Shown here piece by piece: positions 1 to 64,000 of a DNA stretch of 64,000 bases. The notes under the pieces were generated by a model. The model had not been told where the DNA came from, did not search any database, and worked only from the letters and a program-made list of their open reading frames with translations. The stretch is from Minwuia thermotolerans. Its GTDB lineage: Bacteria; Pseudomonadota; Alphaproteobacteria; Minwuiales; Minwuiaceae. Position 1 is the first letter of the stretch; each line of letters begins with the position of its first letter. The translations under genes and the position numbers were made by a program. The DNA lies in NCBI RefSeq assembly GCF_002924445.1, contig NZ_PIGG01000081.1, forward strand, positions 1-64,000. Direction: 5' to 3'.

Positions 1-806
1 AACCAGTCGACCCATTCGAGGGTAGCGAACTCGACGGCCTCGAACGAGCGCCACGGCCCGCGCGGGTGAATGACCTCGGCCTTGTAGAGGCCGTTGATCG
101 TCTCGGCGAGAGCGTTGTCGTAGGAATCACCGACACTGCCCACGGACGGCTCGACGCCGGCCTCGGCCAGCCGCTCGGTGTATTTGATCGAGACGTACTG
201 GCTTCCTCTGTCGCTATGGTGGACGAGCCCGTTGCTCCGCACGGGCCGCCGCTCATGAAGAGCCTGTTCCAGCGCGTCGAGGACGAAGCCGGCATGGGCC
301 GTGCGGCTGACACGCCAGCCCACGATACGCCGGGCAAAGGCGTCGATGACAAAGGCGGCATAGACGAAGCCCGCCCAGGTCGCCACGTAGGTGAAGTCGG
401 AGACCCACAGCCTGTTCGGCGCCGGCGCCCGGAACTGGCGATTGACCCGGTCGAGCGGGCAAGGCGCCGCCTTGTCGCCACTCGTCGTTTTTATCCGCTT
501 GCCGCGGATCGCCCCTTCCAGACCCATCTGGCGCATCAGCCGCGCTACCGTACAGCGGGCAACATCGAAGCCTTCACGCTTCAACTGCCGCCACAGCTTG
601 CGCACGCCGTAGACCCGGAAGTTCTCCTCGTACACGCGCCGTATCTCGACCTTCAAGGCCTCATCCCGCTGCGCCCGAGCGGACAGCCGAGAAGGGTCGC
701 GACGCCGGGCGACATGGTCACGGTAGGTGGACGGGGCGATCGGCAGCACCTTGCAGATCGGCTCGACCCCGTGAGCCTCCCGGTGATCGTCGATAAACGC
801 GATCAT
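1..806 (-). CDS. IS3-family transposase OrfB (DDE integrase catalytic domain), truncated by window edge
   Basis: Catalytic half of an IS3 transposase, which cuts and joins the element ends. Reading the minus strand from the ATG at 806 gives about 268 codons. An HTH_21-like N-terminal part ([16 protein letters not shown]) is followed by an rve core with the three acidic residues in [16 protein letters not shown] and [11 protein letters not shown]. The frame is open to the window edge, where roughly the last 10-20 residues are missing. The ATG overlaps the orfA stop (ATGA) in the -1 frame, so OrfB may be made by coupling or, as in other IS3 elements, as an OrfAB fusion by -1 frameshifting. I saw no canonical A-rich slip site. 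Confidence 0.85.
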
Positions 807-1129
807 CGCTTCAGTGGGCGGTCGAGCTCCGCCTGGGCAAAATAGGCGCTCGCCTTGCGCAGGATCTCATTGGCCTGCCTGAGCTCGCGAACCTCGCGCT
901 CCAGCGTCCGTATCCGCTCGCGCTCGTCGGTCGTCGTACCAGCCCGCATGCCGCTGTCGCGCTCGGCCTGCCGGACCCAGCGCCGTAACGTCTCGCCCGT
1001 GCAGCCGATCTTCGCCGCGACCGAGTCGATCGCTGCCCATTGCGAGGCGTGCTCGCCCTGGTGATTCAAAACCAGACGGACCGCCCGCTCGCGAACCTCC
1101 GTCGGATACCGTGTCGATTGTGTTCCCAT
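803..1129 (-). CDS. IS3-family transposase OrfA (HTH_Tnp_1)
   Basis: 108-residue DNA-binding subunit of an IS3 element. The N-terminal helix-turn-helix is visible ([11 protein letters not shown], then [19 protein letters not shown]), followed by a leucine-zipper-like helix ([20 protein letters not shown]) ending in [15 protein letters not shown], the standard OrfA C-terminus. The gene lies directly upstream of orfB and overlaps it by 4 bases. Length is normal for the family and the frame is intact, so the element may be active. Confidence 0.9.
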
Positions 1130-1330
1130 AACAGCTCCTTCTTCTCACAAGTCGGAGCCTCCGGGAAACTCGGCGCGGTTCAGGGCGTGTTGGGACGAGC
1201 TTAGGGAGAAAGCGCGAGCTTTGCCCAAGTGTCCCTCGTCGAAAGTGCCGAAAGTCTGAGGTAGAAGTTGTGTCGGGCGCTCCGGCTTTTCCCGGAAATT
1301 TCAATTAATCTCGACACTTGTATATAGTAG

Positions 1331-1407
<77 letters not shown>

Positions 1408-1475
1408 GCTGGCGCGTCGCGGCGCGGCCCCACGAAATAGCGGAAAGCGCGCCGCCGTGCAATCGCGGCGTTGGC

Positions 1476-2549
1476 TCAGGCGGCGGCGCCCGTGGCTTCC
1501 TCCAGGGGCTCGATCCAGCGGCCGTGATAGTCGCAGTGGGCGAGCACCCGCGTCTCCCCGCCGGGCCACAGGTTGACGTAGAGCGCCGCCTTCCAGGGAT
1601 CCTCGCGCCAGGGCTCCATCCGGACCCAGGCGAGCGGTGCGTCGGCCTCCGCCAGGTCGCCCGTGACCTCGATGGCGGAGCGCAGCGCCTGCTGGCTCTC
1701 GTGCGGCAGGTACTGCCAGAAGATCGAATGGAAGATCACCGTGGTGCGGTCCTTCGGCCGGCGCTGCAGGCTGGCCCCGATCCAGTCGACGGCGTCGGCG
1801 CGGGCGACGCGGGTGGCGCGCGCCTTCGCTATCTCAATGGCGCCGTCCAGGCGCTGCAGCCGTGGCTGCTGGTCCGGCCAGACATAGGCGCGGAGCCGCA
1901 GCATCTGCGCCGGGTCCCGGACGTCGAGGGGACGCAGGTCGCAGGCGAAGCTGGCGGCGATCTCCACCGGCCCCAGGTCGGGCGGCGGTCCGCGCCATTC
2001 GGGGGCGAGGCGTACGGCGGAGTCCGCCGGTCCCCAACCGGCGCCGCCCAGGTCGTAGCGGAAGCGGTCCCAGTTCTGGTTCAGTCCGGCGCTGGCGCCG
2101 ATCTCCAGCATGTGCAGCGGCCGCCCGCCGCGCCGCGCCGCGTCCTGGAAGCCCAGCATCAGGGCCGCCGCGCGGGCCGTCTCGTTGGTCTGCGGCGGGT
2201 GGCGCAGGAACTCGCCCAGGAAGTCGCCATAGCCCGTCATCGCCGCCTCGACCGCCGCCCACAGGGCGTCGTCGTCCCCGGCTTCAGCGGCCGCGCGGGG
2301 CGGGTAGCGCTCGGCCAGCTCCGGCGCCCGGCCGGACAGCACCAGGGCATGCAGCGCCCCGGCGAAGCGCAGCGACAACGCGTCCTCGAACATGCGTTCG
2401 TCCGGCCAGTCGAGCACCGCGCGGCCGAAGTCCGTTTCCGGCGTCAGCCGGGCCGCCGCCAGCGGCAGCAGCCGGGCCATGAAGGGCGAGCCGAGCCGGC
2501 CGCAGGCCTCGCCCTGACGTTCGAAATGACGCCTCGCAAGTTCGCCCAA
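1476..2549 (-). CDS. DUF2332 family protein
   Basis: Conserved protein of unknown function (DUF2332), with the expected layout: a helical N-terminal half and a methyltransferase-like Rossmann motif LEIGASAGLNQNWDR, then DWIGASL and VIFHSIFWQYLP. The frame is open to an ATG at 2699, but that extension is arginine-rich and unlike the family. I place the start at the TTG at 2549 because GGAGGG lies 4 bases upstream and the protein then begins MGELARRHFERQGEAC, typical for DUF2332. That gives 357 residues. It is divergent from speD across a 429-base gap. Whether it binds S-adenosylmethionine is not known; the motif only suggests it. Confidence 0.75.
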   Translation of the reverse strand: MGELARRHFERQGEACGRLGSPFMARLLPLAAARLTPETDFGRAVLDWPDERMFEDALSLRFAGALHALVLSGRAPELAERYPPRAAAEAGDDDALWAAVEAAMTGYGDFLGEFLRHPPQTNETARAAALMLGFQDAARRGGRPLHMLEIGASAGLNQNWDRFRYDLGGAGWGPADSAVRLAPEWRGPPPDLGPVEIAASFACDLRPLDVRDPAQMLRLRAYVWPDQQPRLQRLDGAIEIAKARATRVARADAVDWIGASLQRRPKDRTTVIFHSIFWQYLPHESQQALRSAIEVTGDLAEADAPLAWVRMEPWREDPWKAALYVNLWPGGETRVLAHCDYHGRWIEPLEEATGAAA

Positions 2550-2978
2550 GTTTCCCTCCAGCGGTATTGTCCGGGACCGTGGCCGCGCCTGGCGGGCCGC
2601 ACGCGGAAGGCGGCACCTTATCTTTTTGCGTCTGCGAACGTAACCGTCTTGACAGCGGCCCCGCGGACCATTAGATCGCGCTTTCGAACGCAATCGCACG
2701 GGCTTCCCTTCGATGGGACTCGGTCACGGCGTGAGCGTCTCTGTTTGGCTTTGAATGTGCCTGGCCGCTGGGGCCGGGGGCTGATGGAGAAATGCTATGC
2801 CGTTCATGCGACGACAGACCTGACTTCGCTGAAGTCAGAGGCGGCACAAGGCCCGGTATCGGGATAACCGCCGCTCAGTTCCGCTGAGCATCTCCACCTG
2901 CTGGACCATACGCCGGCCACCGCCCGTCAACCCCCGGGCCGTGGCTCACTGTCATTTGCGTCAAGGGGGACCCCGCAT
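2550..2978 (+). promoter_or_regulatory. Divergent intergenic region and long structured leader of the polyamine operon
   Basis: 429 bases with no convincing full gene. On the plus strand a TTGACA (2649-2654) with a 16-base spacer and TTAGAT (2671-2676) is a plausible sigma70 promoter. A transcript from it would carry a leader of about 295 nt before speD. The leader holds a 27-codon open frame (2784-2867), a perfect 8-bp hairpin CTGACTTC-GCT-GAAGTCAG inside that frame, and a second hairpin GCTCAG-TTCCG-CTGAGC just after it. The speD start is preceded by AAGGGGGACC. Regulation by this leader is inferred, not shown. Confidence 0.45.
2784..2867 (+). other. Candidate leader peptide ORF (27 codons) upstream of speD
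   Basis: ATG at 2784 lies a few bases after a GGGGG run and the frame ends at TAA 2865-2867. The peptide starts MEKCYAVHATTDL. An 8-bp hairpin lies within the coding part, so ribosome movement could change folding. No homology is claimed; it does not resemble the arginine-rich SpeFL peptide of enterobacteria that I know. Confidence 0.25.
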
Positions 2979-3425
2979 ATGGACTTCACGACTTCTCAGG
3001 TTCTGGACGAGGGCCTGGATCTCGACGACCGCGCCGACGAGGCGCGCAAGGATTTCTTCATCGTGCGCGACGGCGAGTGCTTCGCCGGCACGCATCTGCT
3101 GATCGACGTCCGCGAGGCCGAGGGCCTGGACGACATCAAGCACATCGACAGGACCCTTCGGGCCTGCGTCGAGGCGGCAGGCGCGACGCTGCTGTCGATC
3201 GACCTGCATCACTTCACGCCCAATGGCGGCGTGTCGGGCGTGGCGATCCTGGCCGAGAGCCACATCTCGATCCATTCCTGGCCGGAATACGGCTATGCCG
3301 CGCTCGACGTCTTCATGTGCGGCGACGCCGAGCCGCAGAAGGCCGTGCCGGTGCTGAAGAAGGCGTTCCGTGCCGGCATGGTCGAGGTCGCGGAGATCCG
3401 CCGCGGGAAGGGCATGGTGGGATGA
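2979..3425 (+). CDS. speD: S-adenosylmethionine decarboxylase proenzyme
   Basis: Makes decarboxylated AdoMet, the aminopropyl donor for spermidine, in the cytosol. The 148-residue proenzyme shows the self-cleavage site in LAESHISIHSWPEYGYAALD. Cleavage between Glu93 and Ser94 turns the serine into the pyruvoyl cofactor. The conserved Cys114 (DVFMCG) and His99 region are present. Length is slightly above the usual 120-140 because of an N-terminal extension of about 25 residues. It is first gene of the polyamine operon; its stop overlaps the speE start (ATGA). Confidence 0.95.
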   Translation: MDFTTSQVLDEGLDLDDRADEARKDFFIVRDGECFAGTHLLIDVREAEGLDDIKHIDRTLRACVEAAGATLLSIDLHHFTPNGGVSGVAILAESHISIHSWPEYGYAALDVFMCGDAEPQKAVPVLKKAFRAGMVEVAEIRRGKGMVG

Positions 3426-4276
3426 CCGAATGGGTGACCGAAGCGCTGCATGACGGCCTTCGATCGTCCTTCCGGGCAGACCGCGTTCTGTACCGCCGGC
3501 CGGTCGGGCAGCAGGATCTCGTGCTCTACGAGAACCCGAAGTTCGGCCGCATGCTGGCGCTCGACGGCGTGACCCAGGTCACGGAAGCCGACGAGTTCAT
3601 CTACCACGAGATGCTGACCCATGTGCCGCTGCTGGCCCATGGCGAGGTCCGCTCGGTGCTGATCGTCGGCGGCGGCGACGGCGGGATGCTGCGCGAGGTT
3701 GTGCGGCACCGCTCCGTCGAGCGGGTGACCATGGTGGAGATCGACGAGGGCGTCGTGACCTTCTCGCAGGAGTACCTGCCGAAGGTCTCCGACGGGGCCT
3801 TCGACGATCCCCGGCTGGACCTGGTGATCGCGGACGGCGCGGAGTTCGTGCGCGATACGGAGCGGACATTCGACGTGATCATCGTCGATTCCACCGATCC
3901 GGTCGGGCCGGGCGAGGTGCTCTTCACCGACCATTTCTACGGCCACGCCAGGCGGCGCCTGAACCCCGGCGGGGTGCTGGTGACGCAGAACGGCGTGCCG
4001 TTCCTGCAGGGTGCGGAACTCACCGGCACCATGCGCGCCTTCGGTCAGCTGTTCGCCGACCGCACATGCTATCTGGCCACGGTGCCGACCTATGTCGGCG
4101 GCCCCATGGCCTTCGGATTCGGCACGGACGACAAGTCGCTGCGCCGGGTCGCCGTCGAGACCCTTGCCGACCGGTACCGGAAGGCGGGGCTTTCCACGCG
4201 TTACTACACCCCGGAGGTACACAGGGCGGCCTTCGCCCTGCCGGGTTACGTCCAGGAACTGCTCGACGCGGCCTGA
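3422..4276 (+). CDS. speE: Spermidine synthase (polyamine aminopropyltransferase)
   Basis: Transfers the aminopropyl group from decarboxylated AdoMet to putrescine. 284 residues, normal for SpeE. Visible motifs are YHEM (61-64), the nucleotide-binding GGGDGG (83-88), VEIDEG (acidic residue for the donor ribose), and the catalytic stretch IIVDSTDPVGPGEVLFT with Asp156 and Asp159. The frame is open far upstream, but the ATG at 3422 overlaps the speD stop and gives the family N-terminus MTEWVTEALHDG. It works directly with the upstream and downstream enzymes of the same operon. Confidence 0.95.
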   Translation: MTEWVTEALHDGLRSSFRADRVLYRRPVGQQDLVLYENPKFGRMLALDGVTQVTEADEFIYHEMLTHVPLLAHGEVRSVLIVGGGDGGMLREVVRHRSVERVTMVEIDEGVVTFSQEYLPKVSDGAFDDPRLDLVIADGAEFVRDTERTFDVIIVDSTDPVGPGEVLFTDHFYGHARRRLNPGGVLVTQNGVPFLQGAELTGTMRAFGQLFADRTCYLATVPTYVGGPMAFGFGTDDKSLRRVAVETLADRYRKAGLSTRYYTPEVHRAAFALPGYVQELLDAA

Positions 4277-4374
4277 GCCGCCAGTGACAGCCTGAGTTGT
4301 TGGTTCAAGGGCGGGTATCGCCCGGCCGCCGGCACGCCGGTCGGCTTCTTTATGGAAAGGTTCGGGGGTCTGCA

Positions 4375-5505
4375 ATGACACAGCGGATTCACGATTATCT
4401 GGAGCGCACGGCCCATGAGGCGCCGTGCCTGGTGATGGATCTGGAGCGGGTGCGCGACAACTATCAGGCGTTCGCGCACGCCATGCCGGACACGCGGGTG
4501 TTCTACGCCATCAAGGCGAACCCGGCGCCGGCGATCCTGGAGCTGCTGGCCGAACTGAGCAGCTGCTTCGATGCGGCCTCGGTGGCCGAGATCCGCATGG
4601 CCCTGGCCGCCGGCGCGACGCCGGACAGGATCAGCTACTCCAACACCATCAAGCGCGAGCGCGACATCGCCACGGCCTTCGATCTGGGGGTGCGGCAGTT
4701 CGCCTTCGACTGCGACGCCGAGCTGGAGAAGATCGCCCGCGTGGCGCCGGGCAGCCGCGTGGTCTGCCGCCTGCTCTGCGACGGCGAGGGCGCCGACTGG
4801 CCCCTGTCGAAGAAGTTCGGCTGCGCGCCGGCCATGGCCGGCCGGCTGATGCGCCGCGCCCACGAGCTGGGTCTCGAGGCCCATGGCCTGGCCTTCCACG
4901 TCGGCTCCCAGCAGCCCAATCCGGGCATGTGGGACGGTGCGCTGGCGACCTGCGCGGACCTGTTCCGCCAGCTCGGCGAGCAGGGCATCGAGATGAAGAT
5001 GGTCAACCTGGGCGGGGGCTTCCCCGCCCGCTATCTTCGCGACGTGCCCCAGGTGGAGATGTACGGCCAGGCGATCACGGGCTCGCTGAAGCGCCACTTC
5101 GGCAACCGGATCCCGCAGACCATCATCGAGCCGGGCCGCGGCCTGGTCGGCGACGCCGGCGTCATCCGCTCCGAGATCGTGCTGATCTCGAAGAAGGACG
5201 ACGACGATCCGGTGCGCTGGGTCTATCTCGACATCGGCAAGTTCGGCGGTCTGGCCGAGACCATCGACGAGGCCATCCGCTATCCGATCCGCACCGACCA
5301 TGACGGTGAGGAACTGGCGCCGGTGGTGCTGGCGGGGCCGACCTGCGACTCGGTCGACGTGATGTACGAAAAGGAGCCGTACCTGCTGCCGGTCTCGATC
5401 GAGATCGGCGAGACGGTGACGATCGAATCGACCGGCGCCTACACGGCGACCTACGCCTCCAACGGCTTCAACGGCTTCGACCCGCTGAGGTGCGTCTGCA
5501 TCTGA
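4375..5505 (+). CDS. Ornithine/lysine-type PLP-dependent decarboxylase (fold III)
   Basis: Forms putrescine from ornithine (possibly cadaverine from lysine). 376 residues from the ATG at 4375, which follows a GGTTCGGGGG ribosome-binding region. An in-frame upstream ATG at 4297 gives a non-family leader. The PLP lysine is Lys47 in YAIKANP. Also seen are HVGSQ (175-179), GGGFP (213-217), the phosphate-binding EPGRG (252-256) and the active-site GPTCDSVD with Cys324 and Asp325. Third gene of the operon after a 98-base gap, supplying putrescine to SpeE. Substrate choice between ornithine and lysine is not settled by sequence. Confidence 0.92.
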   Translation: MTQRIHDYLERTAHEAPCLVMDLERVRDNYQAFAHAMPDTRVFYAIKANPAPAILELLAELSSCFDAASVAEIRMALAAGATPDRISYSNTIKRERDIATAFDLGVRQFAFDCDAELEKIARVAPGSRVVCRLLCDGEGADWPLSKKFGCAPAMAGRLMRRAHELGLEAHGLAFHVGSQQPNPGMWDGALATCADLFRQLGEQGIEMKMVNLGGGFPARYLRDVPQVEMYGQAITGSLKRHFGNRIPQTIIEPGRGLVGDAGVIRSEIVLISKKDDDDPVRWVYLDIGKFGGLAETIDEAIRYPIRTDHDGEELAPVVLAGPTCDSVDVMYEKEPYLLPVSIEIGETVTIESTGAYTATYASNGFNGFDPLRCVCI

Positions 5506-5534
5506 ACGCGCCCGTTCAGGCACGGAACGAACTT

Positions 5535-5566
5535 CCTCCCGGTCCGGCGTCAGCGGGACCGGGAGG
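5535..5566 (+). terminator. Hairpin terminator after the polyamine operon
   Basis: Perfect 11-bp inverted repeat CCTCCCGGTCC / GGACCGGGAGG with a 10-base loop, located 30 bases after the decarboxylase stop and before the convergent metallopeptidase gene. There is no T-run, so it may act in both directions or need Rho. Confidence 0.6.
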
Positions 5567-5591
5567 GGGGTCTCCCCGCATTCTTTCCTGA

Positions 5592-6272
5592 CTATTCGGC
5601 CCGGCCCCAGATGCGCAGCGAGGCGCCGTGCGCCTTCAGCCAGGCGTCAGCGCCCTCCGGGTCCGGGTGCAGCCGCGCCACCAGCGCGTGGAAACGCGAC
5701 CCGTGGTTCATCTCCTTCAGGTGCGCCGTCTCGTGGGCGGCGACGAAATCGAGCACCGCCGCCGGCGCCAGCACCAGACGCCAGTTGAAGGAGAGCACCG
5801 CCCGCGCCGAACAGCTTCCCCAGCGGCTCTTCTGGTCGGCGATCCGCAGCCGCGCGATCCGGACGCCGATCTCGTCGGCGTAGCTGCGGCTCGCCGCTGC
5901 CAGCCGCCGCCGGGCCTCGGCCTTCAGCCAGTCGGTCACCCGGCGGTTGAGGTGTTCGCCGCCGCCGGCGACTTCCAGCATCGCCCCGTTGCGGCGGACG
6001 CCGAAGCGGCCATCGGCCCTGTGCACGATGGCCAGCCGGTCGTCCTGGAAGGGGATTTCCAGCCCGTCGCGGAACGGCAGTGCCGCAGGGCGCGCGGCGC
6101 GCCTTTCGGCCAGCCAGTCCAGGTTCTGACGCACGAAGGCCTCGCCGGAGCGGCGGGACACGCCGGGGGGCAGCACGAGCACGGGTGCGCCGTCGACGCT
6201 GTCCAGCCTGAGCTTGATCCGCCGTGCGCGGCCATGGCGGACGACCCGCAGATCGGCGGGCAGCGGCCTCAT
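5592..6272 (-). CDS. YgjP-like (DUF45/M48-type) zinc metallopeptidase domain protein
   Basis: 226-residue putative metal-dependent hydrolase of the YgjP/SprT-like group. Visible features are the SRWGSCS motif, then AHETAHLKEMNH with HETAH at 180-184 giving two zinc histidines and the catalytic glutamate, and His190 as likely third ligand. The start at 6272 (MRPLPADLRVVRHGR) overlaps the stop of the dioxygenase gene by 4 bases, so the two are translationally coupled. The frame is open far upstream but that part lies over the dioxygenase gene. Physiological substrate is unknown for this family. Confidence 0.85.
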   Translation of the reverse strand: MRPLPADLRVVRHGRARRIKLRLDSVDGAPVLVLPPGVSRRSGEAFVRQNLDWLAERRAARPAALPFRDGLEIPFQDDRLAIVHRADGRFGVRRNGAMLEVAGGGEHLNRRVTDWLKAEARRRLAAASRSYADEIGVRIARLRIADQKSRWGSCSARAVLSFNWRLVLAPAAVLDFVAAHETAHLKEMNHGSRFHALVARLHPDPEGADAWLKAHGASLRIWGRAE

Positions 6273-7375
6273 TCGAACTGCGCGCCGTGCAGGACGCGGA
6301 TGCGGCTGTCCAGTTCGCCCCGGTCGATGTAGTAGCCGCGCAGCCGCCGCCGGCCGGTGTTCGGGTCGAACGCCGTGCGGCCGTGAAGGATGCGCGAATT
6401 GTCGAACACCGCCATCTCGCCGGACTTCAGCCTCAGCTGCAGCCGGCGGGAATGGCTGTCGACCAGCGCCTTCAGGCTGCGGTAGGCGCGATACCAGTCG
6501 CCGACGATCCCGGATTCCATGTCGACAATGTCCAGGATTCCCGGATTGAACGCCAGCCTGACGGGACGGCCGGCGGCGTCCGGCTCCACCAGCGGCCGGC
6601 GGATGCGCAGGTCCGTCTCGCGGTCGCGGAAGCGGAAGGGGACATCGACCTCGGCCAGCAGCCGAAAGGCCGCCGGCGCTGCGGCGCGCAGGTCCTCCAG
6701 GATTCGGAAACCGTCGGCGAAGACGGAATCGCCACCCGTGGCCTCGTTCGCCAGACAGTGCAGGAACTGGTAGCCGGGCACCAGATGCTGGTTGGGCAGG
6801 TCCGTGTGCAGGCCCAGTTCGTCGTGCGTGTAGGCCTGGTTGTTGGGATCGGGCCGGGAAACCACCTCGAAGATGACGCCGAAGTTCGTCTCGCGCAGGA
6901 AGCCGATGCGCTGCCCCAGCGCCACGCCCTCTTCGTCGCCGTCCAGTCCGCCGATCACGACCAGGCCGTCGCGCTTCAGTTGCGACAGCATCCGGCCCAG
7001 GCCTTCGTCGCCGGCGAGCGCCGCCGCCTCGAAGCGCGCCACTGCGTGGTCGTCCGCCCAGGCCACCGGCGCGATGTCGGCCGGATCCGGCCGGCGCCGG
7101 CCCGGCGCCCGGGCCAGCAGCCAGTCCAGTCGATAGGCGCAGGGGCCCGGCAGATCCGGCCAGTGGATCAGGATCTCGCCGTCGCGCATCTCCGCCCGTT
7201 CGGGGAAGATGTCCGGCGGCACCGACAGCAGATCGAAGCTGCGTTCCTGGGTGACGGGGTGAAAGGCGGCGGGTTCGTTGTCGCGCAGCCAGAGCCAGGG
7301 GAAGCGGCGGCTGACGCCATCGGGCGAATGAAGCAGAAGGCCGTCGGGCTCCAGCGCGAAGGCGAAATCGGTCAT
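6269..7375 (-). CDS. Gamma-butyrobetaine dioxygenase-like 2-oxoglutarate/Fe(II) oxygenase
   Basis: 368-residue TauD/TfdA-type oxygenase with the two-domain layout of gamma-butyrobetaine hydroxylase: an N-terminal DUF971-like part with FPWLWLRDN (26-33), and a jelly-roll catalytic part with the HxD iron ligands in LGLHTDLPNQ (His190, Asp192) and the distal histidine in SRILHGRTAF (His331). The family hydroxylates gamma-butyrobetaine to carnitine or trimethyllysine; which applies here is inference. The start was set at the ATG at 7375 (MTDFAFALEPDG) because the upstream 26 codons are not family-like. Followed by a coupled metallopeptidase. Confidence 0.85.
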   Translation of the reverse strand: MTDFAFALEPDGLLLHSPDGVSRRFPWLWLRDNEPAAFHPVTQERSFDLLSVPPDIFPERAEMRDGEILIHWPDLPGPCAYRLDWLLARAPGRRRPDPADIAPVAWADDHAVARFEAAALAGDEGLGRMLSQLKRDGLVVIGGLDGDEEGVALGQRIGFLRETNFGVIFEVVSRPDPNNQAYTHDELGLHTDLPNQHLVPGYQFLHCLANEATGGDSVFADGFRILEDLRAAAPAAFRLLAEVDVPFRFRDRETDLRIRRPLVEPDAAGRPVRLAFNPGILDIVDMESGIVGDWYRAYRSLKALVDSHSRRLQLRLKSGEMAVFDNSRILHGRTAFDPNTGRRRLRGYYIDRGELDSRIRVLHGAQFE

Positions 7376-7546
7376 GACGGGTCTCGTTTGCGGAAAGGTG
7401 GCGTTCAGGGGTTCGCGGGAGGCGTCCGGCCTCACGCACCCGGCGGCCACCATTTCTGCTGCTTGATCCGCATCTGCATGACCCGGCCAATGTCTCGCTG
7501 TCAGGGCGCGATGTCCAGTGACCTCGAGAAATCCCGGGGGCGCCCG

Positions 7547-10321
7547 TCAGGCGGCCTTGCTGCCACCGCCCCGGGCCGGCGTCGGGGGCTGGATCGCCTC
7601 GGTCAGGCGGCGGCGGATGCGCTCCTGCTTTGCGCGGTCCTCGACCTTCAGACCGAACATGTCCCGAACATAGAAGACGTCGACGGCGCGCTCGCCATAG
7701 GTCGCGATCCGCGCCCGGCCGAGGTTCAGCGACAGGTCGAACAGCGCCCAGGCCACGTCGTGGACGAACCCCAGCCGGTCGCGGCCATTCACCTCGATCA
7801 CTGTCCACGTGTTGGAGGCGTTGTTGTCGATGAAGACCACCGGCTCCACAGTGAATATCTGGGTCCGCTGGGCGTAGTTCGGCTTGCGGTCGGCGATAAC
7901 CCGCGTCGGCCGCATCTCGCCCGAGAGGGTCTTGCGGATGGCGTTCTTCATCTTCTCCAGCCGCTCGGGATCGGTCAGCGGCCCTTCCTCGGCGTCCTGG
8001 ACGATGAAGCTGTCGACGGCCATGCCGTCATGGGTGGTGAAGATGCGCGCGTCGACGATGTTGACGCCGGCCACCGCCATGGCGCCGGCGATGCGCGCGA
8101 ACAGCCCAGGATGGTCGGTGGCGTAGATGACGATCTCCGTCATCGCCTTGAACTTGTCGGATCGGGCCTCGATCTCGATGTGTTTCTTCTGCTCGTCGGC
8201 GCGGCGCATGATCTCCGCGTGCCAGGCCTGGGTCTCGATATCCAGGCCCAGCCAGTAACCGTCGTAGAAGCGCTCCAGATGAGCGTCGAGCTGCCTGGTC
8301 GGCCAGTCCTTCAGCCGCTCGGCCAGATTCTGGCGCGCCTGCTTGATCCGCTCGCGGGAGGCGCGGCCGATCATGTCGCCGGACATGGCGTCCTCGGCGC
8401 GGTAGTAGAGGTCGCGCAGCAACTGACCCTTCCAGCCGTTCCAGACCCCGGGACCGACGGCGCGGATGTCGGCGACGGTCAGCACCAGCAGCAGCCGCAG
8501 CCGCTCCGGGCTCTGCACCGCGCCGACGAAATCGGCGATGGTCTTCGGGTCGGCCAGGTCGCGCTTGAAGGCGGTCGCCGACATCAGCAGGTGCCAGCGC
8601 ACCAGCCAGGCCACGGTCTCGGTCTCCGCCGCGCTCATGCCCAGCCTGGGGCAGAGCTTCTTGGCCACGCGCTCGCCGAGCACCGAGTGGTCGCCGCCCC
8701 GGCCCTTGGCGATGTCGTGCAGGAAGACCGCGACGTAGAGCACCTCGCGCGACAGCACCTTGTGAATGATCTCGGCCGAGAGCGGGTGGTCCTGCTTCAG
8801 CTTGCCCTGCTCGATCTGCCAGAGCAGGCCGACGGCGCGGATGGTGTGCTCGTCGACGGTGTAATGATGGTACATGTCGTGCTGCGTCTGGGCGACGACG
8901 CGGCCGAAATCGGTGATGAACTGGCCCAGCACGCCGGCCTCGTTCATGCGCCGGAGATGGATTTCCGGTTCCTTCTCGCCGGTCAGGATATCCATGAAGG
9001 CGCGATTGGCGACCGGGTCCTGGCGCACCGGCCGGGTGATCTTCTTGCGGTGGCGGCGCATCAGCCGGAGCGCGTTGGGGTGGATGTCCAGATCTTCGTG
9101 CTGGGCCACGCGGAAGATCCGGACCATGTCCGCCGGCTTCTCGGCGAACTGCTCCTTGTCGGTCACGTCCAACCGGCCGCCCTCGGCCACGAAACCGTCG
9201 ATCTCGCGCGTCCTGAGCCCCAGCCGCGGCAGGCGCAGCAACGGCTTGCGCTGGTTTTCCTGTTCGATCGCGGTGCAGATCACACGGGTCAGGTCGCCGA
9301 CGTCCCGCGCGGTCAGCAGGTAGTGTTTCATGAACCGCTCGATGGCCTGCGCGCCCGCGTGATCGGTATAGCCGAGCCGCTTGGCCAGGTTGGTCTGCAC
9401 GTCGAAGGTCAGCCGCTCCTCGGGCCGGTTGGCGAGCAGGTGCAGATGAAACCGCACCGTCCACAGGAAGCGCTCGGCCTTGACGAACTTGCGGTACTCG
9501 CCCTGGCTGATGACGCCTTTCTCGACCAGCTCCGAGACCCGGTCGACCTGGTAGAGATACTTGGCGACCCAGAACAGCGTGTGGAGGTCCCGCATGCCTC
9601 CCTTGCCCTCCTTCAGGTTGGGCTCGTTGACATAGCGGGAATCGCCGAAGCGCTGGTGGCGCTCGTCGCGTTCGGCCAGTTTCAGCTCGACGTAATCGAT
9701 GCCGGAACCGGCGACGACGTCCTTCTGGAAGCGGCGTTTCAACTCGGCGTAAAGGGGCTGGTTGCCATAGACGTAGCGGGCTTCCAGCAGGGCCGTCCGG
9801 ATGGTCGTGTCCTGCTTGGCCATGCGGATGCAGTCGTCGACGGTGCGGCTGGCGTGCCCGACCTTCAGCTTCAGGTCCCAGAGCATGTAGAGCATGTACT
9901 CGATCACGCTCTCCGACCAGGCGGTCTGCTTGTAGGGCATCAGGAACAGCAGATCGACGTCGGAGAACGGCGCCATCTGCCCCCGGCCGTAGCCGCCGAC
10001 AGCAACGACCGAGAGTTGTTCGCCGTCGGTCGGATTGGCCGCCGCGAAGACATCCTCGACGGCGTGGTCGTAGAGCATGGTGATGATCTGGTCGACCAGA
10101 TAGGACATGGCGCGTGCGGCCACATCGCCCGGCTCGCCCTCCAGGAACCGCTGCTCGATCTTCTGGCGGCCCTCGGCCAGGGCGTCCCGCAGGCGTTCGA
10201 ACACGGCCTGGCGCAGACTGTCGCCATCGTGCGTTTCGGCCAGACGGCGCAGATCGGCGCCGATGCTCCGGCGGTCGATGATCTCGCGCTTGTTCTTGAG
10301 CTGCTCCATGGCCGGAAACAT
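7547..10321 (-). CDS. glnD: [Protein-PII] uridylyltransferase / uridylyl-removing enzyme
   Basis: Bifunctional nitrogen sensor that adds UMP to PII proteins at low glutamine and removes it at high glutamine. The 924-residue length is typical. Domains in order: nucleotidyltransferase with GGYGRGQMAPFSDVDLLFL (about 109-127, Asp121 and Asp123 as metal ligands); a linker; an HD phosphohydrolase domain with FLHDIAKGRGGDHS; and two C-terminal ACT glutamine-sensing domains (VIYATDHPGLFARIAGAM and VEVNGRDRLGFVHDVAWAL). An alternative start at Met5 (10309) is possible; neither ATG has a clear Shine-Dalgarno. A long open frame on the opposite strand is only a GC shadow. Confidence 0.97.
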   Translation of the reverse strand: MFPAMEQLKNKREIIDRRSIGADLRRLAETHDGDSLRQAVFERLRDALAEGRQKIEQRFLEGEPGDVAARAMSYLVDQIITMLYDHAVEDVFAAANPTDGEQLSVVAVGGYGRGQMAPFSDVDLLFLMPYKQTAWSESVIEYMLYMLWDLKLKVGHASRTVDDCIRMAKQDTTIRTALLEARYVYGNQPLYAELKRRFQKDVVAGSGIDYVELKLAERDERHQRFGDSRYVNEPNLKEGKGGMRDLHTLFWVAKYLYQVDRVSELVEKGVISQGEYRKFVKAERFLWTVRFHLHLLANRPEERLTFDVQTNLAKRLGYTDHAGAQAIERFMKHYLLTARDVGDLTRVICTAIEQENQRKPLLRLPRLGLRTREIDGFVAEGGRLDVTDKEQFAEKPADMVRIFRVAQHEDLDIHPNALRLMRRHRKKITRPVRQDPVANRAFMDILTGEKEPEIHLRRMNEAGVLGQFITDFGRVVAQTQHDMYHHYTVDEHTIRAVGLLWQIEQGKLKQDHPLSAEIIHKVLSREVLYVAVFLHDIAKGRGGDHSVLGERVAKKLCPRLGMSAAETETVAWLVRWHLLMSATAFKRDLADPKTIADFVGAVQSPERLRLLLVLTVADIRAVGPGVWNGWKGQLLRDLYYRAEDAMSGDMIGRASRERIKQARQNLAERLKDWPTRQLDAHLERFYDGYWLGLDIETQAWHAEIMRRADEQKKHIEIEARSDKFKAMTEIVIYATDHPGLFARIAGAMAVAGVNIVDARIFTTHDGMAVDSFIVQDAEEGPLTDPERLEKMKNAIRKTLSGEMRPTRVIADRKPNYAQRTQIFTVEPVVFIDNNASNTWTVIEVNGRDRLGFVHDVAWALFDLSLNLGRARIATYGERAVDVFYVRDMFGLKVEDRAKQERIRRRLTEAIQPPTPARGGGSKAA

Positions 10322-10366
10322 AGCAAAGCGCCGGCGGATTGACAGGGTGGTGGGGCCGGCCGCCGG

Positions 10367-10903
10367 TCAGGCGGCGTCTTCGTCCTCGACCTCGACGGCC
10401 TCCCGGTCGGAAGCGCGGCGGCGGGGCGCGTCCTCCGGCGGATTCTTGCGGCGGCGGCGGTCGGGTCCGAAATAGTCTTCGGTCTTCACGAAGGGACGGG
10501 CGCGTTCGATCACCGCGCTCAGCCGGTCGGCCAGGATGGTGACAGAGATCGGCTTGGCGACATACTCATTGATGCCGGCCTCGCGGGCGGCGACCACGTT
10601 CTTCTGCTCGCTGTGCGCCGAAACCATGATGATCGGCAGATAGGGATTGGGCGAGTCGCCTGCGGTGCGCAGGAACCTGGCGAGGCTTATGCCGTCCATG
10701 CCCTCCATCCTGTGATCCAGCAGCAGGATGTCGGGCAGGGCGCCGCGCATGTCGGCCAGCGCCTGCTCCGCGGTTTCCGCCTCGAAGATGTCGCGCACGC
10801 CCATGCTGCGCAGCATGCGGCTCAGCATGGTCCGCGTGGGCTTGTTGTCGTCGACGATCAGCATCGACAGGTTGGAGAGATCGAGCATGCCGCGTCGTGC
10901 CAT
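10367..10903 (-). CDS. Single-domain response regulator with C-terminal DYFGPDRR tail
   Basis: 178-residue CheY-like receiver protein. Acidic pocket Asp18/Asp19 (MLIVDDNK), phosphoacceptor Asp63 (ILLLDHRMEGMDG), and Lys117 (YVAKPIS) are all present. After the receiver comes a short basic/acidic tail containing DYFGPDRRRRK, with no DNA-binding domain. The start is the ATG at 10903, preceded by GGGAGG at good spacing; a longer frame to 10939 would overlap the upstream gene. It is adjacent to a paralogous regulator with the same tail motif. The partner kinase is not in the window. Confidence 0.88.
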   Translation of the reverse strand: MARRGMLDLSNLSMLIVDDNKPTRTMLSRMLRSMGVRDIFEAETAEQALADMRGALPDILLLDHRMEGMDGISLARFLRTAGDSPNPYLPIIMVSAHSEQKNVVAAREAGINEYVAKPISVTILADRLSAVIERARPFVKTEDYFGPDRRRRKNPPEDAPRRRASDREAVEVEDEDAA

Positions 10904-10904
10904 C

Positions 10905-11534
10905 TCAGCCTCCCGCCGTCCGGATCCGGGAGTCGTCATCGTCGGGCCGGTCGGCCGCGAACATCTCCGCCTCGATCTGGTCCGTGGCCAGGCTGTCCAG
11001 CCGATCCACGGCGCGCCGGCGTTCGCCGGTGTCGGCCAGGCTTTCCATGGCCAGGATGCCGATGCCGCCGGTGGGTACGATGCCGCCGCCCTCGCGGCGG
11101 TCGGGTCCGAAATAGTCCTTGGTACGCACGAAATTCTTCGGATTCAGGATGAGGTCGGCCAGGCGCGTCGAGACGACCTTGGCGGACACGGGTTTGACGA
11201 CGATATCGTTCACGCCGGCGTTGGTGGCGTTGATGATGGTGTGCTTGTCGGCGTAGCCGGTGATCATCAGGATCGGGACGAACGGGTTCGGACTGTCCTC
11301 GCTGACCCGGACAAGGCGCGTGAATTCGGTGCCGGTGATCGGCGCCATCTGGTGGTCGACGATGACGATGTCGTAGCGGGTCTTGTGGAGCAGCTGGAAA
11401 CCGCTGGCCCCGTCCTCGGCCTGAACGATCTCGCGCACGCCGATCGACCGCAGGATCTGCGTCAGCAGCGATCTCATGTGACGATTGTCGTCAATGAGCA
11501 TGATCTTCAGCATGCTGAGGTCGAGAAATTTCAC
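10905..11534 (-). CDS. Single-domain response regulator with C-terminal DYFGPDRR tail (paralog)
   Basis: 209-residue receiver protein with Asp15/Asp16 (IMLIDDNR), phosphoacceptor Asp60 (IVIVDHQMAP) and Lys114 (IVVKPVS). The tail holds TKDYFGPDRREGG followed by a low-complexity acidic end. The GTG at 11534 is chosen as start because AGGAG lies 5 bases upstream; the in-frame ATG at 11597 gives an alanine/arginine leader with no family match. It precedes its paralog by 1 base, so they form an operon. The pair probably arose by tandem duplication; the shared tail suggests a common partner. Confidence 0.85.
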   Translation of the reverse strand: MKFLDLSMLKIMLIDDNRHMRSLLTQILRSIGVREIVQAEDGASGFQLLHKTRYDIVIVDHQMAPITGTEFTRLVRVSEDSPNPFVPILMITGYADKHTIINATNAGVNDIVVKPVSAKVVSTRLADLILNPKNFVRTKDYFGPDRREGGGIVPTGGIGILAMESLADTGERRRAVDRLDSLATDQIEAEMFAADRPDDDDSRIRTAGG

Positions 11535-11705
11535 GTCCGCTCCTGCCGCTGGCGCGGTATCCGCACGATCTGCCCTTGCCGGCGCGCGCCTTGCCACGCT
11601 CCGGCCATCCGCAATCTAGCGGTAAAGACTTGATGAACCGTAAATCACGGATGGGGAGGCGGCACCGCCTCGACGCCCTGGCCGTCGCCTGCCGGGACGC
11701 GGTCC

Positions 11706-13160
11706 TTACGCGAACATCGGTGGCCGCCGGAAGCCGCCCAGGGCCGTCTCCAGATGACGGGCGACGTCGAGGGCGGTGCGATCCTCCAGGAAGTTGGCGA
11801 CGATCTGGACGCCGACGGGCAGACCCTCGCTTGTCGTCCCGATCGGCACCACCGCAGCAGGCAGGTAGACGCCGCAGGTCATGCCGCACCAGACGATCAT
11901 GTCCGTGTAATCGCGGGCCTTGCCGTTGATGGTCACCTTGCGGCCCTGGAAGTCTTTCGAATGGTCGTGGGGAATCGCCGAGCGCGGCATCACCGGGCAG
12001 AGCAGAACGTCGTGCTCGCCGAAGAACTGCCGCCAGACCTCCCGCAGCCGGGCGCGGCGCTCGTTCAGCGCGATCCAGGCGGCGTGGTCCATCACCGCGG
12101 CGCGCGCGAAGATGCCGGCGTGAGAGTTGTCGTCCGCATCGGGCGGGCTGTCGCGCAACCGGCGGCGCAGCCCTTCCGGCAGGCCGGCGCCCAGTTCGCC
12201 CGCCAGCAGCGAGTAGTAGATCTCGTGGCTCTCCGCCATGTCGATATCCGGTCGGGCGTCGCGGGCGACCATGGCGCCGGCGTCGGCGAGGGCGTCGCCG
12301 GCCTGCTCGATCAGGGCCGCGACTTCCCGGTCGACCTCGCAGAAGGCGTCGTCCGACCAGACGGCGACGCGATAGTCCGCGACCCGTTCCCGCCGGGGCT
12401 TCGCCAGGTCCAGCTTCCAGCCGGGCGCGTCGAACTCGTCGGCGCCCGCCAGGATGTCCAGCGCCAGCTCCAGGTCCTCGACATTGCGCGCGAGCGGCCC
12501 GGCGACGCCGATGTCCGCGCCGCTCAGATTGCCGGGCGGACCGGGGATGTGGCCGCGGATCGGGACGATGCCGAAGCTGGGCTTCAGGCCCGTGACCCCG
12601 CAGAAATGGGCCGGATTGCGGATCGAGCCGCCGATGTCGGAGCCGAGTTCCAGTGCGGTGAACCCGGACGCCAGCGACGCCGCCGACCCGCCCGACGATC
12701 CGCCCGGCGCGCGGCCCAGGTCCCAGGGATTGTTGGTCGTGCCGTAGACGTCATTGTAGCTTTGCAGGTCGCCCGCCCAGATCGGCGTGTTGGTCTTGCC
12801 GTAGACGATGGCGCCAGCCTCGATCAGCCGCTCCACCGAGGTGGCGTGACGTGCCGGCACATGGTCCTTCAGTTCCGGCGCGCCGGCGGTGCAGGGCATG
12901 CCGACGACCTCGAAAGTGTCCTTGATCGTGATCGGCAGGCCATGCAGCGGGCCCCAGCTCTCGCCGCGCGCGGTGGCCGCGTCCGCGGCATCCGCTCTTG
13001 CCCGCGCCGCTTCGATATCGGTGGCGACCACCGCGTTGATCGTCCCGTTGTGGGCCTCGACGCGCCCCAGATAGTGGTCCAGCAGTTCGCCCGAACCGAA
13101 TTCTTTGGCACGCATGGCCTCGACAAGCTGCTTCGCGCCCCGGTATTCGATATCCGCCAT
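11706..13160 (-). CDS. Amidase-signature family hydrolase
   Basis: 484-residue amidase with the Ser-cisSer-Lys triad: Lys80 in LPITIKDTF, the glycine/serine loop APGGSSGGSA (151-160, cis-serine near 155-156), and the nucleophile Ser179 in DIGGSIRNPA. Length is normal. The start has GAGG upstream. The substrate cannot be assigned: the family includes acyl amidases, GatA and others, but there is no gatB/C nearby, so a tRNA amidotransferase role is unlikely. A monocistronic minus-strand gene. Confidence 0.88.
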   Translation of the reverse strand: MADIEYRGAKQLVEAMRAKEFGSGELLDHYLGRVEAHNGTINAVVATDIEAARARADAADAATARGESWGPLHGLPITIKDTFEVVGMPCTAGAPELKDHVPARHATSVERLIEAGAIVYGKTNTPIWAGDLQSYNDVYGTTNNPWDLGRAPGGSSGGSAASLASGFTALELGSDIGGSIRNPAHFCGVTGLKPSFGIVPIRGHIPGPPGNLSGADIGVAGPLARNVEDLELALDILAGADEFDAPGWKLDLAKPRRERVADYRVAVWSDDAFCEVDREVAALIEQAGDALADAGAMVARDARPDIDMAESHEIYYSLLAGELGAGLPEGLRRRLRDSPPDADDNSHAGIFARAAVMDHAAWIALNERRARLREVWRQFFGEHDVLLCPVMPRSAIPHDHSKDFQGRKVTINGKARDYTDMIVWCGMTCGVYLPAAVVPIGTTSEGLPVGVQIVANFLEDRTALDVARHLETALGGFRRPPMFA

Positions 13161-13250
13161 GATCGTCGCCCTCCCCAGAACCGTCCGGCTTCATCCGTTG
13201 CCCGGAAGCATGCCGCCGCGAGGCGTGTCTGTCCATCGCTGGCCGGTCCG

Positions 13251-13592
13251 ATGACGCCGCGCCTGCGCGCCGACATCTGGGTCTCGGCCTACATGAAGAC
13301 GGTACGGCTGCATGGCGGGTTCGCCTATCTGGTCCAGCGGGGCCACGAGGAGGCGGGCAGCGTGCTGCTCAAGATCGAGCGGCCCGAAGGCGGCCGCATG
13401 GTGCTATCGCCCGGCTATGTGGACGGGGAGCGGGTGTGGATGAAATCCACCGGTCCGGAGGCGGTATCGGACGCGGATGCCGAAAGCTATATTCGCCGCC
13501 GCCTGGCGACGGACCCGGACCTCTGGGTCGTCGAGGTGGAGGATCAGCAGGGCCGGCATTTCCTCGCCGAGCCCGTCGAAGGGGAGGACTGA
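13251..13592 (+). CDS. DUF1491 family protein
   Basis: 113-residue small protein of unknown function, typical of Alphaproteobacteria. Recognisable family features are the N-terminal RLRADIWVSAYMKTVRLHGG, VQRGHEEAGSVLLKI and the C-terminal DLWVVEVEDQQGRHFL. ATG at 13251 chosen; the frame is open far upstream, but that part is antisense to the amidase gene. It ends 5 bases before a HAD hydrolase gene and is probably cotranscribed. Confidence 0.85.
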   Translation: MTPRLRADIWVSAYMKTVRLHGGFAYLVQRGHEEAGSVLLKIERPEGGRMVLSPGYVDGERVWMKSTGPEAVSDADAESYIRRRLATDPDLWVVEVEDQQGRHFLAEPVEGED

Positions 13593-13597
13593 GGCGC

Positions 13598-14248
13598 ATG
13601 GGCATCGAGGCGGTGATCTGGGATTTCGGGGGCGTGTTCACCACCAGCCCCTTCGACCGGTTCGCGATATTCGAGACGGAGCGCGGCCTGCCGAAGGATT
13701 TCATCCGCACGATCAACGCCACGAATCCCGATGCCAACGCCTGGGCGCGCTTCGAGCGCTCCGAAATCTCCCTGGATGAGTTCGACGAGGCCTTTCTGGC
13801 CGAAGCCGCCGCCGCCGGTCACGAGGTCCGCGGCAAGGAAATCGTCGCGCTGCTTTCCGGCACGGTGCGCCCGGAGATGGTCCGCGCGCTGGACCGCATC
13901 CTGGCGCACGGCATCCGTTGCGCCTGCATCACCAACAATGTCCGCGCCGGTCAGGGGCCCGGCATTTCGGCCGACGCGGAAACCGCGGCGGCGGTGGCCG
14001 ATGTCATGTCCCGTTTCGAGCTGATCGTGGAAAGCTCCAAGGTCGGCGTGCGCAAGCCGGACCCGAAGATCTATCGGCATGCCCTGGGCGAACTGGGCGT
14101 GGCGGCCGAAGCTGCCGTCTATCTCGACGATCTCGGCGTCAACCTGAAGCCGGCGCGCCAGCTCGGCATGCAGACGATCAAGGTCCTCGGCCCGGAGCAG
14201 GCGCTGGGCGAGCTGGAAGCGATCGTGGGTATTGATCTGAGAGCGTAG
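13598..14248 (+). CDS. HAD-superfamily (HAD-IA) hydrolase
   Basis: 216-residue haloacid-dehalogenase-type phosphatase. Motif I is WDFGGVFT: the second aspartate of the usual DxD position is a glycine, as in the epoxide-hydrolase N-domain/HAD-IA subgroup. Motif II is ITNN, motif III VGVRKPDPKIY, and motif IV VYLDDLGVNLKPA. The helical cap lies between motifs I and II. The substrate is unknown. It follows DUF1491 after 5 bases and ends before a convergent thiamin importer. Confidence 0.85.
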   Translation: MGIEAVIWDFGGVFTTSPFDRFAIFETERGLPKDFIRTINATNPDANAWARFERSEISLDEFDEAFLAEAAAAGHEVRGKEIVALLSGTVRPEMVRALDRILAHGIRCACITNNVRAGQGPGISADAETAAAVADVMSRFELIVESSKVGVRKPDPKIYRHALGELGVAAEAAVYLDDLGVNLKPARQLGMQTIKVLGPEQALGELEAIVGIDLRA

Positions 14249-14300
14249 CTTGCCCGGTGCCGGGTCCTGCGCGACGCATGAGCGGCGGCTTGGGACCCAC

Positions 14301-14345
14301 GCCTGAGCCCATCCGGCCGCGCCGCGTCTGCGCCAAGGCTCAGGC
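14301..14345. terminator. Possible bidirectional terminator hairpin
   Basis: Perfect 9-bp inverted repeat GCCTGAGCC (14301-14309) / GGCTCAGGC (14337-14345) with a 27-base loop, in the 142-base gap between the convergent HAD and ThiY genes. No T-run. It could instead be a dispersed repeat. Confidence 0.35.
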
Positions 14346-14390
14346 ACGGACCCCGGATCGGGCCTTGCGGCCCGTGCGGGGCGCGGGAGG

Positions 14391-15326
14391 CTACCTCAGC
14401 TCCACCGCATAGGCCTCGGCCGGTTCCGCTTCCCCGATCAGGCCCTGGTGCTTCAGGAACTTCGCGAACTCGTCGTAGCGGCGGCGGTCCAGCGCCCGCG
14501 GACGCAGCGCAAAGCGGGGCAGCGTGTCGGCCCAGGCGCGGCGGTTGAGTTCGTCGTCCAGGTCCGGGTTCTGCTGCAGGAACAGCGCCCAGGCCTTCTC
14601 GGGTTCGTTGACCATGTACTGGACAGCGGCCTCGATGGCGTCGAGGAAGGCGAGGTAGCGCGGATCGTCCACGGTGTCCTTGTGAGCCACCAGGATCAGC
14701 TCGTCATAGGCCGGCACGCCTTCGGCCTCGACGTAGAAGGCGCGGCCCGGGCGGCCGACGATGTCCATCTGGTTGAGCTCGAAATTGCGGAAGGCGCCGA
14801 TCACGGCGTCGACCTGCCCGGAGATCAGCGAGGGCGAGAGCGAAAAGTTGACGTTCACCAGCTCGATGTCGTCCATCGTCAGGCCGTGGCGCGCGAGCAT
14901 GGCAGAGAGCATCGCGTCCTCGAAGCCGCCGACGGAGAAACCGACCTTGCGCCCCTTCAGGTCCGCAATGGATTCGACCGGCCCGTCCGCCAGCACCACC
15001 AGTGCGTTGAGCGGCGTCGCCACCAGCGTGCCTATGCGCCGCAGCGGCAGGCCCCGGTCGACCTGCAGGTGCAGCTGCGGCTGATAGGAAATAGCGATCT
15101 CCGCCTGCTTCGCCGCGACCAGCTTGGGCGGGTCGTTGGGGTCGGCGGGGGCGATGAACTCGACCTCCAGACCGCGCTTCTCGAACTCGCCCAGCGCCTG
15201 CGCCACGTAGAGCGGGCCGTGATCGGGATTGACGAACCAGTCCAGCAGCACCGTCATCTTCTGGGCGCTGGCGGTCCCGGTCGAGAGCGCAAGGGCGGCG
15301 CAGGCGGCGAGGATCAGGCGTTTCAT
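14391..15326 (-). CDS. thiY: NMT1/THI5-like ABC transporter substrate-binding protein (thiamin pyrimidine precursor)
   Basis: 311-residue periplasmic binding protein with a cleavable signal peptide (MKRLILAACAALALSTGTASA). The mature part starts KMTVLLDWFVNPDHGPLYVA, the NMT1/THI5 signature for binding HMP-type pyrimidines. Later conserved segments include GRKVGFSVGGFEDAM and GQVDAVIGAFRNFE. The last gene of a riboswitch-controlled thiXYZ-type operon; it overlaps the permease gene by 4 bases. The riboswitch context supports a thiamin-precursor ligand (such as formylaminopyrimidine), which is inference. Confidence 0.88.
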   Translation of the reverse strand: MKRLILAACAALALSTGTASAQKMTVLLDWFVNPDHGPLYVAQALGEFEKRGLEVEFIAPADPNDPPKLVAAKQAEIAISYQPQLHLQVDRGLPLRRIGTLVATPLNALVVLADGPVESIADLKGRKVGFSVGGFEDAMLSAMLARHGLTMDDIELVNVNFSLSPSLISGQVDAVIGAFRNFELNQMDIVGRPGRAFYVEAEGVPAYDELILVAHKDTVDDPRYLAFLDAIEAAVQYMVNEPEKAWALFLQQNPDLDDELNRRAWADTLPRFALRPRALDRRRYDEFAKFLKHQGLIGEAEPAEAYAVELR

Positions 15327-16096
15327 CGTTTCGGTTCTCCTTGATCGGAAGCGAAGCTGTCGGGTTGCCAGGGCAGGGCGAGGCGCAGCAGGCGGTCGAC
15401 CGCGAGCCAGAGCAGCACGGCGAAGAGCGCGAGCACGAACAGCGCGGCGAACATCAGGTCGATCTGCATCCGGGCATTGGCGTGCAGCATCAGGTAGCCG
15501 AGGCCGGCGCTGGAGCCGACCCATTCGCCGACCACCGCGCCGATGGGCGCGACGCCCGCCGCCACCCTGAGCCCGGAGCCGAGCGCCGGCAGAGCGGCCG
15601 GGATGCGGATGCGCCAGATCAGCGCCAGCCGGCCTGCGTCCATGGTCCGCGCCAGTTCGATCCAGCCGGGATCCGTGCGGCGCAGGCCGTCCAGGAAAGC
15701 GGTGGTGACGGGAAAGAAGATGATCAGCGTGGCCATGGCGACCTTCGACCATATGCCATAGCCGAGCCAGAGCACCAGCAGCGGCGCCAGGGCGAAGACC
15801 GGCAAGGCCTGGGAGGCGATCAGCACCGGCAGACCGAAGCGGCGCACCAGCGGCATGCTGTGCACCAGCAATGCCGAGGCGCAGCCGATCGCCGTGCCCA
15901 GCAAGAGGCCGAGAACGATCTCCAGCGCCGTCGTGCCGAGATGCTCCAGGATCAGGGCGTGGCGGGCGACAAGGGTCTCCATCACGCGCAGCGGTCCCGG
16001 TAGCAGAAAGGGCTCGATGCCGGACAGATCGACATAGAGCGCCCAGGCCGCGACCAGCACGGCAAGGGTCAGCAGGCCGCTGGCCAGAGGCTTCAT
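15323..16096 (-). CDS. thiX: ABC transporter permease, thiamin-precursor uptake
   Basis: 257-residue BPD_transp_1 inner-membrane permease. An N-terminal membrane helix (LLTLAVLVAAWALYV) is followed by about five more, and by the EAA-type loop contacting the ATPase around TMDAGRLALIWRIRIPAALP. The C-terminus is basic and cytoplasmic. It overlaps both neighbours by 4 bases (ATGA), so the whole importer is coupled and governed by the upstream TPP riboswitch. Confidence 0.9.
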   Translation of the reverse strand: MKPLASGLLTLAVLVAAWALYVDLSGIEPFLLPGPLRVMETLVARHALILEHLGTTALEIVLGLLLGTAIGCASALLVHSMPLVRRFGLPVLIASQALPVFALAPLLVLWLGYGIWSKVAMATLIIFFPVTTAFLDGLRRTDPGWIELARTMDAGRLALIWRIRIPAALPALGSGLRVAAGVAPIGAVVGEWVGSSAGLGYLMLHANARMQIDLMFAALFVLALFAVLLWLAVDRLLRLALPWQPDSFASDQGEPKR

Positions 16097-16845
16097 GCCG
16101 CCTGCTCCACGCCCAGCGCCTCGACAATTCGCCGCCAGAGCGTCTGCGCCTCGACGCTGTCGGGCGCGCGGGGTTTCCCGCTTTCGGGTCGGATATCCAG
16201 GACCGGCCGCGCCGGCGCGCCGGCGAGGACGACGATCCGGTCCGCCAGGCGGATCGCCTCGAACGGCTCGTGGGTCACCATCACGACCGTGCGGCCGGCC
16301 AGCAGCCGCAGTCCCAGGTCCTGAAGCCGCAGCCGGGTCAGCGCGTCGACGGCCGAATAGGGCTCGTCCATCAGGACGACCGGCCGGTCTTCCATCAGGG
16401 TGCGGGCCAGCGCCGCCCGCTGGCGCATGCCACCCGAGAGCTGCGCCGGCCGTTTCGCCGCCGCGTCGGCCAGGCCCACCGTCGCCAGCATCTCGCCGAT
16501 GCGGCCGGGGTCGGGGTGCGCGCCGCGCAGCCGGTGGCCCAGGGCGACATTCCCGGCCACCGTGAGCCAGGGCAGCAGCAGGTCCGACTGGGCCATGAAG
16601 GCGATCCGGCCGGCCAGCGGCTGGCCGTCATGGGCCAGGATCGCGCCCGGGCCGTCGAGCAGGCCGGCAATGCGGCGCAGCAGGGTCGACTTGCCGACGC
16701 CGCTCATGCCCAGCAGCACGGTCGTCTCGGCGCCCGTCAGGTCGAGGTCCAGCCGGTCGAGGATGGGGCGGCCGCCATAGGCGACGCCCACATCGCGTAT
16801 CGCCAGCCCGGGCGCGGCGCCCCGGGGCGTTTGGCCAGAGGCCAT
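16093..16845 (-). CDS. thiZ: ABC transporter ATP-binding protein, thiamin-precursor uptake
   Basis: 250-residue ATPase that powers the importer. Walker [11 protein letters not shown]-loop in [11 protein letters not shown], signature [15 protein letters not shown], Walker [13 protein letters not shown] and switch histidine in VMVTHEP. The start at 16845 is chosen because GGAAAGG lies just upstream; the frame continues through the riboswitch, which is not coding. First gene of the operon, so riboswitch folding would directly affect its ribosome-binding site. Confidence 0.92.
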
Positions 16846-16856
16846 CGGAACCTTTC

Positions 16857-16965
16857 CTTCCCTACGCCGGCATGGACGGCATGGCCGCCTGTCCGGATCA
16901 GGTTCAAGGGGTCGTTCCGTCGCGTTCTCGGAACCTCTCAGCCGCGCCCTTGCGGCTCCCCCGGA
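16857..16965 (-). ncRNA. TPP riboswitch (THI element)
   Basis: On the minus strand the conserved aptamer blocks are visible in order: GGGGGAGCC, GGCTGAGAGG, CCCCTTGAACCTGATC and GGCGTAGGGAAGG. These match the thiamin pyrophosphate aptamer. The 3' end lies directly beside the Shine-Dalgarno of the thiZ-like gene, so control of translation initiation is likely. Confidence 0.95.
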
Positions 16966-17028
16966 TTGCGCCATCATAGGAAAGATGCGATCGAAGTCGA
17001 GCCGGTTTCAGTTTCGTCACGGGGCAGC

Positions 17029-18123
17029 ATGAGGGCGCGCACCTATTTCATCGGCAGCGAGATCTACCGCGCTTCCCGCTATGGCCGGCGCCACCCGCTC
17101 GCCATTCCGCGCGTCTCCACGGTGATGGACCTGGCGCGGGCGCTGCACTGGCTGCCCGAGGAAGCCTATCTCGACAGCCCGACAGCCACGGTCGGCGAAC
17201 TCTGCCGCTTTCACGACCCGGCCTATGTCGCCGCGGTGCAGCGCGCCGAGCGGGAGCAGCGCGCCGACGCGGAGCTGCGCGAACGATACAATATCGGGCG
17301 GCTGGAGAACCCGGTCTTCGGCGAGGTCTTCCGCCGGCCGGCCACCGCCGCCGGGGCGAGCCTGCTGGCGGCGGAGCTGATCGCCGGCGACCGCGCCGAC
17401 CGGGTATACACCCCGGCCGGCGGCACCCATCACGGCCGTCCCGACCGGGCGTCGGGCTTCTGCTTCTTCAACGATCCGGTGCTGTGTATCCTCAGGCTGA
17501 AGGACCGGGGCGTGAAGCGCATCGCCTATGTCGACCTCGACGCCCATCACTGCGACGGGGTCGAGGATGCGCTGCACGCCGATCCGTCGGTGCTGACGGT
17601 CTCCCTGCACGAACACGGGCGCTGGCCGCATGACGCCGCGATCGAGCAGCGCCACGATGCGACCACGGTCAATCTCGCCCTGCCGCGTGGCGCCGGAGAC
17701 GCCGCGTTCCGCGCCGCGTTCGAGACCGGCGCCCTGCCCCGCGTGCGGGCGTTCGATCCGCAGGTTGTGATCGTCCAGGCGGGCGCCGACGCGCTGGCCG
17801 ACGATCCGCTGAGTCGCCTCGAGCTCTCCAACCGGGCCTTGTGGCGCGCGGTCCGGCAACTGGATCGTGCCGCGGAAAAGATGATCGTGCTGGGCGGCGG
17901 CGGCTACAATCCCTGGTCCGTCGCCCGCTGCTGGACCGGCATCTGGGGCGTGATCGCCGGCTATGCCCGGCCGAGCCGCCTGCCCGAAGGCGCAGAGGCC
18001 GTGCTGCGCGGGCTGAGCTGGCGGCGCGCGGCCGGGCGCAATCCGCCGGAGCACTGGTTCACGACGCTGGCCGATCCGCTGCCTGCCGACGGCCCCCGAC
18101 CGAAGGAGACCGCCCTTGCGTAG
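17029..18123 (+). CDS. Histone-deacetylase-family / acetoin-utilisation (AcuC-like) deacetylase
   Basis: 364-residue zinc amidohydrolase of the class I HDAC fold. Seen: GGTHHGRPDRASGFCFFND (active-site histidines 134-135), the zinc-binding YVDLDAHHCDG (Asp171, His173), a later aspartate in VQAGADALADDP, and the GGGGYN loop near the C-terminus. Bacterial members act as lysine deacetylases of acetyl-CoA synthetase or on acetylpolyamines; the substrate here is unknown. Divergent from the thiZ riboswitch region; its 3' end overlaps the DUF192 gene. Confidence 0.88.
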   Translation: MRARTYFIGSEIYRASRYGRRHPLAIPRVSTVMDLARALHWLPEEAYLDSPTATVGELCRFHDPAYVAAVQRAEREQRADAELRERYNIGRLENPVFGEVFRRPATAAGASLLAAELIAGDRADRVYTPAGGTHHGRPDRASGFCFFNDPVLCILRLKDRGVKRIAYVDLDAHHCDGVEDALHADPSVLTVSLHEHGRWPHDAAIEQRHDATTVNLALPRGAGDAAFRAAFETGALPRVRAFDPQVVIVQAGADALADDPLSRLELSNRALWRAVRQLDRAAEKMIVLGGGGYNPWSVARCWTGIWGVIAGYARPSRLPEGAEAVLRGLSWRRAAGRNPPEHWFTTLADPLPADGPRPKETALA

Positions 18124-18559
18124 ATTTCTGGCCGTGCTGTTCGTCGTGTTCGCCTTCGGGGCGGTGGCCGACGAGTATCGCTCGCCGCTCATCGTGCAGA
18201 CCGTCAGCGGCGACCGGCACCTGATGGTGGAGGTCGCCGACAGCGCCCGCGAACGCAGCCGCGGGCTGATGTTCCGTCCGATGCTGGAAGACGCGCATGG
18301 CATGCTGTTCGACTTCGGCAAGCCGCAGCATGTCAGCTTCTGGATGAAGAACACGCTGATCCCGCTGGACCTGATCTTCATCGACGAGAGCGGGGAGATC
18401 ACCCATATCCATCCCCAGGCGCGGCCGCACGATGAAACCGCGATCCCGTCGAAGGGCGAGATCCTGGCCGTGCTGGAGATCAATGGCGGCCTCGCCCGTC
18501 AGCTCGAGATCCAGGTCGGAGACACGGTGCGTCACGAGGTCTTCGGCAATCTCGACTGA
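18116..18559 (+). CDS. DUF192 family secreted protein
   Basis: 147-residue exported protein with an N-terminal signal (MRRFLAVLFVVFAFGAVA). The DUF192 domain follows: RERSRGLMFRPMLEDAHGML, SFWMKNTLIPLDLIFID and ILAVLEINGGLARQ. The start is a TTG at 18116, inside the end of the HDAC-family gene (8-base overlap), with GGAG about 9 bases upstream. The in-frame distance makes this the only start that retains a complete signal peptide. Function of the family is unknown. Confidence 0.85.
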   Translation: MRRFLAVLFVVFAFGAVADEYRSPLIVQTVSGDRHLMVEVADSARERSRGLMFRPMLEDAHGMLFDFGKPQHVSFWMKNTLIPLDLIFIDESGEITHIHPQARPHDETAIPSKGEILAVLEINGGLARQLEIQVGDTVRHEVFGNLD

Positions 18560-18612
18560 CCGTGGCGCTTGCGCCGCCCCGGGGGCTCGGCTATCTGGAA
18601 GCTGTCTGTGTC

Positions 18613-18689
18613 CGGGGCGTAGCGCAGTCTGGTAGCGCACCGGTTTTGGGTACCGGAGGTCGTTGGTTCGAATCCAATCGCCCCGACCA
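18613..18689 (+). tRNA. tRNA-Pro (anticodon TGG)
   Basis: Starts CGGGGCG and ends CGCCCCG-A-CCA with CCA encoded. The anticodon arm is CCGGT-TTTGGGT-ACCGG with TGG at positions 34-36; the T arm has GGTTCGAATCC. 77 nt. Confidence 0.97.
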
Positions 18690-18713
18690 GGCGGGCATTC
18701 GAAGGGCATGACG

Positions 18714-19007
18714 ATGAGCGCACGCATTTTCAAACCGACCAAGACCGCGATGCAGTCCGGCCGGGCCAACACGAAGAACTGGCGGCTGGAGTTCCGGGCC
18801 GACACCGCCCGCCATCCCGACCCGCTGATGGGCTGGACGTCGCTCGCCGATACCCAGAGCCAGGTGCGCCTGGACTTCGACACCAGGGAAGAGGCGGTCG
18901 CCTACGCCGAGAAGCACGGCATCGACGCCCAGGTCTTCGAGCCGCGGGAGCGCAAGATGAAGCTCCGCGCCTACGCCGACAACTTCGCCTACAACCGGGT
19001 TCTCTAG
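18714..19007 (+). CDS. NDUFS4-like ETC complex I subunit
   Basis: 97-residue member of the ETC_C1_NDUFA4 (NDUFS4) family, the accessory complex I subunit shared by alphaproteobacteria and mitochondria. Characteristic pieces are ARIFKPTKTAMQSGRANTK, WRLEF, DPLMGWTSLADTQSQVRL, FDTREEAVAYAEKHGI and the C-terminal YADNFAYNRVL. The ATG at 18714 is preferred over 18708 because GAAGGG is then about 7 bases upstream. It sits just after tRNA-Pro, away from nuo genes. Confidence 0.92.
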   Translation: MSARIFKPTKTAMQSGRANTKNWRLEFRADTARHPDPLMGWTSLADTQSQVRLDFDTREEAVAYAEKHGIDAQVFEPRERKMKLRAYADNFAYNRVL

Positions 19008-19018
19008 GAAGCGAAACG

Positions 19019-19053
19019 GGCGCGCGGGGGTTGGCATGGCCGGCCCGCGCGCC
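19019..19053 (+). repeat. REP-like inverted repeat, copy A
   Basis: 10-bp perfect stem GGCGCGCGGG / CCCGCGCGCC around a 15-base loop GGTTGGCATGGCCGG, just after the NDUFS4-like gene. The same stem/loop design recurs at 21140, 21194 and 35838. Confidence 0.7.
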
Positions 19054-19091
19054 GGCTGAACCGGGCAAGGACGCCGTGGCGATGACGGCCC

Positions 19092-20273
19092 TCAGGCCGC
19101 CGTCAGCAGTGCCTCGGAGAGCCGTTCCGCCAGCGCCAGCAGCATGGCGTCGCCGTCGCGCGGGCCGATGAGCGAGAGCCCGACCGGCGCGCCGTCCGAC
19201 AGCCCCGCCGGGATCGTCACCTGCGGCAGGCCGGCATGGCCGGCCAGCGCGGTCAGCGCGATGATGCGGTAGCGGAAGTCGTCCAGCAGCACCGGGTCCC
19301 AGCCGCGCACCGGCGCGGGGCCCGGCGCGGTCGGCGCCAGCAGCACCCCGTCGCTGCCCAGCAGGTCCGTCATGGTCCGCCGCACCCTGTCGCGGACGGG
19401 CCGGGCCTCGGCGATCTCCGCCTCGGTGATGCTTTCGGCCATCCGGAAGCGGTCGCGCACGCCGGGCCCGAATTCCGGCCGCACCGCCGTCACCCAGCCG
19501 CCGTGGACGCGCCAGATCTCCGCCGCCTGCAGGATGCGGAAGGCCTCCTTCCACGCCTCCGGGTCGAAGCCCGTGTCGGCCTTCGCCGGAACGACGCCCG
19601 CCCCGCCCAGCATGCCCACCGCGGCTTCCAGCGCGGCCGCGGTCTCGTCGTCGCACAGCCGGAACAGCGCCGGGTCGATCAGCCAGCGCGGCTGCGGCGC
19701 TTCGGGCGTCTTCTGGTCCAGCAGCACCCGGCCGACCCGCGCCAGCATCGCCGCGTCGCGTGCGAACCAGCCGCAGGTGTCGTAGCTCGGCGCCAGCGGC
19801 ATGCAGCCGGCCAGGCTGATGCGCCCGTGGGTGGTGCGGATGCCGAACAGCCCGCAATAGGCCGCCGGCACGCGCACCGAGCCGCCGGTGTCGGAGCCGA
19901 TGGCGAAGTCGGTCAGCCCTGCCGCCGTCACCGAGGCCGAGCCCGAGGACGAACCGCCGGGAATCCGGTCAAGCGCGGCCGGGTTCACCGGCGTGCCGTA
20001 GTGATGGTTCTCGCCGTTCAGGCTGTAGGCCAGCTCGTCGGTGTGGGTGACGCCGGCGAGCGCCGCGCCCGCGCCCAGCAGCGCCTGGAGGACCGGCGCG
20101 TCGGCCGCCGCCGGTTCGTGCGTCCGCGCCCAGTCGGGGTTGCCGCAGCCGGCGGTCCGGCCCCGGATGTCGTAGAGATCCTTCAGCCCGAAGCTCAGTC
20201 CGTCCAGCGCCCCGGCGCCCATCGCCGGCCGTTCCAGGCGCTCGATGAAGCCCTCGACCGGCCCGGCGCTCAC
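19092..20273 (-). CDS. Amidase-signature family hydrolase
   Basis: 393-residue amidase, shorter than the usual 460-500. The triad is visible: Lys31 in FGLKDLYD, PGGSSSGSAS (106-115) and nucleophile Ser132 in DTGGSVRVPAAYCG. The GTG start at 20273 overlaps the stop of the PhyH gene (GTGA), so the two are coupled; the frame upstream of it is over the PhyH gene. The compact form with the early lysine resembles the AtzF/allophanate-hydrolase-like amidase subset, but the substrate is not known. Confidence 0.85.
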   Translation of the reverse strand: MSAGPVEGFIERLERPAMGAGALDGLSFGLKDLYDIRGRTAGCGNPDWARTHEPAAADAPVLQALLGAGAALAGVTHTDELAYSLNGENHHYGTPVNPAALDRIPGGSSSGSASVTAAGLTDFAIGSDTGGSVRVPAAYCGLFGIRTTHGRISLAGCMPLAPSYDTCGWFARDAAMLARVGRVLLDQKTPEAPQPRWLIDPALFRLCDDETAAALEAAVGMLGGAGVVPAKADTGFDPEAWKEAFRILQAAEIWRVHGGWVTAVRPEFGPGVRDRFRMAESITEAEIAEARPVRDRVRRTMTDLLGSDGVLLAPTAPGPAPVRGWDPVLLDDFRYRIIALTALAGHAGLPQVTIPAGLSDGAPVGLSLIGPRDGDAMLLALAERLSEALLTAA

Positions 20274-21067
20274 TCGGCCGCCACCGTGGCCCGCGGCAGC
20301 CTCAGCAGGCAGTCGTCCGGCGCCGTCTCGATCGCCGTGAAGTCGCGGTGCGCGATCCATTCCGGCCGCTTGAACTCGCGGATGTGGTTGTCGACGTGGC
20401 AGAGCGAGAGATAGACGATGGTCCGCCCCCACGGCCCGATGTTCGGGCTGCTGGCGTGGACGATGTTGGAATGGAACATCAGCACCGAGCCCGCCTTGCC
20501 CTTGGCGGAGAAGATGCCGTGCGCGCCCGCCAGCCGGGTGATGGTTTCCCTGTCCAGGGTCCAGAGCGGGTAGGAGGTGGTTTTCAGGTCGTGGCCGGCC
20601 TCCAGCACGCCTTCCCTGTGGCTGCCCGGAATGATCCAGAGCGGGCCGTTGAACTCGGTCACGTCGTCCAGGAACAGCGCGATGTTCATGGCGCGCGGTT
20701 CCGGCATGCCGTCGTCGCGCGCCCAGGTGCCGTAGTCCTGGTGCCACTGCCAGACGTCGCCGTCGAAGGCCGCCTTGGCGTTGATCTTGTACTGGTGGAT
20801 GTAGACGTCGCCGCCGAGCAGCTGCCGGACCGGCTCGACCAGCCGGGGATGGCGGCCGATCAGGTCGAAGGGCTCGGAATAGCGGTGCGCGGCGAAGGCG
20901 GTGCGCACGGCGCCGGTGCTCTCGCGCCAGACCTCCTCGCGCTCCAGCCCGTAGATGCGCGGCAGGTCGGCGGTGACGGCGTCCATCTCGTCCGCCGAGA
21001 AGACGCCGGGCAGCATCAGATAGCCCAGCTCGTCGAATTGCCTCAGCTGATCGTCGGTGAGTTTCAT
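20270..21067 (-). CDS. Phytanoyl-CoA dioxygenase (PhyH) family oxygenase
   Basis: 265-residue Fe(II)/2-oxoglutarate oxygenase. Iron ligands are His109 and Asp111 in WQWHQDYGTW and a distal histidine in HSNIVHASSPN (His204 likely). The family hydroxylates diverse small molecules (phytanoyl-CoA, ectoine and others). Coupled by a 4-base overlap to the amidase downstream, suggesting a two-step breakdown of an amide-containing compound; that pathway is inference. Confidence 0.88.
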   Translation of the reverse strand: MKLTDDQLRQFDELGYLMLPGVFSADEMDAVTADLPRIYGLEREEVWRESTGAVRTAFAAHRYSEPFDLIGRHPRLVEPVRQLLGGDVYIHQYKINAKAAFDGDVWQWHQDYGTWARDDGMPEPRAMNIALFLDDVTEFNGPLWIIPGSHREGVLEAGHDLKTTSYPLWTLDRETITRLAGAHGIFSAKGKAGSVLMFHSNIVHASSPNIGPWGRTIVYLSLCHVDNHIREFKRPEWIAHRDFTAIETAPDDCLLRLPRATVAAE

Positions 21068-21139
21068 CGCGCGCCTCCCCGGGAGTTCATTGCGGCGACT
21101 ATAGCAGGCGGCGGGAGGCGGGGGGAGGGCGTACCGGTT

Positions 21140-21174
21140 GGCGCGCGAGGGATGGCATGGCTGGCTCGCGCGCC
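21140..21174 (+). repeat. REP-like inverted repeat, copy B
   Basis: Perfect 10-bp stem GGCGCGCGAG / CTCGCGCGCC with a 15-base loop GGATGGCATGGCTGG. The next copy starts 54 bases later, so the element is tandemly arranged here. Confidence 0.75.
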
Positions 21175-21193
21175 TTCTGAATCTTTGCCGGTC

Positions 21194-21228
21194 GGCGCGC
21201 GAGGGATGGCATGGCCGGCTCGTGCGCC
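21194..21228 (+). repeat. REP-like inverted repeat, copy C
   Basis: Stem GGCGCGCGAG / CTCGTGCGCC with one G-T wobble and loop GGATGGCATGGCCGG. It is a direct tandem copy of the element at 21140, including the following TCTGAAT-like flank. Confidence 0.75.
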
Positions 21229-21348
21229 ATCTGAATGCTACCCGCTACGGCGCGCCGGCCGGCCCCGCCATCCCCGTCGCGCCTGCGCCCGGGCGCGTCG
21301 ATTTCCCCCGCGCGGGGCCGCGCGTGAATCGCTATAGTCCGGCCCGGA

Positions 21349-21425
21349 GCGCCCTTAGCTCAGCTGGATAGAGCACGAGCCTTCTAAGCTTGGGGTCGCA
21401 GGTTCGAGTCCTGCAGGGCGCACCA
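21349..21425 (+). tRNA. tRNA-Arg (anticodon TCT)
   Basis: GCGCCCT...AGGGCGC-A-CCA with encoded CCA. The anticodon arm is CGAGC-CTTCTAA-GCTTG, giving TCT at 34-36; the T arm has GGTTCGAGTCC. 77 nt. The AT-rich insert starts shortly after its 3' end. Confidence 0.97.
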
Positions 21426-21770
21426 TTTCTATTTTTTGCCCACGTGATCCCCCCAAACCCTTATTGGAAGCGCAAAAGCGGCGGTTCGAACTTTCCAAGT
21501 TCAGCAACCGTCAGATCGGCACGCAAGTGCGTCTGTTAAGTGCGCCTGGAGACTATTCGCCACGCCGAAGGCGCTGGTTTCTGGCGGACCTTGCCGTTTG
21601 CCACACCGGTTCAAAGATCACGAATGATGTTTGCTCTCCCGCCGTCCGGCGCAGAGACGTTTGGATGCCTTGCGTGTGCGAAGGGCAAAATCCATAGTTC
21701 AATAGGTATTGATTCTACCATCTACAGCTTATAGTATTAGAATTCAGGATTTCCTCAAAGGGCGAGATTC
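21426..21770 (+). other. 345-base gap between tRNA-Arg(TCT) and the AT-rich insert; no supported gene
   Basis: The first half is of mixed composition and holds only short open frames without a ribosome-binding site (for example a 64-codon frame at 21540-21734). A T-run follows the tRNA closely (21430-21438 region). From about 21690 the sequence turns markedly AT-rich, leading into the OLD gene. No integrase remnant was recognised. Confidence 0.6.
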
Positions 21771-23789
21771 ATGAAAATCAAACAAATTAAAATCCTGAAT
21801 TTTCGATCTATAAAAGATCAGGTAATAAACTGTGGTGACCAGACCATTTTTATCGGCGCAAATGGTGTTGGCAAGTCTACTGTTCTAAAAGCGCTTCAGG
21901 CATTTTTCGAAATTAGTTTTCGTCCGGCTGTAGAGGATTTTTTTGCACACAATACAGAGTGGCCGATAGAAATTACCATCGTATTTAATAATTTTAGTGA
22001 AGACGAAGCGGAGGATTTTAAATCTAGAATTTATAATGATGAAATGGTAGTCACAAGAGTATTCGGCGGTGATCAAAGCAATAACGGAAACTATTATGGG
22101 ATGATGAAAGGAAATCCTGCATTTCAATCGATAAGAAATGCTGCGAATGCGACAGAAGCGAAGGCGAAATACACTGAAATCCAGGGATCTGGTGTTGATT
22201 TGCCAAAATGGACTAAGCAAGGGGATGTAGAGGAGCATTTAACATTTTGGGAAGCGGGTCATCCAGATGATTGCGAATTTATCAGGGACGGGGGTCAATT
22301 TTTTGGCTTTAAAAGTGTAGGGGGCGGGAAGCTTCAAAAGGCGACAAATTTCATACTTATTGAAGCAGTCCGTGACGTCTCTGAAGACGCGAACGATCAA
22401 AAATCCTCCGCTATCGGTCAATTGATGGATTTGATCGTTCGCTCTGCGATGGCGCAAAACGAGAAGATCGCAGCCTACCAAGACGAAGTCAATCGGCAAT
22501 ATTCTGCATTAACGAGTCCAGAAAATTTTCCTCAACTTGGTTCGCTGCAAACTGCGCTTACGACCTCGCTGCGCACTTATTATCAGGGTGTTGGCGTTAT
22601 TTTGGATTGGAGAGAAGGCGCGGGAATTAATCTGCCCCCGCCACAAGCAGAAATTAAGTTTGAAGAAGAAAAATTTCAATTTCCTGTAGCCAAAGCCGGA
22701 AATGGTATCCAGCGCGCATTTATAATTTCTCTCTTACACCAATTGCTGGTCGTTAAATCGAATAGCGACGACGGTTCAAAAAATAGCGAGAATGGGGCAG
22801 ATTCCGGTGAGGGCATTGAGGAAAAGAATTTTATGGAAAATCTTCCATCTGTAATCTTGGCAATTGAGGAGCCTGAGCTTTATCAGCATCCAACAAAACA
22901 GTGGCATTTTGCTCAGGTTTTGAAAAAATTGTCAACCAAAGGTTTTCAGGAAATCTTTGGTGATGTTCAGGTATTATTCTGCACACATTCTCCGAGTTTC
23001 GTAGATCTTTCTGAATTTCACAACACACGTATCGTTGCTAAAGTAGGTGGTGAGGGCCTTCCTGCGAAAGAGTCGATATTCAGAGAGGCGTCTCTGCAAG
23101 ATGTTTCGTATGCGCTGACGCATGCATGGGATATACCGGAAGAAAATTGTACGGATAAGAGTACAAAGGCCCGATTGCATATTTTTGGAACCGAGTTGTC
23201 AGAAGGTTTTTTCGCCGACGGGGTTATATTGGTAGAGGGTGCAACCGATAAAGCGGCGTTCGACACAATTGGCAAACGGATAGGCATCAATTTCGCGGAA
23301 AGAAATATTTCGGTTCTGCCCGTTAATGAAAAAAATAACTTGGATAAGCCATTTATGGTTTTTAAATCGTTAGATATTCCAGTGTATCCAATTTGGGATT
23401 CGGACGGAAATTGTGCAGAAGGAGATAGAGGAAAGGCAATAAAGGCCAATAAGGGTTTGCAGAAAATGCTTGGCGTACCTGATGGGGAAGTCGCTGAATT
23501 TCCTGAGGGCGTGCACGAAAAATATGCTTGTTTCGCGAATGAAATCAGCGAACAGTTAAAAAATGATTTTGGTCAAGAACAATTTTTGGAAGCTTATAAT
23601 GAGGCAATGGATGAATTTTCACTGACGGCAAAGCAAGCTCGTAAGAATCCATATGTCACGACTGCCATTATAACAAAGTTGTACGATCAAGGGCGAACAG
23701 CGGGGATGTTAGAGGCGATAATTCAAGCTGCCATAAATCACATCGAGAATGGGACGCCAACGTCGGCAGCTACCGTCGCTGCCGAGTGA
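21771..23789 (+). CDS. OLD-family ATP-dependent nuclease (AAA/ABC ATPase plus Toprim)
   Basis: 672-residue predicted ATP-dependent endonuclease, a type used in anti-phage defence. The N-terminal ABC-type ATPase begins IKILNFRSIKD with Walker A GANGVGKST (29-37), a signature-like AGNGIQRAFIISLL (309-322), Walker B VILAIEEPELYQHP (361-374) and the switch histidine THSP (405-408). The C-terminal Toprim has ILVEGATDKAAF (Glu489) and the DxD in IWDSDGN (543-545). No UvrD-like helicase (GajB), reverse transcriptase or other partner gene lies beside it, so it looks like a class 1, stand-alone OLD. Base composition is far more AT-rich than all neighbours, which points to horizontal transfer beside tRNA-Arg(TCT). 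Confidence 0.88.
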   Translation: MKIKQIKILNFRSIKDQVINCGDQTIFIGANGVGKSTVLKALQAFFEISFRPAVEDFFAHNTEWPIEITIVFNNFSEDEAEDFKSRIYNDEMVVTRVFGGDQSNNGNYYGMMKGNPAFQSIRNAANATEAKAKYTEIQGSGVDLPKWTKQGDVEEHLTFWEAGHPDDCEFIRDGGQFFGFKSVGGGKLQKATNFILIEAVRDVSEDANDQKSSAIGQLMDLIVRSAMAQNEKIAAYQDEVNRQYSALTSPENFPQLGSLQTALTTSLRTYYQGVGVILDWREGAGINLPPPQAEIKFEEEKFQFPVAKAGNGIQRAFIISLLHQLLVVKSNSDDGSKNSENGADSGEGIEEKNFMENLPSVILAIEEPELYQHPTKQWHFAQVLKKLSTKGFQEIFGDVQVLFCTHSPSFVDLSEFHNTRIVAKVGGEGLPAKESIFREASLQDVSYALTHAWDIPEENCTDKSTKARLHIFGTELSEGFFADGVILVEGATDKAAFDTIGKRIGINFAERNISVLPVNEKNNLDKPFMVFKSLDIPVYPIWDSDGNCAEGDRGKAIKANKGLQKMLGVPDGEVAEFPEGVHEKYACFANEISEQLKNDFGQEQFLEAYNEAMDEFSLTAKQARKNPYVTTAIITKLYDQGRTAGMLEAIIQAAINHIENGTPTSAATVAAE

Positions 23790-24129
23790 TGGATCACCAG
23801 CAACGCTCTCTTAGGCTTGGGGATGCAATGGGCATCTGCAACGGCCCCTTTGTCGTCGCGCGAGTAGCGCGGCGAGAAGCTGATGCTGTGTTACAGCACA
23901 GAGGTTGCGGTGCGCCTTAGGACACATATTCGGGCTCTCTGGTTGCCGCAGTTGGCTCGTCCTCGGGCATGGCGCTCGAAACGGTGGTTTCGGGGCAGCA
24001 CCGGCAACCGGCCGCGGAGCGGCGAAGCCGCCACGTGCAGGCGGCTGGCGCGGCCGATCGGGCCGCCAAGGTCGGGCCTTTGAATTTGGGTGCGCTCCCC
24101 GCACACTCCGGGGCAGGGAGGGCCACGCC
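23790..24129. other. 340-base gap after the OLD gene; no supported gene
   Basis: GC content rises back to the host level within about 30 bases of the OLD stop. A short GCTGT-GTT-ACAGC inverted repeat lies near 23890, and a GC-rich stretch with several small palindromes precedes the SDR gene. Minus-strand frames crossing this region look like shadows. Only a partial likeness to the tRNA-Arg anticodon arm (near 23813) hints at an attachment site. Confidence 0.5.
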
Positions 24130-24966
24130 ATGACTGGGAAACCCATCGCCGTGATCGTCGGCGCGACGACCAAGTGGCGCCGCGACGGGCACATGACCAA
24201 GCTGATCCACGGCCACGAGGTCGACGATTCCGCGCTGCCGGAATCCGCGCGCTTCGGCGTCGGCGGGGCGGTGGCGCAGAAGTTCGCCGCCGGGGGCTGC
24301 CACGTGATCCTCACCACCCGCACCGCGGCCAACGCCGACGGCCTGGCGGAGACCATCCGCGGCCAGGGCGGGACGGTCTCGGTGGTGGAGATGGACCTCT
24401 CCCGCGACGCGAGCATCGCCAGCGCCTTCGCGCGCATCCGCGCCGAATGGGGCGACCCGGAGATCCTGATCTACAACGCCGGCTATCCGGACGGGCGCGA
24501 ACTGCCGAAGGAGATGGAACTGCTGGAGAACATGCCCACGGCCATCTTCGACACGGCCATGGCCGTCTCCTGCCGCGGCCCGTTCCTGGTGGCGAAGGAG
24601 GTGCTGCCGGCCATGCGGAAGCGGGGGCGGGGCAGCTTCTTCTTCTCCAACAACGCCGCCTCGCTGCGCGGGCGCAAGCGCCACACCGGCGAGAGCCTCT
24701 ACTATCCGCGCGTGATGATGCGCACGCTCGCCCAGGTGCTGACCGAGGAATATTCCGAACACGGCGTCCACGTCGCCAACGTGGTCATCGACGGGCTGAT
24801 CGATTCGCCCGGCACCCGCGCCCTGCCCAAGGCGCGCGACAATCCCGACATCGTCATCAATCCGGCGAAGATCGCCGAGGCCTTCTGGTATCTGCACGGC
24901 CAGGACCGGTCCTGCTGGAGCCACGAGATCCAGCTGACGCCCTTCCCGCAGAAGCCGAGCTTCTGA
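24130..24966 (+). CDS. Atypical short-chain dehydrogenase/reductase family protein
   Basis: 278-residue Rossmann protein related to SDRs, but unusual. The cofactor loop is split: AVIVGATT (7-14) is followed by an inserted segment of roughly 25 residues before GVGGAVAQKFAAGGCHVILTTR. LIYNAGYPDG corresponds to the NAG motif. In the catalytic region SNNAAS is present, but the YxxxK motif reads YYPRVMM, so the lysine is missing. It ends one codon before a coupled amidohydrolase gene. Activity as an ordinary reductase is doubtful; it may be a divergent enzyme or a non-catalytic partner. Confidence 0.75.
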   Translation: MTGKPIAVIVGATTKWRRDGHMTKLIHGHEVDDSALPESARFGVGGAVAQKFAAGGCHVILTTRTAANADGLAETIRGQGGTVSVVEMDLSRDASIASAFARIRAEWGDPEILIYNAGYPDGRELPKEMELLENMPTAIFDTAMAVSCRGPFLVAKEVLPAMRKRGRGSFFFSNNAASLRGRKRHTGESLYYPRVMMRTLAQVLTEEYSEHGVHVANVVIDGLIDSPGTRALPKARDNPDIVINPAKIAEAFWYLHGQDRSCWSHEIQLTPFPQKPSF

Positions 24967-25794
24967 ATGGAGATCGTCGACGCGCAGATCCACATCTGGG
25001 GCAGCGGCCTGCCGGTCAACGACGCCCACTGGCAGGTGACCCGCTTCGACGCGGAACAGGCCGTGGCGCTGATGGACGAGGCGGGCGTGGACGCCGCCGT
25101 CATCCACCCGCCGGGCTGGGATCCCGGCTCCTGCGACATGGCGGCGCGGGCCATCGCGGACCATCCGGGCCGCTTCGCCATGATGCAGACGTTGAAGCTG
25201 GACGATCCGGCGACGCCGGCGAAGATCGCCGCCGTGCGCGACGCGCCTGGCGTGCTCGGGCTGCGCTACGTCTTCATGGGCGAGGATGCGGTCGCGGCGA
25301 TGCGGGAGGACCGCCATGGCTGGCTCTGGCGGGCGGCGGAAGAAGCCGGCGTGCCGGTCGCGGTGCTGGCGACCGATACGCTGGCCGAGTTCGGCGCGGT
25401 GGCGGCGCGTCACCCCGGTCTGAAGCTCACCATCGACCATCTGGGCGGGCGCGGCGGCTTCACCAGGCTGAAGGACCACGCGGCGATGGAACACATGCCG
25501 CAATTGCTGGAACTCGCGCGCCATCCCAATGTCGCGGTCAAGGCGACCGGCGCGCCGGGCTATTCGGGCGAGGCCTATCCCTTCCCGATCATGCAGGACT
25601 ATCTGCGCCGGATCTTCGACGCCTTCGGGCCGGCGCGCATGTTCTGGGGCACGGACATCTCCAAGATGCCGTGCTCCTGGCGGGAATGCGTGACGCTGTT
25701 CACCCGGGAGATGGACTGGCTGAAGGGCGCTGACCTGGAACTGGTCATGGGCGCCGCGTTCCGGCGCTGGTGGAACTGGCCCGGCGAAGGCTGA
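24967..25794 (+). CDS. Amidohydrolase-2 family (TIM-barrel) hydrolase
   Basis: 275-residue metal-dependent hydrolase. The N-terminal IVDAQIHIWG supplies the first histidine pair region (QIH rather than the common DxHxH), followed by IDHLGGRGG and the C-terminal FWGTDISKMPCSW with the catalytic aspartate. It starts immediately after the SDR stop, so both are in one operon, probably acting on the same unknown substrate. Confidence 0.85.
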   Translation: MEIVDAQIHIWGSGLPVNDAHWQVTRFDAEQAVALMDEAGVDAAVIHPPGWDPGSCDMAARAIADHPGRFAMMQTLKLDDPATPAKIAAVRDAPGVLGLRYVFMGEDAVAAMREDRHGWLWRAAEEAGVPVAVLATDTLAEFGAVAARHPGLKLTIDHLGGRGGFTRLKDHAAMEHMPQLLELARHPNVAVKATGAPGYSGEAYPFPIMQDYLRRIFDAFGPARMFWGTDISKMPCSWRECVTLFTREMDWLKGADLELVMGAAFRRWWNWPGEG

Positions 25795-25872
25795 ACATCC
25801 GCGACTATGCGTCCGGGTTCCGCAGGGTTAACCTTGCCGGCGACACCTGTTGCCGAACCGTGAGGGGGAACC

Positions 25873-26928
25873 ATGAACGATTTCGCGGCGCTCGCCGACA
25901 CAGCGCTGGCTGCCGATCCGGCCGCCGTCGTCACCGATCTGATCTTCGGCCGCTGGCGCAGCCAGATACTCCACGCCGGTGTCCGGCTGGGCGTTTTCGA
26001 TGCTCTGGGCGATGATGCCCGGGGCGCCGAAACGGTCGCCGCGGAGCGTTCGCTTGACCCGGCGCTGACCTATCGGCTGCTGCGCGCGCTGGGCGCGATC
26101 GGTCTGCTCGCCGAAGACGCAGCGGGGCGTTTCCGTCTCACCGAGGCCGGGCGGCTGCTGCAAGCGGACCATCCCCAGAGCCTGCGGGGCGTGACCCTGC
26201 TGGAGGAGGGGCCGGAGCACTACACCATCTGGCGCCATCTGCCCGACATGGTGCGCGAGGGGCGCCAGAACGCCTTCCATCGCGAGTTCGGCCGCCACGC
26301 CTTCGAGCACGCCGGCGTCGATCCGGCCTACGAGCAGGTCTTCGACGCGGCGATGACCAGCTATTCGGGCCTTCAGTCGGGTCTGGTGCTGGAGGCGCTG
26401 GCGCAATACGACTTCTCAGGGTGCGAAACCATCTGCGACGTCGGCGGCGGCCGCGGCCACATGCTCTGCAGCCTGCTGGCGGCCCATCCGCACCTGCAGG
26501 GCATGGTGCTGGAGCGTTCCGACGTGATCGCCGAGACCGGCAAGCTCTGGGCCGAGCCCATGGGCGTGGCCGGTCGCTGCGAGTTCGTGGCCGGCGACAT
26601 GTTCCACGGGGCGCCGCCGGCGGACGTCTACACCATGAAGATGATCCTGCACGACTGGGACGACGACGAATGCGTCCGGATCCTGAGCGCGCTGGCAAGG
26701 ACCGCGCCCGCCGACGGGCGGCTGCTGGTCATGGAACACGTGGTGCCCGGCCCGTCGGAGCCCCATTTCGCCAAGCTGTTCGACATCCACATGATGTGCT
26801 GGGGCACGGGCCGGGAACGGACGGCCGAGGAGTATCAGGCGCTGATGGAGCGGGCCGGCTGGCGGCCCGCAGGGGTCCACTATCCCGCGTCGCGCATGAT
26901 GGGCGTCGTCGAGGGCCGGCGCGTCTGA
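25873..26928 (+). CDS. Class I SAM-dependent O-methyltransferase (plant COMT-like)
   Basis: 351-residue small-molecule methyltransferase. The N-terminal dimerisation winged helix is seen (LHAGVRLGVFDALGDD, YRLLRALGAIGLL), then the AdoMet loop CDVGGGRGHML and the conserved MKMILHDWDDDEC with the catalytic histidine, then MEHVVPG. The family methylates hydroxyls of aromatic or polyketide compounds. A GGGGG-type ribosome-binding region precedes the ATG. The target is unknown. Confidence 0.88.
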   Translation: MNDFAALADTALAADPAAVVTDLIFGRWRSQILHAGVRLGVFDALGDDARGAETVAAERSLDPALTYRLLRALGAIGLLAEDAAGRFRLTEAGRLLQADHPQSLRGVTLLEEGPEHYTIWRHLPDMVREGRQNAFHREFGRHAFEHAGVDPAYEQVFDAAMTSYSGLQSGLVLEALAQYDFSGCETICDVGGGRGHMLCSLLAAHPHLQGMVLERSDVIAETGKLWAEPMGVAGRCEFVAGDMFHGAPPADVYTMKMILHDWDDDECVRILSALARTAPADGRLLVMEHVVPGPSEPHFAKLFDIHMMCWGTGRERTAEEYQALMERAGWRPAGVHYPASRMMGVVEGRRV

Positions 26929-26943
26929 AGCCCGGCCGCCGCT

Positions 26944-27768
26944 TCAGGCGGCGAGCTGTCCCCTGGTGCGGACCTTCAGGAACAGCCAGGTCGCCTGGAA
27001 GGCGAGGTCGCCCAGCCGTCCGTGCGGCGGCAGACCGGCGGCCTTCAGGATCAGCTTGACCGCCTTGCCCAGGTGATCGCGCCGGTAACAGCCCAGCGCC
27101 GTGCGCGCGTAGGCCCGGCCCGCCTCGGAGCGGTCATATGCCTCCTCGGGCGGCATGTTGGCGCAGTAATATGCGAAGGAAAGCTCGTCGTCCTCCGCCT
27201 CCAGGAAGCGCGTGGCCGCGATCCAGGCCCGGCGCGGACGGCCCAGGTGCTCGCGCTCCTGATAGCGCTGGAAATAGTCCTGGAACATCCGGTAGTGGCG
27301 GATCTCGTCCTTCGAGATGCGATTGCAGATGTCCTTCAGCACGGGCTCCTCGGTGGCGTCGCGCAGCGCGGCGTAGAATGAACTCGTGCCCGCCTCGACG
27401 ACGCAGCGGGCGACCATCTCGCCGGCCCGGGAGCCGCGCACCGACGCCTCGGCGTCGACGGGAATGCGATAGCCCTCGGTGAAGCGGCGGAAGGCAGTCT
27501 CGAAGTCGAAGTCCGGATCCGCCATCTCCGCCCAGCGTCCCAGCACGATGCCGTGCTGGTGCTCCTCGTGGCCCCATTGCTCGGCGGCGGCGCGGAACTC
27601 CGGATCGTCGGAGATGACCCGCTTCAGATAGGCGACGTAGTCGGCTGAATTGCGTTCGACCAGGCTGGCGGCGCGGATCACCGCCAATATGTCGGAATCC
27701 ACCCGGGAAGGGTCGAACTGCTCCCAGGCGATGTCGTCGGGCGACCAGTGGCCGTTTTTGTTCAACAT
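26944..27768 (-). CDS. Ferritin-like superfamily diiron protein
   Basis: 274-residue all-helical protein with ferritin-like di-iron motifs: HEEHQHGIVLGRW, later VEAGTSSFYAALRD and KDEIRHYRMFQDYF (ExxH pair). The family binds two iron atoms in a four-helix bundle and includes rubrerythrin-like oxidases and hydroxylases. No rubredoxin-type cysteine motif is seen. It converges on the O-methyltransferase gene with a 15-base gap. Confidence 0.8.
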   Translation of the reverse strand: MLNKNGHWSPDDIAWEQFDPSRVDSDILAVIRAASLVERNSADYVAYLKRVISDDPEFRAAAEQWGHEEHQHGIVLGRWAEMADPDFDFETAFRRFTEGYRIPVDAEASVRGSRAGEMVARCVVEAGTSSFYAALRDATEEPVLKDICNRISKDEIRHYRMFQDYFQRYQEREHLGRPRRAWIAATRFLEAEDDELSFAYYCANMPPEEAYDRSEAGRAYARTALGCYRRDHLGKAVKLILKAAGLPPHGRLGDLAFQATWLFLKVRTRGQLAA

Positions 27769-28045
27769 TCTTGGCCCCTATTGTTTCACAACCTCACGCG
27801 CCGCCGGCCTTGTCGGCCGGTTCTGGCGGCACAGCGCGCGTGCGGATGGTTTCATAGGGCGATAACCCCACCTGCACATGCGATCCGCTCTGATATGGTT
27901 ATTGTGCCACGAAATCGAAGGCCTCGCGAGAGGCGCGGCCGAGCCGGCACGGCGCGCTTGCGCGTCCCGCGTGCCTTTGCAATGGTCCCGGCAGGGCGGT
28001 TCCGCGCGGCGGGCGCCCGCGTTGCATTCCAGGAGAACCGAACCG

Positions 28046-28288
28046 ATGGACGAGCTTCCCGACGAGCAGGTGCAGGGCCAGTTGTCCCAGGCCGCCGAGA
28101 TCGTGACGCGGCACCTGGACGCGGCGCTGGAGGAATGCACCGAGGCCGGACTCGGCCGGGAGGTCTTCTCGGCGGCGGTGATGGCCACGCTCATGCAGGC
28201 CATGCAGACCAGTCTCGGCACCGCGGCTTCCGACGCGCTCCGGGACATGCTCCAGATGATGGCCGCCGGCGGGGACCGTCAGAACTGA
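28046..28288 (+). CDS. Small conserved-looking hypothetical protein (80 aa)
   Basis: 80-residue, largely helical acidic protein beginning MDELPDEQVQGQLSQAAEIV and ending MLQMMAAGGDRQN. AGGAG lies about 10 bases before the ATG. There is no signal peptide or membrane helix. Codon use matches the host. I do not recognise the family. It stands alone between the ferritin-like gene and etfB. Confidence 0.6.
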   Translation: MDELPDEQVQGQLSQAAEIVTRHLDAALEECTEAGLGREVFSAAVMATLMQAMQTSLGTAASDALRDMLQMMAAGGDRQN

Positions 28289-28519
28289 AACCGGAAATGC
28301 CGCCGGGCGCATGGTTCCGCGGCCTGGGCGGATATGCCGCCGGGCCGTCCGTGACGGTTCGTTGACAGCCCAAAACCGCCCAACTATTGTGCGCCGCACC
28401 ATCCCGGGGGGTTGCGCCTTCGCCGCGGATGGTTTTTTTAGCTCCGGGCGGGACGACAAGACACCCAAGAATGTCTCGCGCCGTAATTACCGTGGGATGC
28501 ACCCTGGAGATGTCGGGAG

Positions 28520-29269
28520 ATGAAGGTACTCGTCGCTGTCAAGCGCGTCGTTGACTACAACGTCAAGGTGCGCGTGAAGGCCGATCAGAGCGGGGTAGAA
28601 CTCGCCAACGTCAAGATGTCCATGAACCCCTTCGACGAAATCGCCGTCGAGGAAGCGGTCCGTCTGAAGGAGGCCGGCACGGCGGAGGAGGTCGTCGCGG
28701 TCTCCATCGGCGTGCAGCAGGCCCAGGAGACGATCCGCACCGCGCTGGCCATGGGCGCGGACCGGGGCATCCTGGTGAAGTCGGACGACGAGGTGCAGCC
28801 GCTCGCGGTGGCCAAGATCCTGAAGGCGCTGGTGGACGAGGAGAAGCCCGACCTGGTGATTCTCGGCAAGCAGGCGATCGACGACGACAGCAACCAGACC
28901 GGTCAGATGCTGGCCGCGCTGCTGGGCTGGGCGCAGGGCACCTTCGCCTCCAAGGTCAAGATCGAGGGCGGCGAGGCCGAGGTCACCCGCGAGGTCGACG
29001 GCGGCCTGCAGACCATCAAGCTGAAGATGCCGATGATCGTGACCACCGACCTGCGGCTCAACGAGCCGCGCTACGCCAGCCTGCCGAACATCATGAAGGC
29101 GAAGAAGAAGCCGATCGACACGAAGACGCCCGAGGACCTGGGTATCGACATCGCGCCGCGGCTGAAGACGCTGAAGGTCAACGAGCCGGCGAAGCGCCAG
29201 GGCGGCGTCAAGGTGGAGAGCATCGACGAGCTGGTCGACAAGCTGAAGAACGAAGCGGGGGTGATCTGA
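28520..29269 (+). CDS. etfB: Electron transfer flavoprotein subunit beta
   Basis: 249-residue EtfB, which with EtfA carries electrons from acyl-CoA and similar dehydrogenases to ETF-quinone oxidoreductase. It starts [20 protein letters not shown], and shows [17 protein letters not shown] and the AMP-binding [18 protein letters not shown]. The conserved [21 protein letters not shown] is the recognition region. It overlaps etfA by one base. Confidence 0.97.
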
Positions 29270-30198
29270 TGGCTGTTCTCGTTATTGCCGAACACGACAA
29301 CAACGAACTCAACCCGGCCACCCTGGCCACGGTCACCGCCGCGAAAGCGATGGACAACGACGTCACCGTGCTGGTCATGGGCCACAATGCGGGCGGCGTC
29401 GCCGAAGCCGCGGCCAAGGTCGCGGGCGTCGGCAAGGTGCTGCACGCCGACGACGCCGGGCTGGAGCATTCGCTGGCCGAGAACCGGGCGGCGCTGATCG
29501 TCAGCCTGGCCGGCGACTACGGCCACATCGTCGCGCCGTCGACCACCTCCGGCAAGAACATCCTGCCGCGGGTCGCCGCGCTGCTGGACGTCCAGCAGAT
29601 CTCCGACATCGTCGAGGTCGAAAGCGCCGATACCTTCGTGCGGCCGATCTACGCCGGCAACGCCATGGCGACCGTGCAGTCCTCCGACGGGATCAAGGTC
29701 ATCACCGTGCGCACCACCACCTTCGCCAAGGCGGAGGCCGAAGGCGGATCGGCCAGCGTCGAGCAGATCGCGGCCGCCGAGGATCCGGGCCTGTCATCCT
29801 TCGTCGGCGAGCGCCTCTCGGAATCCGATCGCCCGGACCTCGCCACGGCCAAGATCGTCGTGTCCGGCGGCCGCGGCATGCAGAACGGCGAGAATTTCGA
29901 GATGCTCTACAAGGTGGCCGACAAGCTGGGCGCCGCCGTGGGCGCCAGCCGCGCCGCGGTCGACGCCGGCTTCGTGCCGAACGACATGCAGGTCGGCCAG
30001 ACCGGCAAGGTCGTCGCGCCCGAGCTCTACATCGCCGTCGGTATCTCCGGTGCGATCCAGCATCTGGCGGGCATGAAGGACTCCAAGGTCATCGTCGCCA
30101 TCAACAAGGACGAGGAAGCCCCGATCTTCCAGGTCGCCGACTACGGCCTCGTGGCGGACCTCTTCCAGGCGGTGCCGGAGCTCGAATCGAAGCTTTGA
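29269..30198 (+). CDS. etfA: Electron transfer flavoprotein subunit alpha
   Basis: 309-residue EtfA. The N-terminal domain carries the ETF fold, and the C-terminal FAD domain shows [27 protein letters not shown] and the signature [20 protein letters not shown]. Normal length. The start codon overlaps the etfB stop (TGATG), ensuring equal synthesis of the heterodimer. Confidence 0.97.
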
Positions 30199-30239
30199 CC
30201 GGTCGCCGCATCCCGTCCGCAAGTGGGAAAGTCTGAAGA

Positions 30240-31127
30240 ATGAGCGATACCGCCTCAATCCGTTCGATCGGCATCATCGGCGCCGGTCAGATGGGCAACG
30301 GCATCGCGCACGTGTGTGCGCTCGCCGGCTACGACGTCATACTCAACGACATTGACCAGGGGCGGTTGGATGCGGCGCTGAAAACCATCGAGGGCAATCT
30401 GGCCCGCCAGGCCGCGCGCAACAAGATCTCCGACGTCGACCGGGCCGACACCCTGGCCCGGATCCGGCCGACGCTGGAACTAGCCGAGGTCGGCAAGGCC
30501 GACCTGGTGATCGAAGCGGCGACCGAGGACGAGGCGCTCAAGAAGAGCATCTTCCAGAAGTTGACCGAGCATCTGGGGCCGGAGACGCTGATTGCCTCCA
30601 ACACCTCCTCGATCTCGATCACGCGGCTGGCCTCGATCACCGACCGGCCCGAGCGGTTCATGGGCATGCACTTCATGAACCCGGTGCCGATGATGAAGCT
30701 GGTGGAGCTGATCCGCGGCATCGCCACCGAGGACACGACCTTCAATGCGGTCCGCGAGGTCGTGAAGAACCTCGGCAAGACCTCGACGGCGGCGGAGGAC
30801 TTTCCGGCCTTCATCGTCAACCGCATCCTGCTGCCGATGATCAACGAGGCGGTCTACACCCTCTATGAGGGCGTTGGCTCGGTCGATGCGATCGATACGG
30901 CGATGAAGCTGGGGGCGAACCATCCGATGGGGCCGCTGGAACTGGCGGATTTCATCGGCCTGGATACCTGCCTGTCGGTCATGCAGGTGCTCTATGACGG
31001 CCTGGCGGACACCAAGTACCGCCCGTGCCCGCTGCTGGTGAAGTATGTCGAGGCCGGCTGGCTGGGCCGCAAGGCCAACCGCGGCTTCTACGACTATCGC
31101 GGCGACGTCCCCGTCCCGACGCGCTGA
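30240..31127 (+). CDS. 3-hydroxyacyl-CoA (3-hydroxybutyryl-CoA) dehydrogenase
   Basis: 295-residue NAD-dependent dehydrogenase of fatty-acid or polyhydroxybutyrate metabolism (Hbd/PaaH type). The Rossmann loop is IGIIGAGQMGNGIAHV, the catalytic histidine lies in MGMHFMNPVPMMKLVE, and the C-terminal helical domain has FIVNRILLPMINEAV and HPMGPLELADFIGLD. It follows etfBA by 41 bases and is probably cotranscribed; electrons from acyl-CoA oxidation would feed ETF. Its 3' end overlaps the convergent FkbM gene by 34 bases. Confidence 0.93.
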   Translation: MSDTASIRSIGIIGAGQMGNGIAHVCALAGYDVILNDIDQGRLDAALKTIEGNLARQAARNKISDVDRADTLARIRPTLELAEVGKADLVIEAATEDEALKKSIFQKLTEHLGPETLIASNTSSISITRLASITDRPERFMGMHFMNPVPMMKLVELIRGIATEDTTFNAVREVVKNLGKTSTAAEDFPAFIVNRILLPMINEAVYTLYEGVGSVDAIDTAMKLGANHPMGPLELADFIGLDTCLSVMQVLYDGLADTKYRPCPLLVKYVEAGWLGRKANRGFYDYRGDVPVPTR

Positions 31128-31879
31128 CCCCACATGTCCAGGTGGCTGGCCCAGAGCCGGTAGCCTTCCCGTCGCAGACGGCCGGCCAGCGCGCGCCGCG
31201 TCGCGGCGTCCAGGTGGGCGTGCTCGAACTGCAGCAGCGACGGTCTGAGGCCGGCTTCCAGGGCCATGGCCATGATCTCGGCGTCGAAGCCTTCGGTGTC
31301 GACCAGCAGCACGTCCGCGTCCCTCATGCCGGCGGTCGCCATCGCCTGCCGGATCGTCGTTACCGGGACCGGCGTTTCCGTGATCAGCTGATCCAGCTCG
31401 GCGTCGGCAATCGCCGGGCAGGCATTGCGGAACGCGTTTTCCAGATGGGCGCGTGAGAACGATGCCAGCCCGTCCGAGATCTTCCTGCCCAGCCGTTCGC
31501 TCGCCGCCGCCATGTCCGTCGAATAGATCGCCCGTTCGCCCGGCTCCCGGTCGATGGCGGCGTTCAGACAGGTGACATGCGGCGCCTCAGCGTAACGCGC
31601 GGCGAGCCGCTCGAAGGCCGATTGCTGCGGTTCGATCAGCAGCGCCCTGGAGACGCGTTCCGGCCGGTGCAGGATCATCTCGCCCAGCGGGTCGTTGGAC
31701 GATCCGTCATTGGCGCCGACCTGGACGATGGCGACCGGCTGTGTCGCCGCCAGCTCGGTCACAAGATCCGGGAAGCTGCGGTGACGGCGCAGCAACTGGC
31801 GCAGATAGACGCCGGGATTGCGCTTCAGCGCCTTGGTCGAGAAGCGGATGCCGAGGCGGCGTTTCAGGCGGCGGATCAT
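31094..31879 (-). CDS. FkbM family methyltransferase
   Basis: 261-residue AdoMet-dependent methyltransferase of the FkbM family, often acting on sugars or glycans. The AdoMet loop is VQVGANDGSSNDP; later LLIEPQQSAFERLAARY and VLLVDTEGFDAEIM are typical. The N-terminus is basic. It overlaps the glycosyltransferase gene by 4 bases, so the two probably act on the same glycan. The end overlaps the convergent dehydrogenase gene. Confidence 0.85.
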   Translation of the reverse strand: MIRRLKRRLGIRFSTKALKRNPGVYLRQLLRRHRSFPDLVTELAATQPVAIVQVGANDGSSNDPLGEMILHRPERVSRALLIEPQQSAFERLAARYAEAPHVTCLNAAIDREPGERAIYSTDMAAASERLGRKISDGLASFSRAHLENAFRNACPAIADAELDQLITETPVPVTTIRQAMATAGMRDADVLLVDTEGFDAEIMAMALEAGLRPSLLQFEHAHLDAATRRALAGRLRREGYRLWASHLDMWGQRVGTGTSPR

Positions 31880-32700
31880 CGGCCCGGCCGTTCCTCCGGA
31901 TCGTCCCAGTAGTCGGCGATCCAGGGCGCGGGCCGTGTGCGGCGGTGCAGGCGCCTGGCGTCATAGCCTGTCAGGGCCTCGTCCGGATCGGGCCGGCCAT
32001 GGAAGACGAGAATTTTCGTCTCCGCCGGCATCTTCGGCGCCTGCACCAGGTTGAGCGGGAAGGGCGGAATCGCGTGGCGCTTGAAGCTGCGGACCCACGT
32101 CTCCGGCCACCAGTGCTTCTCGCCCAGCCCGTAGGTCAGATAGGTCTGCGGCGGCCTGAAGTTGGCCATCGCCCATTCGGCCTCGGCGTAGAACTTGTCG
32201 ACGATGAACTGCGTCGTGCCGGCGCGCCAGCGGAACACCGACGAATTGCCGACATCCGGGCGCCTCTTGAAGACGTGATGGCCCAGCACCCAGTTGTGGA
32301 TGATGCAGCGCTTGCCCGGCATGTAGTCGAAGAAGCAGTCGATATTGTCGACGATCAGCAGGTCCAGATCGAGGAACATGCAATCGCCCTGCATGTCCGC
32401 CAGCCCGTCCATGAACAGCCCCAGCTTCAGCCAGGTCGTGCGCTGGTGGCTTTCGGGCAGCTCGATCGGTGGCAGCGGATGCGCCTCGACCTCGGGCCTG
32501 AGCCCCGCCCCGTCGTCGGTGAAGCACAGGAAGCGGAAGGGCCGGTCCAGGTTGCGCCGGACCGCGCCGTAGAGCCGGTTGACGAAGTCGGGACCGTAGC
32601 GGTCGCCCCATTTCAGGGTGCAGATATTGACCGGCGGGGCGTCCGGATCGGAGGACATGAAGGCACTATCCGTCTCGGGTGAAACTGTCGCCTGCGGCAT
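31876..32700 (-). CDS. Putative glycosyltransferase (GT-A fold, DxD motif)
   Basis: 274-residue predicted sugar transferase. It begins after a short leader with VNICTLKWGDRYGPDFVNRLY, typical of a nucleotide-sugar binding strand, and contains a DxD-type motif in CMFLDLDLLIVD followed by CIIHNWVLG and the VFHGRPDPDEAL end. A start at 32658 (MSSDPDAPPVN) is equally plausible, since neither ATG has a strong ribosome-binding site. It is translationally coupled to FkbM. The acceptor is unknown. Confidence 0.75.
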   Translation of the reverse strand: MPQATVSPETDSAFMSSDPDAPPVNICTLKWGDRYGPDFVNRLYGAVRRNLDRPFRFLCFTDDGAGLRPEVEAHPLPPIELPESHQRTTWLKLGLFMDGLADMQGDCMFLDLDLLIVDNIDCFFDYMPGKRCIIHNWVLGHHVFKRRPDVGNSSVFRWRAGTTQFIVDKFYAEAEWAMANFRPPQTYLTYGLGEKHWWPETWVRSFKRHAIPPFPLNLVQAPKMPAETKILVFHGRPDPDEALTGYDARRLHRRTRPAPWIADYWDDPEERPGR

Positions 32701-32721
32701 AGCCCAACGGTGCCTTGCCGG

Positions 32722-33324
32722 TCACCCCAAAAGTGCCTCGGCGCGCGTCAGATCCTCGGGGCGGTTGACGTTGAAGAACGGGTCCGACGGTGTCGCCGGC
32801 CACTCGACCAGGGCGACGCGGTGTTCGGCGGTGAAGCGGTCGATCTTGCGGATGTCCCGCGCCGTCAGCGCCTCCCGAAGGGACTCGCGCAGGTCCATCC
32901 GCCAGAGCGCCGCCACCGGGTGATGGCGGCCGCCGCTGGCGCAGACGGCAACCGCCGCCGCTTCGTCGGTCAATGCCGCGCCCAGACGCGCGGCCATGTC
33001 GTCGGGCAGGAACGGCGCGTCGGTGGGCGCGGAAAGCAGGAGGCTCCCTTCGGGATGCGCCCCGGCGGCCCAGTCCATGCCGGCCAGGATGCCGGCCAGC
33101 GGCCCCGCAAAACCGGGCACCGTGTCGGCGACCAGCGGCAGTCCGAAGCGCTCATAGGCGGCCATTTCCGCATTCACGTTGAGCGCCAGCGCCGCGACCT
33201 GTGGCGTCAGCCGGGCGATCGCGTGCGCGACCAGCGGGCGTCTGCCCAGCTCCAGCAACGCCTTCTGACCGCCGCCCATCCGCCGCGCCAGCCCGCCCGC
33301 CAGGATAACGCCGACGGGTTTCAC
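32722..33324 (-). CDS. mobA: Molybdenum cofactor guanylyltransferase
   Basis: 200-residue enzyme that joins GMP to molybdopterin to give the MGD cofactor used by formate dehydrogenase and similar enzymes. The GTP-binding loop is GVILAGGLARRMGGGQKAL (5-23, lysine at the end), with the metal-binding aspartate in SAPTDAPFLPDD and the C-terminal FFNVNRPEDL. The start overlaps the fdhD stop (ATGA), linking the two steps of formate dehydrogenase cofactor maturation. Confidence 0.93.
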   Translation of the reverse strand: MKPVGVILAGGLARRMGGGQKALLELGRRPLVAHAIARLTPQVAALALNVNAEMAAYERFGLPLVADTVPGFAGPLAGILAGMDWAAGAHPEGSLLLSAPTDAPFLPDDMAARLGAALTDEAAAVAVCASGGRHHPVAALWRMDLRESLREALTARDIRKIDRFTAEHRVALVEWPATPSDPFFNVNRPEDLTRAEALLG

Positions 33325-34196
33325 CGGGCGCCCTTGCGGGTCAGCTTATCGGGTTCGTCGGCCACCGCGTCCGGATCGCCGTCGAAGACGATCCGCTCCT
33401 CGCCGGCGAGGCAGACGAACCGCTTTCCCTTCGCCCGCCCGATGAGGGTCAGGCCCGCGCGCCGGGCCAGCTCCACGCCCGAAGCGGTGAAGCCGGAGCG
33501 CGAGATCAGGATCGGGATTTCCATCTGCACGGTCTTGATGACCATCTCCGAGGTCAGCCGTCCCGTTGTGTAGAACAGCTTGCCGGCCGGCCCGACGCCG
33601 TTGAGGCGCATGTAGCCGGCGATCTTGTCGACGGCATTGTGGCGGCCGACGTCCTCCATGTAGATCAGCGGCCGGTCCCGTTCGCAGAGCACGCAGCCGT
33701 GGATCGCGCCCGCCTGCAGGTAGAGCGACGGCGTGGTGTTGATCGATTTCGTCAGGGCGTAGAGCCACGAGGTGCGCAGTTCGGCATCGGCCGGCAGGCG
33801 CACCTTGTCGAACTTCTCCATGACGTCGCCGAAGGCGGTGCCCTGGGCGCAGCCGGAGGTCAATGTCCGCTTCTTCAGCTTGAACTCGAAATCGGTGCGG
33901 CGCGCGGTACGGACGAAGATGTGGCCCTTGTCGTCGTCGACCTCGAGACTGCGGATCTCGTCGTCGGGCTTCAGCATGTTCTGGTTCAGCAGGTAGCCGA
34001 CGGCCAGACAGTCGGGATAGTCGCCGATCGTCATCATGGTGACGATCTCCTGGCCGTTGAGGAACAGCGTCAGCGCCCGCTCCACGGTCACGTCCTGCTC
34101 CACCGGCTGGCCGGTATGGTCGAGCCCGCCCATGCGCCGGGTCAGGCGCGGGTCCGCGGGATCGGGACGGACGAGATATGCGGGCGTTTCCGGCAT
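33321..34196 (-). CDS. fdhD: Formate dehydrogenase accessory sulfurtransferase
   Basis: 291-residue FdhD, which passes sulfur from IscS-type desulfurases to the molybdenum cofactor of formate dehydrogenase. Recognised by the N-terminal VERALTLFLNGQEIVTMM, the loop LTSGCAQGTAFGD, and GCVLCERDRPLIYMEDVGRH with NAVDKIAGYM. The cysteine loop has a single cysteine (GCAQG) where E. coli has CxxC. The start was set at the ATG at 34196; upstream in-frame sequence overlaps the SDR gene on the other strand. No fdh structural genes are in the window. Confidence 0.93.
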   Translation of the reverse strand: MPETPAYLVRPDPADPRLTRRMGGLDHTGQPVEQDVTVERALTLFLNGQEIVTMMTIGDYPDCLAVGYLLNQNMLKPDDEIRSLEVDDDKGHIFVRTARRTDFEFKLKKRTLTSGCAQGTAFGDVMEKFDKVRLPADAELRTSWLYALTKSINTTPSLYLQAGAIHGCVLCERDRPLIYMEDVGRHNAVDKIAGYMRLNGVGPAGKLFYTTGRLTSEMVIKTVQMEIPILISRSGFTASGVELARRAGLTLIGRAKGKRFVCLAGEERIVFDGDPDAVADEPDKLTRKGAR

Positions 34197-34292
34197 TTCC
34201 CGAATGTGGCGTGTTCCTGCCCGCTCGGCCAGCCTTGACCGCCACGGGGGGCGGTGATTTGCTCCGACGCCCGTTGCATGGAGGGGGAGCGA

Positions 34293-35039
34293 ATGGCCGG
34301 AGTTGTGATCGTCACCGGCGGCAGCCGCGGGATCGGCGCCGAGATCTGCCGGCTGGCCGGCAAGGCCGGCTATTCGGTGTGCGTCAACTACCGGAGCGAC
34401 CGCGAGGCCGCCCAGAACGTGGCAGAGCTGGTCGAGGCGGCCGGCGGCAAGGCCATCATCTGCGGCGCAGATGTGGCGCAGGAGGCGGACGTGAAATCCA
34501 TGTTCCGCCTGGTCGACCAGGAACTCGGCACTATCACCGCGCTGGTCAACAACGCCGGCATCGTCGGCAAGGTCGGCAAGGTCGAGGAACTGGACGCCGA
34601 GCGCATAAACCGCATGCTGGCCGTCAACGTGACCGGCGCCTTCCTCTGTGTCCGCGAGGCCGTGCTGCGCATGTCGACCGCCCATGACGGCAAGGGCGGC
34701 GTGATCGTCAACATGTCGTCAGCCGCCGCCCGTCTCGGCTCGCCGGGTGAGTTCATCGACTACGCCGCCTCCAAGGGCGCGATGGATTCCATGACCATCG
34801 GCATGGCGAAGGAACTGGGCGATCAGGGGATTCGCGTGAATGCGATCCGGCCCGGACTGATCGATACCGAGATTCATGCCAGCGCCGGCGCGGCGGACCG
34901 GGTGGAACGGTTCAGGGACAGCGTGCCGATGAAACGCGCCGGCAGCGCCGAGGAGGTGGCGAAGGCCGCGCTCTGGCTGATGTCGGAGGATTCGTCCTAT
35001 GTGAACGGTGCGCTGGTGGACGTGGCGGGAGGACGCTGA
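34293..35039 (+). CDS. SDR family oxidoreductase (glucose/ribitol-type)
   Basis: 248-residue NAD(P)-dependent reductase with all standard motifs: IVTGGSRGIGAEI, NNAG in LVNNAGIVG, catalytic serine in NMSSAAARLG, YAASKGA (YxxxK) and the C-terminal PGLIDTEIH. The ATG at 34293 is preferred because GGGGGAGCG lies directly upstream; the earlier in-frame ATG at 34254 lacks this. It overlaps cysQ by one base. Substrate unknown. Confidence 0.9.
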   Translation: MAGVVIVTGGSRGIGAEICRLAGKAGYSVCVNYRSDREAAQNVAELVEAAGGKAIICGADVAQEADVKSMFRLVDQELGTITALVNNAGIVGKVGKVEELDAERINRMLAVNVTGAFLCVREAVLRMSTAHDGKGGVIVNMSSAAARLGSPGEFIDYAASKGAMDSMTIGMAKELGDQGIRVNAIRPGLIDTEIHASAGAADRVERFRDSVPMKRAGSAEEVAKAALWLMSEDSSYVNGALVDVAGGR

Positions 35040-35830
35040 TGATCATCGACCGGGCCGAACTGGCGCGGCAACTCGCCGACATCACCGAGGAGGCCGGGCG
35101 GCTCATCCTCGACATCTACAACTCCGAATTCGAAACCCGCTCCAAGGACGACAGTTCGCCCGTCACCGACGCCGACGAGAAGGCGGAGGCGCTGATCCTG
35201 GAGCGGCTGGCGGCGCTGGGGACCGGCATTCCCGTGGTCGCCGAGGAAGCCGTTGCCGCCGGCGAGGTGCCGGATATCGCCGGAGGGCGCTTCTTCCTGG
35301 TCGATCCGCTGGACGGCACGAAGGAGTTCATCAACCGCAATGGCGAATTCACGGTCAACATCGCCCTGATCGAGCAGTCCGAGCCGGTGGCGGGCGCGGT
35401 GCACCTGCCGGCGCTGGGCCAGACCTACTGGGGCGCCTGGCCGGGCGCGGCCTGGCGGCGCGCGGTGGGCGGCGAGCCTGAGCCGATCACGGTGCGGCCC
35501 GCCGATCATGACGGTTTCGTCGTGGTCGCCAGCCGCTCCCACCGCGACCAGGCGACAGACGACTATCTGAAGGACGTGCCGGTGCTTGAACTGGTCTCCG
35601 CCGGCTCCTCGCTGAAGCTCTGCCGGGTGGCCGAGGGCCAGGCCGACATGTATCCCCGGCTCGGCCGCACCATGGAATGGGACATCGCCGCGGGCCACGC
35701 CGTTCTGATGGCCGCGGGCGGCAAGATCCAGGTCATCGCGGGCGGCGACGTGCCCGGCGATGTCGGCCAGCCGCTGCGCTACGGCAAACCCGGTTTCGAG
35801 AATCCGTATTTCGTGGCAAGGGGCGGGTGA
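35039..35830 (+). CDS. cysQ: 3'(2'),5'-bisphosphate nucleotidase CysQ
   Basis: 263-residue lithium-sensitive phosphatase of the inositol monophosphatase family that removes the 3' phosphate from PAP, a by-product of PAPS use. Metal-binding motifs are VAEEAVAA (glutamate), FLVDPLDGTKEFINRNGEF and MEWDIAAGHAVL. SSPVTDADEKAE is the N-terminal Asp/Thr motif. It begins at the last base of the SDR gene. It could clear PAP produced by the sulfotransferase-type genes near 57 kb. Confidence 0.93.
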   Translation: MIIDRAELARQLADITEEAGRLILDIYNSEFETRSKDDSSPVTDADEKAEALILERLAALGTGIPVVAEEAVAAGEVPDIAGGRFFLVDPLDGTKEFINRNGEFTVNIALIEQSEPVAGAVHLPALGQTYWGAWPGAAWRRAVGGEPEPITVRPADHDGFVVVASRSHRDQATDDYLKDVPVLELVSAGSSLKLCRVAEGQADMYPRLGRTMEWDIAAGHAVLMAAGGKIQVIAGGDVPGDVGQPLRYGKPGFENPYFVARGG

Positions 35831-35837
35831 CGGCACA

Positions 35838-35872
35838 GGCGGGCTGGGGATGGTCGGGCCGGCCAGCCCGCC
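35838..35872 (+). repeat. REP-like inverted repeat, copy D
   Basis: Perfect 10-bp stem GGCGGGCTGG / CCAGCCCGCC with a 15-base loop GGATGGTCGGGCCGG, just after cysQ. The stem sequence differs from copies A-C at several positions on both arms, but the pairing and loop length are kept. Confidence 0.65.
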
Positions 35873-35977
35873 GTCCTCAATGATCCGTTGACTACCCCGT
35901 CATGCCCGCCTCCTGAAAGGGGTCAGGGGCAGGCTTGGGCATGAATCCGTCCAAAGAAGAGCGACGATGCAGCTCGT

Positions 35978-37267
35978 TCAGATCTGAGCCAGTCCCTGCT
36001 CCAGGTCGGCGATGATGTCATCGACGGTCTCGATGCCGACCGAGAGACGCACCACGTCCGGGCCGGCGCCGGCGGCTTCCTGCTGTTCCTCGGTAAGCTG
36101 GCGGTGCGTGGTCGACGCCGGGTGCAGGATCAGGCTCCGCGTGTCGCCGATATTGGCGAGGTGGGAGAGGATGTTGACGCTCTCCACCAGCTTCACGCCG
36201 GCCTCGAATCCGCCCTTGAGCCCGAAGGTGAACAGCGGCGGCGCGCCGTTGGGCAGGTACTTCTTCTGCAGGGCATGATAGCGGCTGCCGGGCAGGCCGG
36301 CGAAGCTGACCCAGGACACCTTGTCGTGGCCGGCGAGATATTCGGCCACCTTGATCGCGTTCCGGCCGTGGCGCTCCATCCGCAGCGGCAGAGTCTCGAT
36401 GCCCGTGAGCAGCAGGAAGGCGTTGAACGGGCTGAGCGCGGGGCCGAGATCGCGCAGCGCCACCGCGCGGCCATAGGCGGTCAGCGCGAAGCGGCCGAAG
36501 GTCTCGTAGAAGTTGAGCCCGTGATAGGCCTCGCAGGGCGCGGCAATGGCGGGGAATTTTCCGCTCGCCGACCAGTCGAAATCGCCGCTTTCGACGATCA
36601 CGCCGCCCACGGAATTGCCGTGGCCGCCCAGATATTTGGTCGCCGAGTGCACGACCACGTCCGCGCCCCACTCGATCGGACGGCAGCCCCAGGGCGTGGC
36701 GCAGGTGTTGTCCACGATCAGGGGCAGGCCTGCATCATGGGCGATCTTCGCGAAGGCCTCGATATCGGCGATGACGCCGCCCGGGTTCGACGCGCTCTCG
36801 ATGAAGATCGCCTTCGTCCTCTCGTTGATCAGCGGTTTGAAGCTGTCCGGATCGTCGGGGTCGGCGAAGTGGCAGGTCCAGCCCATCTTCTTGAAGCTGA
36901 CCCCGAACTGGGTGATGGAGCCGCCATAGAGCTTGGTCGAGGCGATGAACTCGTCGCCCGGCTCCATGAGCGCGAACATCAGCACCATCTGCGCCGCGTG
37001 GCCCGAAGCGACGGCGAGGCCGGCCGCGCCGCCCTCAAGCGTCGCCACCCGTTCCTCCAGCACCGAGACGGTGGGGTTGGTCAGCCGGGAGTAGATATTG
37101 CCGAAGGTCTGCAGGTTGAACAGGCTCGCCGCCTGGTCGACGTCCTCGAAGACGTAGGAGGTCGTCTGGTAGATCGGCGTCACGCGTGCGCCCGTCGTCG
37201 GATCCGGCGCTGCGCCCGCGTGGATCGCAATGGTCTCGAAGCCGTAGTCGCTCTTCTGTCCGCTCAT
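35978..37267 (-). CDS. metY: O-acetylhomoserine aminocarboxypropyltransferase / sulfhydrylase
   Basis: 429-residue PLP enzyme of the Cys/Met metabolism family that makes homocysteine (or methionine) from O-acetylhomoserine and sulfide (or methanethiol). The start MSGQKSDYGFETIAIHAG is typical. The motif YQTTSYVFEDVDQAASLF, YSRLTNPTVSVLEER, VDNTCATPWGCRP and the PLP lysine in VHSATKYLGGHG are all present. The long length (over 420) favours MetY rather than MetB/MetZ. The start at 37267 has a GGGAGGG upstream. Confidence 0.93.
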   Translation of the reverse strand: MSGQKSDYGFETIAIHAGAAPDPTTGARVTPIYQTTSYVFEDVDQAASLFNLQTFGNIYSRLTNPTVSVLEERVATLEGGAAGLAVASGHAAQMVLMFALMEPGDEFIASTKLYGGSITQFGVSFKKMGWTCHFADPDDPDSFKPLINERTKAIFIESASNPGGVIADIEAFAKIAHDAGLPLIVDNTCATPWGCRPIEWGADVVVHSATKYLGGHGNSVGGVIVESGDFDWSASGKFPAIAAPCEAYHGLNFYETFGRFALTAYGRAVALRDLGPALSPFNAFLLLTGIETLPLRMERHGRNAIKVAEYLAGHDKVSWVSFAGLPGSRYHALQKKYLPNGAPPLFTFGLKGGFEAGVKLVESVNILSHLANIGDTRSLILHPASTTHRQLTEEQQEAAGAGPDVVRLSVGIETVDDIIADLEQGLAQI

Positions 37268-37388
37268 GCCGTCCCTCCCCCGATTGCCGACGCCCGGAGC
37301 ATGGCGGGGCAGGGGGCAAAGCGCAATGCGGCGGGTTCGAACGGGTTTGCCAGACGGCAATTATACTGCGTGGCAAGAAACGCCCCGG

Positions 37389-37934
37389 CTACCCGATATC
37401 GGCGTCGGAATAGGTGTGCAGCGCGTTGTTGAAGCGCGAGAACAGGTTGGCGAGGCCGATCACCTGGGTGAGCGCCACCACGCCGTCATTGCCGAGCCCG
37501 GCATGCAGTTCCGCCAACAGGTCCGCCGGCGCCTTGCCGGGCTTCGAGGCGACGTGCTCCGCGAAGCGCAGCACGGCCTTCTCGAGATCGCTGAAGACGC
37601 CGCTGTCGGCGGAACGGTCGATGTTCTCGATCTTCGCTTGCTCGACGCCCACGTCGCGCGCAGCCGCCGCGTGGTTGGCGACGCAGAGCCTGCAGCCGGC
37701 AAGCTGCGCCGTGCGGAGATAGGCGAGCTCGCGGATCTTCGGGTCCAGCGGGCCGTTGTAGATGACCTCCTTCGCGTAGGTCGCGAAGGCCTCCAGAGCC
37801 TTCGGCTGGGCGGCCATGAAGGCGAAGGAGACGGGCACCTTTGCCCAGTCCCTGCGGAGGCGATCGAGGACGGCGCGCGCCTCCGGCTCCGCGTTGCGCA
37901 GGCTGACGGGTTCGACGATGCGGTCCTGTTTCAT
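37389..37934 (-). CDS. Carboxymuconolactone decarboxylase / AhpD-like protein
   Basis: 181-residue helical protein with the AhpD-type redox motif GCRLCVANHAAAA (CxxC followed by a histidine) after PLDPKIRELAYLRTAQL. Members act as peroxidase partners or decarboxylases; the CxxC favours a thiol-peroxidase role. GGGGAGGAAACC precedes the ATG. No ahpC lies beside it. Confidence 0.88.
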   Translation of the reverse strand: MKQDRIVEPVSLRNAEPEARAVLDRLRRDWAKVPVSFAFMAAQPKALEAFATYAKEVIYNGPLDPKIRELAYLRTAQLAGCRLCVANHAAAARDVGVEQAKIENIDRSADSGVFSDLEKAVLRFAEHVASKPGKAPADLLAELHAGLGNDGVVALTQVIGLANLFSRFNNALHTYSDADIG

Positions 37935-37975
37935 GGCGGTTTCCTCCCCTTGGCCCGCCGCGATGGCGCCGCGGG

Positions 37976-38488
37976 TTACACCCGCCGGCTCCGCCTCGAC
38001 GAGATGACGCCGGTGTTGACGCCCATCCAGCCGATCTCGCCCGAGAGGCGGCCGTACTCGATCTTCGGACAGCGGTTCTGGATCACGGTGAGCCCGGCGG
38101 CGCGGGCCTTCTCCGCCGCGCCGTCATGGCGCACGCCGAGCTGCAGCCAGAGCGTCTTCGCGCCGATGCCGATGGCGTCGTCGGCGATGGGCGGGATGGC
38201 GTCGGAGTTGCGGAAGCAGTCGACCATGTCGATTTCACAGCCGATCCCGGCCAGCGAGGCCACGGCCTTCTCGCCCAGGATCTCGTTGCCGGCCGCAGCC
38301 TCCTTCGGGTTCACCGGGATGACACGGTAGCCCTTCGCCTGCAGGTACTTCATGGCGAAATAGCTGGGCCGGTTCCAGTTGGCCGAGGCGCCGACCATGG
38401 CGATGGTCTTCGTCTCGCGCAGGACGCGGCGGATCTCGTCGTCGGCGTAGATCTCGTCCGGCGGCGCGGGGGCTGCGGTATCGGCCAT
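37976..38488 (-). CDS. CoA-binding domain protein
   Basis: 170-residue Rossmann protein of the CoA_binding_2 (YccU) family: IAMVGASANWNRPSYFAM, GYRVIPVNP, DMVDCFRNSD and LWLQLGVRHDGA. The start at 38488 follows the end of the enoyl-CoA hydratase gene by 4 bases, so they form an operon. Binding of CoA or a nucleotide is predicted by family only. Confidence 0.88.
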   Translation of the reverse strand: MADTAAPAPPDEIYADDEIRRVLRETKTIAMVGASANWNRPSYFAMKYLQAKGYRVIPVNPKEAAAGNEILGEKAVASLAGIGCEIDMVDCFRNSDAIPPIADDAIGIGAKTLWLQLGVRHDGAAEKARAAGLTVIQNRCPKIEYGRLSGEIGWMGVNTGVISSRRSRRV

Positions 38489-38492
38489 GGCC

Positions 38493-39305
38493 TCAGCGGT
38501 CCTCCCACTTGGGCTGGCGCTTGTCGATGAACGCCTGGATGCCCTCGGCGGCGTCGCGCGCGGCCATGTTCTCCACCATGGTGATCGAGGCGTGGTCATA
38601 GGCGCTCTTCAGGTCCGGCTGTTCCAGCTGGTCGTAGAAGGCGCGCTTGCCGACCTTCAGCGTGTAGGAGGACTTGGAGGCGATCTTGCCCGCCATCTCC
38701 ATCACCGCCTCGTCCAGCTTCCCGGCAGGGACGGCGCGGTTGATCAGGCCGAAGCGGACGGCATCGTCGGCGTCCATCATCTCCCCGGTCAGCAGCATTT
38801 CCATGGCGTGCTTGCGCGAGACGTTGCGCGACAGCGCCACCATCGGCGTGTGGCAGAACAGGCCGATATTGACGCCAGGCGTCGCGAAGCGCGCGCCGTC
38901 CTCGGCGATGGCCAGGTCGCAGCTGGCCACCAGCTGGCAGCCGGCGGCGGTGGCGATGCCGTGCACGCGCGCGATCACCGGCTTCGGATGATGGACGATC
39001 GTCTGCATCATGTTGGAGCAGGCGCCGACCAGCTCCTTGATGAACGGCTCGTTGTTCTGGTTGCCGCGCACCTCGCGCAGGTCGTGGCCGGCGCAGAAGC
39101 CGCGGCCGGCGCCGGCGATGACGATGACGCGCACCGACGGGTCGTCGGCCATGCGGTCCAGCTCCTCCTGCAGCCGCGCGATCAGCGGGCGCGACAGGCT
39201 GTTGAAGGCGTTGGGGCGGTTGAGGGTGATCCAGGCGATCCCGTCGCGGTCCTCCCGCAGCAGGATGTCCTCGTTCGGGGTCGCGGCCTCGGCGGCTGCA
39301 CTCAT
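38493..39305 (-). CDS. Enoyl-CoA hydratase/isomerase family protein (ECHDC3-like)
   Basis: 270-residue crotonase-fold protein. The oxyanion-hole segments are GRGFCAGHDLREVR and ATAAGCQLVASCDLAIA. Residues of the FATPGVNIGLFCHTPMVALSR stretch resemble the ECHDC3-type subgroup, in which one of the two catalytic glutamates of the classical hydratase is not obvious. It lies upstream of the CoA-binding gene in the same operon. The exact acyl-CoA substrate is unknown. Confidence 0.88.
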   Translation of the reverse strand: MSAAAEAATPNEDILLREDRDGIAWITLNRPNAFNSLSRPLIARLQEELDRMADDPSVRVIVIAGAGRGFCAGHDLREVRGNQNNEPFIKELVGACSNMMQTIVHHPKPVIARVHGIATAAGCQLVASCDLAIAEDGARFATPGVNIGLFCHTPMVALSRNVSRKHAMEMLLTGEMMDADDAVRFGLINRAVPAGKLDEAVMEMAGKIASKSSYTLKVGKRAFYDQLEQPDLKSAYDHASITMVENMAARDAAEGIQAFIDKRQPKWEDR

Positions 39306-39485
39306 CGGATTCCTCCCAGATCCAGCGTGAACTTGCTCTGCCCCCGATAATAGGGCGGACGGACGCAATTTCACAGTGTCCGTCTGTGATGGAGCCATGC
39401 GCCCGGTTCAGCCCAGCCGCCGCGCCGGTTGCGCCGCCGGGCGCTGCAGCCTATTCGATGGCCAACGCGCCCCGGAGGACAGCCG

Positions 39486-40247
39486 ATGACCGAACCCCGT
39501 CTGCATGTGGACGCCGATCTGGGCGCCGGCGCGGCGGTCGACCTGCCGAAGCACCAGGCGCACTATCTCCGCAATGTCATGCGGCTGGGCGCGGGCGCGG
39601 CGGTGAAGCTGTTCAACGGCCGCGACGGCGAGTGGCGCGCGGCGGTCGACCGGGTCTCGAAGAACAGCATGACGCTGACCGTGGGCGAGCAACTGCGGCC
39701 GCAGGCGGCGGAACCCGACCTCTGGCTGCTCTTCGCGCCGATCAAGGGCCGCCGCATCGATGCTATCGCCGAGAAGGCGTCCGAGCTTGGCTGCGCCGAG
39801 ATTCGGCCCGTGCTGACCGAGCGGACGGTGGTCGCCCGCGTCAATGTCGAACGGCTGCAGGCCAACGCCGTGGAGGCGGCCGAGCAGTGCGAGCGGCTGA
39901 CCCTGCCGGTCGTGCGCGAGCCCGAGCCTCTCGGCGACGCGATCGCCCGCTGGCCGGCGGACCGGCGGCTGCTCTATGCCGACGAGCGCGCCGGCGCCGC
40001 GCCGATAGCGCGTGCGCTGGCGGCGGCTGAGCCGGGCGGCAGATGGGCGGTGCTGATCGGGCCGGAAGGCGGCTTCGCCCCTGCGGAGCAGGACCTGGTC
40101 CGGGCCCTGCCGCAGGCGCTGCCGGTCAGCCTGGGGCCGCGGCTGCTGCGCGCCGACACGGCCTGCTTTGCCGCGCTCGCGCTCTGGCAGGCGCATCTCG
40201 GCGACTGGCGCGACGGCGACGGCGGCCAGAGCGACGATGCGCCCTGA
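39486..40247 (+). CDS. rsmE: 16S rRNA (uracil-1498-N3)-methyltransferase
   Basis: 253-residue SPOUT-class methyltransferase acting on the small ribosomal subunit. Visible: an N-terminal PUA-like part with KHQAHYLRNVMRLGAGAAV, then FAPIKGRRIDAIAEKASELG and the knot region VLIGPEGGFAPAE with SLGPRLLRADTACFAAL. Start at 39486 with GGAGG upstream. Probably cotranscribed with the gshA gene 62 bases downstream. Confidence 0.94.
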   Translation: MTEPRLHVDADLGAGAAVDLPKHQAHYLRNVMRLGAGAAVKLFNGRDGEWRAAVDRVSKNSMTLTVGEQLRPQAAEPDLWLLFAPIKGRRIDAIAEKASELGCAEIRPVLTERTVVARVNVERLQANAVEAAEQCERLTLPVVREPEPLGDAIARWPADRRLLYADERAGAAPIARALAAAEPGGRWAVLIGPEGGFAPAEQDLVRALPQALPVSLGPRLLRADTACFAALALWQAHLGDWRDGDGGQSDDAP

Positions 40248-40309
40248 TTCCTTTTTTCACGAATCCGCCCTAGGTTCGGCGAACCTGGGGAGCCAAGACG
40301 GAGCCATGC

Positions 40310-41695
40310 ATGTCGACCATGATCGATTCGGAGGAGGGGCGAACCCTCTCCACCACCGTGGTCGAGAGCCGCGATCAGCTCGTGGCCTATATCGAGAGCG
40401 GCGTGAAGCCGCGCGAGAACTGGCGCATCGGCACGGAGCACGAGAAGTTCGGTTTCGATCTGGAGACGCTGAAGCCCATTCCCTATGACGGCCCGAAGGG
40501 CGTGAAGGCCATGTTCGACGGCCTGGCCCGATTCGGCTGGGAGCCGATCGTCGAGGGTGGCTATGTCATCGCCCTGCACATGGACGGTCAGACCATCAGC
40601 CTGGAGCCGGGCGGCCAGTTCGAGCTCTCCGGCGCGCCGCTGAAGACGCTGCACGAGACCTGCGCCGAGGTGAACACGCATCTGGCCCAGGTGAAGGAGG
40701 TCGCCGCCGAGATCGGCGTCGGTTTCCTCGGCCTCGGCTTCCACCCGACCGCGCGGCGCGAGGACTTCGACACCATGCCGAAGGCCCGCTACGACATCAT
40801 GAAGGCCTACATGCCGACGAAGGGCAATCTGGGCCTCGACATGATGTACCGCACCTGCACCATCCAGGTGAATCTGGACTTCGGCTCCGAAGCCGACATG
40901 CGCGAGAAGTTCCGGATCGGCATGGCGCTGCAGCCGGTGGCGACGGCGCTGTTCGCCGCCTCGCCGTTCAAGGAGGGCAAGCCCGGGGGGCTGCTCAGCC
41001 TGCGCAGCCAGGTCTGGACCGACACCGATCCGGAGCGCTGCGGCAACCTGCCCTTCGTCTTCGAGGACGGTTTCGGTTTCGAGCGCTATGTCGACTACGC
41101 CCTCGACGTGCCCATGTACTTCATCCACCGCGACGGCAAATACATCAACGCGGCGGGCCAGTCCTTCCGCGACTTCCTCGACGGCCGCCTGCCGGCCCGG
41201 CCCGGCGAGAAGCCGACGATGAAGGACTGGGACAATCACCTGACGACCATCTTCACCGAAGTGCGGATGAAGAAGTTCCTGGAGATGCGCGGCGCCGACG
41301 GCGGCCCCTGGGCCCGGATCTGTGCCCTGCCGGCGCTCTGGGTCGGCCTGCTCTATGACGACCGGGCGCAGAACGCGGCGCTCGATCTGATCAAGGGCTG
41401 GACGCCGGCCGATGTTGACCGGCTGCGCGCGGAGGTGCCGAAGCTGGGTTTCGACGCGCCGAGTCCGGACGGGCGCACCGTGCGCGATCTCGCCGCCGAC
41501 ATGCTGTGCATCGCCGACAAGGGGCTCAGGGCGCGGGCGACCGCCGATTCCATGGGCCAGGACGAGCGCCATTTCCTCGGCACCCTGCGCCAGCTGGTCG
41601 AAGACAACCGCTCGCTGGCCCAGGAACTGCTGCAGAAATACGAAGGCCCCTGGGGCGGCGACATCAACCGCGTGTTCACCGAGTACGCGTACTGA
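40310..41695 (+). CDS. gshA: Glutamate--cysteine ligase (plant/alphaproteobacterial type)
   Basis: 461-residue enzyme for the first step of glutathione synthesis, of the GCS2 type found in alphaproteobacteria and plants. Conserved stretches: WRIGTEHEKFGFD, MDGQTISLEPGGQFELSG, FLGLGFHPTARRED, and MYRTCTIQVNLDFGSE in the active site. The C-terminal GGDINRVFTEYAY is a family ending. No gshB is nearby in the window. Confidence 0.95.
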   Translation: MSTMIDSEEGRTLSTTVVESRDQLVAYIESGVKPRENWRIGTEHEKFGFDLETLKPIPYDGPKGVKAMFDGLARFGWEPIVEGGYVIALHMDGQTISLEPGGQFELSGAPLKTLHETCAEVNTHLAQVKEVAAEIGVGFLGLGFHPTARREDFDTMPKARYDIMKAYMPTKGNLGLDMMYRTCTIQVNLDFGSEADMREKFRIGMALQPVATALFAASPFKEGKPGGLLSLRSQVWTDTDPERCGNLPFVFEDGFGFERYVDYALDVPMYFIHRDGKYINAAGQSFRDFLDGRLPARPGEKPTMKDWDNHLTTIFTEVRMKKFLEMRGADGGPWARICALPALWVGLLYDDRAQNAALDLIKGWTPADVDRLRAEVPKLGFDAPSPDGRTVRDLAADMLCIADKGLRARATADSMGQDERHFLGTLRQLVEDNRSLAQELLQKYEGPWGGDINRVFTEYAY

Positions 41696-41736
41696 GGCCT
41701 TGATTCCGCCGCACCCGGGCCGGATGGTCGGTCCCC

Positions 41737-42495
41737 ATGCGAAACTCGACCTGTCTCATCGCGCTCGGCCTGTTCGTCGCCGTCATGTCGCTGTGGAGCG
41801 CCCAGCGCCACTACGCCGCCCTGGACGAGGGCCACGGCGCGCCGGTGATCGTGGCCGCCGATATCCTCTATCCGCCCGATATCGATGCGGTGACCCGGAA
41901 GCGGATATTCTTCGACACCTTGCGGCCCATCGTCCGCGCCGAGAACGCGCGCATCGCGAAGCTGCGCGGGCGGTTGCTGGCAGCCAGCCAGGCGGGCACA
42001 TCCGGCGGCTGGGTGGAGGAGGCGGCGGCGCGCTACGGCGTGGACTGGACGGGCCGGGAGTGGGGCGAACTGCTCGCCCGCGTCGACACGGTGCCGATCA
42101 CCCTGGTGCTGGCTCAGGCGGCGAAGGAGTCGGGCTGGGGCCAATCCCGCTTCGCGCGGTCGGGCAATAACATGTTCGGCCAGTGGTGTTTCCGGGAGGG
42201 CTGCGGGATGGTCCCATTGCGCCGCGCCTCGGGCAAGGCCCATGAGGTCGCGACCTTCAGCAGCGTCAACCGCTCGGTCCGGGCCTATCTGCACAACATC
42301 AACACCCAGCCCGCCTATGGCGGTCTGCGCGCGGAGCGGGCGCGCCTCCGCGCGGAGCTGGAGGAGCCCACGGGGCTGGCCCTCGCCGGCGGACTGGCGC
42401 GCTATTCGGAACGCGGCCTGGCCTATGTGCGGGAGGTCCGCGACATGATCCGGATGAACCGGCGGCTGATGCTGGCGGCCGCGCCGGCGCACTGA
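41737..42495 (+). CDS. Bax-like glucosaminidase domain protein
   Basis: 252-residue predicted peptidoglycan glycosidase. An N-terminal signal or anchor helix (LIALGLFVAVMSLW) places it outside the cytoplasmic membrane. The glucosaminidase core shows the catalytic glutamate in VLAQAAKESGWGQSRFA (Glu131), then NNMFGQWCFREGCG and VRAYLHNINTQPAY. The family resembles E. coli Bax and FlgJ-type enzymes. 41 bases after gshA. Confidence 0.88.
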   Translation: MRNSTCLIALGLFVAVMSLWSAQRHYAALDEGHGAPVIVAADILYPPDIDAVTRKRIFFDTLRPIVRAENARIAKLRGRLLAASQAGTSGGWVEEAAARYGVDWTGREWGELLARVDTVPITLVLAQAAKESGWGQSRFARSGNNMFGQWCFREGCGMVPLRRASGKAHEVATFSSVNRSVRAYLHNINTQPAYGGLRAERARLRAELEEPTGLALAGGLARYSERGLAYVREVRDMIRMNRRLMLAAAPAH

Positions 42496-42609
42496 TTTCC
42501 GGGACGGTGCGCGGGGATGTGAACCAGCCATGCGTCCGCGCGCTGGGACGCGTGCCACACTAAGGATAGACTGCCCGGCAGTTGTGCAACCGAAACCGGG
42601 GGCGTGGGA

Positions 42610-43023
42610 ATGGGTTCCGATCTGGCGCATGTGGAGGCGCGGTACGACCCGGCGACCGACGTGGTCATGTTCCGCCTCTGGGGACAGACTTCCGCCGCCG
42701 CCATCTTCGAAGCGCTGGAGCGTCATTTCCAGGAGCACCCGACCTGCCGCTTCGCGCTCTGGGATTTCCGCCGCGTCGATCTCAATGCGTTGAGCGTCCC
42801 TGACCTGATGGAAATTTCCCGCCGTGCCGCGGCGGCGGGCGCCGCGCGCCGGCAACCGCGCACAGCGCTGGTGATGCGGGATGAGACCAACTACCTGCTC
42901 GGCAAGGTCTATGACGCGCTGGCCGAAACCGGGCGTTCGCCGATCGAGCACCGCGTCTTCTACCATCTGCCGCCGGCCTTCGCGTGGTTCGGCGTGGAGA
43001 ACGCCTTCGACAAGCCCGGCTGA
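42610..43023 (+). CDS. STAS/SpoIIAA-like small protein (paralog 1 of 3)
   Basis: 137-residue soluble protein. I do not recognise an exact family, but the pattern is that of SpoIIAA-like/STAS folds: two N-terminal beta strands, WDFRRVDLNAL in the centre, then RTALVMRD, LGKVYDALAE and AFAWFGVENAF. Two paralogs lie at 45042 and 45544 with the same order of motifs (WDxRxxD, RTALV, WxGxxxP). The ATG at 42610 is used; a GTG 6 bases upstream is possible. No signal peptide. Function unknown. Confidence 0.75.
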   Translation: MGSDLAHVEARYDPATDVVMFRLWGQTSAAAIFEALERHFQEHPTCRFALWDFRRVDLNALSVPDLMEISRRAAAAGAARRQPRTALVMRDETNYLLGKVYDALAETGRSPIEHRVFYHLPPAFAWFGVENAFDKPG

Positions 43024-43031
43024 CCGGCATG

Positions 43032-43063
43032 AAAAAGGGGCGCCGGGTCGAACCCGACGCCCC
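43032..43063 (-). terminator. Rho-independent terminator of the PRC-barrel gene
   Basis: Read on the minus strand, the hairpin GGGGCGTCGGG-TTCGA-CCCGGCGCCCC (one internal mismatch) is followed by TTTTT. It lies 25 bases past the PRC-barrel gene stop at 43089. Confidence 0.8.
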
Positions 43064-43088
43064 AGGGCTTCACGCCGACTGCGGGTGA

Positions 43089-44798
43089 TCACCCGGCATA
43101 TTCGGGAAGCTGCTCGAGCTCTTCCTCGGTCATCTCGACGATGACGCGGTCATTGCCCGGCTCCATCTGCACGCGGTCCTGCGGCACGACGACTTCTTCG
43201 TCGCCGAGACCCAGGAAGCCGCCATATTCGACCACGACCTCGTCGATCTGGCCGTTCTCGTCACGCAGCACCCGTTCGATCTCGCCGACCTCGTCACCGC
43301 GGGAGGAATAGACCTCGGTGCCGACCAGATCGGTGTCCTCGGCTTCGACGAGGCTCCATTCCTCGTCGTACTCGTCGATCCGGCCCTCGGCGGCGCGGTC
43401 GTTTTCGCGGACCATCGGGTCCCCGGAGGCGCCCGCCGCGGCCTGGGCGTCGGCAGTGGCGTCAGCGCCGGCGTTGGCTTCAGCTTCCGCATCGGCGCCG
43501 GCGTCCGTATCGCTCATACCGGTCTCCATGCCGGCGCCACCCTCGATGGAGGCGTCGGCGTCGCCTTCGACCACAGCGACCTCGAGCTCTTCTTCCTGCT
43601 GCCCGGTCTGGCCGCTCTGATCCGTGGCCTGCTGACCGGACTGCTGTCCCGCCTGGCCGCTGGTTTGCTGTCCGGCCTGCTGTTCGGTCGCCGAACGGTC
43701 GGCTTCCCTGACGCTGACCTGCGCGTCGGTCTCGCCCTCGATCTCGACCTCGGGCGCCGGCTGGTCGACGCTGACTTCCGGCCGCGGCTGGTTCACGGCG
43801 ACGTCGGGCGCCTGCTGCTCGACGGTGACATCGGGATCGCCCTCGACGACCTGCACGTCGGCCTTACCCGGCTCGACCTCGACCTCCGAGGAGTCCTGCT
43901 GGATCTGAACCTCGCCGCGCTGGCCTTCCTGCACCGTCTTCTCGGTGCGCTCGGCGACCGTCACGGTCTCGGTCTCGGCTTCGGCCTCGTCGTCCTGGGC
44001 CTTCACGGCGACGTCCTCGGGCAGTTCGGTCTCCTTGATGGTGACCTCGGCCTTGCCGCCGCTCTCGACCTCGATCTCGGGCTGCGCCTTCTGCACCTTC
44101 ACTTCGGGCTTGGCCTGGTTGACGCTGACCTCGGGACGGTCCTGTTCGACGATCACCCGGGGCTCCGGATCGACCACGGTGATACGCGGCGGCGTCTGTT
44201 CGACCTCGATCTGCGCGGGCGGCTGCTCCACCACCAGTTCGGCATCCTCGCCTTCGGCCGCGGTGCGCGGGCCGGATTCGGCGTCGGCCTGCGCGCCGGC
44301 AGTCACCTCAGCGCCGCCCTTGCGGCCGTTCATGCCCACGCGGTCCTGTCCGGATGCGCGCATCAGGGTCTGCTGCCCGGCGTTCAGGGCATCGGCCAGA
44401 ATGATCACGTCGATGTCGTCTTCCATGTCCTGCATGGTCTGTTTCAGGTCGGCGCGTCCGCGGGCCACGATCTCGGCGTCGGTCGCCTTGATCTGGCCGC
44501 CCTCCATGCGGGCCAGCACGCGGTCCAGGTTCTGGAACGCCGCACGGGCTTCCTTCTGCAGTTCGCGGGCTTCCGGGCTGCCCTTCTTCACACCGCGTTC
44601 GGCGGCCTGGCGGAGGTTCCGCTCGGCGCGCTCCATCTCGCGGACGGACTGACGGACCTCCTGATTCATGGCGCGGTCCTGCTGCGTCGCCTGCGGCGTC
44701 CGGTTCTGGTTTTCGTTCTGGTTCTGCTGCTGCGCAATCGCGGGAACGGTTGCGAGTGTGGTGGCCAGCGCGGTCGCGGCCAGGAGTTGCTTGATCAT
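43089..44798 (-). CDS. Exported acidic repeat protein with C-terminal PRC-barrel domain
   Basis: 569-residue secreted or periplasmic protein. Layout: signal peptide 1-22 (cut after AIA); a helical, Arg/Glu-rich coiled region about 40-150; two arrays of short repeats of the type P-[DE]-V-x-V-x-Q (about 192-262 and 295-365); a Gln/Ser/Gly linker 370-402; an Ala/Asp/Gly low-complexity stretch 425-460; and a PRC-barrel at 488-560 (LVGTEVYSSRGDEVGEIERV, then VVVPQDRVQM). The protein is very acidic. PRC-barrels occur in ribosome-maturation and stress/envelope proteins; this role is unknown. Flanked by three STAS-like paralogs on the other strand. Confidence 0.8.
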   Translation of the reverse strand: MIKQLLAATALATTLATVPAIAQQQNQNENQNRTPQATQQDRAMNQEVRQSVREMERAERNLRQAAERGVKKGSPEARELQKEARAAFQNLDRVLARMEGGQIKATDAEIVARGRADLKQTMQDMEDDIDVIILADALNAGQQTLMRASGQDRVGMNGRKGGAEVTAGAQADAESGPRTAAEGEDAELVVEQPPAQIEVEQTPPRITVVDPEPRVIVEQDRPEVSVNQAKPEVKVQKAQPEIEVESGGKAEVTIKETELPEDVAVKAQDDEAEAETETVTVAERTEKTVQEGQRGEVQIQQDSSEVEVEPGKADVQVVEGDPDVTVEQQAPDVAVNQPRPEVSVDQPAPEVEIEGETDAQVSVREADRSATEQQAGQQTSGQAGQQSGQQATDQSGQTGQQEEELEVAVVEGDADASIEGGAGMETGMSDTDAGADAEAEANAGADATADAQAAAGASGDPMVRENDRAAEGRIDEYDEEWSLVEAEDTDLVGTEVYSSRGDEVGEIERVLRDENGQIDEVVVEYGGFLGLGDEEVVVPQDRVQMEPGNDRVIVEMTEEELEQLPEYAG

Positions 44799-45041
44799 AT
44801 TGTTGTTCCTCTACTCGCGTTACTCTACTTGGCCTCCGCCCGCGTCCGGTTCGGGACGGCGGCGCGAGGCATCGTTCGTTCGCGCTCTCTACCTCGACGG
44901 CGCGGCGGCCGCCTTCAACCGGGGCCACCCCCGGACAGGCTGTCGCATCCGTTCGATACTTCGTTCGCAAATACCGCTTTCGCGCCGCGCCGTATGGGCC
45001 ACTATGGCGGCGGTGGCTCGTTGGAGTGTGGGGCCGGCGGA

Positions 45042-45434
45042 ATGAAGAATATGGAGACGCGCCATGATGCCGACGCCGTCCTCTTCATCATGCGCGGCAG
45101 GGTCACGTTGGAGGACTTTCTCGAGGCGGGCGACGCGCATTTCGGCCGTCACGCCACGCCGCGTGCCGTCTGGGACCTGCGCCGCGCCGATCTCAGCGGC
45201 CTCGAGGTCGAGGATCTGAAGCGTGTGGCGGCGCGCTCGCGGGAGGCCGCGGCCAGCCGGTCGGACCCGCGAACGGCCCTGGTGGTCGACAGTGAGGCCG
45301 ACATGCTGCTCGCCCGGCTTTTCGACGCGCTTTCCGAAACGCGCGAGTCGCCGGTGATCTATGAAGTGTTCTTCGATCTCGAACCCGCCTGGGCCTGGCT
45401 GGGTGTCGACAACCCGTTTCCCGACCGACGCTGA
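45042..45434 (+). CDS. STAS/SpoIIAA-like small protein (paralog 2 of 3)
   Basis: 130-residue soluble protein paralogous to those at 42610 and 45544. Core segments: AVLFIMRGRVTLEDFLEAG, AVWDLRRADLSGLEVEDL, RTALVVDSEADMLLARLFDAL, SETRESPVIYEVFFDLEP and AWAWLGVDNPFPD. The ATG at 45042 follows GGCGG; a second ATG at 45051 is possible. Transcribed away from the PRC-barrel gene, whose start lies 243 bases upstream on the other strand, so the two share a divergent control region. Confidence 0.75.
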   Translation: MKNMETRHDADAVLFIMRGRVTLEDFLEAGDAHFGRHATPRAVWDLRRADLSGLEVEDLKRVAARSREAAASRSDPRTALVVDSEADMLLARLFDALSETRESPVIYEVFFDLEPAWAWLGVDNPFPDRR

Positions 45435-45543
45435 TCACCCCGGCGCGTTCACGACATTGTAACCCGCGCCGGTTTCTGCTCCGATTGCATGAAGAACGAT
45501 GCGCCGCCCGCACGGCGTGCGGTCGCCTGCCAGGGGAGCCGAA

Positions 45544-45963
45544 ATGGGGCAGCTGACGCTGGAGCATCTTCCGGGGCATGATCTCGTGGTCTTCACCGGG
45601 ATCGGCATGCTGCTGGGATCCCAGGTCGTCGACGCCAATCGCTGGCGGGAAGCCAATTGTCCCACCAACCTGACGCTCTGGGACCTGCGGGACGCCGACA
45701 TGAGCGAGATCACCCTGCCGGAGATCCGCGACATCGTCGAAGGCCTGGTGGAGCAGGCGGTCATCCATGAACGCCGCCGCACCGCGCTGGTGATGGACGA
45801 TCAGCACAACCTGCCCATCGCCCGGCTCTACGCCCAGGTCGCGGAGTACCGGAACCTGCCGATCGACTCCCATGTCTACGATTCCATGACCGACGCCTGC
45901 GCCTGGCTGGGTATCGATCCGCCGCCCCTGAGCGACCCGGATAAAGTTCTGCTTTCGTTCTGA
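45544..45963 (+). CDS. STAS/SpoIIAA-like small protein (paralog 3 of 3)
   Basis: 139-residue paralog with LTLWDLRDADMSEITLPEI, RRRTALVMDDQHNLPIARLY, VAEYRNLPIDSHVYDSM and ACAWLGIDPPPLSD. A clear GGGGAG precedes the ATG. It lies 109 bases after paralog 2 and 28 bases before comM, probably in one transcript with them. STAS-type folds often act in partner-switch regulation or lipid binding; no phosphorylatable serine can be assigned with confidence. Confidence 0.75.
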   Translation: MGQLTLEHLPGHDLVVFTGIGMLLGSQVVDANRWREANCPTNLTLWDLRDADMSEITLPEIRDIVEGLVEQAVIHERRRTALVMDDQHNLPIARLYAQVAEYRNLPIDSHVYDSMTDACAWLGIDPPPLSDPDKVLLSF

Positions 45964-45991
45964 AAGCATCCTGCCTACAATCGCCGCCGTC

Positions 45992-47506
45992 ATGGTTGCC
46001 CGCATCGCCACAGTCTCCTTTCAGGGGTTCCGTGCGCGTCTCGTCGACGTGCAGGTGCAGATTTCGCCGCAGATGCCGGCGACGGCCATCGTCGGCCTGC
46101 CCGACAAGGCCGTGGCGGAGAGCAAGGAGCGCGTGCGCTCGGCGCTTGACGCCATCGGGCTCGGCCTGCCGCCCAAGCGCATCACCGTGAACCTGTCGCC
46201 GGCTGACCTGCCGAAGGAAGGCAGTCACTACGACCTGCCCATCGCGCTGGCCCTGCTGACGGCGATGGACGTGCTGCCGGCCGACGAGATGGCGCGCTTC
46301 ATGGCGCTGGGCGAACTGGCGCTGGATGGCCAGATCGCGCCGGTTGCGGGGGTGCTGCCGGCCGGGGTCGCGGCGGCCGAGCGCGGCATGGGTCTGATCT
46401 GCCCGGCGGCCTGCGGCGGGGAGGCGGCCTGGGCCGGCGATCTCGACATCGTGGCCGCGCCGGACCTGCTGGCCATCGTCAACCACTTCAAGGGGGCGCA
46501 GGTGCTGCAGCCGCCGAAGCCGGGGCCGGTCGAGACCGACGCCACGGGGCCCGACCTGCGCGACATCAAGGGCCAGGAAAGCGCCAAGCGCGCGCTCGAG
46601 ATCGCCGCCGCCGGCGGCCACAACATGTTGATGATCGGGCCGCCGGGCTCCGGCAAGTCGATGCTGGCGGCGCGTCTGCCGGGGCTGCTGCCGCCGCTTT
46701 CGGCGGGGGAGGCGCTGGAGGTCTCCATGATCCGCAGCCTGGCCGGCGAACTGGCCGAGGGGCGGCTCTCCCGCCGCCGGCCGTTTCGCAACCCGCATCA
46801 TTCGACCTCGACCCCGGCGCTGGTCGGCGGCGGCCTCCGCGTCCGCCCGGGGGAGATCAGCCTGGCGCACCGGGGCGTCCTGTTCCTGGACGAACTGCCG
46901 GAGTTCCCGCGGCCGGCCCTCGAATCGCTGCGTCAGCCGCTGGAGACGGCGGAGGCGGTGGTGGCCCGCGCCAACGCCCACGTCACCTATCCGGCGCGAG
47001 TGCAACTCGTCGCCGCCATGAACCCCTGCCGCTGCGGCCATCTGGACGACGCGGAGCGCGCCTGCAGCCGCGCGCCGCGCTGCGCCGCCGACTATCAGGC
47101 GAAGATTTCCGGCCCGCTGATCGACCGCATCGACCTCGCCATCGACGTGCCCGCGGTCTCGGCAGCCGATCTCACCCTGCCGCCGGCGGCGGAAGGCTCG
47201 GTGGAGGTCGCGAAGCGCGTCGCCGAGGCGCGGCGGATCCAGGCCTGCCGCGGCGAGACGCTCGGCATCGACGCCCGCACCAATTCGGAAGTGGACGGGG
47301 AGGCGCTGGCCGAAGTGGCGACGCCGGAACCTGCGGCCCAGACCCTGCTCACCGACGCCGCCGAAAGGCTGAAGCTCTCGGCGCGCGGCTATACCCGCGT
47401 GATCCGCGTGGCGCGGACCATCGCCGACCTTGCCGGCGCCGAGACCATCGCCCGCGCCCATATCGCCGAGGCGCTGACCTACCGGCGAAGGGGCGCGGTG
47501 AGTTAG
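45992..47506 (+). CDS. comM: YifB/ComM-family Mg-chelatase-like AAA ATPase
   Basis: 504-residue hexameric helicase that promotes branch migration during natural transformation and recombination. Start MVARIATVSFQGFRARLVDVQVQ is typical. The N-terminal LonC-like domain (up to about 170) contains VGLPDKAVAESKERVRSAL. Walker A is GPPGSGKSM (216-224), Walker B FLDELPEF, and a zinc-type cysteine cluster is seen in MNPCRCGHLDD...ACSRAPRC. The C-terminal Mg_chelatase_C domain has SARGYTRVIRVARTIADL. The stop overlaps a convergent gene by 4 bases. Confidence 0.95.
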   Translation: MVARIATVSFQGFRARLVDVQVQISPQMPATAIVGLPDKAVAESKERVRSALDAIGLGLPPKRITVNLSPADLPKEGSHYDLPIALALLTAMDVLPADEMARFMALGELALDGQIAPVAGVLPAGVAAAERGMGLICPAACGGEAAWAGDLDIVAAPDLLAIVNHFKGAQVLQPPKPGPVETDATGPDLRDIKGQESAKRALEIAAAGGHNMLMIGPPGSGKSMLAARLPGLLPPLSAGEALEVSMIRSLAGELAEGRLSRRRPFRNPHHSTSTPALVGGGLRVRPGEISLAHRGVLFLDELPEFPRPALESLRQPLETAEAVVARANAHVTYPARVQLVAAMNPCRCGHLDDAERACSRAPRCAADYQAKISGPLIDRIDLAIDVPAVSAADLTLPPAAEGSVEVAKRVAEARRIQACRGETLGIDARTNSEVDGEALAEVATPEPAAQTLLTDAAERLKLSARGYTRVIRVARTIADLAGAETIARAHIAEALTYRRRGAVS

Positions 47507-49761
47507 ACGACCTGCGCCGCCCGGATCGCCCGCCAGATGCGGTGGGGCGTGAAGGGCGGCTCGAGGTCCGTGACGCCCAGGCCGCGCAGCGCGTCGTAGA
47601 CGGCGTTGGCGATGGCGACCGGCGCGCCGTTGGCGCCCATCTCTCCGATGCCGCGCGCGCCCAGGATATTGGTGGGCGAGAGCGTCTCGATGAATTCCGC
47701 GCCGATCGCCGGCAGGTCGCCGGCGCGCGGCATGGCGTAATCCATGAAGGTGCCGGCGACGAGCTGGCCCGTCTCCAGGTCGTAGGCCGCGTGTTCCCAG
47801 AGCGCCTGGCCCGCGCCCTGGACCAGCGCGCCGTGGGACTGGCCGGCCAGCAGCACGGGATTGATGATGCGGCCCGCGTCGTCGCAGGAGACGAGCTTGG
47901 TCAGCCGGATCGCGCCGGTTTCCGTGTCGATCTCGACTTCCGCGCCGACGGCGCCATAGGGGAAGGCCGCGACCTGGTCGGCGAAGTCCTGCTCGGCCTC
48001 CAGGCCGTCATCGCCGGCCACGTCGAACAGGCTCACGCGGCGGTCGGTGCCGGCGACGCTGAAATGGCCGCCGGCGTATTCGATGTCGGCGGCGGCGGTT
48101 TCCAGCAGGTCGGCCGCGCGCGCCTTGCCCAGCCGGATCACCTCGTCGGCGGTCCGCGTCAGCGTCGAGCCCGAGATCACGGTGGACGAGGAACCGCCTG
48201 TGCCGCCGCCGCGCCGGAGCTGCGCCGTGTCGCCCTGGCGGACGTCGATCAGGTCGACCGGCACGCCGAGGCGGTCGGCGAGTATCTGGGCGAAGACGGT
48301 CTCGTGGCCCTGACCCGTGGACTGGGTGCCGGTCCAGGCCACGATCCGGCCGTCGCCGGAGACGGTTACGCGGCTGGTCTCCGCCGAGGAGCCGCCGATC
48401 GGATGCAGGTTGCAGCAGATGCCGACGCCGCGCCGGATGGGCCCGTCCCGGCGGGCCAGGTTCCAGTCGAGCGCATGCGCCGTCGATTGCAGGGCCGCGG
48501 CGTAGTCGCCGCCGGCGTCGAGCACCTTCCCCGTGGCCGTGGTATAGGGCAGGGCGTCTGCCGGGACGAGGTTGCGCCGGCGAATCTCGACGGGGTCCAG
48601 GCCGAGCTCGCCCGCCGCAAGGTCGACCAGCCGTTCCAGGCAATAGATCGCCGGCGGCTTGCCCGCGCCGCGATAGGCGTCGACCGGCACGGTGTTGGTG
48701 TAGAATCCACGCACCCGGAGCCCTGCCACGGACACGTCGTAGAGGCCGGTCAGCACCTTCGCCATGCCGTCGGTCGGCACGCCGGGCGCAAAGCCTGAGA
48801 GGAACGCGCCCATGTCGGCGTCCACGTCCATGGTGACGGCGAGGATGCGGCCCTCATCGTTGAAGCCCATCCGGGCGGTGACGAACTGGTCGCGCGCATG
48901 GACCTCCGAGACGAAGCTCTCGGCGCGTTCCGATACCCACCGCACGGGCCGTTTCAGCCGCCAGCAGGCCCAGGCCACCGCCGCCTGCTCCTGATAGACG
49001 AAGCCCTTCGGCCCGAAGCCGCCGCCGACATCGGGCACAATCACGCGCAGCCGTTCGCGCGGCCAGTTCAGGGCGAACTTCGTCAGCATGACCTTCAGCG
49101 CGTGCGCGCCCTGGGTCGCCGCCGTCAGCACGACCTGTCCCGCCCCGGCGTCGTATTCCGCCTGCGCGGCGAGCCCCTCGAGCGCGCCGCCCACCATCCG
49201 GTTCTGGTGGAAGCGCATATCGACCCGGCGCGGCGCGTCGGCGACCGCCTTCGACGCGGCCTCGAAGTCGCCGGCTTCCCAGTCGAAGGCCATGTTTTCG
49301 GGGATGCCATCATGGATCGCGGGCGCGCGGGCGCATTCCAGCGCGGGCGGCGATTCCTCGATGTCGATCTCGACCAGCTCCGCCGCTGCCAGGGCCTTGG
49401 CCCGGGTCCGGGCCAGCACGACGGCCAGCGGCTGCCCCACATGATGGACCTGCGCCTCCGGCAGGACGGGCCGCCGGGCCTGATGCATCGGGGTGCCGTC
49501 GCGATTGGTGACGGGGGCGCCGGTCGGGATATGACCCAGGCCGTCCGCCGCCGCTTCGCGGCCCGTCAGCACTGCGGCGACGCCCGGCGCGGCCGCGGCG
49601 GCGGCGCTGTCGATGCCCGCGATTCGTCCGAAGGCGACCGGCGAACGGACGAAGACGGCGTGCAACGCGTCCGGCGTCTCGATGTCCGCGGTGTAGCGGC
49701 CGCGGCCGGTGACGAAGCGCAGATCCTCCTTGCGGCCGATGCCCTCGCCGATGCGCGCCAT
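47503..49761 (-). CDS. Xanthine dehydrogenase family molybdopterin-binding subunit (stand-alone)
   Basis: 752-residue large subunit of the aldehyde/CO/xanthine oxidoreductase family, binding molybdopterin cytosine dinucleotide. It opens RIGEGIGRKEDLRFVTGRGRY, with VPDVGGGFGPKGFVYQEQAA, the cofactor contact TQSTGQGHETVFAQ and the catalytic glutamate region in GARGIGEMGANGAP. The start at 49761 is chosen because GGGGGA precedes it; the frame extends 12 codons further. The usual FAD and 2Fe-2S subunits are not adjacent. Divergent from a MarR regulator at 49975, which may control it. Confidence 0.9.
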   Translation of the reverse strand: MARIGEGIGRKEDLRFVTGRGRYTADIETPDALHAVFVRSPVAFGRIAGIDSAAAAAAPGVAAVLTGREAAADGLGHIPTGAPVTNRDGTPMHQARRPVLPEAQVHHVGQPLAVVLARTRAKALAAAELVEIDIEESPPALECARAPAIHDGIPENMAFDWEAGDFEAASKAVADAPRRVDMRFHQNRMVGGALEGLAAQAEYDAGAGQVVLTAATQGAHALKVMLTKFALNWPRERLRVIVPDVGGGFGPKGFVYQEQAAVAWACWRLKRPVRWVSERAESFVSEVHARDQFVTARMGFNDEGRILAVTMDVDADMGAFLSGFAPGVPTDGMAKVLTGLYDVSVAGLRVRGFYTNTVPVDAYRGAGKPPAIYCLERLVDLAAGELGLDPVEIRRRNLVPADALPYTTATGKVLDAGGDYAAALQSTAHALDWNLARRDGPIRRGVGICCNLHPIGGSSAETSRVTVSGDGRIVAWTGTQSTGQGHETVFAQILADRLGVPVDLIDVRQGDTAQLRRGGGTGGSSSTVISGSTLTRTADEVIRLGKARAADLLETAAADIEYAGGHFSVAGTDRRVSLFDVAGDDGLEAEQDFADQVAAFPYGAVGAEVEIDTETGAIRLTKLVSCDDAGRIINPVLLAGQSHGALVQGAGQALWEHAAYDLETGQLVAGTFMDYAMPRAGDLPAIGAEFIETLSPTNILGARGIGEMGANGAPVAIANAVYDALRGLGVTDLEPPFTPHRIWRAIRAAQVV

Positions 49762-49974
49762 GTGCTTCCCCCATTGAAACGTCCCGGATTGAACCATCCG
49801 CAGGCACGATCGGTCGAGCCATCCGTGCAGTCTGCCTCAATTTCAAGCATCGAATCAGGACAGACCTGCCATGCGCGGAAAAACGTACGCCTGCGAACTA
49901 AAATCAGTTGCCGGGGCAATGGGCCTGTGACAGCTTCGCCCCCGAAACGGCAACGGCGGAAGGGCGGCGCGACC

Positions 49975-50334
49975 ATGGGAGACACGGGGCAGAACCTTGG
50001 CAATCTCTCGGTCTGGTGCAGCGCCCTGACAGGATTCGTCGCATCCGACGAGCCCGATCTGTCGACACGGCAGCTCGCCATCCTGATGAATGTCTATCTG
50101 CGCGGCGGGCCCCATACGGTGCGCGGCCTGGCCGAGACGCTCAACATTTCCAAGCCTGCGGTCAGCCGCGCGCTCGACGCGCTGGGCTCCAAGGGGCTGA
50201 CCCGGCGGCTGCGGGACGAGACCGACCGGCGCAACGTGCTGGTGCAGCGCACGGACGCCGGCGTCGCCTTCCTTTCCGCTTTCGCGGATCTGGTCCGCGC
50301 GGCCGAGGAGGACGATCGGCGGTCCTATGGCTGA
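49975..50334 (+). CDS. MarR family transcriptional regulator
   Basis: 119-residue winged-helix DNA-binding protein, somewhat short for MarR. The recognition helix lies in LAETLNISKPAVSRALDAL and the wing in RRLRDETDRRNVLVQRTDAG. It begins LGNLSVWCSALTGF. The ATG at 49975 was chosen; a long in-frame extension upstream overlaps the dehydrogenase gene and is not MarR-like. It overlaps the NlpC/P60 gene by 8 bases. Its position suggests control of the divergent dehydrogenase. Confidence 0.83.
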   Translation: MGDTGQNLGNLSVWCSALTGFVASDEPDLSTRQLAILMNVYLRGGPHTVRGLAETLNISKPAVSRALDALGSKGLTRRLRDETDRRNVLVQRTDAGVAFLSAFADLVRAAEEDDRRSYG

Positions 50335-51187
50335 CGGCCTCGACAGCCGCCGCCATCCGTTTCGAGCCGACCTAGCCGCCGGTTATCTGAGAGAACGCGT
50401 TTCGGCGCCGCGCTATGCGGATCCCGTACGCCGCACGGTGGTGGCCGAGACCGCCTCGATCCGCCGGCAGCCCGACGCCGGCGCCATGCAGATCTCCGAA
50501 CTGCTCCACGGCGAGCCGGTCGACGTCTACGCCGCCGAGGGCGGCTGGGCCTGGGCCCAGGGCGCGCTGGACGGCTATGTCGGCTACGTCGCCGAAACCG
50601 ACCTGGCTGAAGCCGGACCGACGCCCACGCACATGGTGCGGGCGCGGCTCAGCCATATGTTTCCCGAAGCGAGCATCAAGCTGCCGCCCGCCGGGCGTCT
50701 CACTCTCGGCGCGCGGGTCGCGGTGACGGATGTCTCGGGCAGGTTCGCGCGCCTGGCCGACGGCCGCTTCGTCATCGCCGATCATCTCCGCCCGCTGGGC
50801 CAGCCGGAGGCCGATGTCGTCGCCGTGGCGCTGCGCAATCTCGGCGCGCCCTATCTGTGGGGCGGCCGCTCCAGCCTGGGGCTCGACTGTTCGGGCCTGG
50901 TGCAGGTGGCCTTCCAGGCCTGCGGCTTCCTGCCGCCGCGCGATTCGGACATGCAGGCGAAGGAACTCGGCGCCGCGAAGCCGGTGCCGAAGGGCCCCGA
51001 AGGCCTGGAACGCGGCGACGTGGTCTATTTTCCCGGCCATTGCATGATCGCCGACGGGGCCGGTGGCCTTGTCCATGCCAATGCGACCCACATGATGGTG
51101 ACACACGAGCCGGCGGATACCGTCTTCGCCCGCACGCCGGGCGGCTGGAACGCCGTGACAGACGTCCGCGCCCGACCCGTGGACTGA
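50327..51187 (+). CDS. NlpC/P60 family peptidase with SH3 domains
   Basis: 286-residue predicted gamma-D-glutamyl peptidase acting on murein peptides. N-terminal SH3-like modules (about 40-155: TASIRRQPDAGAMQISELLHGEPV, then WAWAQGALDGYVGYV) precede an NlpC/P60 domain with the nucleophile in GLDCSGLVQVAF (Cys188) and histidine in LVHANATHMM (His250). No signal peptide is evident, so it may act on recycled muropeptides in the cytosol or be exported otherwise. Overlaps the MarR gene by 8 bases. Confidence 0.9.
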   Translation: MADGLDSRRHPFRADLAAGYLRERVSAPRYADPVRRTVVAETASIRRQPDAGAMQISELLHGEPVDVYAAEGGWAWAQGALDGYVGYVAETDLAEAGPTPTHMVRARLSHMFPEASIKLPPAGRLTLGARVAVTDVSGRFARLADGRFVIADHLRPLGQPEADVVAVALRNLGAPYLWGGRSSLGLDCSGLVQVAFQACGFLPPRDSDMQAKELGAAKPVPKGPEGLERGDVVYFPGHCMIADGAGGLVHANATHMMVTHEPADTVFARTPGGWNAVTDVRARPVD

Positions 51188-51213
51188 GCGGCCGCTCCAA
51201 CCGTCGCAATCAA

Positions 51214-51240
51214 TTGCATTTGCAATTATTGCATTTGCAA
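51214..51240 (+). promoter_or_regulatory. Double palindromic operator upstream of the LLM oxidoreductase-MarR operon
   Basis: Two identical 12-bp near-palindromes TTGCATTTGCAA (inverted repeat TTGCA-TT-TGCAA) at 51214-51225 and 51229-51240, centres 15 bases apart, within a short AT-rich stretch 35 bases before the LLM gene start. The spacing and position suggest a repressor site. The best candidate binder is the MarR protein encoded in the same operon (52351), inferred from context. Confidence 0.65.
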
Positions 51241-51274
51241 ATTACCCTGCGTCAAAACACAGGGAGGCAGGGTC

Positions 51275-52354
51275 ATGGACTTCGGCTATTTCACGCTTTC
51301 GGACAACCGCTATCCGGACAATCCGCGGAGCCCCGAGCAGTTCATCCGCGAGATCTACGAACAGTCGCTCTACGCCGAGGAGGTGGGGCTGAACTCTGCC
51401 TGGATCGGCGAGCACCATTTCAACCTGCTGGGCGTCAACGCCAGCCCGCACATGCTGCTGGCCCAGGTCGCCGGGGCGACCGAACGCATCCGGCTGGCGC
51501 CGGCGGTGGTGCTGCTGCCGGTGCACAATCCCATTCAGGTGGCCGAGGACTGGGCGACGCTGGACCTGCTGTCGGGCGGGCGCGTCGACTTCGCCGCCGG
51601 CCGCGGCTATGACCGCAAGGAATACGATCCCTTCGGCGCACCCTTCGAGGAAAGCGCGGAGATCTTCGCCGAAGGTCTCGACGTGGTCTGGAAGTGCTGG
51701 ACCGAGAAGGGAAAATTCTCCCACAAGGGCCGCTTCTACAATTTCGAGGATGTCGACGTCCGCCCGAAGCCGGTGCAGGATCCGCTCCGGCCCTATGTGG
51801 CCTGCTTCTCCCGTCCGTCGATGGAACTGGCGGCGCGGCGCGACTGGAACATCATCTACGCGCCCTTCGCCGCCGCCATGGTCTATGGCAGCCTCGCCGA
51901 GGCGGTGCAGGCCTATCGCGAGGAATGCGAACAGAAGCACGGCCGGCCGGCGCGGCGGGCCATGTGCAGCTATTTCATTCACATCGCCGACACGCCCGAG
52001 GAAGACGCCTATGGCCGGCAGTCGCTGATCAACTACTTCCAGAAGGCGCTGATCGACGCCTTTCCCGCGGACCCGGCGAAGACGCCGCCGACATACAGGT
52101 ACTTCAACGAGATCGTCCGCCTGCTCAAAGAGATGAAGCCGGAGGCGCTGACCTCGAAATCGGTGCTGGTCGGCAGCCGGGAGAAGATCATCGAAGACCT
52201 GAAAGCGGTCGAGGCCGCGGGAATCTCGGAGGTCATCCTCTACTTCAACTACGGCCAGAAGCCGCATGCGATGGTCAAGGAGCAGATGCAGCGCTTCATG
52301 GAGGAGGTCGCGCCGGCCTTCGAGGGCGCCCACACGGCGATCCGGGCGGCATGA
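51275..52354 (+). CDS. LLM-class (bacterial luciferase-like) flavin monooxygenase
   Basis: 359-residue TIM-barrel oxidoreductase that uses reduced FMN. Start MDFGYFTLSDNRYPDNPRS is preceded by AGGGAGG. Conserved stretches are AWIGEHHFN, ATERIRLAPAVVLLPVHNP, EDWATLDLLSGGRVDFAAGRGY and FARPS-like CFSRPSMELAARR. The family oxidises diverse small organic substrates; a flavin reductase is not adjacent. It overlaps the MarR gene by 4 bases and has a double operator in front, so it is likely self-regulated via that MarR in response to substrate. Confidence 0.9.
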   Translation: MDFGYFTLSDNRYPDNPRSPEQFIREIYEQSLYAEEVGLNSAWIGEHHFNLLGVNASPHMLLAQVAGATERIRLAPAVVLLPVHNPIQVAEDWATLDLLSGGRVDFAAGRGYDRKEYDPFGAPFEESAEIFAEGLDVVWKCWTEKGKFSHKGRFYNFEDVDVRPKPVQDPLRPYVACFSRPSMELAARRDWNIIYAPFAAAMVYGSLAEAVQAYREECEQKHGRPARRAMCSYFIHIADTPEEDAYGRQSLINYFQKALIDAFPADPAKTPPTYRYFNEIVRLLKEMKPEALTSKSVLVGSREKIIEDLKAVEAAGISEVILYFNYGQKPHAMVKEQMQRFMEEVAPAFEGAHTAIRAA

Positions 52355-52809
52355 GCCGCGCGGCGCACGACCAGAACCTGCATCTGGACGACTATTTTCC
52401 CTATCTGCTGAACCGCGCCGGCAGCCGCATCGCCGAGGCCTTCTCGGCGGAGACCCGGCGGCGCGGCGTCAGCCTGCAGATGTGGCGGGTGCTGGCGGCG
52501 GTGAACGACCGCGGCCCGCTGCGCATGGGCGACCTCTCGGAGGCGACCTCCATCGAGGGTTCGACGCTCACCCGGCTGGTGCAGCAGATGGAGCGCAAGG
52601 GACTGGTGGAGCGCGTCCGCCGGGACGCCGATCAGCGCGTGGTCCGCGTCGTCCGGACCGAGGCCGGCCGCCGCATCGCCGCCGAGCTCATACCGCTCGC
52701 CATGGACTACGAGGCGCGCGCACTGGAAGGACTGGGCGCGGAGGACGTGGCGCGTCTCAAGACCCTGTTGCGGCAGGTTTACGCGAACATGGATCGACAG
52801 GCGCGTTGA
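52351..52809 (+). CDS. MarR family transcriptional regulator
   Basis: 152-residue MarR protein with the full family layout: dimerisation helices at both ends, LQMWRVLAAVNDRGPLRMGDL, the recognition helix in EATSIEGSTLTRLVQQMERKGL, and the wing VRRDADQRVVRVVRTEAG. ATG at 52351 overlaps the monooxygenase stop (ATGA). A regulator cotranscribed with its target and a palindromic operator upstream is the usual autoregulatory arrangement for this family. Confidence 0.9.
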   Translation: MSRAAHDQNLHLDDYFPYLLNRAGSRIAEAFSAETRRRGVSLQMWRVLAAVNDRGPLRMGDLSEATSIEGSTLTRLVQQMERKGLVERVRRDADQRVVRVVRTEAGRRIAAELIPLAMDYEARALEGLGAEDVARLKTLLRQVYANMDRQAR

Positions 52810-52840
52810 CAGGAACGGCGCGGCCCACAACCCTGCCGCC

Positions 52841-53872
52841 ATGAACACTGCCGACACAGCCCAGCCGCCGGATGTCCTCGTCATTGCCGAGGCCGGTGTC
52901 AATCACAATGGCGACCCGGAACTGGCTCTGGAACTGGTGCGCGCGGCCGCCCGCGCCGGCGCCGACGCGGTCAAGTTCCAGACCTTCAATCCGGATGCGC
53001 TGGTAGCCGCCGACGCCGCCACCGCAGCCTACCAGAAGCGGGCGACGGGGATCGACGATCAGCGCGAGATGCTGCGCCGTCTCGCCCTGCCGGCGGCGGC
53101 GCTCGCCGCGCTCTACGATTGCTGCGGCGAACTCGGGATCGAATTCCTGTCGACACCGTTCGACGCCGGATCGGCCGAGACTCTGGCCGAGCTGGGCGTG
53201 GACCGTTTCAAGATCGGCTCCGGCGATGTGACCAACCTGCCGCTGCTGCGCCAGGTGGCGGCCTATGGACGGCCCGTGATCCTGTCGACGGGCATGGCCG
53301 ATCTCGCCGAGATCGACGAGGCCGTCGCGGCGCTGGCGGCCGTCCGGGACCGGCTGACCATTCTCCATTGCGTCTCCGCCTATCCGACCCCGGTCGAACA
53401 GGCCAACCTGCGAGCGATCGCGACCCTGCGGGAGCGTTATGGCGGGGCGGTGGGCTATTCCGATCACACGCTGGGTGCCGCAGCGGCACTGGCGGCGGTG
53501 GCGCTCGGTGCGGTGGCGATCGAAAAACACCTCACCCTGGACCGGACCATGGCGGGGCCGGATCACGCCGCCTCCCTGGAGCCGGACGACTTCGCGGCGA
53601 TGGTGGCCGGCATCCGCGAGGTCGCGCGGGCGCTGGGCAGCGGCGAGAAGATACCGCAGCCCGACGAGCTGGAGACCCGCGCCGTTGCCCGGCGGGGCCT
53701 GAAACTGAAACGCGACCTGCCGGCCGGTCACGTGCTGACGTCCGGTGACATCGCCGTGCTGCGTCCGGAGACGGGGCTGCATCCCCGGCACCTGGACGAA
53801 CTGGCGGGCCGGCGGCTGAAGGCGGCCGGTCGCGCGGGCGCGCCGATCGAATGGAACGACATTCAACCATGA
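52841..53872 (+). CDS. neuB: NeuB-family nonulosonic acid synthase
   Basis: 343-residue synthase that condenses phosphoenolpyruvate with an N-acetylated hexosamine to give a sialic-acid-like nine-carbon sugar. The TIM-barrel shows IAEAGVNHNGDPELALELV, AVKFQTFNPDAL, FKIGSGDVTNLPLL, STGMADLAEIDEA, YPTPVEQANL, VGYSDHTLG and VAIEKHLTLDR. The C-terminal SAF (antifreeze-like) domain covers about 285-343. It cannot be decided whether the product is neuraminic, legionaminic or another acid. Its stop overlaps neuC. Confidence 0.93.
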   Translation: MNTADTAQPPDVLVIAEAGVNHNGDPELALELVRAAARAGADAVKFQTFNPDALVAADAATAAYQKRATGIDDQREMLRRLALPAAALAALYDCCGELGIEFLSTPFDAGSAETLAELGVDRFKIGSGDVTNLPLLRQVAAYGRPVILSTGMADLAEIDEAVAALAAVRDRLTILHCVSAYPTPVEQANLRAIATLRERYGGAVGYSDHTLGAAAALAAVALGAVAIEKHLTLDRTMAGPDHAASLEPDDFAAMVAGIREVARALGSGEKIPQPDELETRAVARRGLKLKRDLPAGHVLTSGDIAVLRPETGLHPRHLDELAGRRLKAAGRAGAPIEWNDIQP

Positions 53873-55023
53873 CCCGGCGCGTGGTCTACGTCACCGGTAC
53901 GCGGGCCGATTTCGGACTGATGCGGCGGACGCTGGCCGAGATCGAAGGCCGCGCCGGCCTGGATCTCTCGCTGGTGGTGACCGGCATGCATCTCTCGCCC
54001 GGTCATGGCCGCACCGTGAGCGAGATCGAGGCGAGCGGATTCACCATCCGCGACCTGGTGCCGGCGGAGCACGCCGACGACGGGGAAACGGACGATGCCG
54101 GGGCCATGAGTGCGGCCATCGGGCGGCTGGTGGTCGCGCTGTCCCGATCCTTCGCCGCCGAACGCCCGGACATGGTGCTGCTGCTGGGCGACCGCGGCGA
54201 GATGCTGGCCGGCGCCATCGCTGCCCTGCACGCGGGCGCCGCCGGCGTGCACATACATGGCGGGGAGCGGTCGGGGACCGTCGACGAGCCGGTGCGTCAC
54301 GCGATTTCCAAGCTTTGTCACCTCCATCTCGCCGCGACCGAGGATGCCGCCGAACGGCTGCGGCGCCTGGGCGAGGACGCCTGGCGCATCCGGGTGGTGG
54401 GCGCGCCGGGGCTGGACGACATCGGCGCACGCGGCGGCCGCGACCGCGCGGCGCTCTGCGCCGAGGCCGGGCTGGATCCGGCGCGGCCGGTGGCCGTGGT
54501 GCTGTTTCATCCTGTCGTTCAGGACGCCGCCGCCGGCGGCCAGCAGATGACGGCGGTGCTCGCGGCTGTGGCTGCCGAGGGCTTGCAAATGCTGTTGCTG
54601 GCCCCGAATTCGGACGCCGGCGGCGTCGCCGTGCGCCGTGCGGCAGACCGCTTCGCGGAAGTATCGCCGGTGGCGCTGCGCCGGGAGACGCACCTGTCGC
54701 GCGCTGCCTATCTCGACTGGCTGGCGGCGGCCGATCTGCTGATCGGGAACTCCTCCAGCGGCGTCATCGAATCGGCCAGCCTCGGCATCCCCTGCGTCAA
54801 TGTCGGCGACCGCCAGAATGCACGCCTACGCAACGCCAACGTGTTCGACGTTCCTGACTACAGGCCGGCGTCTCTGGCGGCAGGAATACGGCAGGCGCTG
54901 GCGGCAGGGCGCGGCGAATACGCCAATCTCTGGGGTGACGGACGGACCGCACCGCGCATCGCCGACTTCCTGGAGAACGCGGACCTGACGCCGGATGTCT
55001 TCCGCAAGCTCAACAGCTACTGA
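53869..55023 (+). CDS. neuC: NeuC-family UDP-GlcNAc 2-epimerase (hydrolysing)
   Basis: 384-residue enzyme that hydrolyses and epimerises a UDP-N-acetylhexosamine, giving the ManNAc-type substrate for NeuB. It starts TRRVVYVTGTRADFGLMR, with VLLLGDRGEMLAGAIAALHA, HIHGGERSGTVDEPVRHAI and LIGNSSSGVIESASLGIPCVN. The ATG at 53869 overlaps the neuB stop. The C-terminal end (ANLWGDGRTAPRIADFLE...) is duplicated at 58567-58692. The stop lies within the end of the convergent flippase gene (7-base overlap). Confidence 0.93.
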   Translation: MTRRVVYVTGTRADFGLMRRTLAEIEGRAGLDLSLVVTGMHLSPGHGRTVSEIEASGFTIRDLVPAEHADDGETDDAGAMSAAIGRLVVALSRSFAAERPDMVLLLGDRGEMLAGAIAALHAGAAGVHIHGGERSGTVDEPVRHAISKLCHLHLAATEDAAERLRRLGEDAWRIRVVGAPGLDDIGARGGRDRAALCAEAGLDPARPVAVVLFHPVVQDAAAGGQQMTAVLAAVAAEGLQMLLLAPNSDAGGVAVRRAADRFAEVSPVALRRETHLSRAAYLDWLAAADLLIGNSSSGVIESASLGIPCVNVGDRQNARLRNANVFDVPDYRPASLAAGIRQALAAGRGEYANLWGDGRTAPRIADFLENADLTPDVFRKLNSY

Positions 55024-56225
55024 CGGCGCGGCAAAAGGGTCCTGACCGCCGCCCGCGCCTCGCGGTTCACCGCCAGCGCCGCGCAGAGACCAGCCATCCC
55101 GCCGGCAGCGATGGCGATCGCCGGCAGCCAGGCGTGGCCGGGGGCCACCCGTTCGAGGATCAGACCCGGCGCGGCTGTCGCCACGCCCGAGAGGATAACC
55201 GCCAGCCAAAGTTCGGGGCGGATGAGACGTTCGCCAAGGCGGACTGCCTTGCCGGCAGGAGCTCGGAGCAGCACGGACATCGAAACCAGGCCACCACCCG
55301 CCGCCGTGAGCAGCACAGCTTCCAGCGGCAAGCCCAGTGCCACGATCGCCAGCGCGCCGCCGACGAACGCTGCAAATCCGCATATTTCGGCGATCATGGG
55401 GGCGCTGGTGTCGCCCATCGTATTGAGGACACGCCTCAGGAAAATATTGAGCCCCATCGGCAGCAGGCTGATGCTGTAGATTGCCGTATAGAGACTGATG
55501 GCGCGGAGTCCCGCATCGCCGATCTCGCCCCAGCCGAACGCCAGTTCCACAAGCCAGCGGGCATGCACGATCAGCACGGCCGCGGACATGGCGCTCAGCA
55601 CCAGGGTCCAGAACTGCCCCTGTCCTGCCATCCGGCGCAGACCGGCGATGTCGCCTTCCTGGCCCTCGCGCGGGGCGAGACCGGCGAGGCGTGGCAGCAA
55701 TACGGTGGTCAGGGTCATGATGGCGACGCCCAGGGGCAGCAGTACCAGCTTGGTGGCGAAATTGACCGAAGCGAGTGCGCCGACCCCGAACAGCGTGGCA
55801 ATCGCCCGGAGCGCGAAAGGGTAGAAGAAGACCACCGCCTCCGCGGCTGCGGTGCGGCCGAAATGCGCCAGCAGAATTCGGTCGACCAGCCAGGGGCGGA
55901 GTACGAAGCCACCTGCCGCGCCACGGCCGATCGCGAGCACCTGGACCAGCCAGCGAATCAGGGCGCCGGCCAGGATCGCGCCGGCCAGCCACAGCAGTGT
56001 GTCGGCATCGGCCGGAATCAGGAGCGCGAAGATCAGCACCAGATTGATGATGGCGGTACCGATGGTGGCGATGAAGAACCGGTTCTGCGCCTGCAGGAAG
56101 GCGATCGTCGCGCCGGTCATGGCGGCCACTGGCGCGGACAGCAAGACCGATACTCGGCGCGTTTCTGGATCTCTGAGGCGAACGCACTGGCGATTCCGCG
56201 GCGACCCCGCTAACAGAGGCCTCAA
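55017..56225 (-). pseudogene. 5'-truncated MurJ-type lipid flippase copy
   Basis: About 400 codons that align along their whole length with the C-terminal three quarters of the full copy at 58686-60200; for example FFYPFALRAIATLFGVGALA is identical in both. The N-terminal roughly 130 residues of MurJ, including its first membrane helices, are missing. The usable similarity starts near VLLSAPVAAMTGATIAFLQ (about 56100-56160). The remaining reading frame is open and still has many membrane helices, so decay is recent or the product is retained, but a flippase lacking the first helices is unlikely to work. Confidence 0.75.
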
Positions 56226-56248
56226 TTGCGACGATCAATCCTTGGAGA

Positions 56249-57004
56249 ATGTCGGTGAAGACCGAGTGAAATTACAGCGACCTGGCCGACGCCTATCTCA
56301 AGCGGCCCGACTACGCCGACCCGGCGATCGACGCCATGCTGCGGATCGCAGGCGTGCCGGCCGGGTCGCGGGTCTGCGATGTAGGGGCGGGCGTCGCGCA
56401 CCTGACGCTGAAGCTCGCGGAGCGCGGGTTCGAGGTCGACGCGGTGGAGCCCAACGACGCCATGCGCGCCAACGGCGTCAGGCGTACAGAAGCCCTGCCG
56501 AACGTCCGCTGGTTCGAAGGCACCGGCGAAGCCACGGGGATGGCCGACGGCGTCTATGCGCTGGTCACGTTCGGAAGCTCCTTCAATGTCTGCGACCGAC
56601 CCAGGGCTCTGAAGGAGACCGCGCGGATCCTGTCGCCGAGGGGCTGGTTCGCCTGCATGTGGAACCATCGCGAACTCGACGACCCGATCCAGTGCCGTAT
56701 CGAGGAGATCATCCGCGACGACATCCCGGGCTATGGCTACGGCACCCGCCGCGAGGATCAGACCGCGGTAATCGCGGAAAGCGGTCTGTTCGAAGATGCG
56801 GTGACCGTGTCGGGGCGGGTCGTTCATGCGCAGACCAAGGCCGACTGCGTCGAGGCCTGGCGGTCGCACGCCACGCTGGAGCGGCAGGCGGGCGAGCGTT
56901 TCGGCGCCATCGTCGACAACATCTCCGGCTATCTGGACGGTCTGCCCGGCGATTCCATCCAGGTCCCGTACCGGACGAACATCTGGATCGCCCGGCTGCG
57001 TTAG
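56249..57004 (+). CDS. Class I SAM-dependent methyltransferase with in-frame TGA at codon 7 (possible pseudogene)
   Basis: Methyltransferase with AdoMet loop CDVGAGVAHLTLKLAERG, VDAVEPNDAMRANG, then FEGTGEATG and VTFGSSFNVCDRP. The family N-terminus should read MSVKTE-W-NYSDLADAYLKRP; here the seventh codon is TGA (56267-56269) where TGG (Trp) is expected, one base away. The rest is intact to 57004. Either this is a nonsense mutation or sequencing error, or translation restarts at the ATG at 56336 with loss of 29 residues. The gene sits at the left edge of the inserted segment of this locus. Confidence 0.65.
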
Positions 57005-57025
57005 GCAAGCCGGCGTCCGCACGCT

Positions 57026-57559
57026 TCAGCGTCGGTCGAGCCGTTCCAGAACCGTTTCAAGCGTCGCTTCGACGGATCGCCCGGGGTTCCAGGGGACATG
57101 CATGTCTGGCGCGTCAGGATAGTCGACCGCCACGTCGAGTCCGGAGACGCTGCTGATCTCGCCTTTGTCGAAACGGCTGTAGATGTCCTTCGGATCGCGC
57201 CGTCGTAATTCGTCCAGAGGCACGTCGAGAAAGATCTCGAAATAGTCGCCCAAATTCGCCCGGTTCCAGGCATGCACCTCTCCGAAGAGGGAGATCGTCG
57301 CGATCACCACGTCGATTCCCTGGCTTGTGATCAGCTGACAGAGGCGCGCATAGCGCAGCGCCAGCGCCAGCCGTGATTCGCGCGTGTGGCTCGGCGCCGT
57401 CGTCGCGTCCGGACCGAGCACTGCGCGCAGTTCATCGCCGTCGAGCAGCAGCACCGGTTGTCCCGCGCCACGCAACCGGTCGGCCAGCGCGCGGGCCAAC
57501 GTCGACTTGCCTGCGCCCGAAAGCCCGGTGATCCAGATCGTTCGCCCCTGCCGTGTCAC
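57026..57559 (-). CDS. cysC: Adenylyl-sulfate (APS) kinase family protein
   Basis: 177-residue kinase that phosphorylates APS to PAPS, the sulfate donor. Walker A is TGLSGAGKST (11-20), then LDGDELRAVLG, SLFGEVHAWNRANLGDYFEIFLDVPL and RRRDPKDIYSRFDKGEI. The GTG at 57559 gives the family start MTRQGRTIWITG and overlaps the sulfotransferase-like gene stop. It lacks the CysN/CysD neighbours of assimilatory sulfation, so a role in supplying PAPS for glycan sulfation by the adjacent gene is likely but inferred. Confidence 0.85.
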   Translation of the reverse strand: MTRQGRTIWITGLSGAGKSTLARALADRLRGAGQPVLLLDGDELRAVLGPDATTAPSHTRESRLALALRYARLCQLITSQGIDVVIATISLFGEVHAWNRANLGDYFEIFLDVPLDELRRRDPKDIYSRFDKGEISSVSGLDVAVDYPDAPDMHVPWNPGRSVEATLETVLERLDRR

Positions 57560-58518
57560 GCCGCCTCTCCCTTCGTCGCTTCGACAGCGAGATCCAGGCG
57601 CAGATGGGCGAGGGATCTGCGCCGCGAGCGCCCGAGCGCCAGAAGTTCCCGCAGGACCAGAAGCTGTTCCACCAGCCCGAACCGCCGCGCGAGACGGCGC
57701 ACGCCCCGGTCGTGGGCGATCACCTTGCCCTCGAAGGGCTCGATCCGGGTCGCGGCAATCCACAGGAAGCCGGCGAGGCCGCATCTGGGCGCATCGGCTG
57801 GGTCGGGATATCCAGTGGCGACACGGATCGCGCGCGTGAACCATTCGGCGAAACGGTATTCCGCGCTGCTCAATCCGTCTTCCCGGCCGATCGAGCCGGG
57901 ATATAGCAGGTGGGCGCGCCGGCTCTCGAAGGTGGGAATCGGCCGGCCGTCCGCGCTGTTGCCCAGCCAGTCGAAGCCGCAGACCGTCGACCGCCGCAGG
58001 CAGGGTTCGTCGGCAGTCCCGAGCCAGGCGGACAGGCGGGCGAGCATCCGGTCGGGGTCGCCGTGCATGGCGTTGAGGTCGACCAGCCGCAGGTTGTCCT
58101 CACGGGGCAGCATGCCGGCAACTGTTTCGATGTTGCGCCAGCATGTCACCGACCAGCCGCGGACATTGCGGCTGAAATTGCGGAAGGATCCGAGGCCCGA
58201 GCGCGATTCCAGGGTCTTGAAACTCAGCGCGCTCTCGATCGGGTGCCGGCAAGTGGCCAGCAACTTCGTGTCGGGGAAGTCGCGCAGCATCGCCGGGGCG
58301 TCGGCGGTGATGCGGCGGTTGTTGTGATGCTGGAAGACGACATTCCGGATGCGGCGCGGATCCTGGCCGCGCGCCGCCGCCCAGGCGATGGCGAGAGCGG
58401 TCACGAGCTTGCGGCCCTGCGAACAGGGCCGGTCCTGCAGTGCGGCCATTGCCTGCCGGAAGGTGCTCTCGAAGTTCGCGCGGCGGGCCTGGAACCAGCT
58501 TTCGAGCCGCTTCTGCAT
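57556..58518 (-). CDS. Sulfotransferase-like protein, probably 5'-truncated
   Basis: About 320 codons from the ATG at 58518. Segments such as LLATCRHPIESALSFKTLE, LRLVDLNAMHGDP and ARLSAWLGT resemble PAPS-dependent sulfotransferases (3'-phosphate-binding RxxxxxxS-like region). The expected N-terminal 5'-phosphosulfate loop (a P-loop-like PRSGTT segment) is absent: the frame runs upstream into the duplicated neuC tail at about 58567. It is probably cut by that junction. It overlaps cysC by 4 bases, which supports a PAPS-using role. Assignment is moderate. Confidence 0.6.
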   Translation of the reverse strand: MQKRLESWFQARRANFESTFRQAMAALQDRPCSQGRKLVTALAIAWAAARGQDPRRIRNVVFQHHNNRRITADAPAMLRDFPDTKLLATCRHPIESALSFKTLESRSGLGSFRNFSRNVRGWSVTCWRNIETVAGMLPREDNLRLVDLNAMHGDPDRMLARLSAWLGTADEPCLRRSTVCGFDWLGNSADGRPIPTFESRRAHLLYPGSIGREDGLSSAEYRFAEWFTRAIRVATGYPDPADAPRCGLAGFLWIAATRIEPFEGKVIAHDRGVRRLARRFGLVEQLLVLRELLALGRSRRRSLAHLRLDLAVEATKGEAA

Positions 58519-58566
58519 GGCCGGGTCGCCGGCGGCGAAGCCGGGTACGCCGTTATGGAAACTGCT

Positions 58567-58692
58567 GTTGGCGGCAGGCGGGGCGACCACCCGAATCTCT
58601 GGGGCGACGGGCAGACCGCGCCGCGGATCGCCGACGTCCTGGAGAACGTGGCCCTGACACCGACCGTCTTCCGCAAGCTCAACAGTTACTGA
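58567..58692 (+). pseudogene. neuC 3'-end remnant (about 40 codons)
   Basis: The plus-strand frame ends NLWGDGQTAPRIADVLEN...FRKLNSY, nearly the same as the NeuC C-terminus at 54902-55023, including the stop position relative to the convergent flippase gene. Nothing of NeuC remains upstream. Nucleotide identity is high but not perfect, so it is a diverged copy. Confidence 0.8.
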
Positions 58693-60200
58693 CGGCGCTG
58701 CAAAAGGGCCCTGACCGCCGCCCGCGCCTCCCGGTTCATCGCCAGCGCCGCGCCCAACCCGGCGATTCCTCCGATGGCGATGGCGATCGCGGGCAGCCAG
58801 TTGTGGCCGGGGGCCATCCGATCCAAGACCAGGCCCGGCGCCGCCGTCGCCAGCGCCGACAGCACGACGGCAGCCCAGAGACCGGGGCGACGGAATTCCC
58901 GGACGAGGGACACGCCGCACCGCGACATGGAGGCGAACAGCATGGCGGTGGAAACGAAGCTACCACCAGCAGCGCTGAGCAGTATGGCCTCCAGCGGTCC
59001 GTCGGCGGCCAAGACGGCGAGCGCCACCGCTATGAAGGTGGCGAAGCCAATGATCTCCGCCTTCAAAGGAGTTCGCGTGTCGCCCAGCGCGTTGAGGGCG
59101 CGGCGCAGGAAGACGTTCAGTCCCATCGGCAGCAGGCTGAGGCTGAAGACGGCAGTGAAGTTGGCGATGTCGGCGAGACCATCAGGGTCGATCTCACCCC
59201 AGCCGAAGGCGAGATCCACCAGCCAGGCGCCGTGGACAACCAGCACGGCGATCGCCATCGCGCTCAGCGCAAGGATCCAGAATTGGCCGTGAACCGCCAG
59301 CCGCCTGAAGGGGCGGAGATCGCCAGCGTTCCTTTCGTGCGGGGCGAGCCCCGCGAACTGCGGTAGCAGGATGGTCGTCAGGGACATGACAACGACGCCC
59401 AGCGGCAGTTGTACCAGCTTGGTAGCGTAGTTCACCGAGGCTAGGGCGCCGACGCCGAAGAGCGTGGCGATTGCTCTTAAGGCGAAGGGATAGAAAAAAA
59501 CGATAGCTTCTGTCGACGCGGTCCGAACAAAGGCGCTGATCAGCCGCACGTCCACTAGCCAAGGCCGGAATCCCATGTGCCTGATGCTGTCGCGTCCGGC
59601 AACAGCCTGCAGCATCAACCATCGCCCGGCGGTCCCCAATAGGATCGCGACAGCCAGATAGTCGAGGACCATTCCTGACGGCGCCACGAGCATCGCCACA
59701 ACGAGGGTAGCATTAATGATTGCTGCGCCCATCGAGGCAAAGAAGAACCGGTCTTGTGCTTGCAAGAACGCGACACCTGCGCCAGCCATTGCGGCCAGCG
59801 GGGCCGAGAGCAATGCGAGGGGAACCAGCGCGATAGCCAGTTCCCGCGAAACTGGGTCGAAGCCTGGCGCCAGCATATCAATCAGAAAGGCCCGCTTCAG
59901 GAGCAGCAACGCCACCAATGCGCCAACGGTGACAAGGATCGCGACACTGGCCTGGAACATCAACCGTGCGGCCTGGGTCGGGGTCTGACGATAACGGATG
60001 ACGAGGATCGCCGTGAAACCGCCCGCGCCAAGCATGTTCACTAGGAGATCCGGAATGCTGACTAGAAAAACGGCGACATCGGCAGCACGGTTGACACCCA
60101 GCGTGCCGGCGATCGTCGCCTCCCGGGCGAAGCCGAGTAGTCGGCCGACAAGGAGTGCGCAAGTGATTGCCAGTCCGGATTTAAGAATCGACGAGAGCAT
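58686..60200 (-). CDS. MurJ-type polyisoprenoid-lipid flippase (MVF family)
   Basis: 504-residue multi-spanning inner-membrane protein, full length for the MurJ/MVF family. It begins MLSSILKSGLAITCALLVGR with the RLLGFAREATIAGTLG motif of MurJ helix 1 and the VSIPDLLVNMLGAGGFTAI region. About 13-14 membrane helices. Near-identical stretches occur in the truncated copy at 55017. In this sugar locus it probably flips a lipid-linked glycan; murein lipid II is possible but the essential murJ is usually elsewhere. Stop overlaps the neuC remnant as in the first copy. Confidence 0.85.
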   Translation of the reverse strand: MLSSILKSGLAITCALLVGRLLGFAREATIAGTLGVNRAADVAVFLVSIPDLLVNMLGAGGFTAILVIRYRQTPTQAARLMFQASVAILVTVGALVALLLLKRAFLIDMLAPGFDPVSRELAIALVPLALLSAPLAAMAGAGVAFLQAQDRFFFASMGAAIINATLVVAMLVAPSGMVLDYLAVAILLGTAGRWLMLQAVAGRDSIRHMGFRPWLVDVRLISAFVRTASTEAIVFFYPFALRAIATLFGVGALASVNYATKLVQLPLGVVVMSLTTILLPQFAGLAPHERNAGDLRPFRRLAVHGQFWILALSAMAIAVLVVHGAWLVDLAFGWGEIDPDGLADIANFTAVFSLSLLPMGLNVFLRRALNALGDTRTPLKAEIIGFATFIAVALAVLAADGPLEAILLSAAGGSFVSTAMLFASMSRCGVSLVREFRRPGLWAAVVLSALATAAPGLVLDRMAPGHNWLPAIAIAIGGIAGLGAALAMNREARAAVRALLQRRQ

Positions 60201-60389
60201 TGTGTGATCATCGACGAATGCGGCGGTGCGGCAAGCGCGTGGTCCGGACGAGCCACCTGTATCGGGTTGTCACCCATTGACAGGACGCCGTCCAAACGGC
60301 CAAACGATGGCCACGCCGCATATTCACAGCATCCGGCTCTGAAGGGACGCCGGTCAGTTCGTTTTGCATCTTCCAGGAACCAGTCCACC

Positions 60390-61730
60390 ATGCCGCAGTA
60401 TCCTGCCCGTGTCCCGGTCGATTCGGCCCGATATGCCCCCGACCGCAATGATCCGGAGATCTTTTACGGATTGCCGCGCGAGGTGCGGTTTTGCCGGAAG
60501 AGCCTGATTTCCAACCAGCGGCCCAACTCGACCGTAGAATTCAAACACACACGCGATTCGCGCAAGAGCACGATTCATTTCGACGAAAATGGCGTTTCCG
60601 ACGCGTGGCACGTTGCGCGGATGAAGGACCAGATCGACTGGACGGCCCGCCGAGACGAACTGGAGGCCTTGCTGTCGAAATACCGCCGGAATGACGGTGG
60701 CTATGATGTGCTAGTGCCGGGTTCCGGCGGCAAGGACAGTTTTTACGCCGCACATGTCCTGAAATATGAATTCGGGATGCACCCGCTGACGGTGACCTGG
60801 GCACCGCACATCTACACTGACTGGGGATGGAAGAACCAGCAGGCTTGGATCCATGCTGGTTTTGACAACTATCTAATGACGCCGAACGGTCGGGTCCATC
60901 GCCTGCTCACCCGTCTCGCGGTCGAGAATATCCTGCACCCGTTCCAGCCCTTCATCCTGGGCCAAAAGCAGCTTGCGCCAAAGATGGCGGCGTTGTTCAA
61001 CATCCCGCTGGTGATGTTCGGCGAGAACGAAGCCGAGTACGGCAATCCCAAAGCGGATGCTGATCAGGCCCGGCGCGATTGGGATTACTTTTCCGCGTCC
61101 GACGAGAGCGAAGTTCATCTGGGTGGTACGTCGATTCGCGATCTGGTTGACAAGTTCGGACTGCACCGGGCTGATCTCCAGCCCTACATGCCGGCGAATC
61201 CCGAAGACCTGAGACAGGTTGGCGTCGACGTGCACTATCTGGGCTATTATCTGCCCTGGCACCCGCAAGGCGCGTACTACTATGCGGTCGAACACGGTGG
61301 CTTCCAAGCGTCGCCCGAGCGCACTGCCGGTACCTATTCAAAGTACAATTCGATCGACGACAAGATCGACGACTTCCATTACTACACGACCTACATTAAG
61401 TTCGGTATTGGTCGGGCAATGTATGATGCGAGTCAGGAGATTCGCTCAGGCGAGATCGATTTTGAGGAGGCCAAAGCGCTGGTGCGGCGCTATGATGGGG
61501 AATTCCCGGAACGCTTTGCCGACGAGATTTTTGAGTATATGTCGCTGCCACCCGAGGAATTCCCGGTAGCCAGCAAGCAGTTCGAGCAGCCGATCATGGA
61601 TCGCGCCTATTTCGACAACCTCTGCGACCGTTTCCGCTCGCCGCATCTTTGGATGTTGAATGAGGGGCAGTGGGAACTGCGCCACAAGGCGTGGGAGGAG
61701 GCCGAAGAACTGGTGGAGACAGCTTCTTGA
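60390..61730 (+). CDS. N-acetyl sugar amidotransferase (WbpG/PseA-like)
   Basis: 446-residue ATP-dependent enzyme that forms an acetamidino group on N-acetylated sugars, using ammonia from a HisH/HisF-like pair. The PP-loop is LVPGSGGKDSFYAAH (108-122), followed by TVTWAPHIYTDWG. The N-terminal region is family-like (EVRFCRKSLISNQRP and FDENGVSDAWHVARMKDQIDW), but the zinc cysteines usual there are mostly replaced (Cys35 kept; Ser38, Ser70, Trp73). The ATG at 60390 is chosen; the frame is open to 60204. The stop overlaps the HisF-like start. Confidence 0.85.
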   Translation: MPQYPARVPVDSARYAPDRNDPEIFYGLPREVRFCRKSLISNQRPNSTVEFKHTRDSRKSTIHFDENGVSDAWHVARMKDQIDWTARRDELEALLSKYRRNDGGYDVLVPGSGGKDSFYAAHVLKYEFGMHPLTVTWAPHIYTDWGWKNQQAWIHAGFDNYLMTPNGRVHRLLTRLAVENILHPFQPFILGQKQLAPKMAALFNIPLVMFGENEAEYGNPKADADQARRDWDYFSASDESEVHLGGTSIRDLVDKFGLHRADLQPYMPANPEDLRQVGVDVHYLGYYLPWHPQGAYYYAVEHGGFQASPERTAGTYSKYNSIDDKIDDFHYYTTYIKFGIGRAMYDASQEIRSGEIDFEEAKALVRRYDGEFPERFADEIFEYMSLPPEEFPVASKQFEQPIMDRAYFDNLCDRFRSPHLWMLNEGQWELRHKAWEEAEELVETAS

Positions 61731-62503
61731 GCCAGCGGCGTACACGATTGATCGCCCGCCTCGACGTCAAGGGCAAGAACCTGATCAAGGGCGTTCAACT
61801 TGAGGGTCTTCGTGTTGTCGGCGATCCGCAGACATACGCAACCGGTTATTACGAGACAGGCATTGATGAATTGATATATATGGATGTTGTCGCCAGTCTC
61901 TATCAGCGTAACAATCTGGCCGATGTCGTCTTGCGCGCCACCGAGAACATCTTCGTTCCTCTGACTGTCGGCGGTGGTATTCGTTCGCCGGAAAATGTCG
62001 AAACCTTATTGCGGGCTGGTGCGGACAAAATAGCGATCAACACCGCCGCCGTGCGGCGCCCGGAACTGATCACGGAGCTATCCCGGATGTTCGGGTCACA
62101 GTGCATTGTGCTTTCCATAGAAGCCAAACGCCAAGGCGAAGCTTGGGAGGCGTATACCGACAATGGCCGCGAACGCACTGGTATTGACGCCGTACAATGG
62201 GCACGACGGGGCGAGGAACTGGGCGCTGGCGAGATTCTCGTGACTTCGGTCGACATGGAGGGGCGTCGCAGGGGCTTCGACGTTGAACTCGTCTGCGAGA
62301 TCACCCGGCAGGTCGATATCCCGGTGATCGCCAGCGGAGGCATGGGCGAAGCTGCCCATCTGCTGGACGTCGTGGAGCGGGGGGGGGCCGATGCCGTGGC
62401 CATGGCTCACGTGCTTCACCATGAGGTTGTCAAACTACCCGAGTTGCGAAATGCACTGGTTGGGGCAGGACTCAGCATTCGCAACGTTGACTGGTGTCGT
62501 TGA
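61727..62503 (+). CDS. HisF-like glycosyl-amidation protein (WbuZ/WbpI-hisF2 type)
   Basis: 258-residue (beta/alpha)8 barrel paralog of imidazole-glycerol-phosphate synthase HisF that helps deliver ammonia to the amidotransferase. It starts at TTG 61727, overlapping the previous stop (TTGA), giving MSQRRTRLIARLDVKGKNLI with the first catalytic-type Asp. VPLTVGGGIRSPENVETLL and VIASGGMGEAAHL are the phosphate-binding loops. The second catalytic position reads LSIEAKRQ where HisF has IDAKR. Not a histidine-pathway gene by context. Confidence 0.85.
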   Translation: MSQRRTRLIARLDVKGKNLIKGVQLEGLRVVGDPQTYATGYYETGIDELIYMDVVASLYQRNNLADVVLRATENIFVPLTVGGGIRSPENVETLLRAGADKIAINTAAVRRPELITELSRMFGSQCIVLSIEAKRQGEAWEAYTDNGRERTGIDAVQWARRGEELGAGEILVTSVDMEGRRRGFDVELVCEITRQVDIPVIASGGMGEAAHLLDVVERGGADAVAMAHVLHHEVVKLPELRNALVGAGLSIRNVDWCR

Positions 62504-62505
62504 GC

Positions 62506-63159
62506 ATGGCCGGGCCCTCGGTCTCGATACTCGACTACGGCGTCGGCAACCTCCGCAGCGTCGCACGCGCATTTGAAGTCTGCGGTGCGGCGCCAATCCT
62601 CGCAAGTTCGCCGAAGGAAGCCGCGCGCGCGGAGCGTCTCGTCATTCCGGGGGTTGGCGCTTTCGGGTCTTGTGTTGCCGCTATTCGGAAACGGGGTTTC
62701 CATGAAACGATCGAGGAAGTCGTCCGTCTGCGGCAGCGCCCGGTAATGGGCATCTGCGTCGGTATGCAGATGCTCTTGGATGAGAGCGAGGAATTCGGCC
62801 CTGTGACGGGTTTCGGCTATCTGCCGGGCGGCGTGGTCGGCTTGGCGAAGGAACTGGGCGAAACACGCCGCAAAGTGCCGCACGTTGGATGGGCAGCACT
62901 GATACCGCCAGAGGAAAATGTGGAGCGCTGGAATGGCACACCGCTCGAAGGGGTGCGCCCGGGGGATGAGGTCTATTTCGTGCACAGCTTTCACGCTGCG
63001 CCCGCGAACCGACAGCACTATCTCGCTGGCGCTGACTACCTTGGCGACAGCGTCTGTGCCGCCGTCCACCACGAAAACCTGGTTGGTTTCCAGTTTCACC
63101 CGGAAAAGAGCGGTCCCGTGGGGCTGGCTATCCTGCGGCGCTTTCTGGAAATGGGCTAG
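62506..63159 (+). CDS. hisH: HisH-like glutamine amidotransferase
   Basis: 217-residue class I glutaminase that supplies ammonia to the HisF-like partner. The triad is Cys84 in GICVGMQMLLDE, with His198 and Glu200 in GFQFHPEKSG. VGNLRSVARAFE and VIPGVGAFGS are typical. Starts at the ATG at 62506, three bases after the HisF stop; GTG 62494 and TTG 62500 are alternatives. In sugar-modification loci this trio replaces a histidine role; the symbol marks the family, not the pathway. Confidence 0.88.
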   Translation: MAGPSVSILDYGVGNLRSVARAFEVCGAAPILASSPKEAARAERLVIPGVGAFGSCVAAIRKRGFHETIEEVVRLRQRPVMGICVGMQMLLDESEEFGPVTGFGYLPGGVVGLAKELGETRRKVPHVGWAALIPPEENVERWNGTPLEGVRPGDEVYFVHSFHAAPANRQHYLAGADYLGDSVCAAVHHENLVGFQFHPEKSGPVGLAILRRFLEMG

Positions 63160-63185
63160 ACTGCTCCAGGAAGGGACGAATTCCG

Positions 63186-64000
63186 ATGAGATTACGAACT
63201 CCAGTGCGGATCGGTTCCCGAATGCTCGGCGGTGGCAATCCACCGCTCTTGCTGCCCGATATCGACATGTTCTTCAACGCGGATATTGCCATGGCGCAAC
63301 ATATGGTCAAAGCGGTCAGGGACGCTGGGCTAACCATCATCAAGGCGGCGGTCCTGCACGACGAGGCAATCGCGCTGAATTGTGGCACCATGGAAACTTT
63401 TCTCGACAATAGGGGCCGCCCGGTCACGGTCGACTACCGCCGTCTGATCAGCAAGAAGGTGATCAGCAAGGACGAACACAGGCGGCTGTTCCGTTTCATT
63501 CAAGATACCGGTCTCGAATTGGTGCTTTCCGTATACGATCTGGAGGGGCTGAATCTCGCCGTCGACAGCGGCGCCGTGGCCATCAAGATCCCTTCCTCGA
63601 ACATAACCCATCAGCCCCTCATTGCCGCGGCTGCCTTGGCACCGGTTCCGCTGATCGTGGACACCGGGAAATCGACTATGGTGGAAATCGCTCGCGCCCT
63701 GGAATGGGCGGCGCCGGCACGCGAACGAGGCTTGATCGTCGAGCACTCGCCGGAGGCGCCGCCAGCCCCGCTTGCGCGTCACCAACTGATGATGATCCCC
63801 CGGCTCGCTGAAACTTTCGACCTCAATGCCGGGCTCTCCGATCATCATCATGGCAATGAGATGATGTTGGCAGCGACGGCGCTTGGGGCCGTCGTTCTGG
63901 AAAAGGGTTTGACGGTCGATGATCCGGATTCCGACCAAGACGTCTATCATGCGATGCGTCTTTCCGACCTCAAGCCCCTTCGCCGTCAGGTCGAGATGAT
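63186..64000 (+). CDS. Divergent NeuB-family synthase, truncated by window edge
   Basis: Open frame from ATG 63186 to the window end (271 codons). The order of motifs follows NeuB: AVRDAGLTIIKAAVLHDEA, LVLSVYDLEGLNLAVDSGAVAIKIPSS, IVDTGKSTMVEI, NAGLSDHHHGNEMML and LGAVVLEKGLTVDD. Compared with the neuB at 52841 it lacks YPTP and has EKG in place of EKH, and the start differs from the usual IAEAGxNHNG. It could be a divergent synthase for an unusual nonulosonic acid or a decaying copy. It follows the amidation genes by 26 bases. Confidence 0.7.
   Translation, partial: MRLRTPVRIGSRMLGGGNPPLLLPDIDMFFNADIAMAQHMVKAVRDAGLTIIKAAVLHDEAIALNCGTMETFLDNRGRPVTVDYRRLISKKVISKDEHRRLFRFIQDTGLELVLSVYDLEGLNLAVDSGAVAIKIPSSNITHQPLIAAAALAPVPLIVDTGKSTMVEIARALEWAAPARERGLIVEHSPEAPPAPLARHQLMMIPRLAETFDLNAGLSDHHHGNEMMLAATALGAVVLEKGLTVDDPDSDQDVYHAMRLSDLKPLRRQVEM

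Follow-up and report, generated by a model that had tools for sequence, protein, structure and literature searches.

A candidate island-replacement scar at a variable nonulosonate/acetamidino-sugar locus of Minwuia thermotolerans

The window, the whole stretch of DNA analysed here, comprises the first 64,000 nucleotides of contig NZ_PIGG01000081.1 (C81) of Minwuia thermotolerans; all coordinates are those of the contig, and genomes of the genus are designated by G numbers. Near its right end, the 3' end of neuC and a convergent murJ-like gene are present twice, and each copy is truncated on the side that faces the other. The features of the locus are as follows.

52841..53872, plus strand: neuB, N-acetylneuraminate synthase family, conserved left flank (TIGR03569 402 bits, above cut-off; 97% aa identity to G006)
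53869..55023, plus strand: full neuC, UDP-GlcNAc 2-epimerase of the hydrolysing type, conserved left flank (TIGR03568 342 bits; 96% aa and 96% nt identity to G006)
55017..56147, minus strand: left murJ-like copy, a 5'-truncated pseudogene without residues 1-128 of the right copy (PF03023 from profile position 105; alignments)
55160..55190: crossover point, where the variable island begins on its left side (identity to G006 drops from ~95% to ~50-65%; BLAST block ends at 55183)
56148..56254: junction J1, ~105 bp separating the murJ remnant from the methyltransferase (unmatched in the loci compared)
56255..57001, plus strand: class I methyltransferase relic, full length, codon 5 TGA (79% aa identity to G001/G003; TGG in the G003 homologue)
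57029..57559, minus strand: APS kinase, apparently intact, with a GTG start codon that overlaps the stop codon of the sulfotransferase (PF01583 1.8e-29 for the enclosing ORF, 57029-57844; 92% aa identity to G006)
57556..58561, minus strand: sulfotransferase remnant, N-terminal ~91 residues gone (N-terminal part of the Sulfotransfer_3 profile missing)
58561..58569: junction J4, sulfotransferase remnant to neuC remnant, a non-homologous joint (alignments)
58569..58692, plus strand: neuC remnant, last 40 codons and stop (81% nt identity to the left neuC and to G006)
58686..60200, minus strand: right murJ-like copy, full length, 504 aa, MOP-type flippase paralogue (PF03023 123 bits; TIGR01695 139 bits; 72-73% aa identity to G006)
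60390..61730, plus strand: N-acetyl sugar amidotransferase, WbuX family, island (TIGR03573 341 bits, above cut-off)
61703..62503, plus strand: HisF/WbuZ-like amidation partner, island (profile and congener comparison)
62494..63159, plus strand: HisH-like glutaminase, island (profile and congener comparison)

A local alignment of the two copies pairs 54899-56144 with 58569-59813, and a repeat finder returned 54908-55207 and 58577-58876 at 82% over 300 nt, which bears out the original prediction that the neuC and murJ 3' ends occur twice. Identity per 60-base block is 82-93% near neuC (54899-55078), 75-77% to about 55198, and 53-82% beyond. The nucleotide similarity thus extends well past shared protein motifs; near-identity of the copies covers only about 280 bp, and the rest of the alignment reflects distant homology. 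The truncations are also as predicted: on the left neuC is complete and the murJ-like gene lacks its 5' part, whereas on the right the murJ-like gene is whole and only the final 40 codons of neuC are left. Both copies keep the same 7-base convergent overlap (55017-55023 and 58686-58692). By gene coordinates, this overlap is found in G006, G001, G002, and G003 and is absent from G004 and G005; its presence in relatives marks it as an ancestral feature, not one special to the duplication.

The assembly is a draft of 82 contigs with an estimated contamination of 3.56%, and a mixed sample could have allowed two strain versions of the locus to be joined in error. The longest exact match between the copies, however, is only 21 bases, which makes an assembly collapse through a shared k-mer unlikely. 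J1 and J4 lie in unrelated sequence, outside the repeat; collinearity with the complete genome of G006 is kept on both sides, and the relic genes show decay. With these points against it, misassembly is very unlikely.

The comparison set consisted of seven genomes of the genus, including the present one. Each of the six congeners searched carries a single neuC/murJ pair, convergent and intact, and none shows the doubled arrangement; the second copy is therefore peculiar to the present genome. A scan of named organisms yielded nothing closely related (best neuC 53% identity); a murJ-like match was found in only 5 of its 80 loci, in no case adjoining neuC. If neuC'-murJ had been duplicated locally in tandem and the copies had then diverged, gene order, orientation, and the 7-base overlap would be alike in both, as they are. 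The copies, however, differ at up to ~45% of nucleotides, whereas the left neuC differs by only 4% from that of G006, which is another species. The divergence therefore predates the split of this species from G006, and yet G006 has one copy. We rejected tandem duplication because the divergence is too old, and we regard it as the least credible of the explanations considered. The divergence of the copies and the single pair in relatives support the earlier proposal that the diverged copies were brought together by recombination.

The closest relative, G006, is collinear with the contig at 94-96% identity over 28912-55183 and 69246-110000, with small gaps and one larger gap at 76795-79759. The left block ends within the last 55 codons of murJ, and collinearity resumes on the right inside a sugar-transferase gene (94% aa identity to G006). 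Between these points lie ~14 kb of gene content unlike that of G006, and the duplication falls inside this stretch. Its genes here include murJ, a WbuX-family amidotransferase, HisF/WbuZ-like and HisH-like genes, a second NeuB-like gene, a phosphotransferase-like gene, putative glycosyltransferases, and a PseF/NeuA-like cytidylyltransferase. The island amidotransferase is 76-80% identical (aa) to those of G003-G005 and 31% identical to its counterpart at the same place in G006. The amidotransferase/hisF/hisH set as a whole is 58-80% identical to the sets of G003 and G004 (largely G005 too) and 30-41% identical to that of G006, which points to alternative cassettes. The edges, neuB-neuC on the left and a sugar-transferase/lysC block on the right, are conserved and collinear at near species-level identity, while the ~14 kb between them varies among relatives and holds non-orthologous sugar genes at the same place. 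Judged by its predicted genes, the stretch is a variable nonulosonate/acetamidino-sugar island, arranged as a variable surface-sugar locus would be. The fixed flanks and alternative central cassettes support the original prediction of a site of modular glycan gene exchange; that such exchange alters serotype or surface structure is plausible.

Up to about 55183 the left copy and G006 agree at ~95% of positions; beyond it, identity falls to 50-65%. An initial BLAST block of 91-92% had masked this drop, which was revealed by windowed identity, and the view that the left copy is native throughout was rejected. At informative sites, where two of three sequences agree, the counts between 54899 and 55183 were 25 left-with-G006 and 11 right-with-G006; between 55184 and 55700 they were 38 and 117, respectively (Fisher p = 7e-7 for the change). 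This collapse at 55183 supports the original prediction of a crossover, here within the murJ 3' end. Deeper in murJ the preference reverses again (p = 6e-9), and in a maximum chi-square scan the break with most support fell at ~55761 (0/5000 permutations). Breaks at both positions rule out one breakpoint for the whole of murJ and indicate a multi-step mosaic gene. The right murJ and that of G006 have a common stretch of ~82% identity, and the 4-fold site identity of the right copy to G006 steps, weakly, near murJ codon 449, close to the codon at which the left copy changes at 55183 (41/52 versus 58/101, p = 0.012). At 4-fold sites of neuC, the left gene is 90% identical to G006, and so native-like, and the right remnant 67%; the greater divergence of the remnant indicates that the right copy derives from a more distant source within the same clade.

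The score of the right murJ-like protein against TIGR01695 (139 bits) is below the equivalog cut-off of 235.55 bits, and contig C4 encodes a protein that matches MurJ much better (PF03023, 402 bits). Together these results mark the protein as a MurJ-like paralogue belonging to the sugar locus, and it is probably a dedicated flippase.

The segment between the two copies had been described as an insertion carrying a methyltransferase, an APS kinase, and a sulfotransferase fragment. These genes are present, but the segment does not read as a functional insert. A six-gene module (methyltransferase, PPDK-like, glutaminase-like, nucleotidyltransferase, APS kinase, and sulfotransferase) is whole at another locus in G003 and G001, and three of its six genes are left here; the PPDK-like gene is absent from the present genome and from G006. 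The methyltransferase is not cut at its 5' end, a possibility that we considered and rejected, but is full length with a nonsense codon (codon 5, TGA here versus TGG in G003). The 454-aa 'sulfotransferase' ORF called by the program reads antisense into the second copy, and genuine homology stops at ~58561, leaving a gene without its N-terminus. Against G006, the APS kinase gives an NG86 dN of 0.040 and dS of 0.220, a dN/dS of about 0.18; it appears to be intact and is possibly functional. Beside the cytidylyltransferase gene in its own island, G006 has the APS kinase together with the terminal ~57 bp of the methyltransferase and the final bases of the sulfotransferase. The same relic in smaller form in G006 indicates that the segment is no new cargo but an old remnant that islands of the clade already carried. 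No source for the ~105 bp at J1 was found among the loci compared. At the G003-type module site no clean excision scar was readable; G000 and G006 do not have the module, and the two sides of the site lie apart. At that site in G002 (L194, about 4565-4681), only ~117 bp of the methyltransferase are left, which suggests that the module itself may be gained and lost. A partial methyltransferase copy (73% aa identity, residues 1-148) lies beside a transposase-like ORF at 1.895 Mb in G006 (L088 8655-9910).

The original prediction held that the pattern is that of a circular DNA entering by one crossover. In such a scheme a circle bearing neuC-3'/murJ-3' together with the methyltransferase, APS kinase, and truncated sulfotransferase would have recombined within the ~280-bp block, so that the left neuC and right murJ would be resident and the right neuC remnant and left murJ would come from the donor. 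The insert is indeed flanked by two partial copies of one arm, cut reciprocally on the sides toward it, as such an event would classically produce. The identity of the left copy to G006 changes sharply at 55183, the copies are most alike exactly at the proposed crossover block, and work in E. coli shows that linear DNA is able to form a circle and integrate through one crossover (PMC3240628). The circle, however, would give no account of why the island to the right of the insert also differs from G006, and it would already need to have carried a broken murJ and a broken sulfotransferase. The relic fragment in the G006 island also speaks against it, since the module was already in the islands of the clade. 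Among the ORFs of 50-70 kb, no plasmid, phage, integrase, or transposase gene was seen. The reciprocal truncation and the crossover point thus stand, while the circle and its single crossover are possible, though doubtful, rather than established.

We favour instead a linear fragment that left two island versions stacked at this variable locus, a reading to which we give about an even chance. The resident island would have carried one murJ-like gene along with the remnant of the methyltransferase, APS kinase, and sulfotransferase. An incoming linear fragment with a left edge of its own (a neuC end, murJ, amidotransferase, hisF/hisH-like genes, and onward) would have recombined by homology on the right and joined without homology on the left, inside the old sulfotransferase at J4. 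The old murJ, now redundant, could then have lost its 5' part at J1, and the methyltransferase could have acquired its nonsense codon; the working locus would be the right-hand island, served by the left-hand neuB and neuC. A linear island with homology at one end only would produce the same map and would also explain the difference of the right-hand island from G006 and why the left-hand genes have decayed. At J4, a truncated sulfotransferase is joined to a truncated neuC, and on the best reading at least one junction of the stacked islands is non-homologous. The right edge at 69246 lies within a gene that G006 also has, a position that would be compatible with homologous recombination. The right murJ is complete and the left one broken, which we count for the stacked islands. 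Several points count against them: J1 needs an extra deletion, whereas a circle with a short homologous arm would give reciprocal truncation directly; the step near codon 449 of the right copy is what a crossover there would predict; and murJ, with its ~82% stretch in common with G006, is itself a multi-step mosaic. Neither a donor genome nor the pre-insertion state of the species was found among the genomes compared, and so the order of events and the identity of the resident copy are only inferred.

Segments of two distinct island versions adjoin each other here, which is why the left edge is doubled. On the favoured reading, the locus is a scar at which one version was swapped in beside broken remnants of another. 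The type of locus is well known, and the event is ordinary in kind, though few such scars can be read so easily. In Enterobacteriales, both whole sugar loci and single genes are exchanged (PMC7305143), and the present locus resembles the cps, kps, and O-antigen loci in its conserved edge genes and swapped central sugar genes. It differs from them in the doubling and truncation of its left edge, which have left a legible trace, in its combination of neuB/neuC with a WbuX/WbuZ/HisH-like island, and in a host outside Enterobacteriales. In the T6SS effector/immunity arrays of Vibrio, homology-facilitated illegitimate recombination leaves older modules behind (PMC5361080). The likeness to that process, whose mechanism is treated in PMC3240628, lies in one end anchored by homology and the other not, and in an older module staying beside the new one. 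Unlike the Vibrio arrays, the present locus consists of sugar genes, its relic has no evident advantage, most relic genes are broken, and the homologous end is only inferred. Campbell-type integration of a circle likewise leaves two partial, reciprocally truncated arm copies around an insert, but here the copies are strongly diverged outside ~280 bp, the neighbouring island is foreign relative to G006, and no circle, integrase, or plasmid gene was found.

The locus offers a clear map of surface-sugar gene swapping outside the usual model species, with fixed edges, a changeable middle, and relics of an earlier version; in loci of this kind the enclosed genes are best read as fossils rather than new functions. 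It is conceivable, though unlikely, that the convergent neuC/murJ 3' ends are a preferred landing edge for island exchange in the genus. Were this true, incoming islands could pile up next to a single conserved neuB-neuC, and older surface-sugar types could be traced from the fossils left there.

Two further features were noted elsewhere on the contig. The gap in G006 collinearity at C81 76795-79759 (L041 6795-9760) is a ~3-kb stretch missing from that genome, and it holds a putative Trk-type potassium transporter-like ORF, named by eye only. At 21349-23789, directly after tRNA-Arg(tct), lies an islet of low G+C content (0.43-0.55 versus ~0.68) that encodes a 672-aa OLD/GajA/AriA-like ATPase-TOPRIM protein (PADLOC Old 5.9e-58, AriA 5.2e-41), likely a tRNA-linked defence gene.
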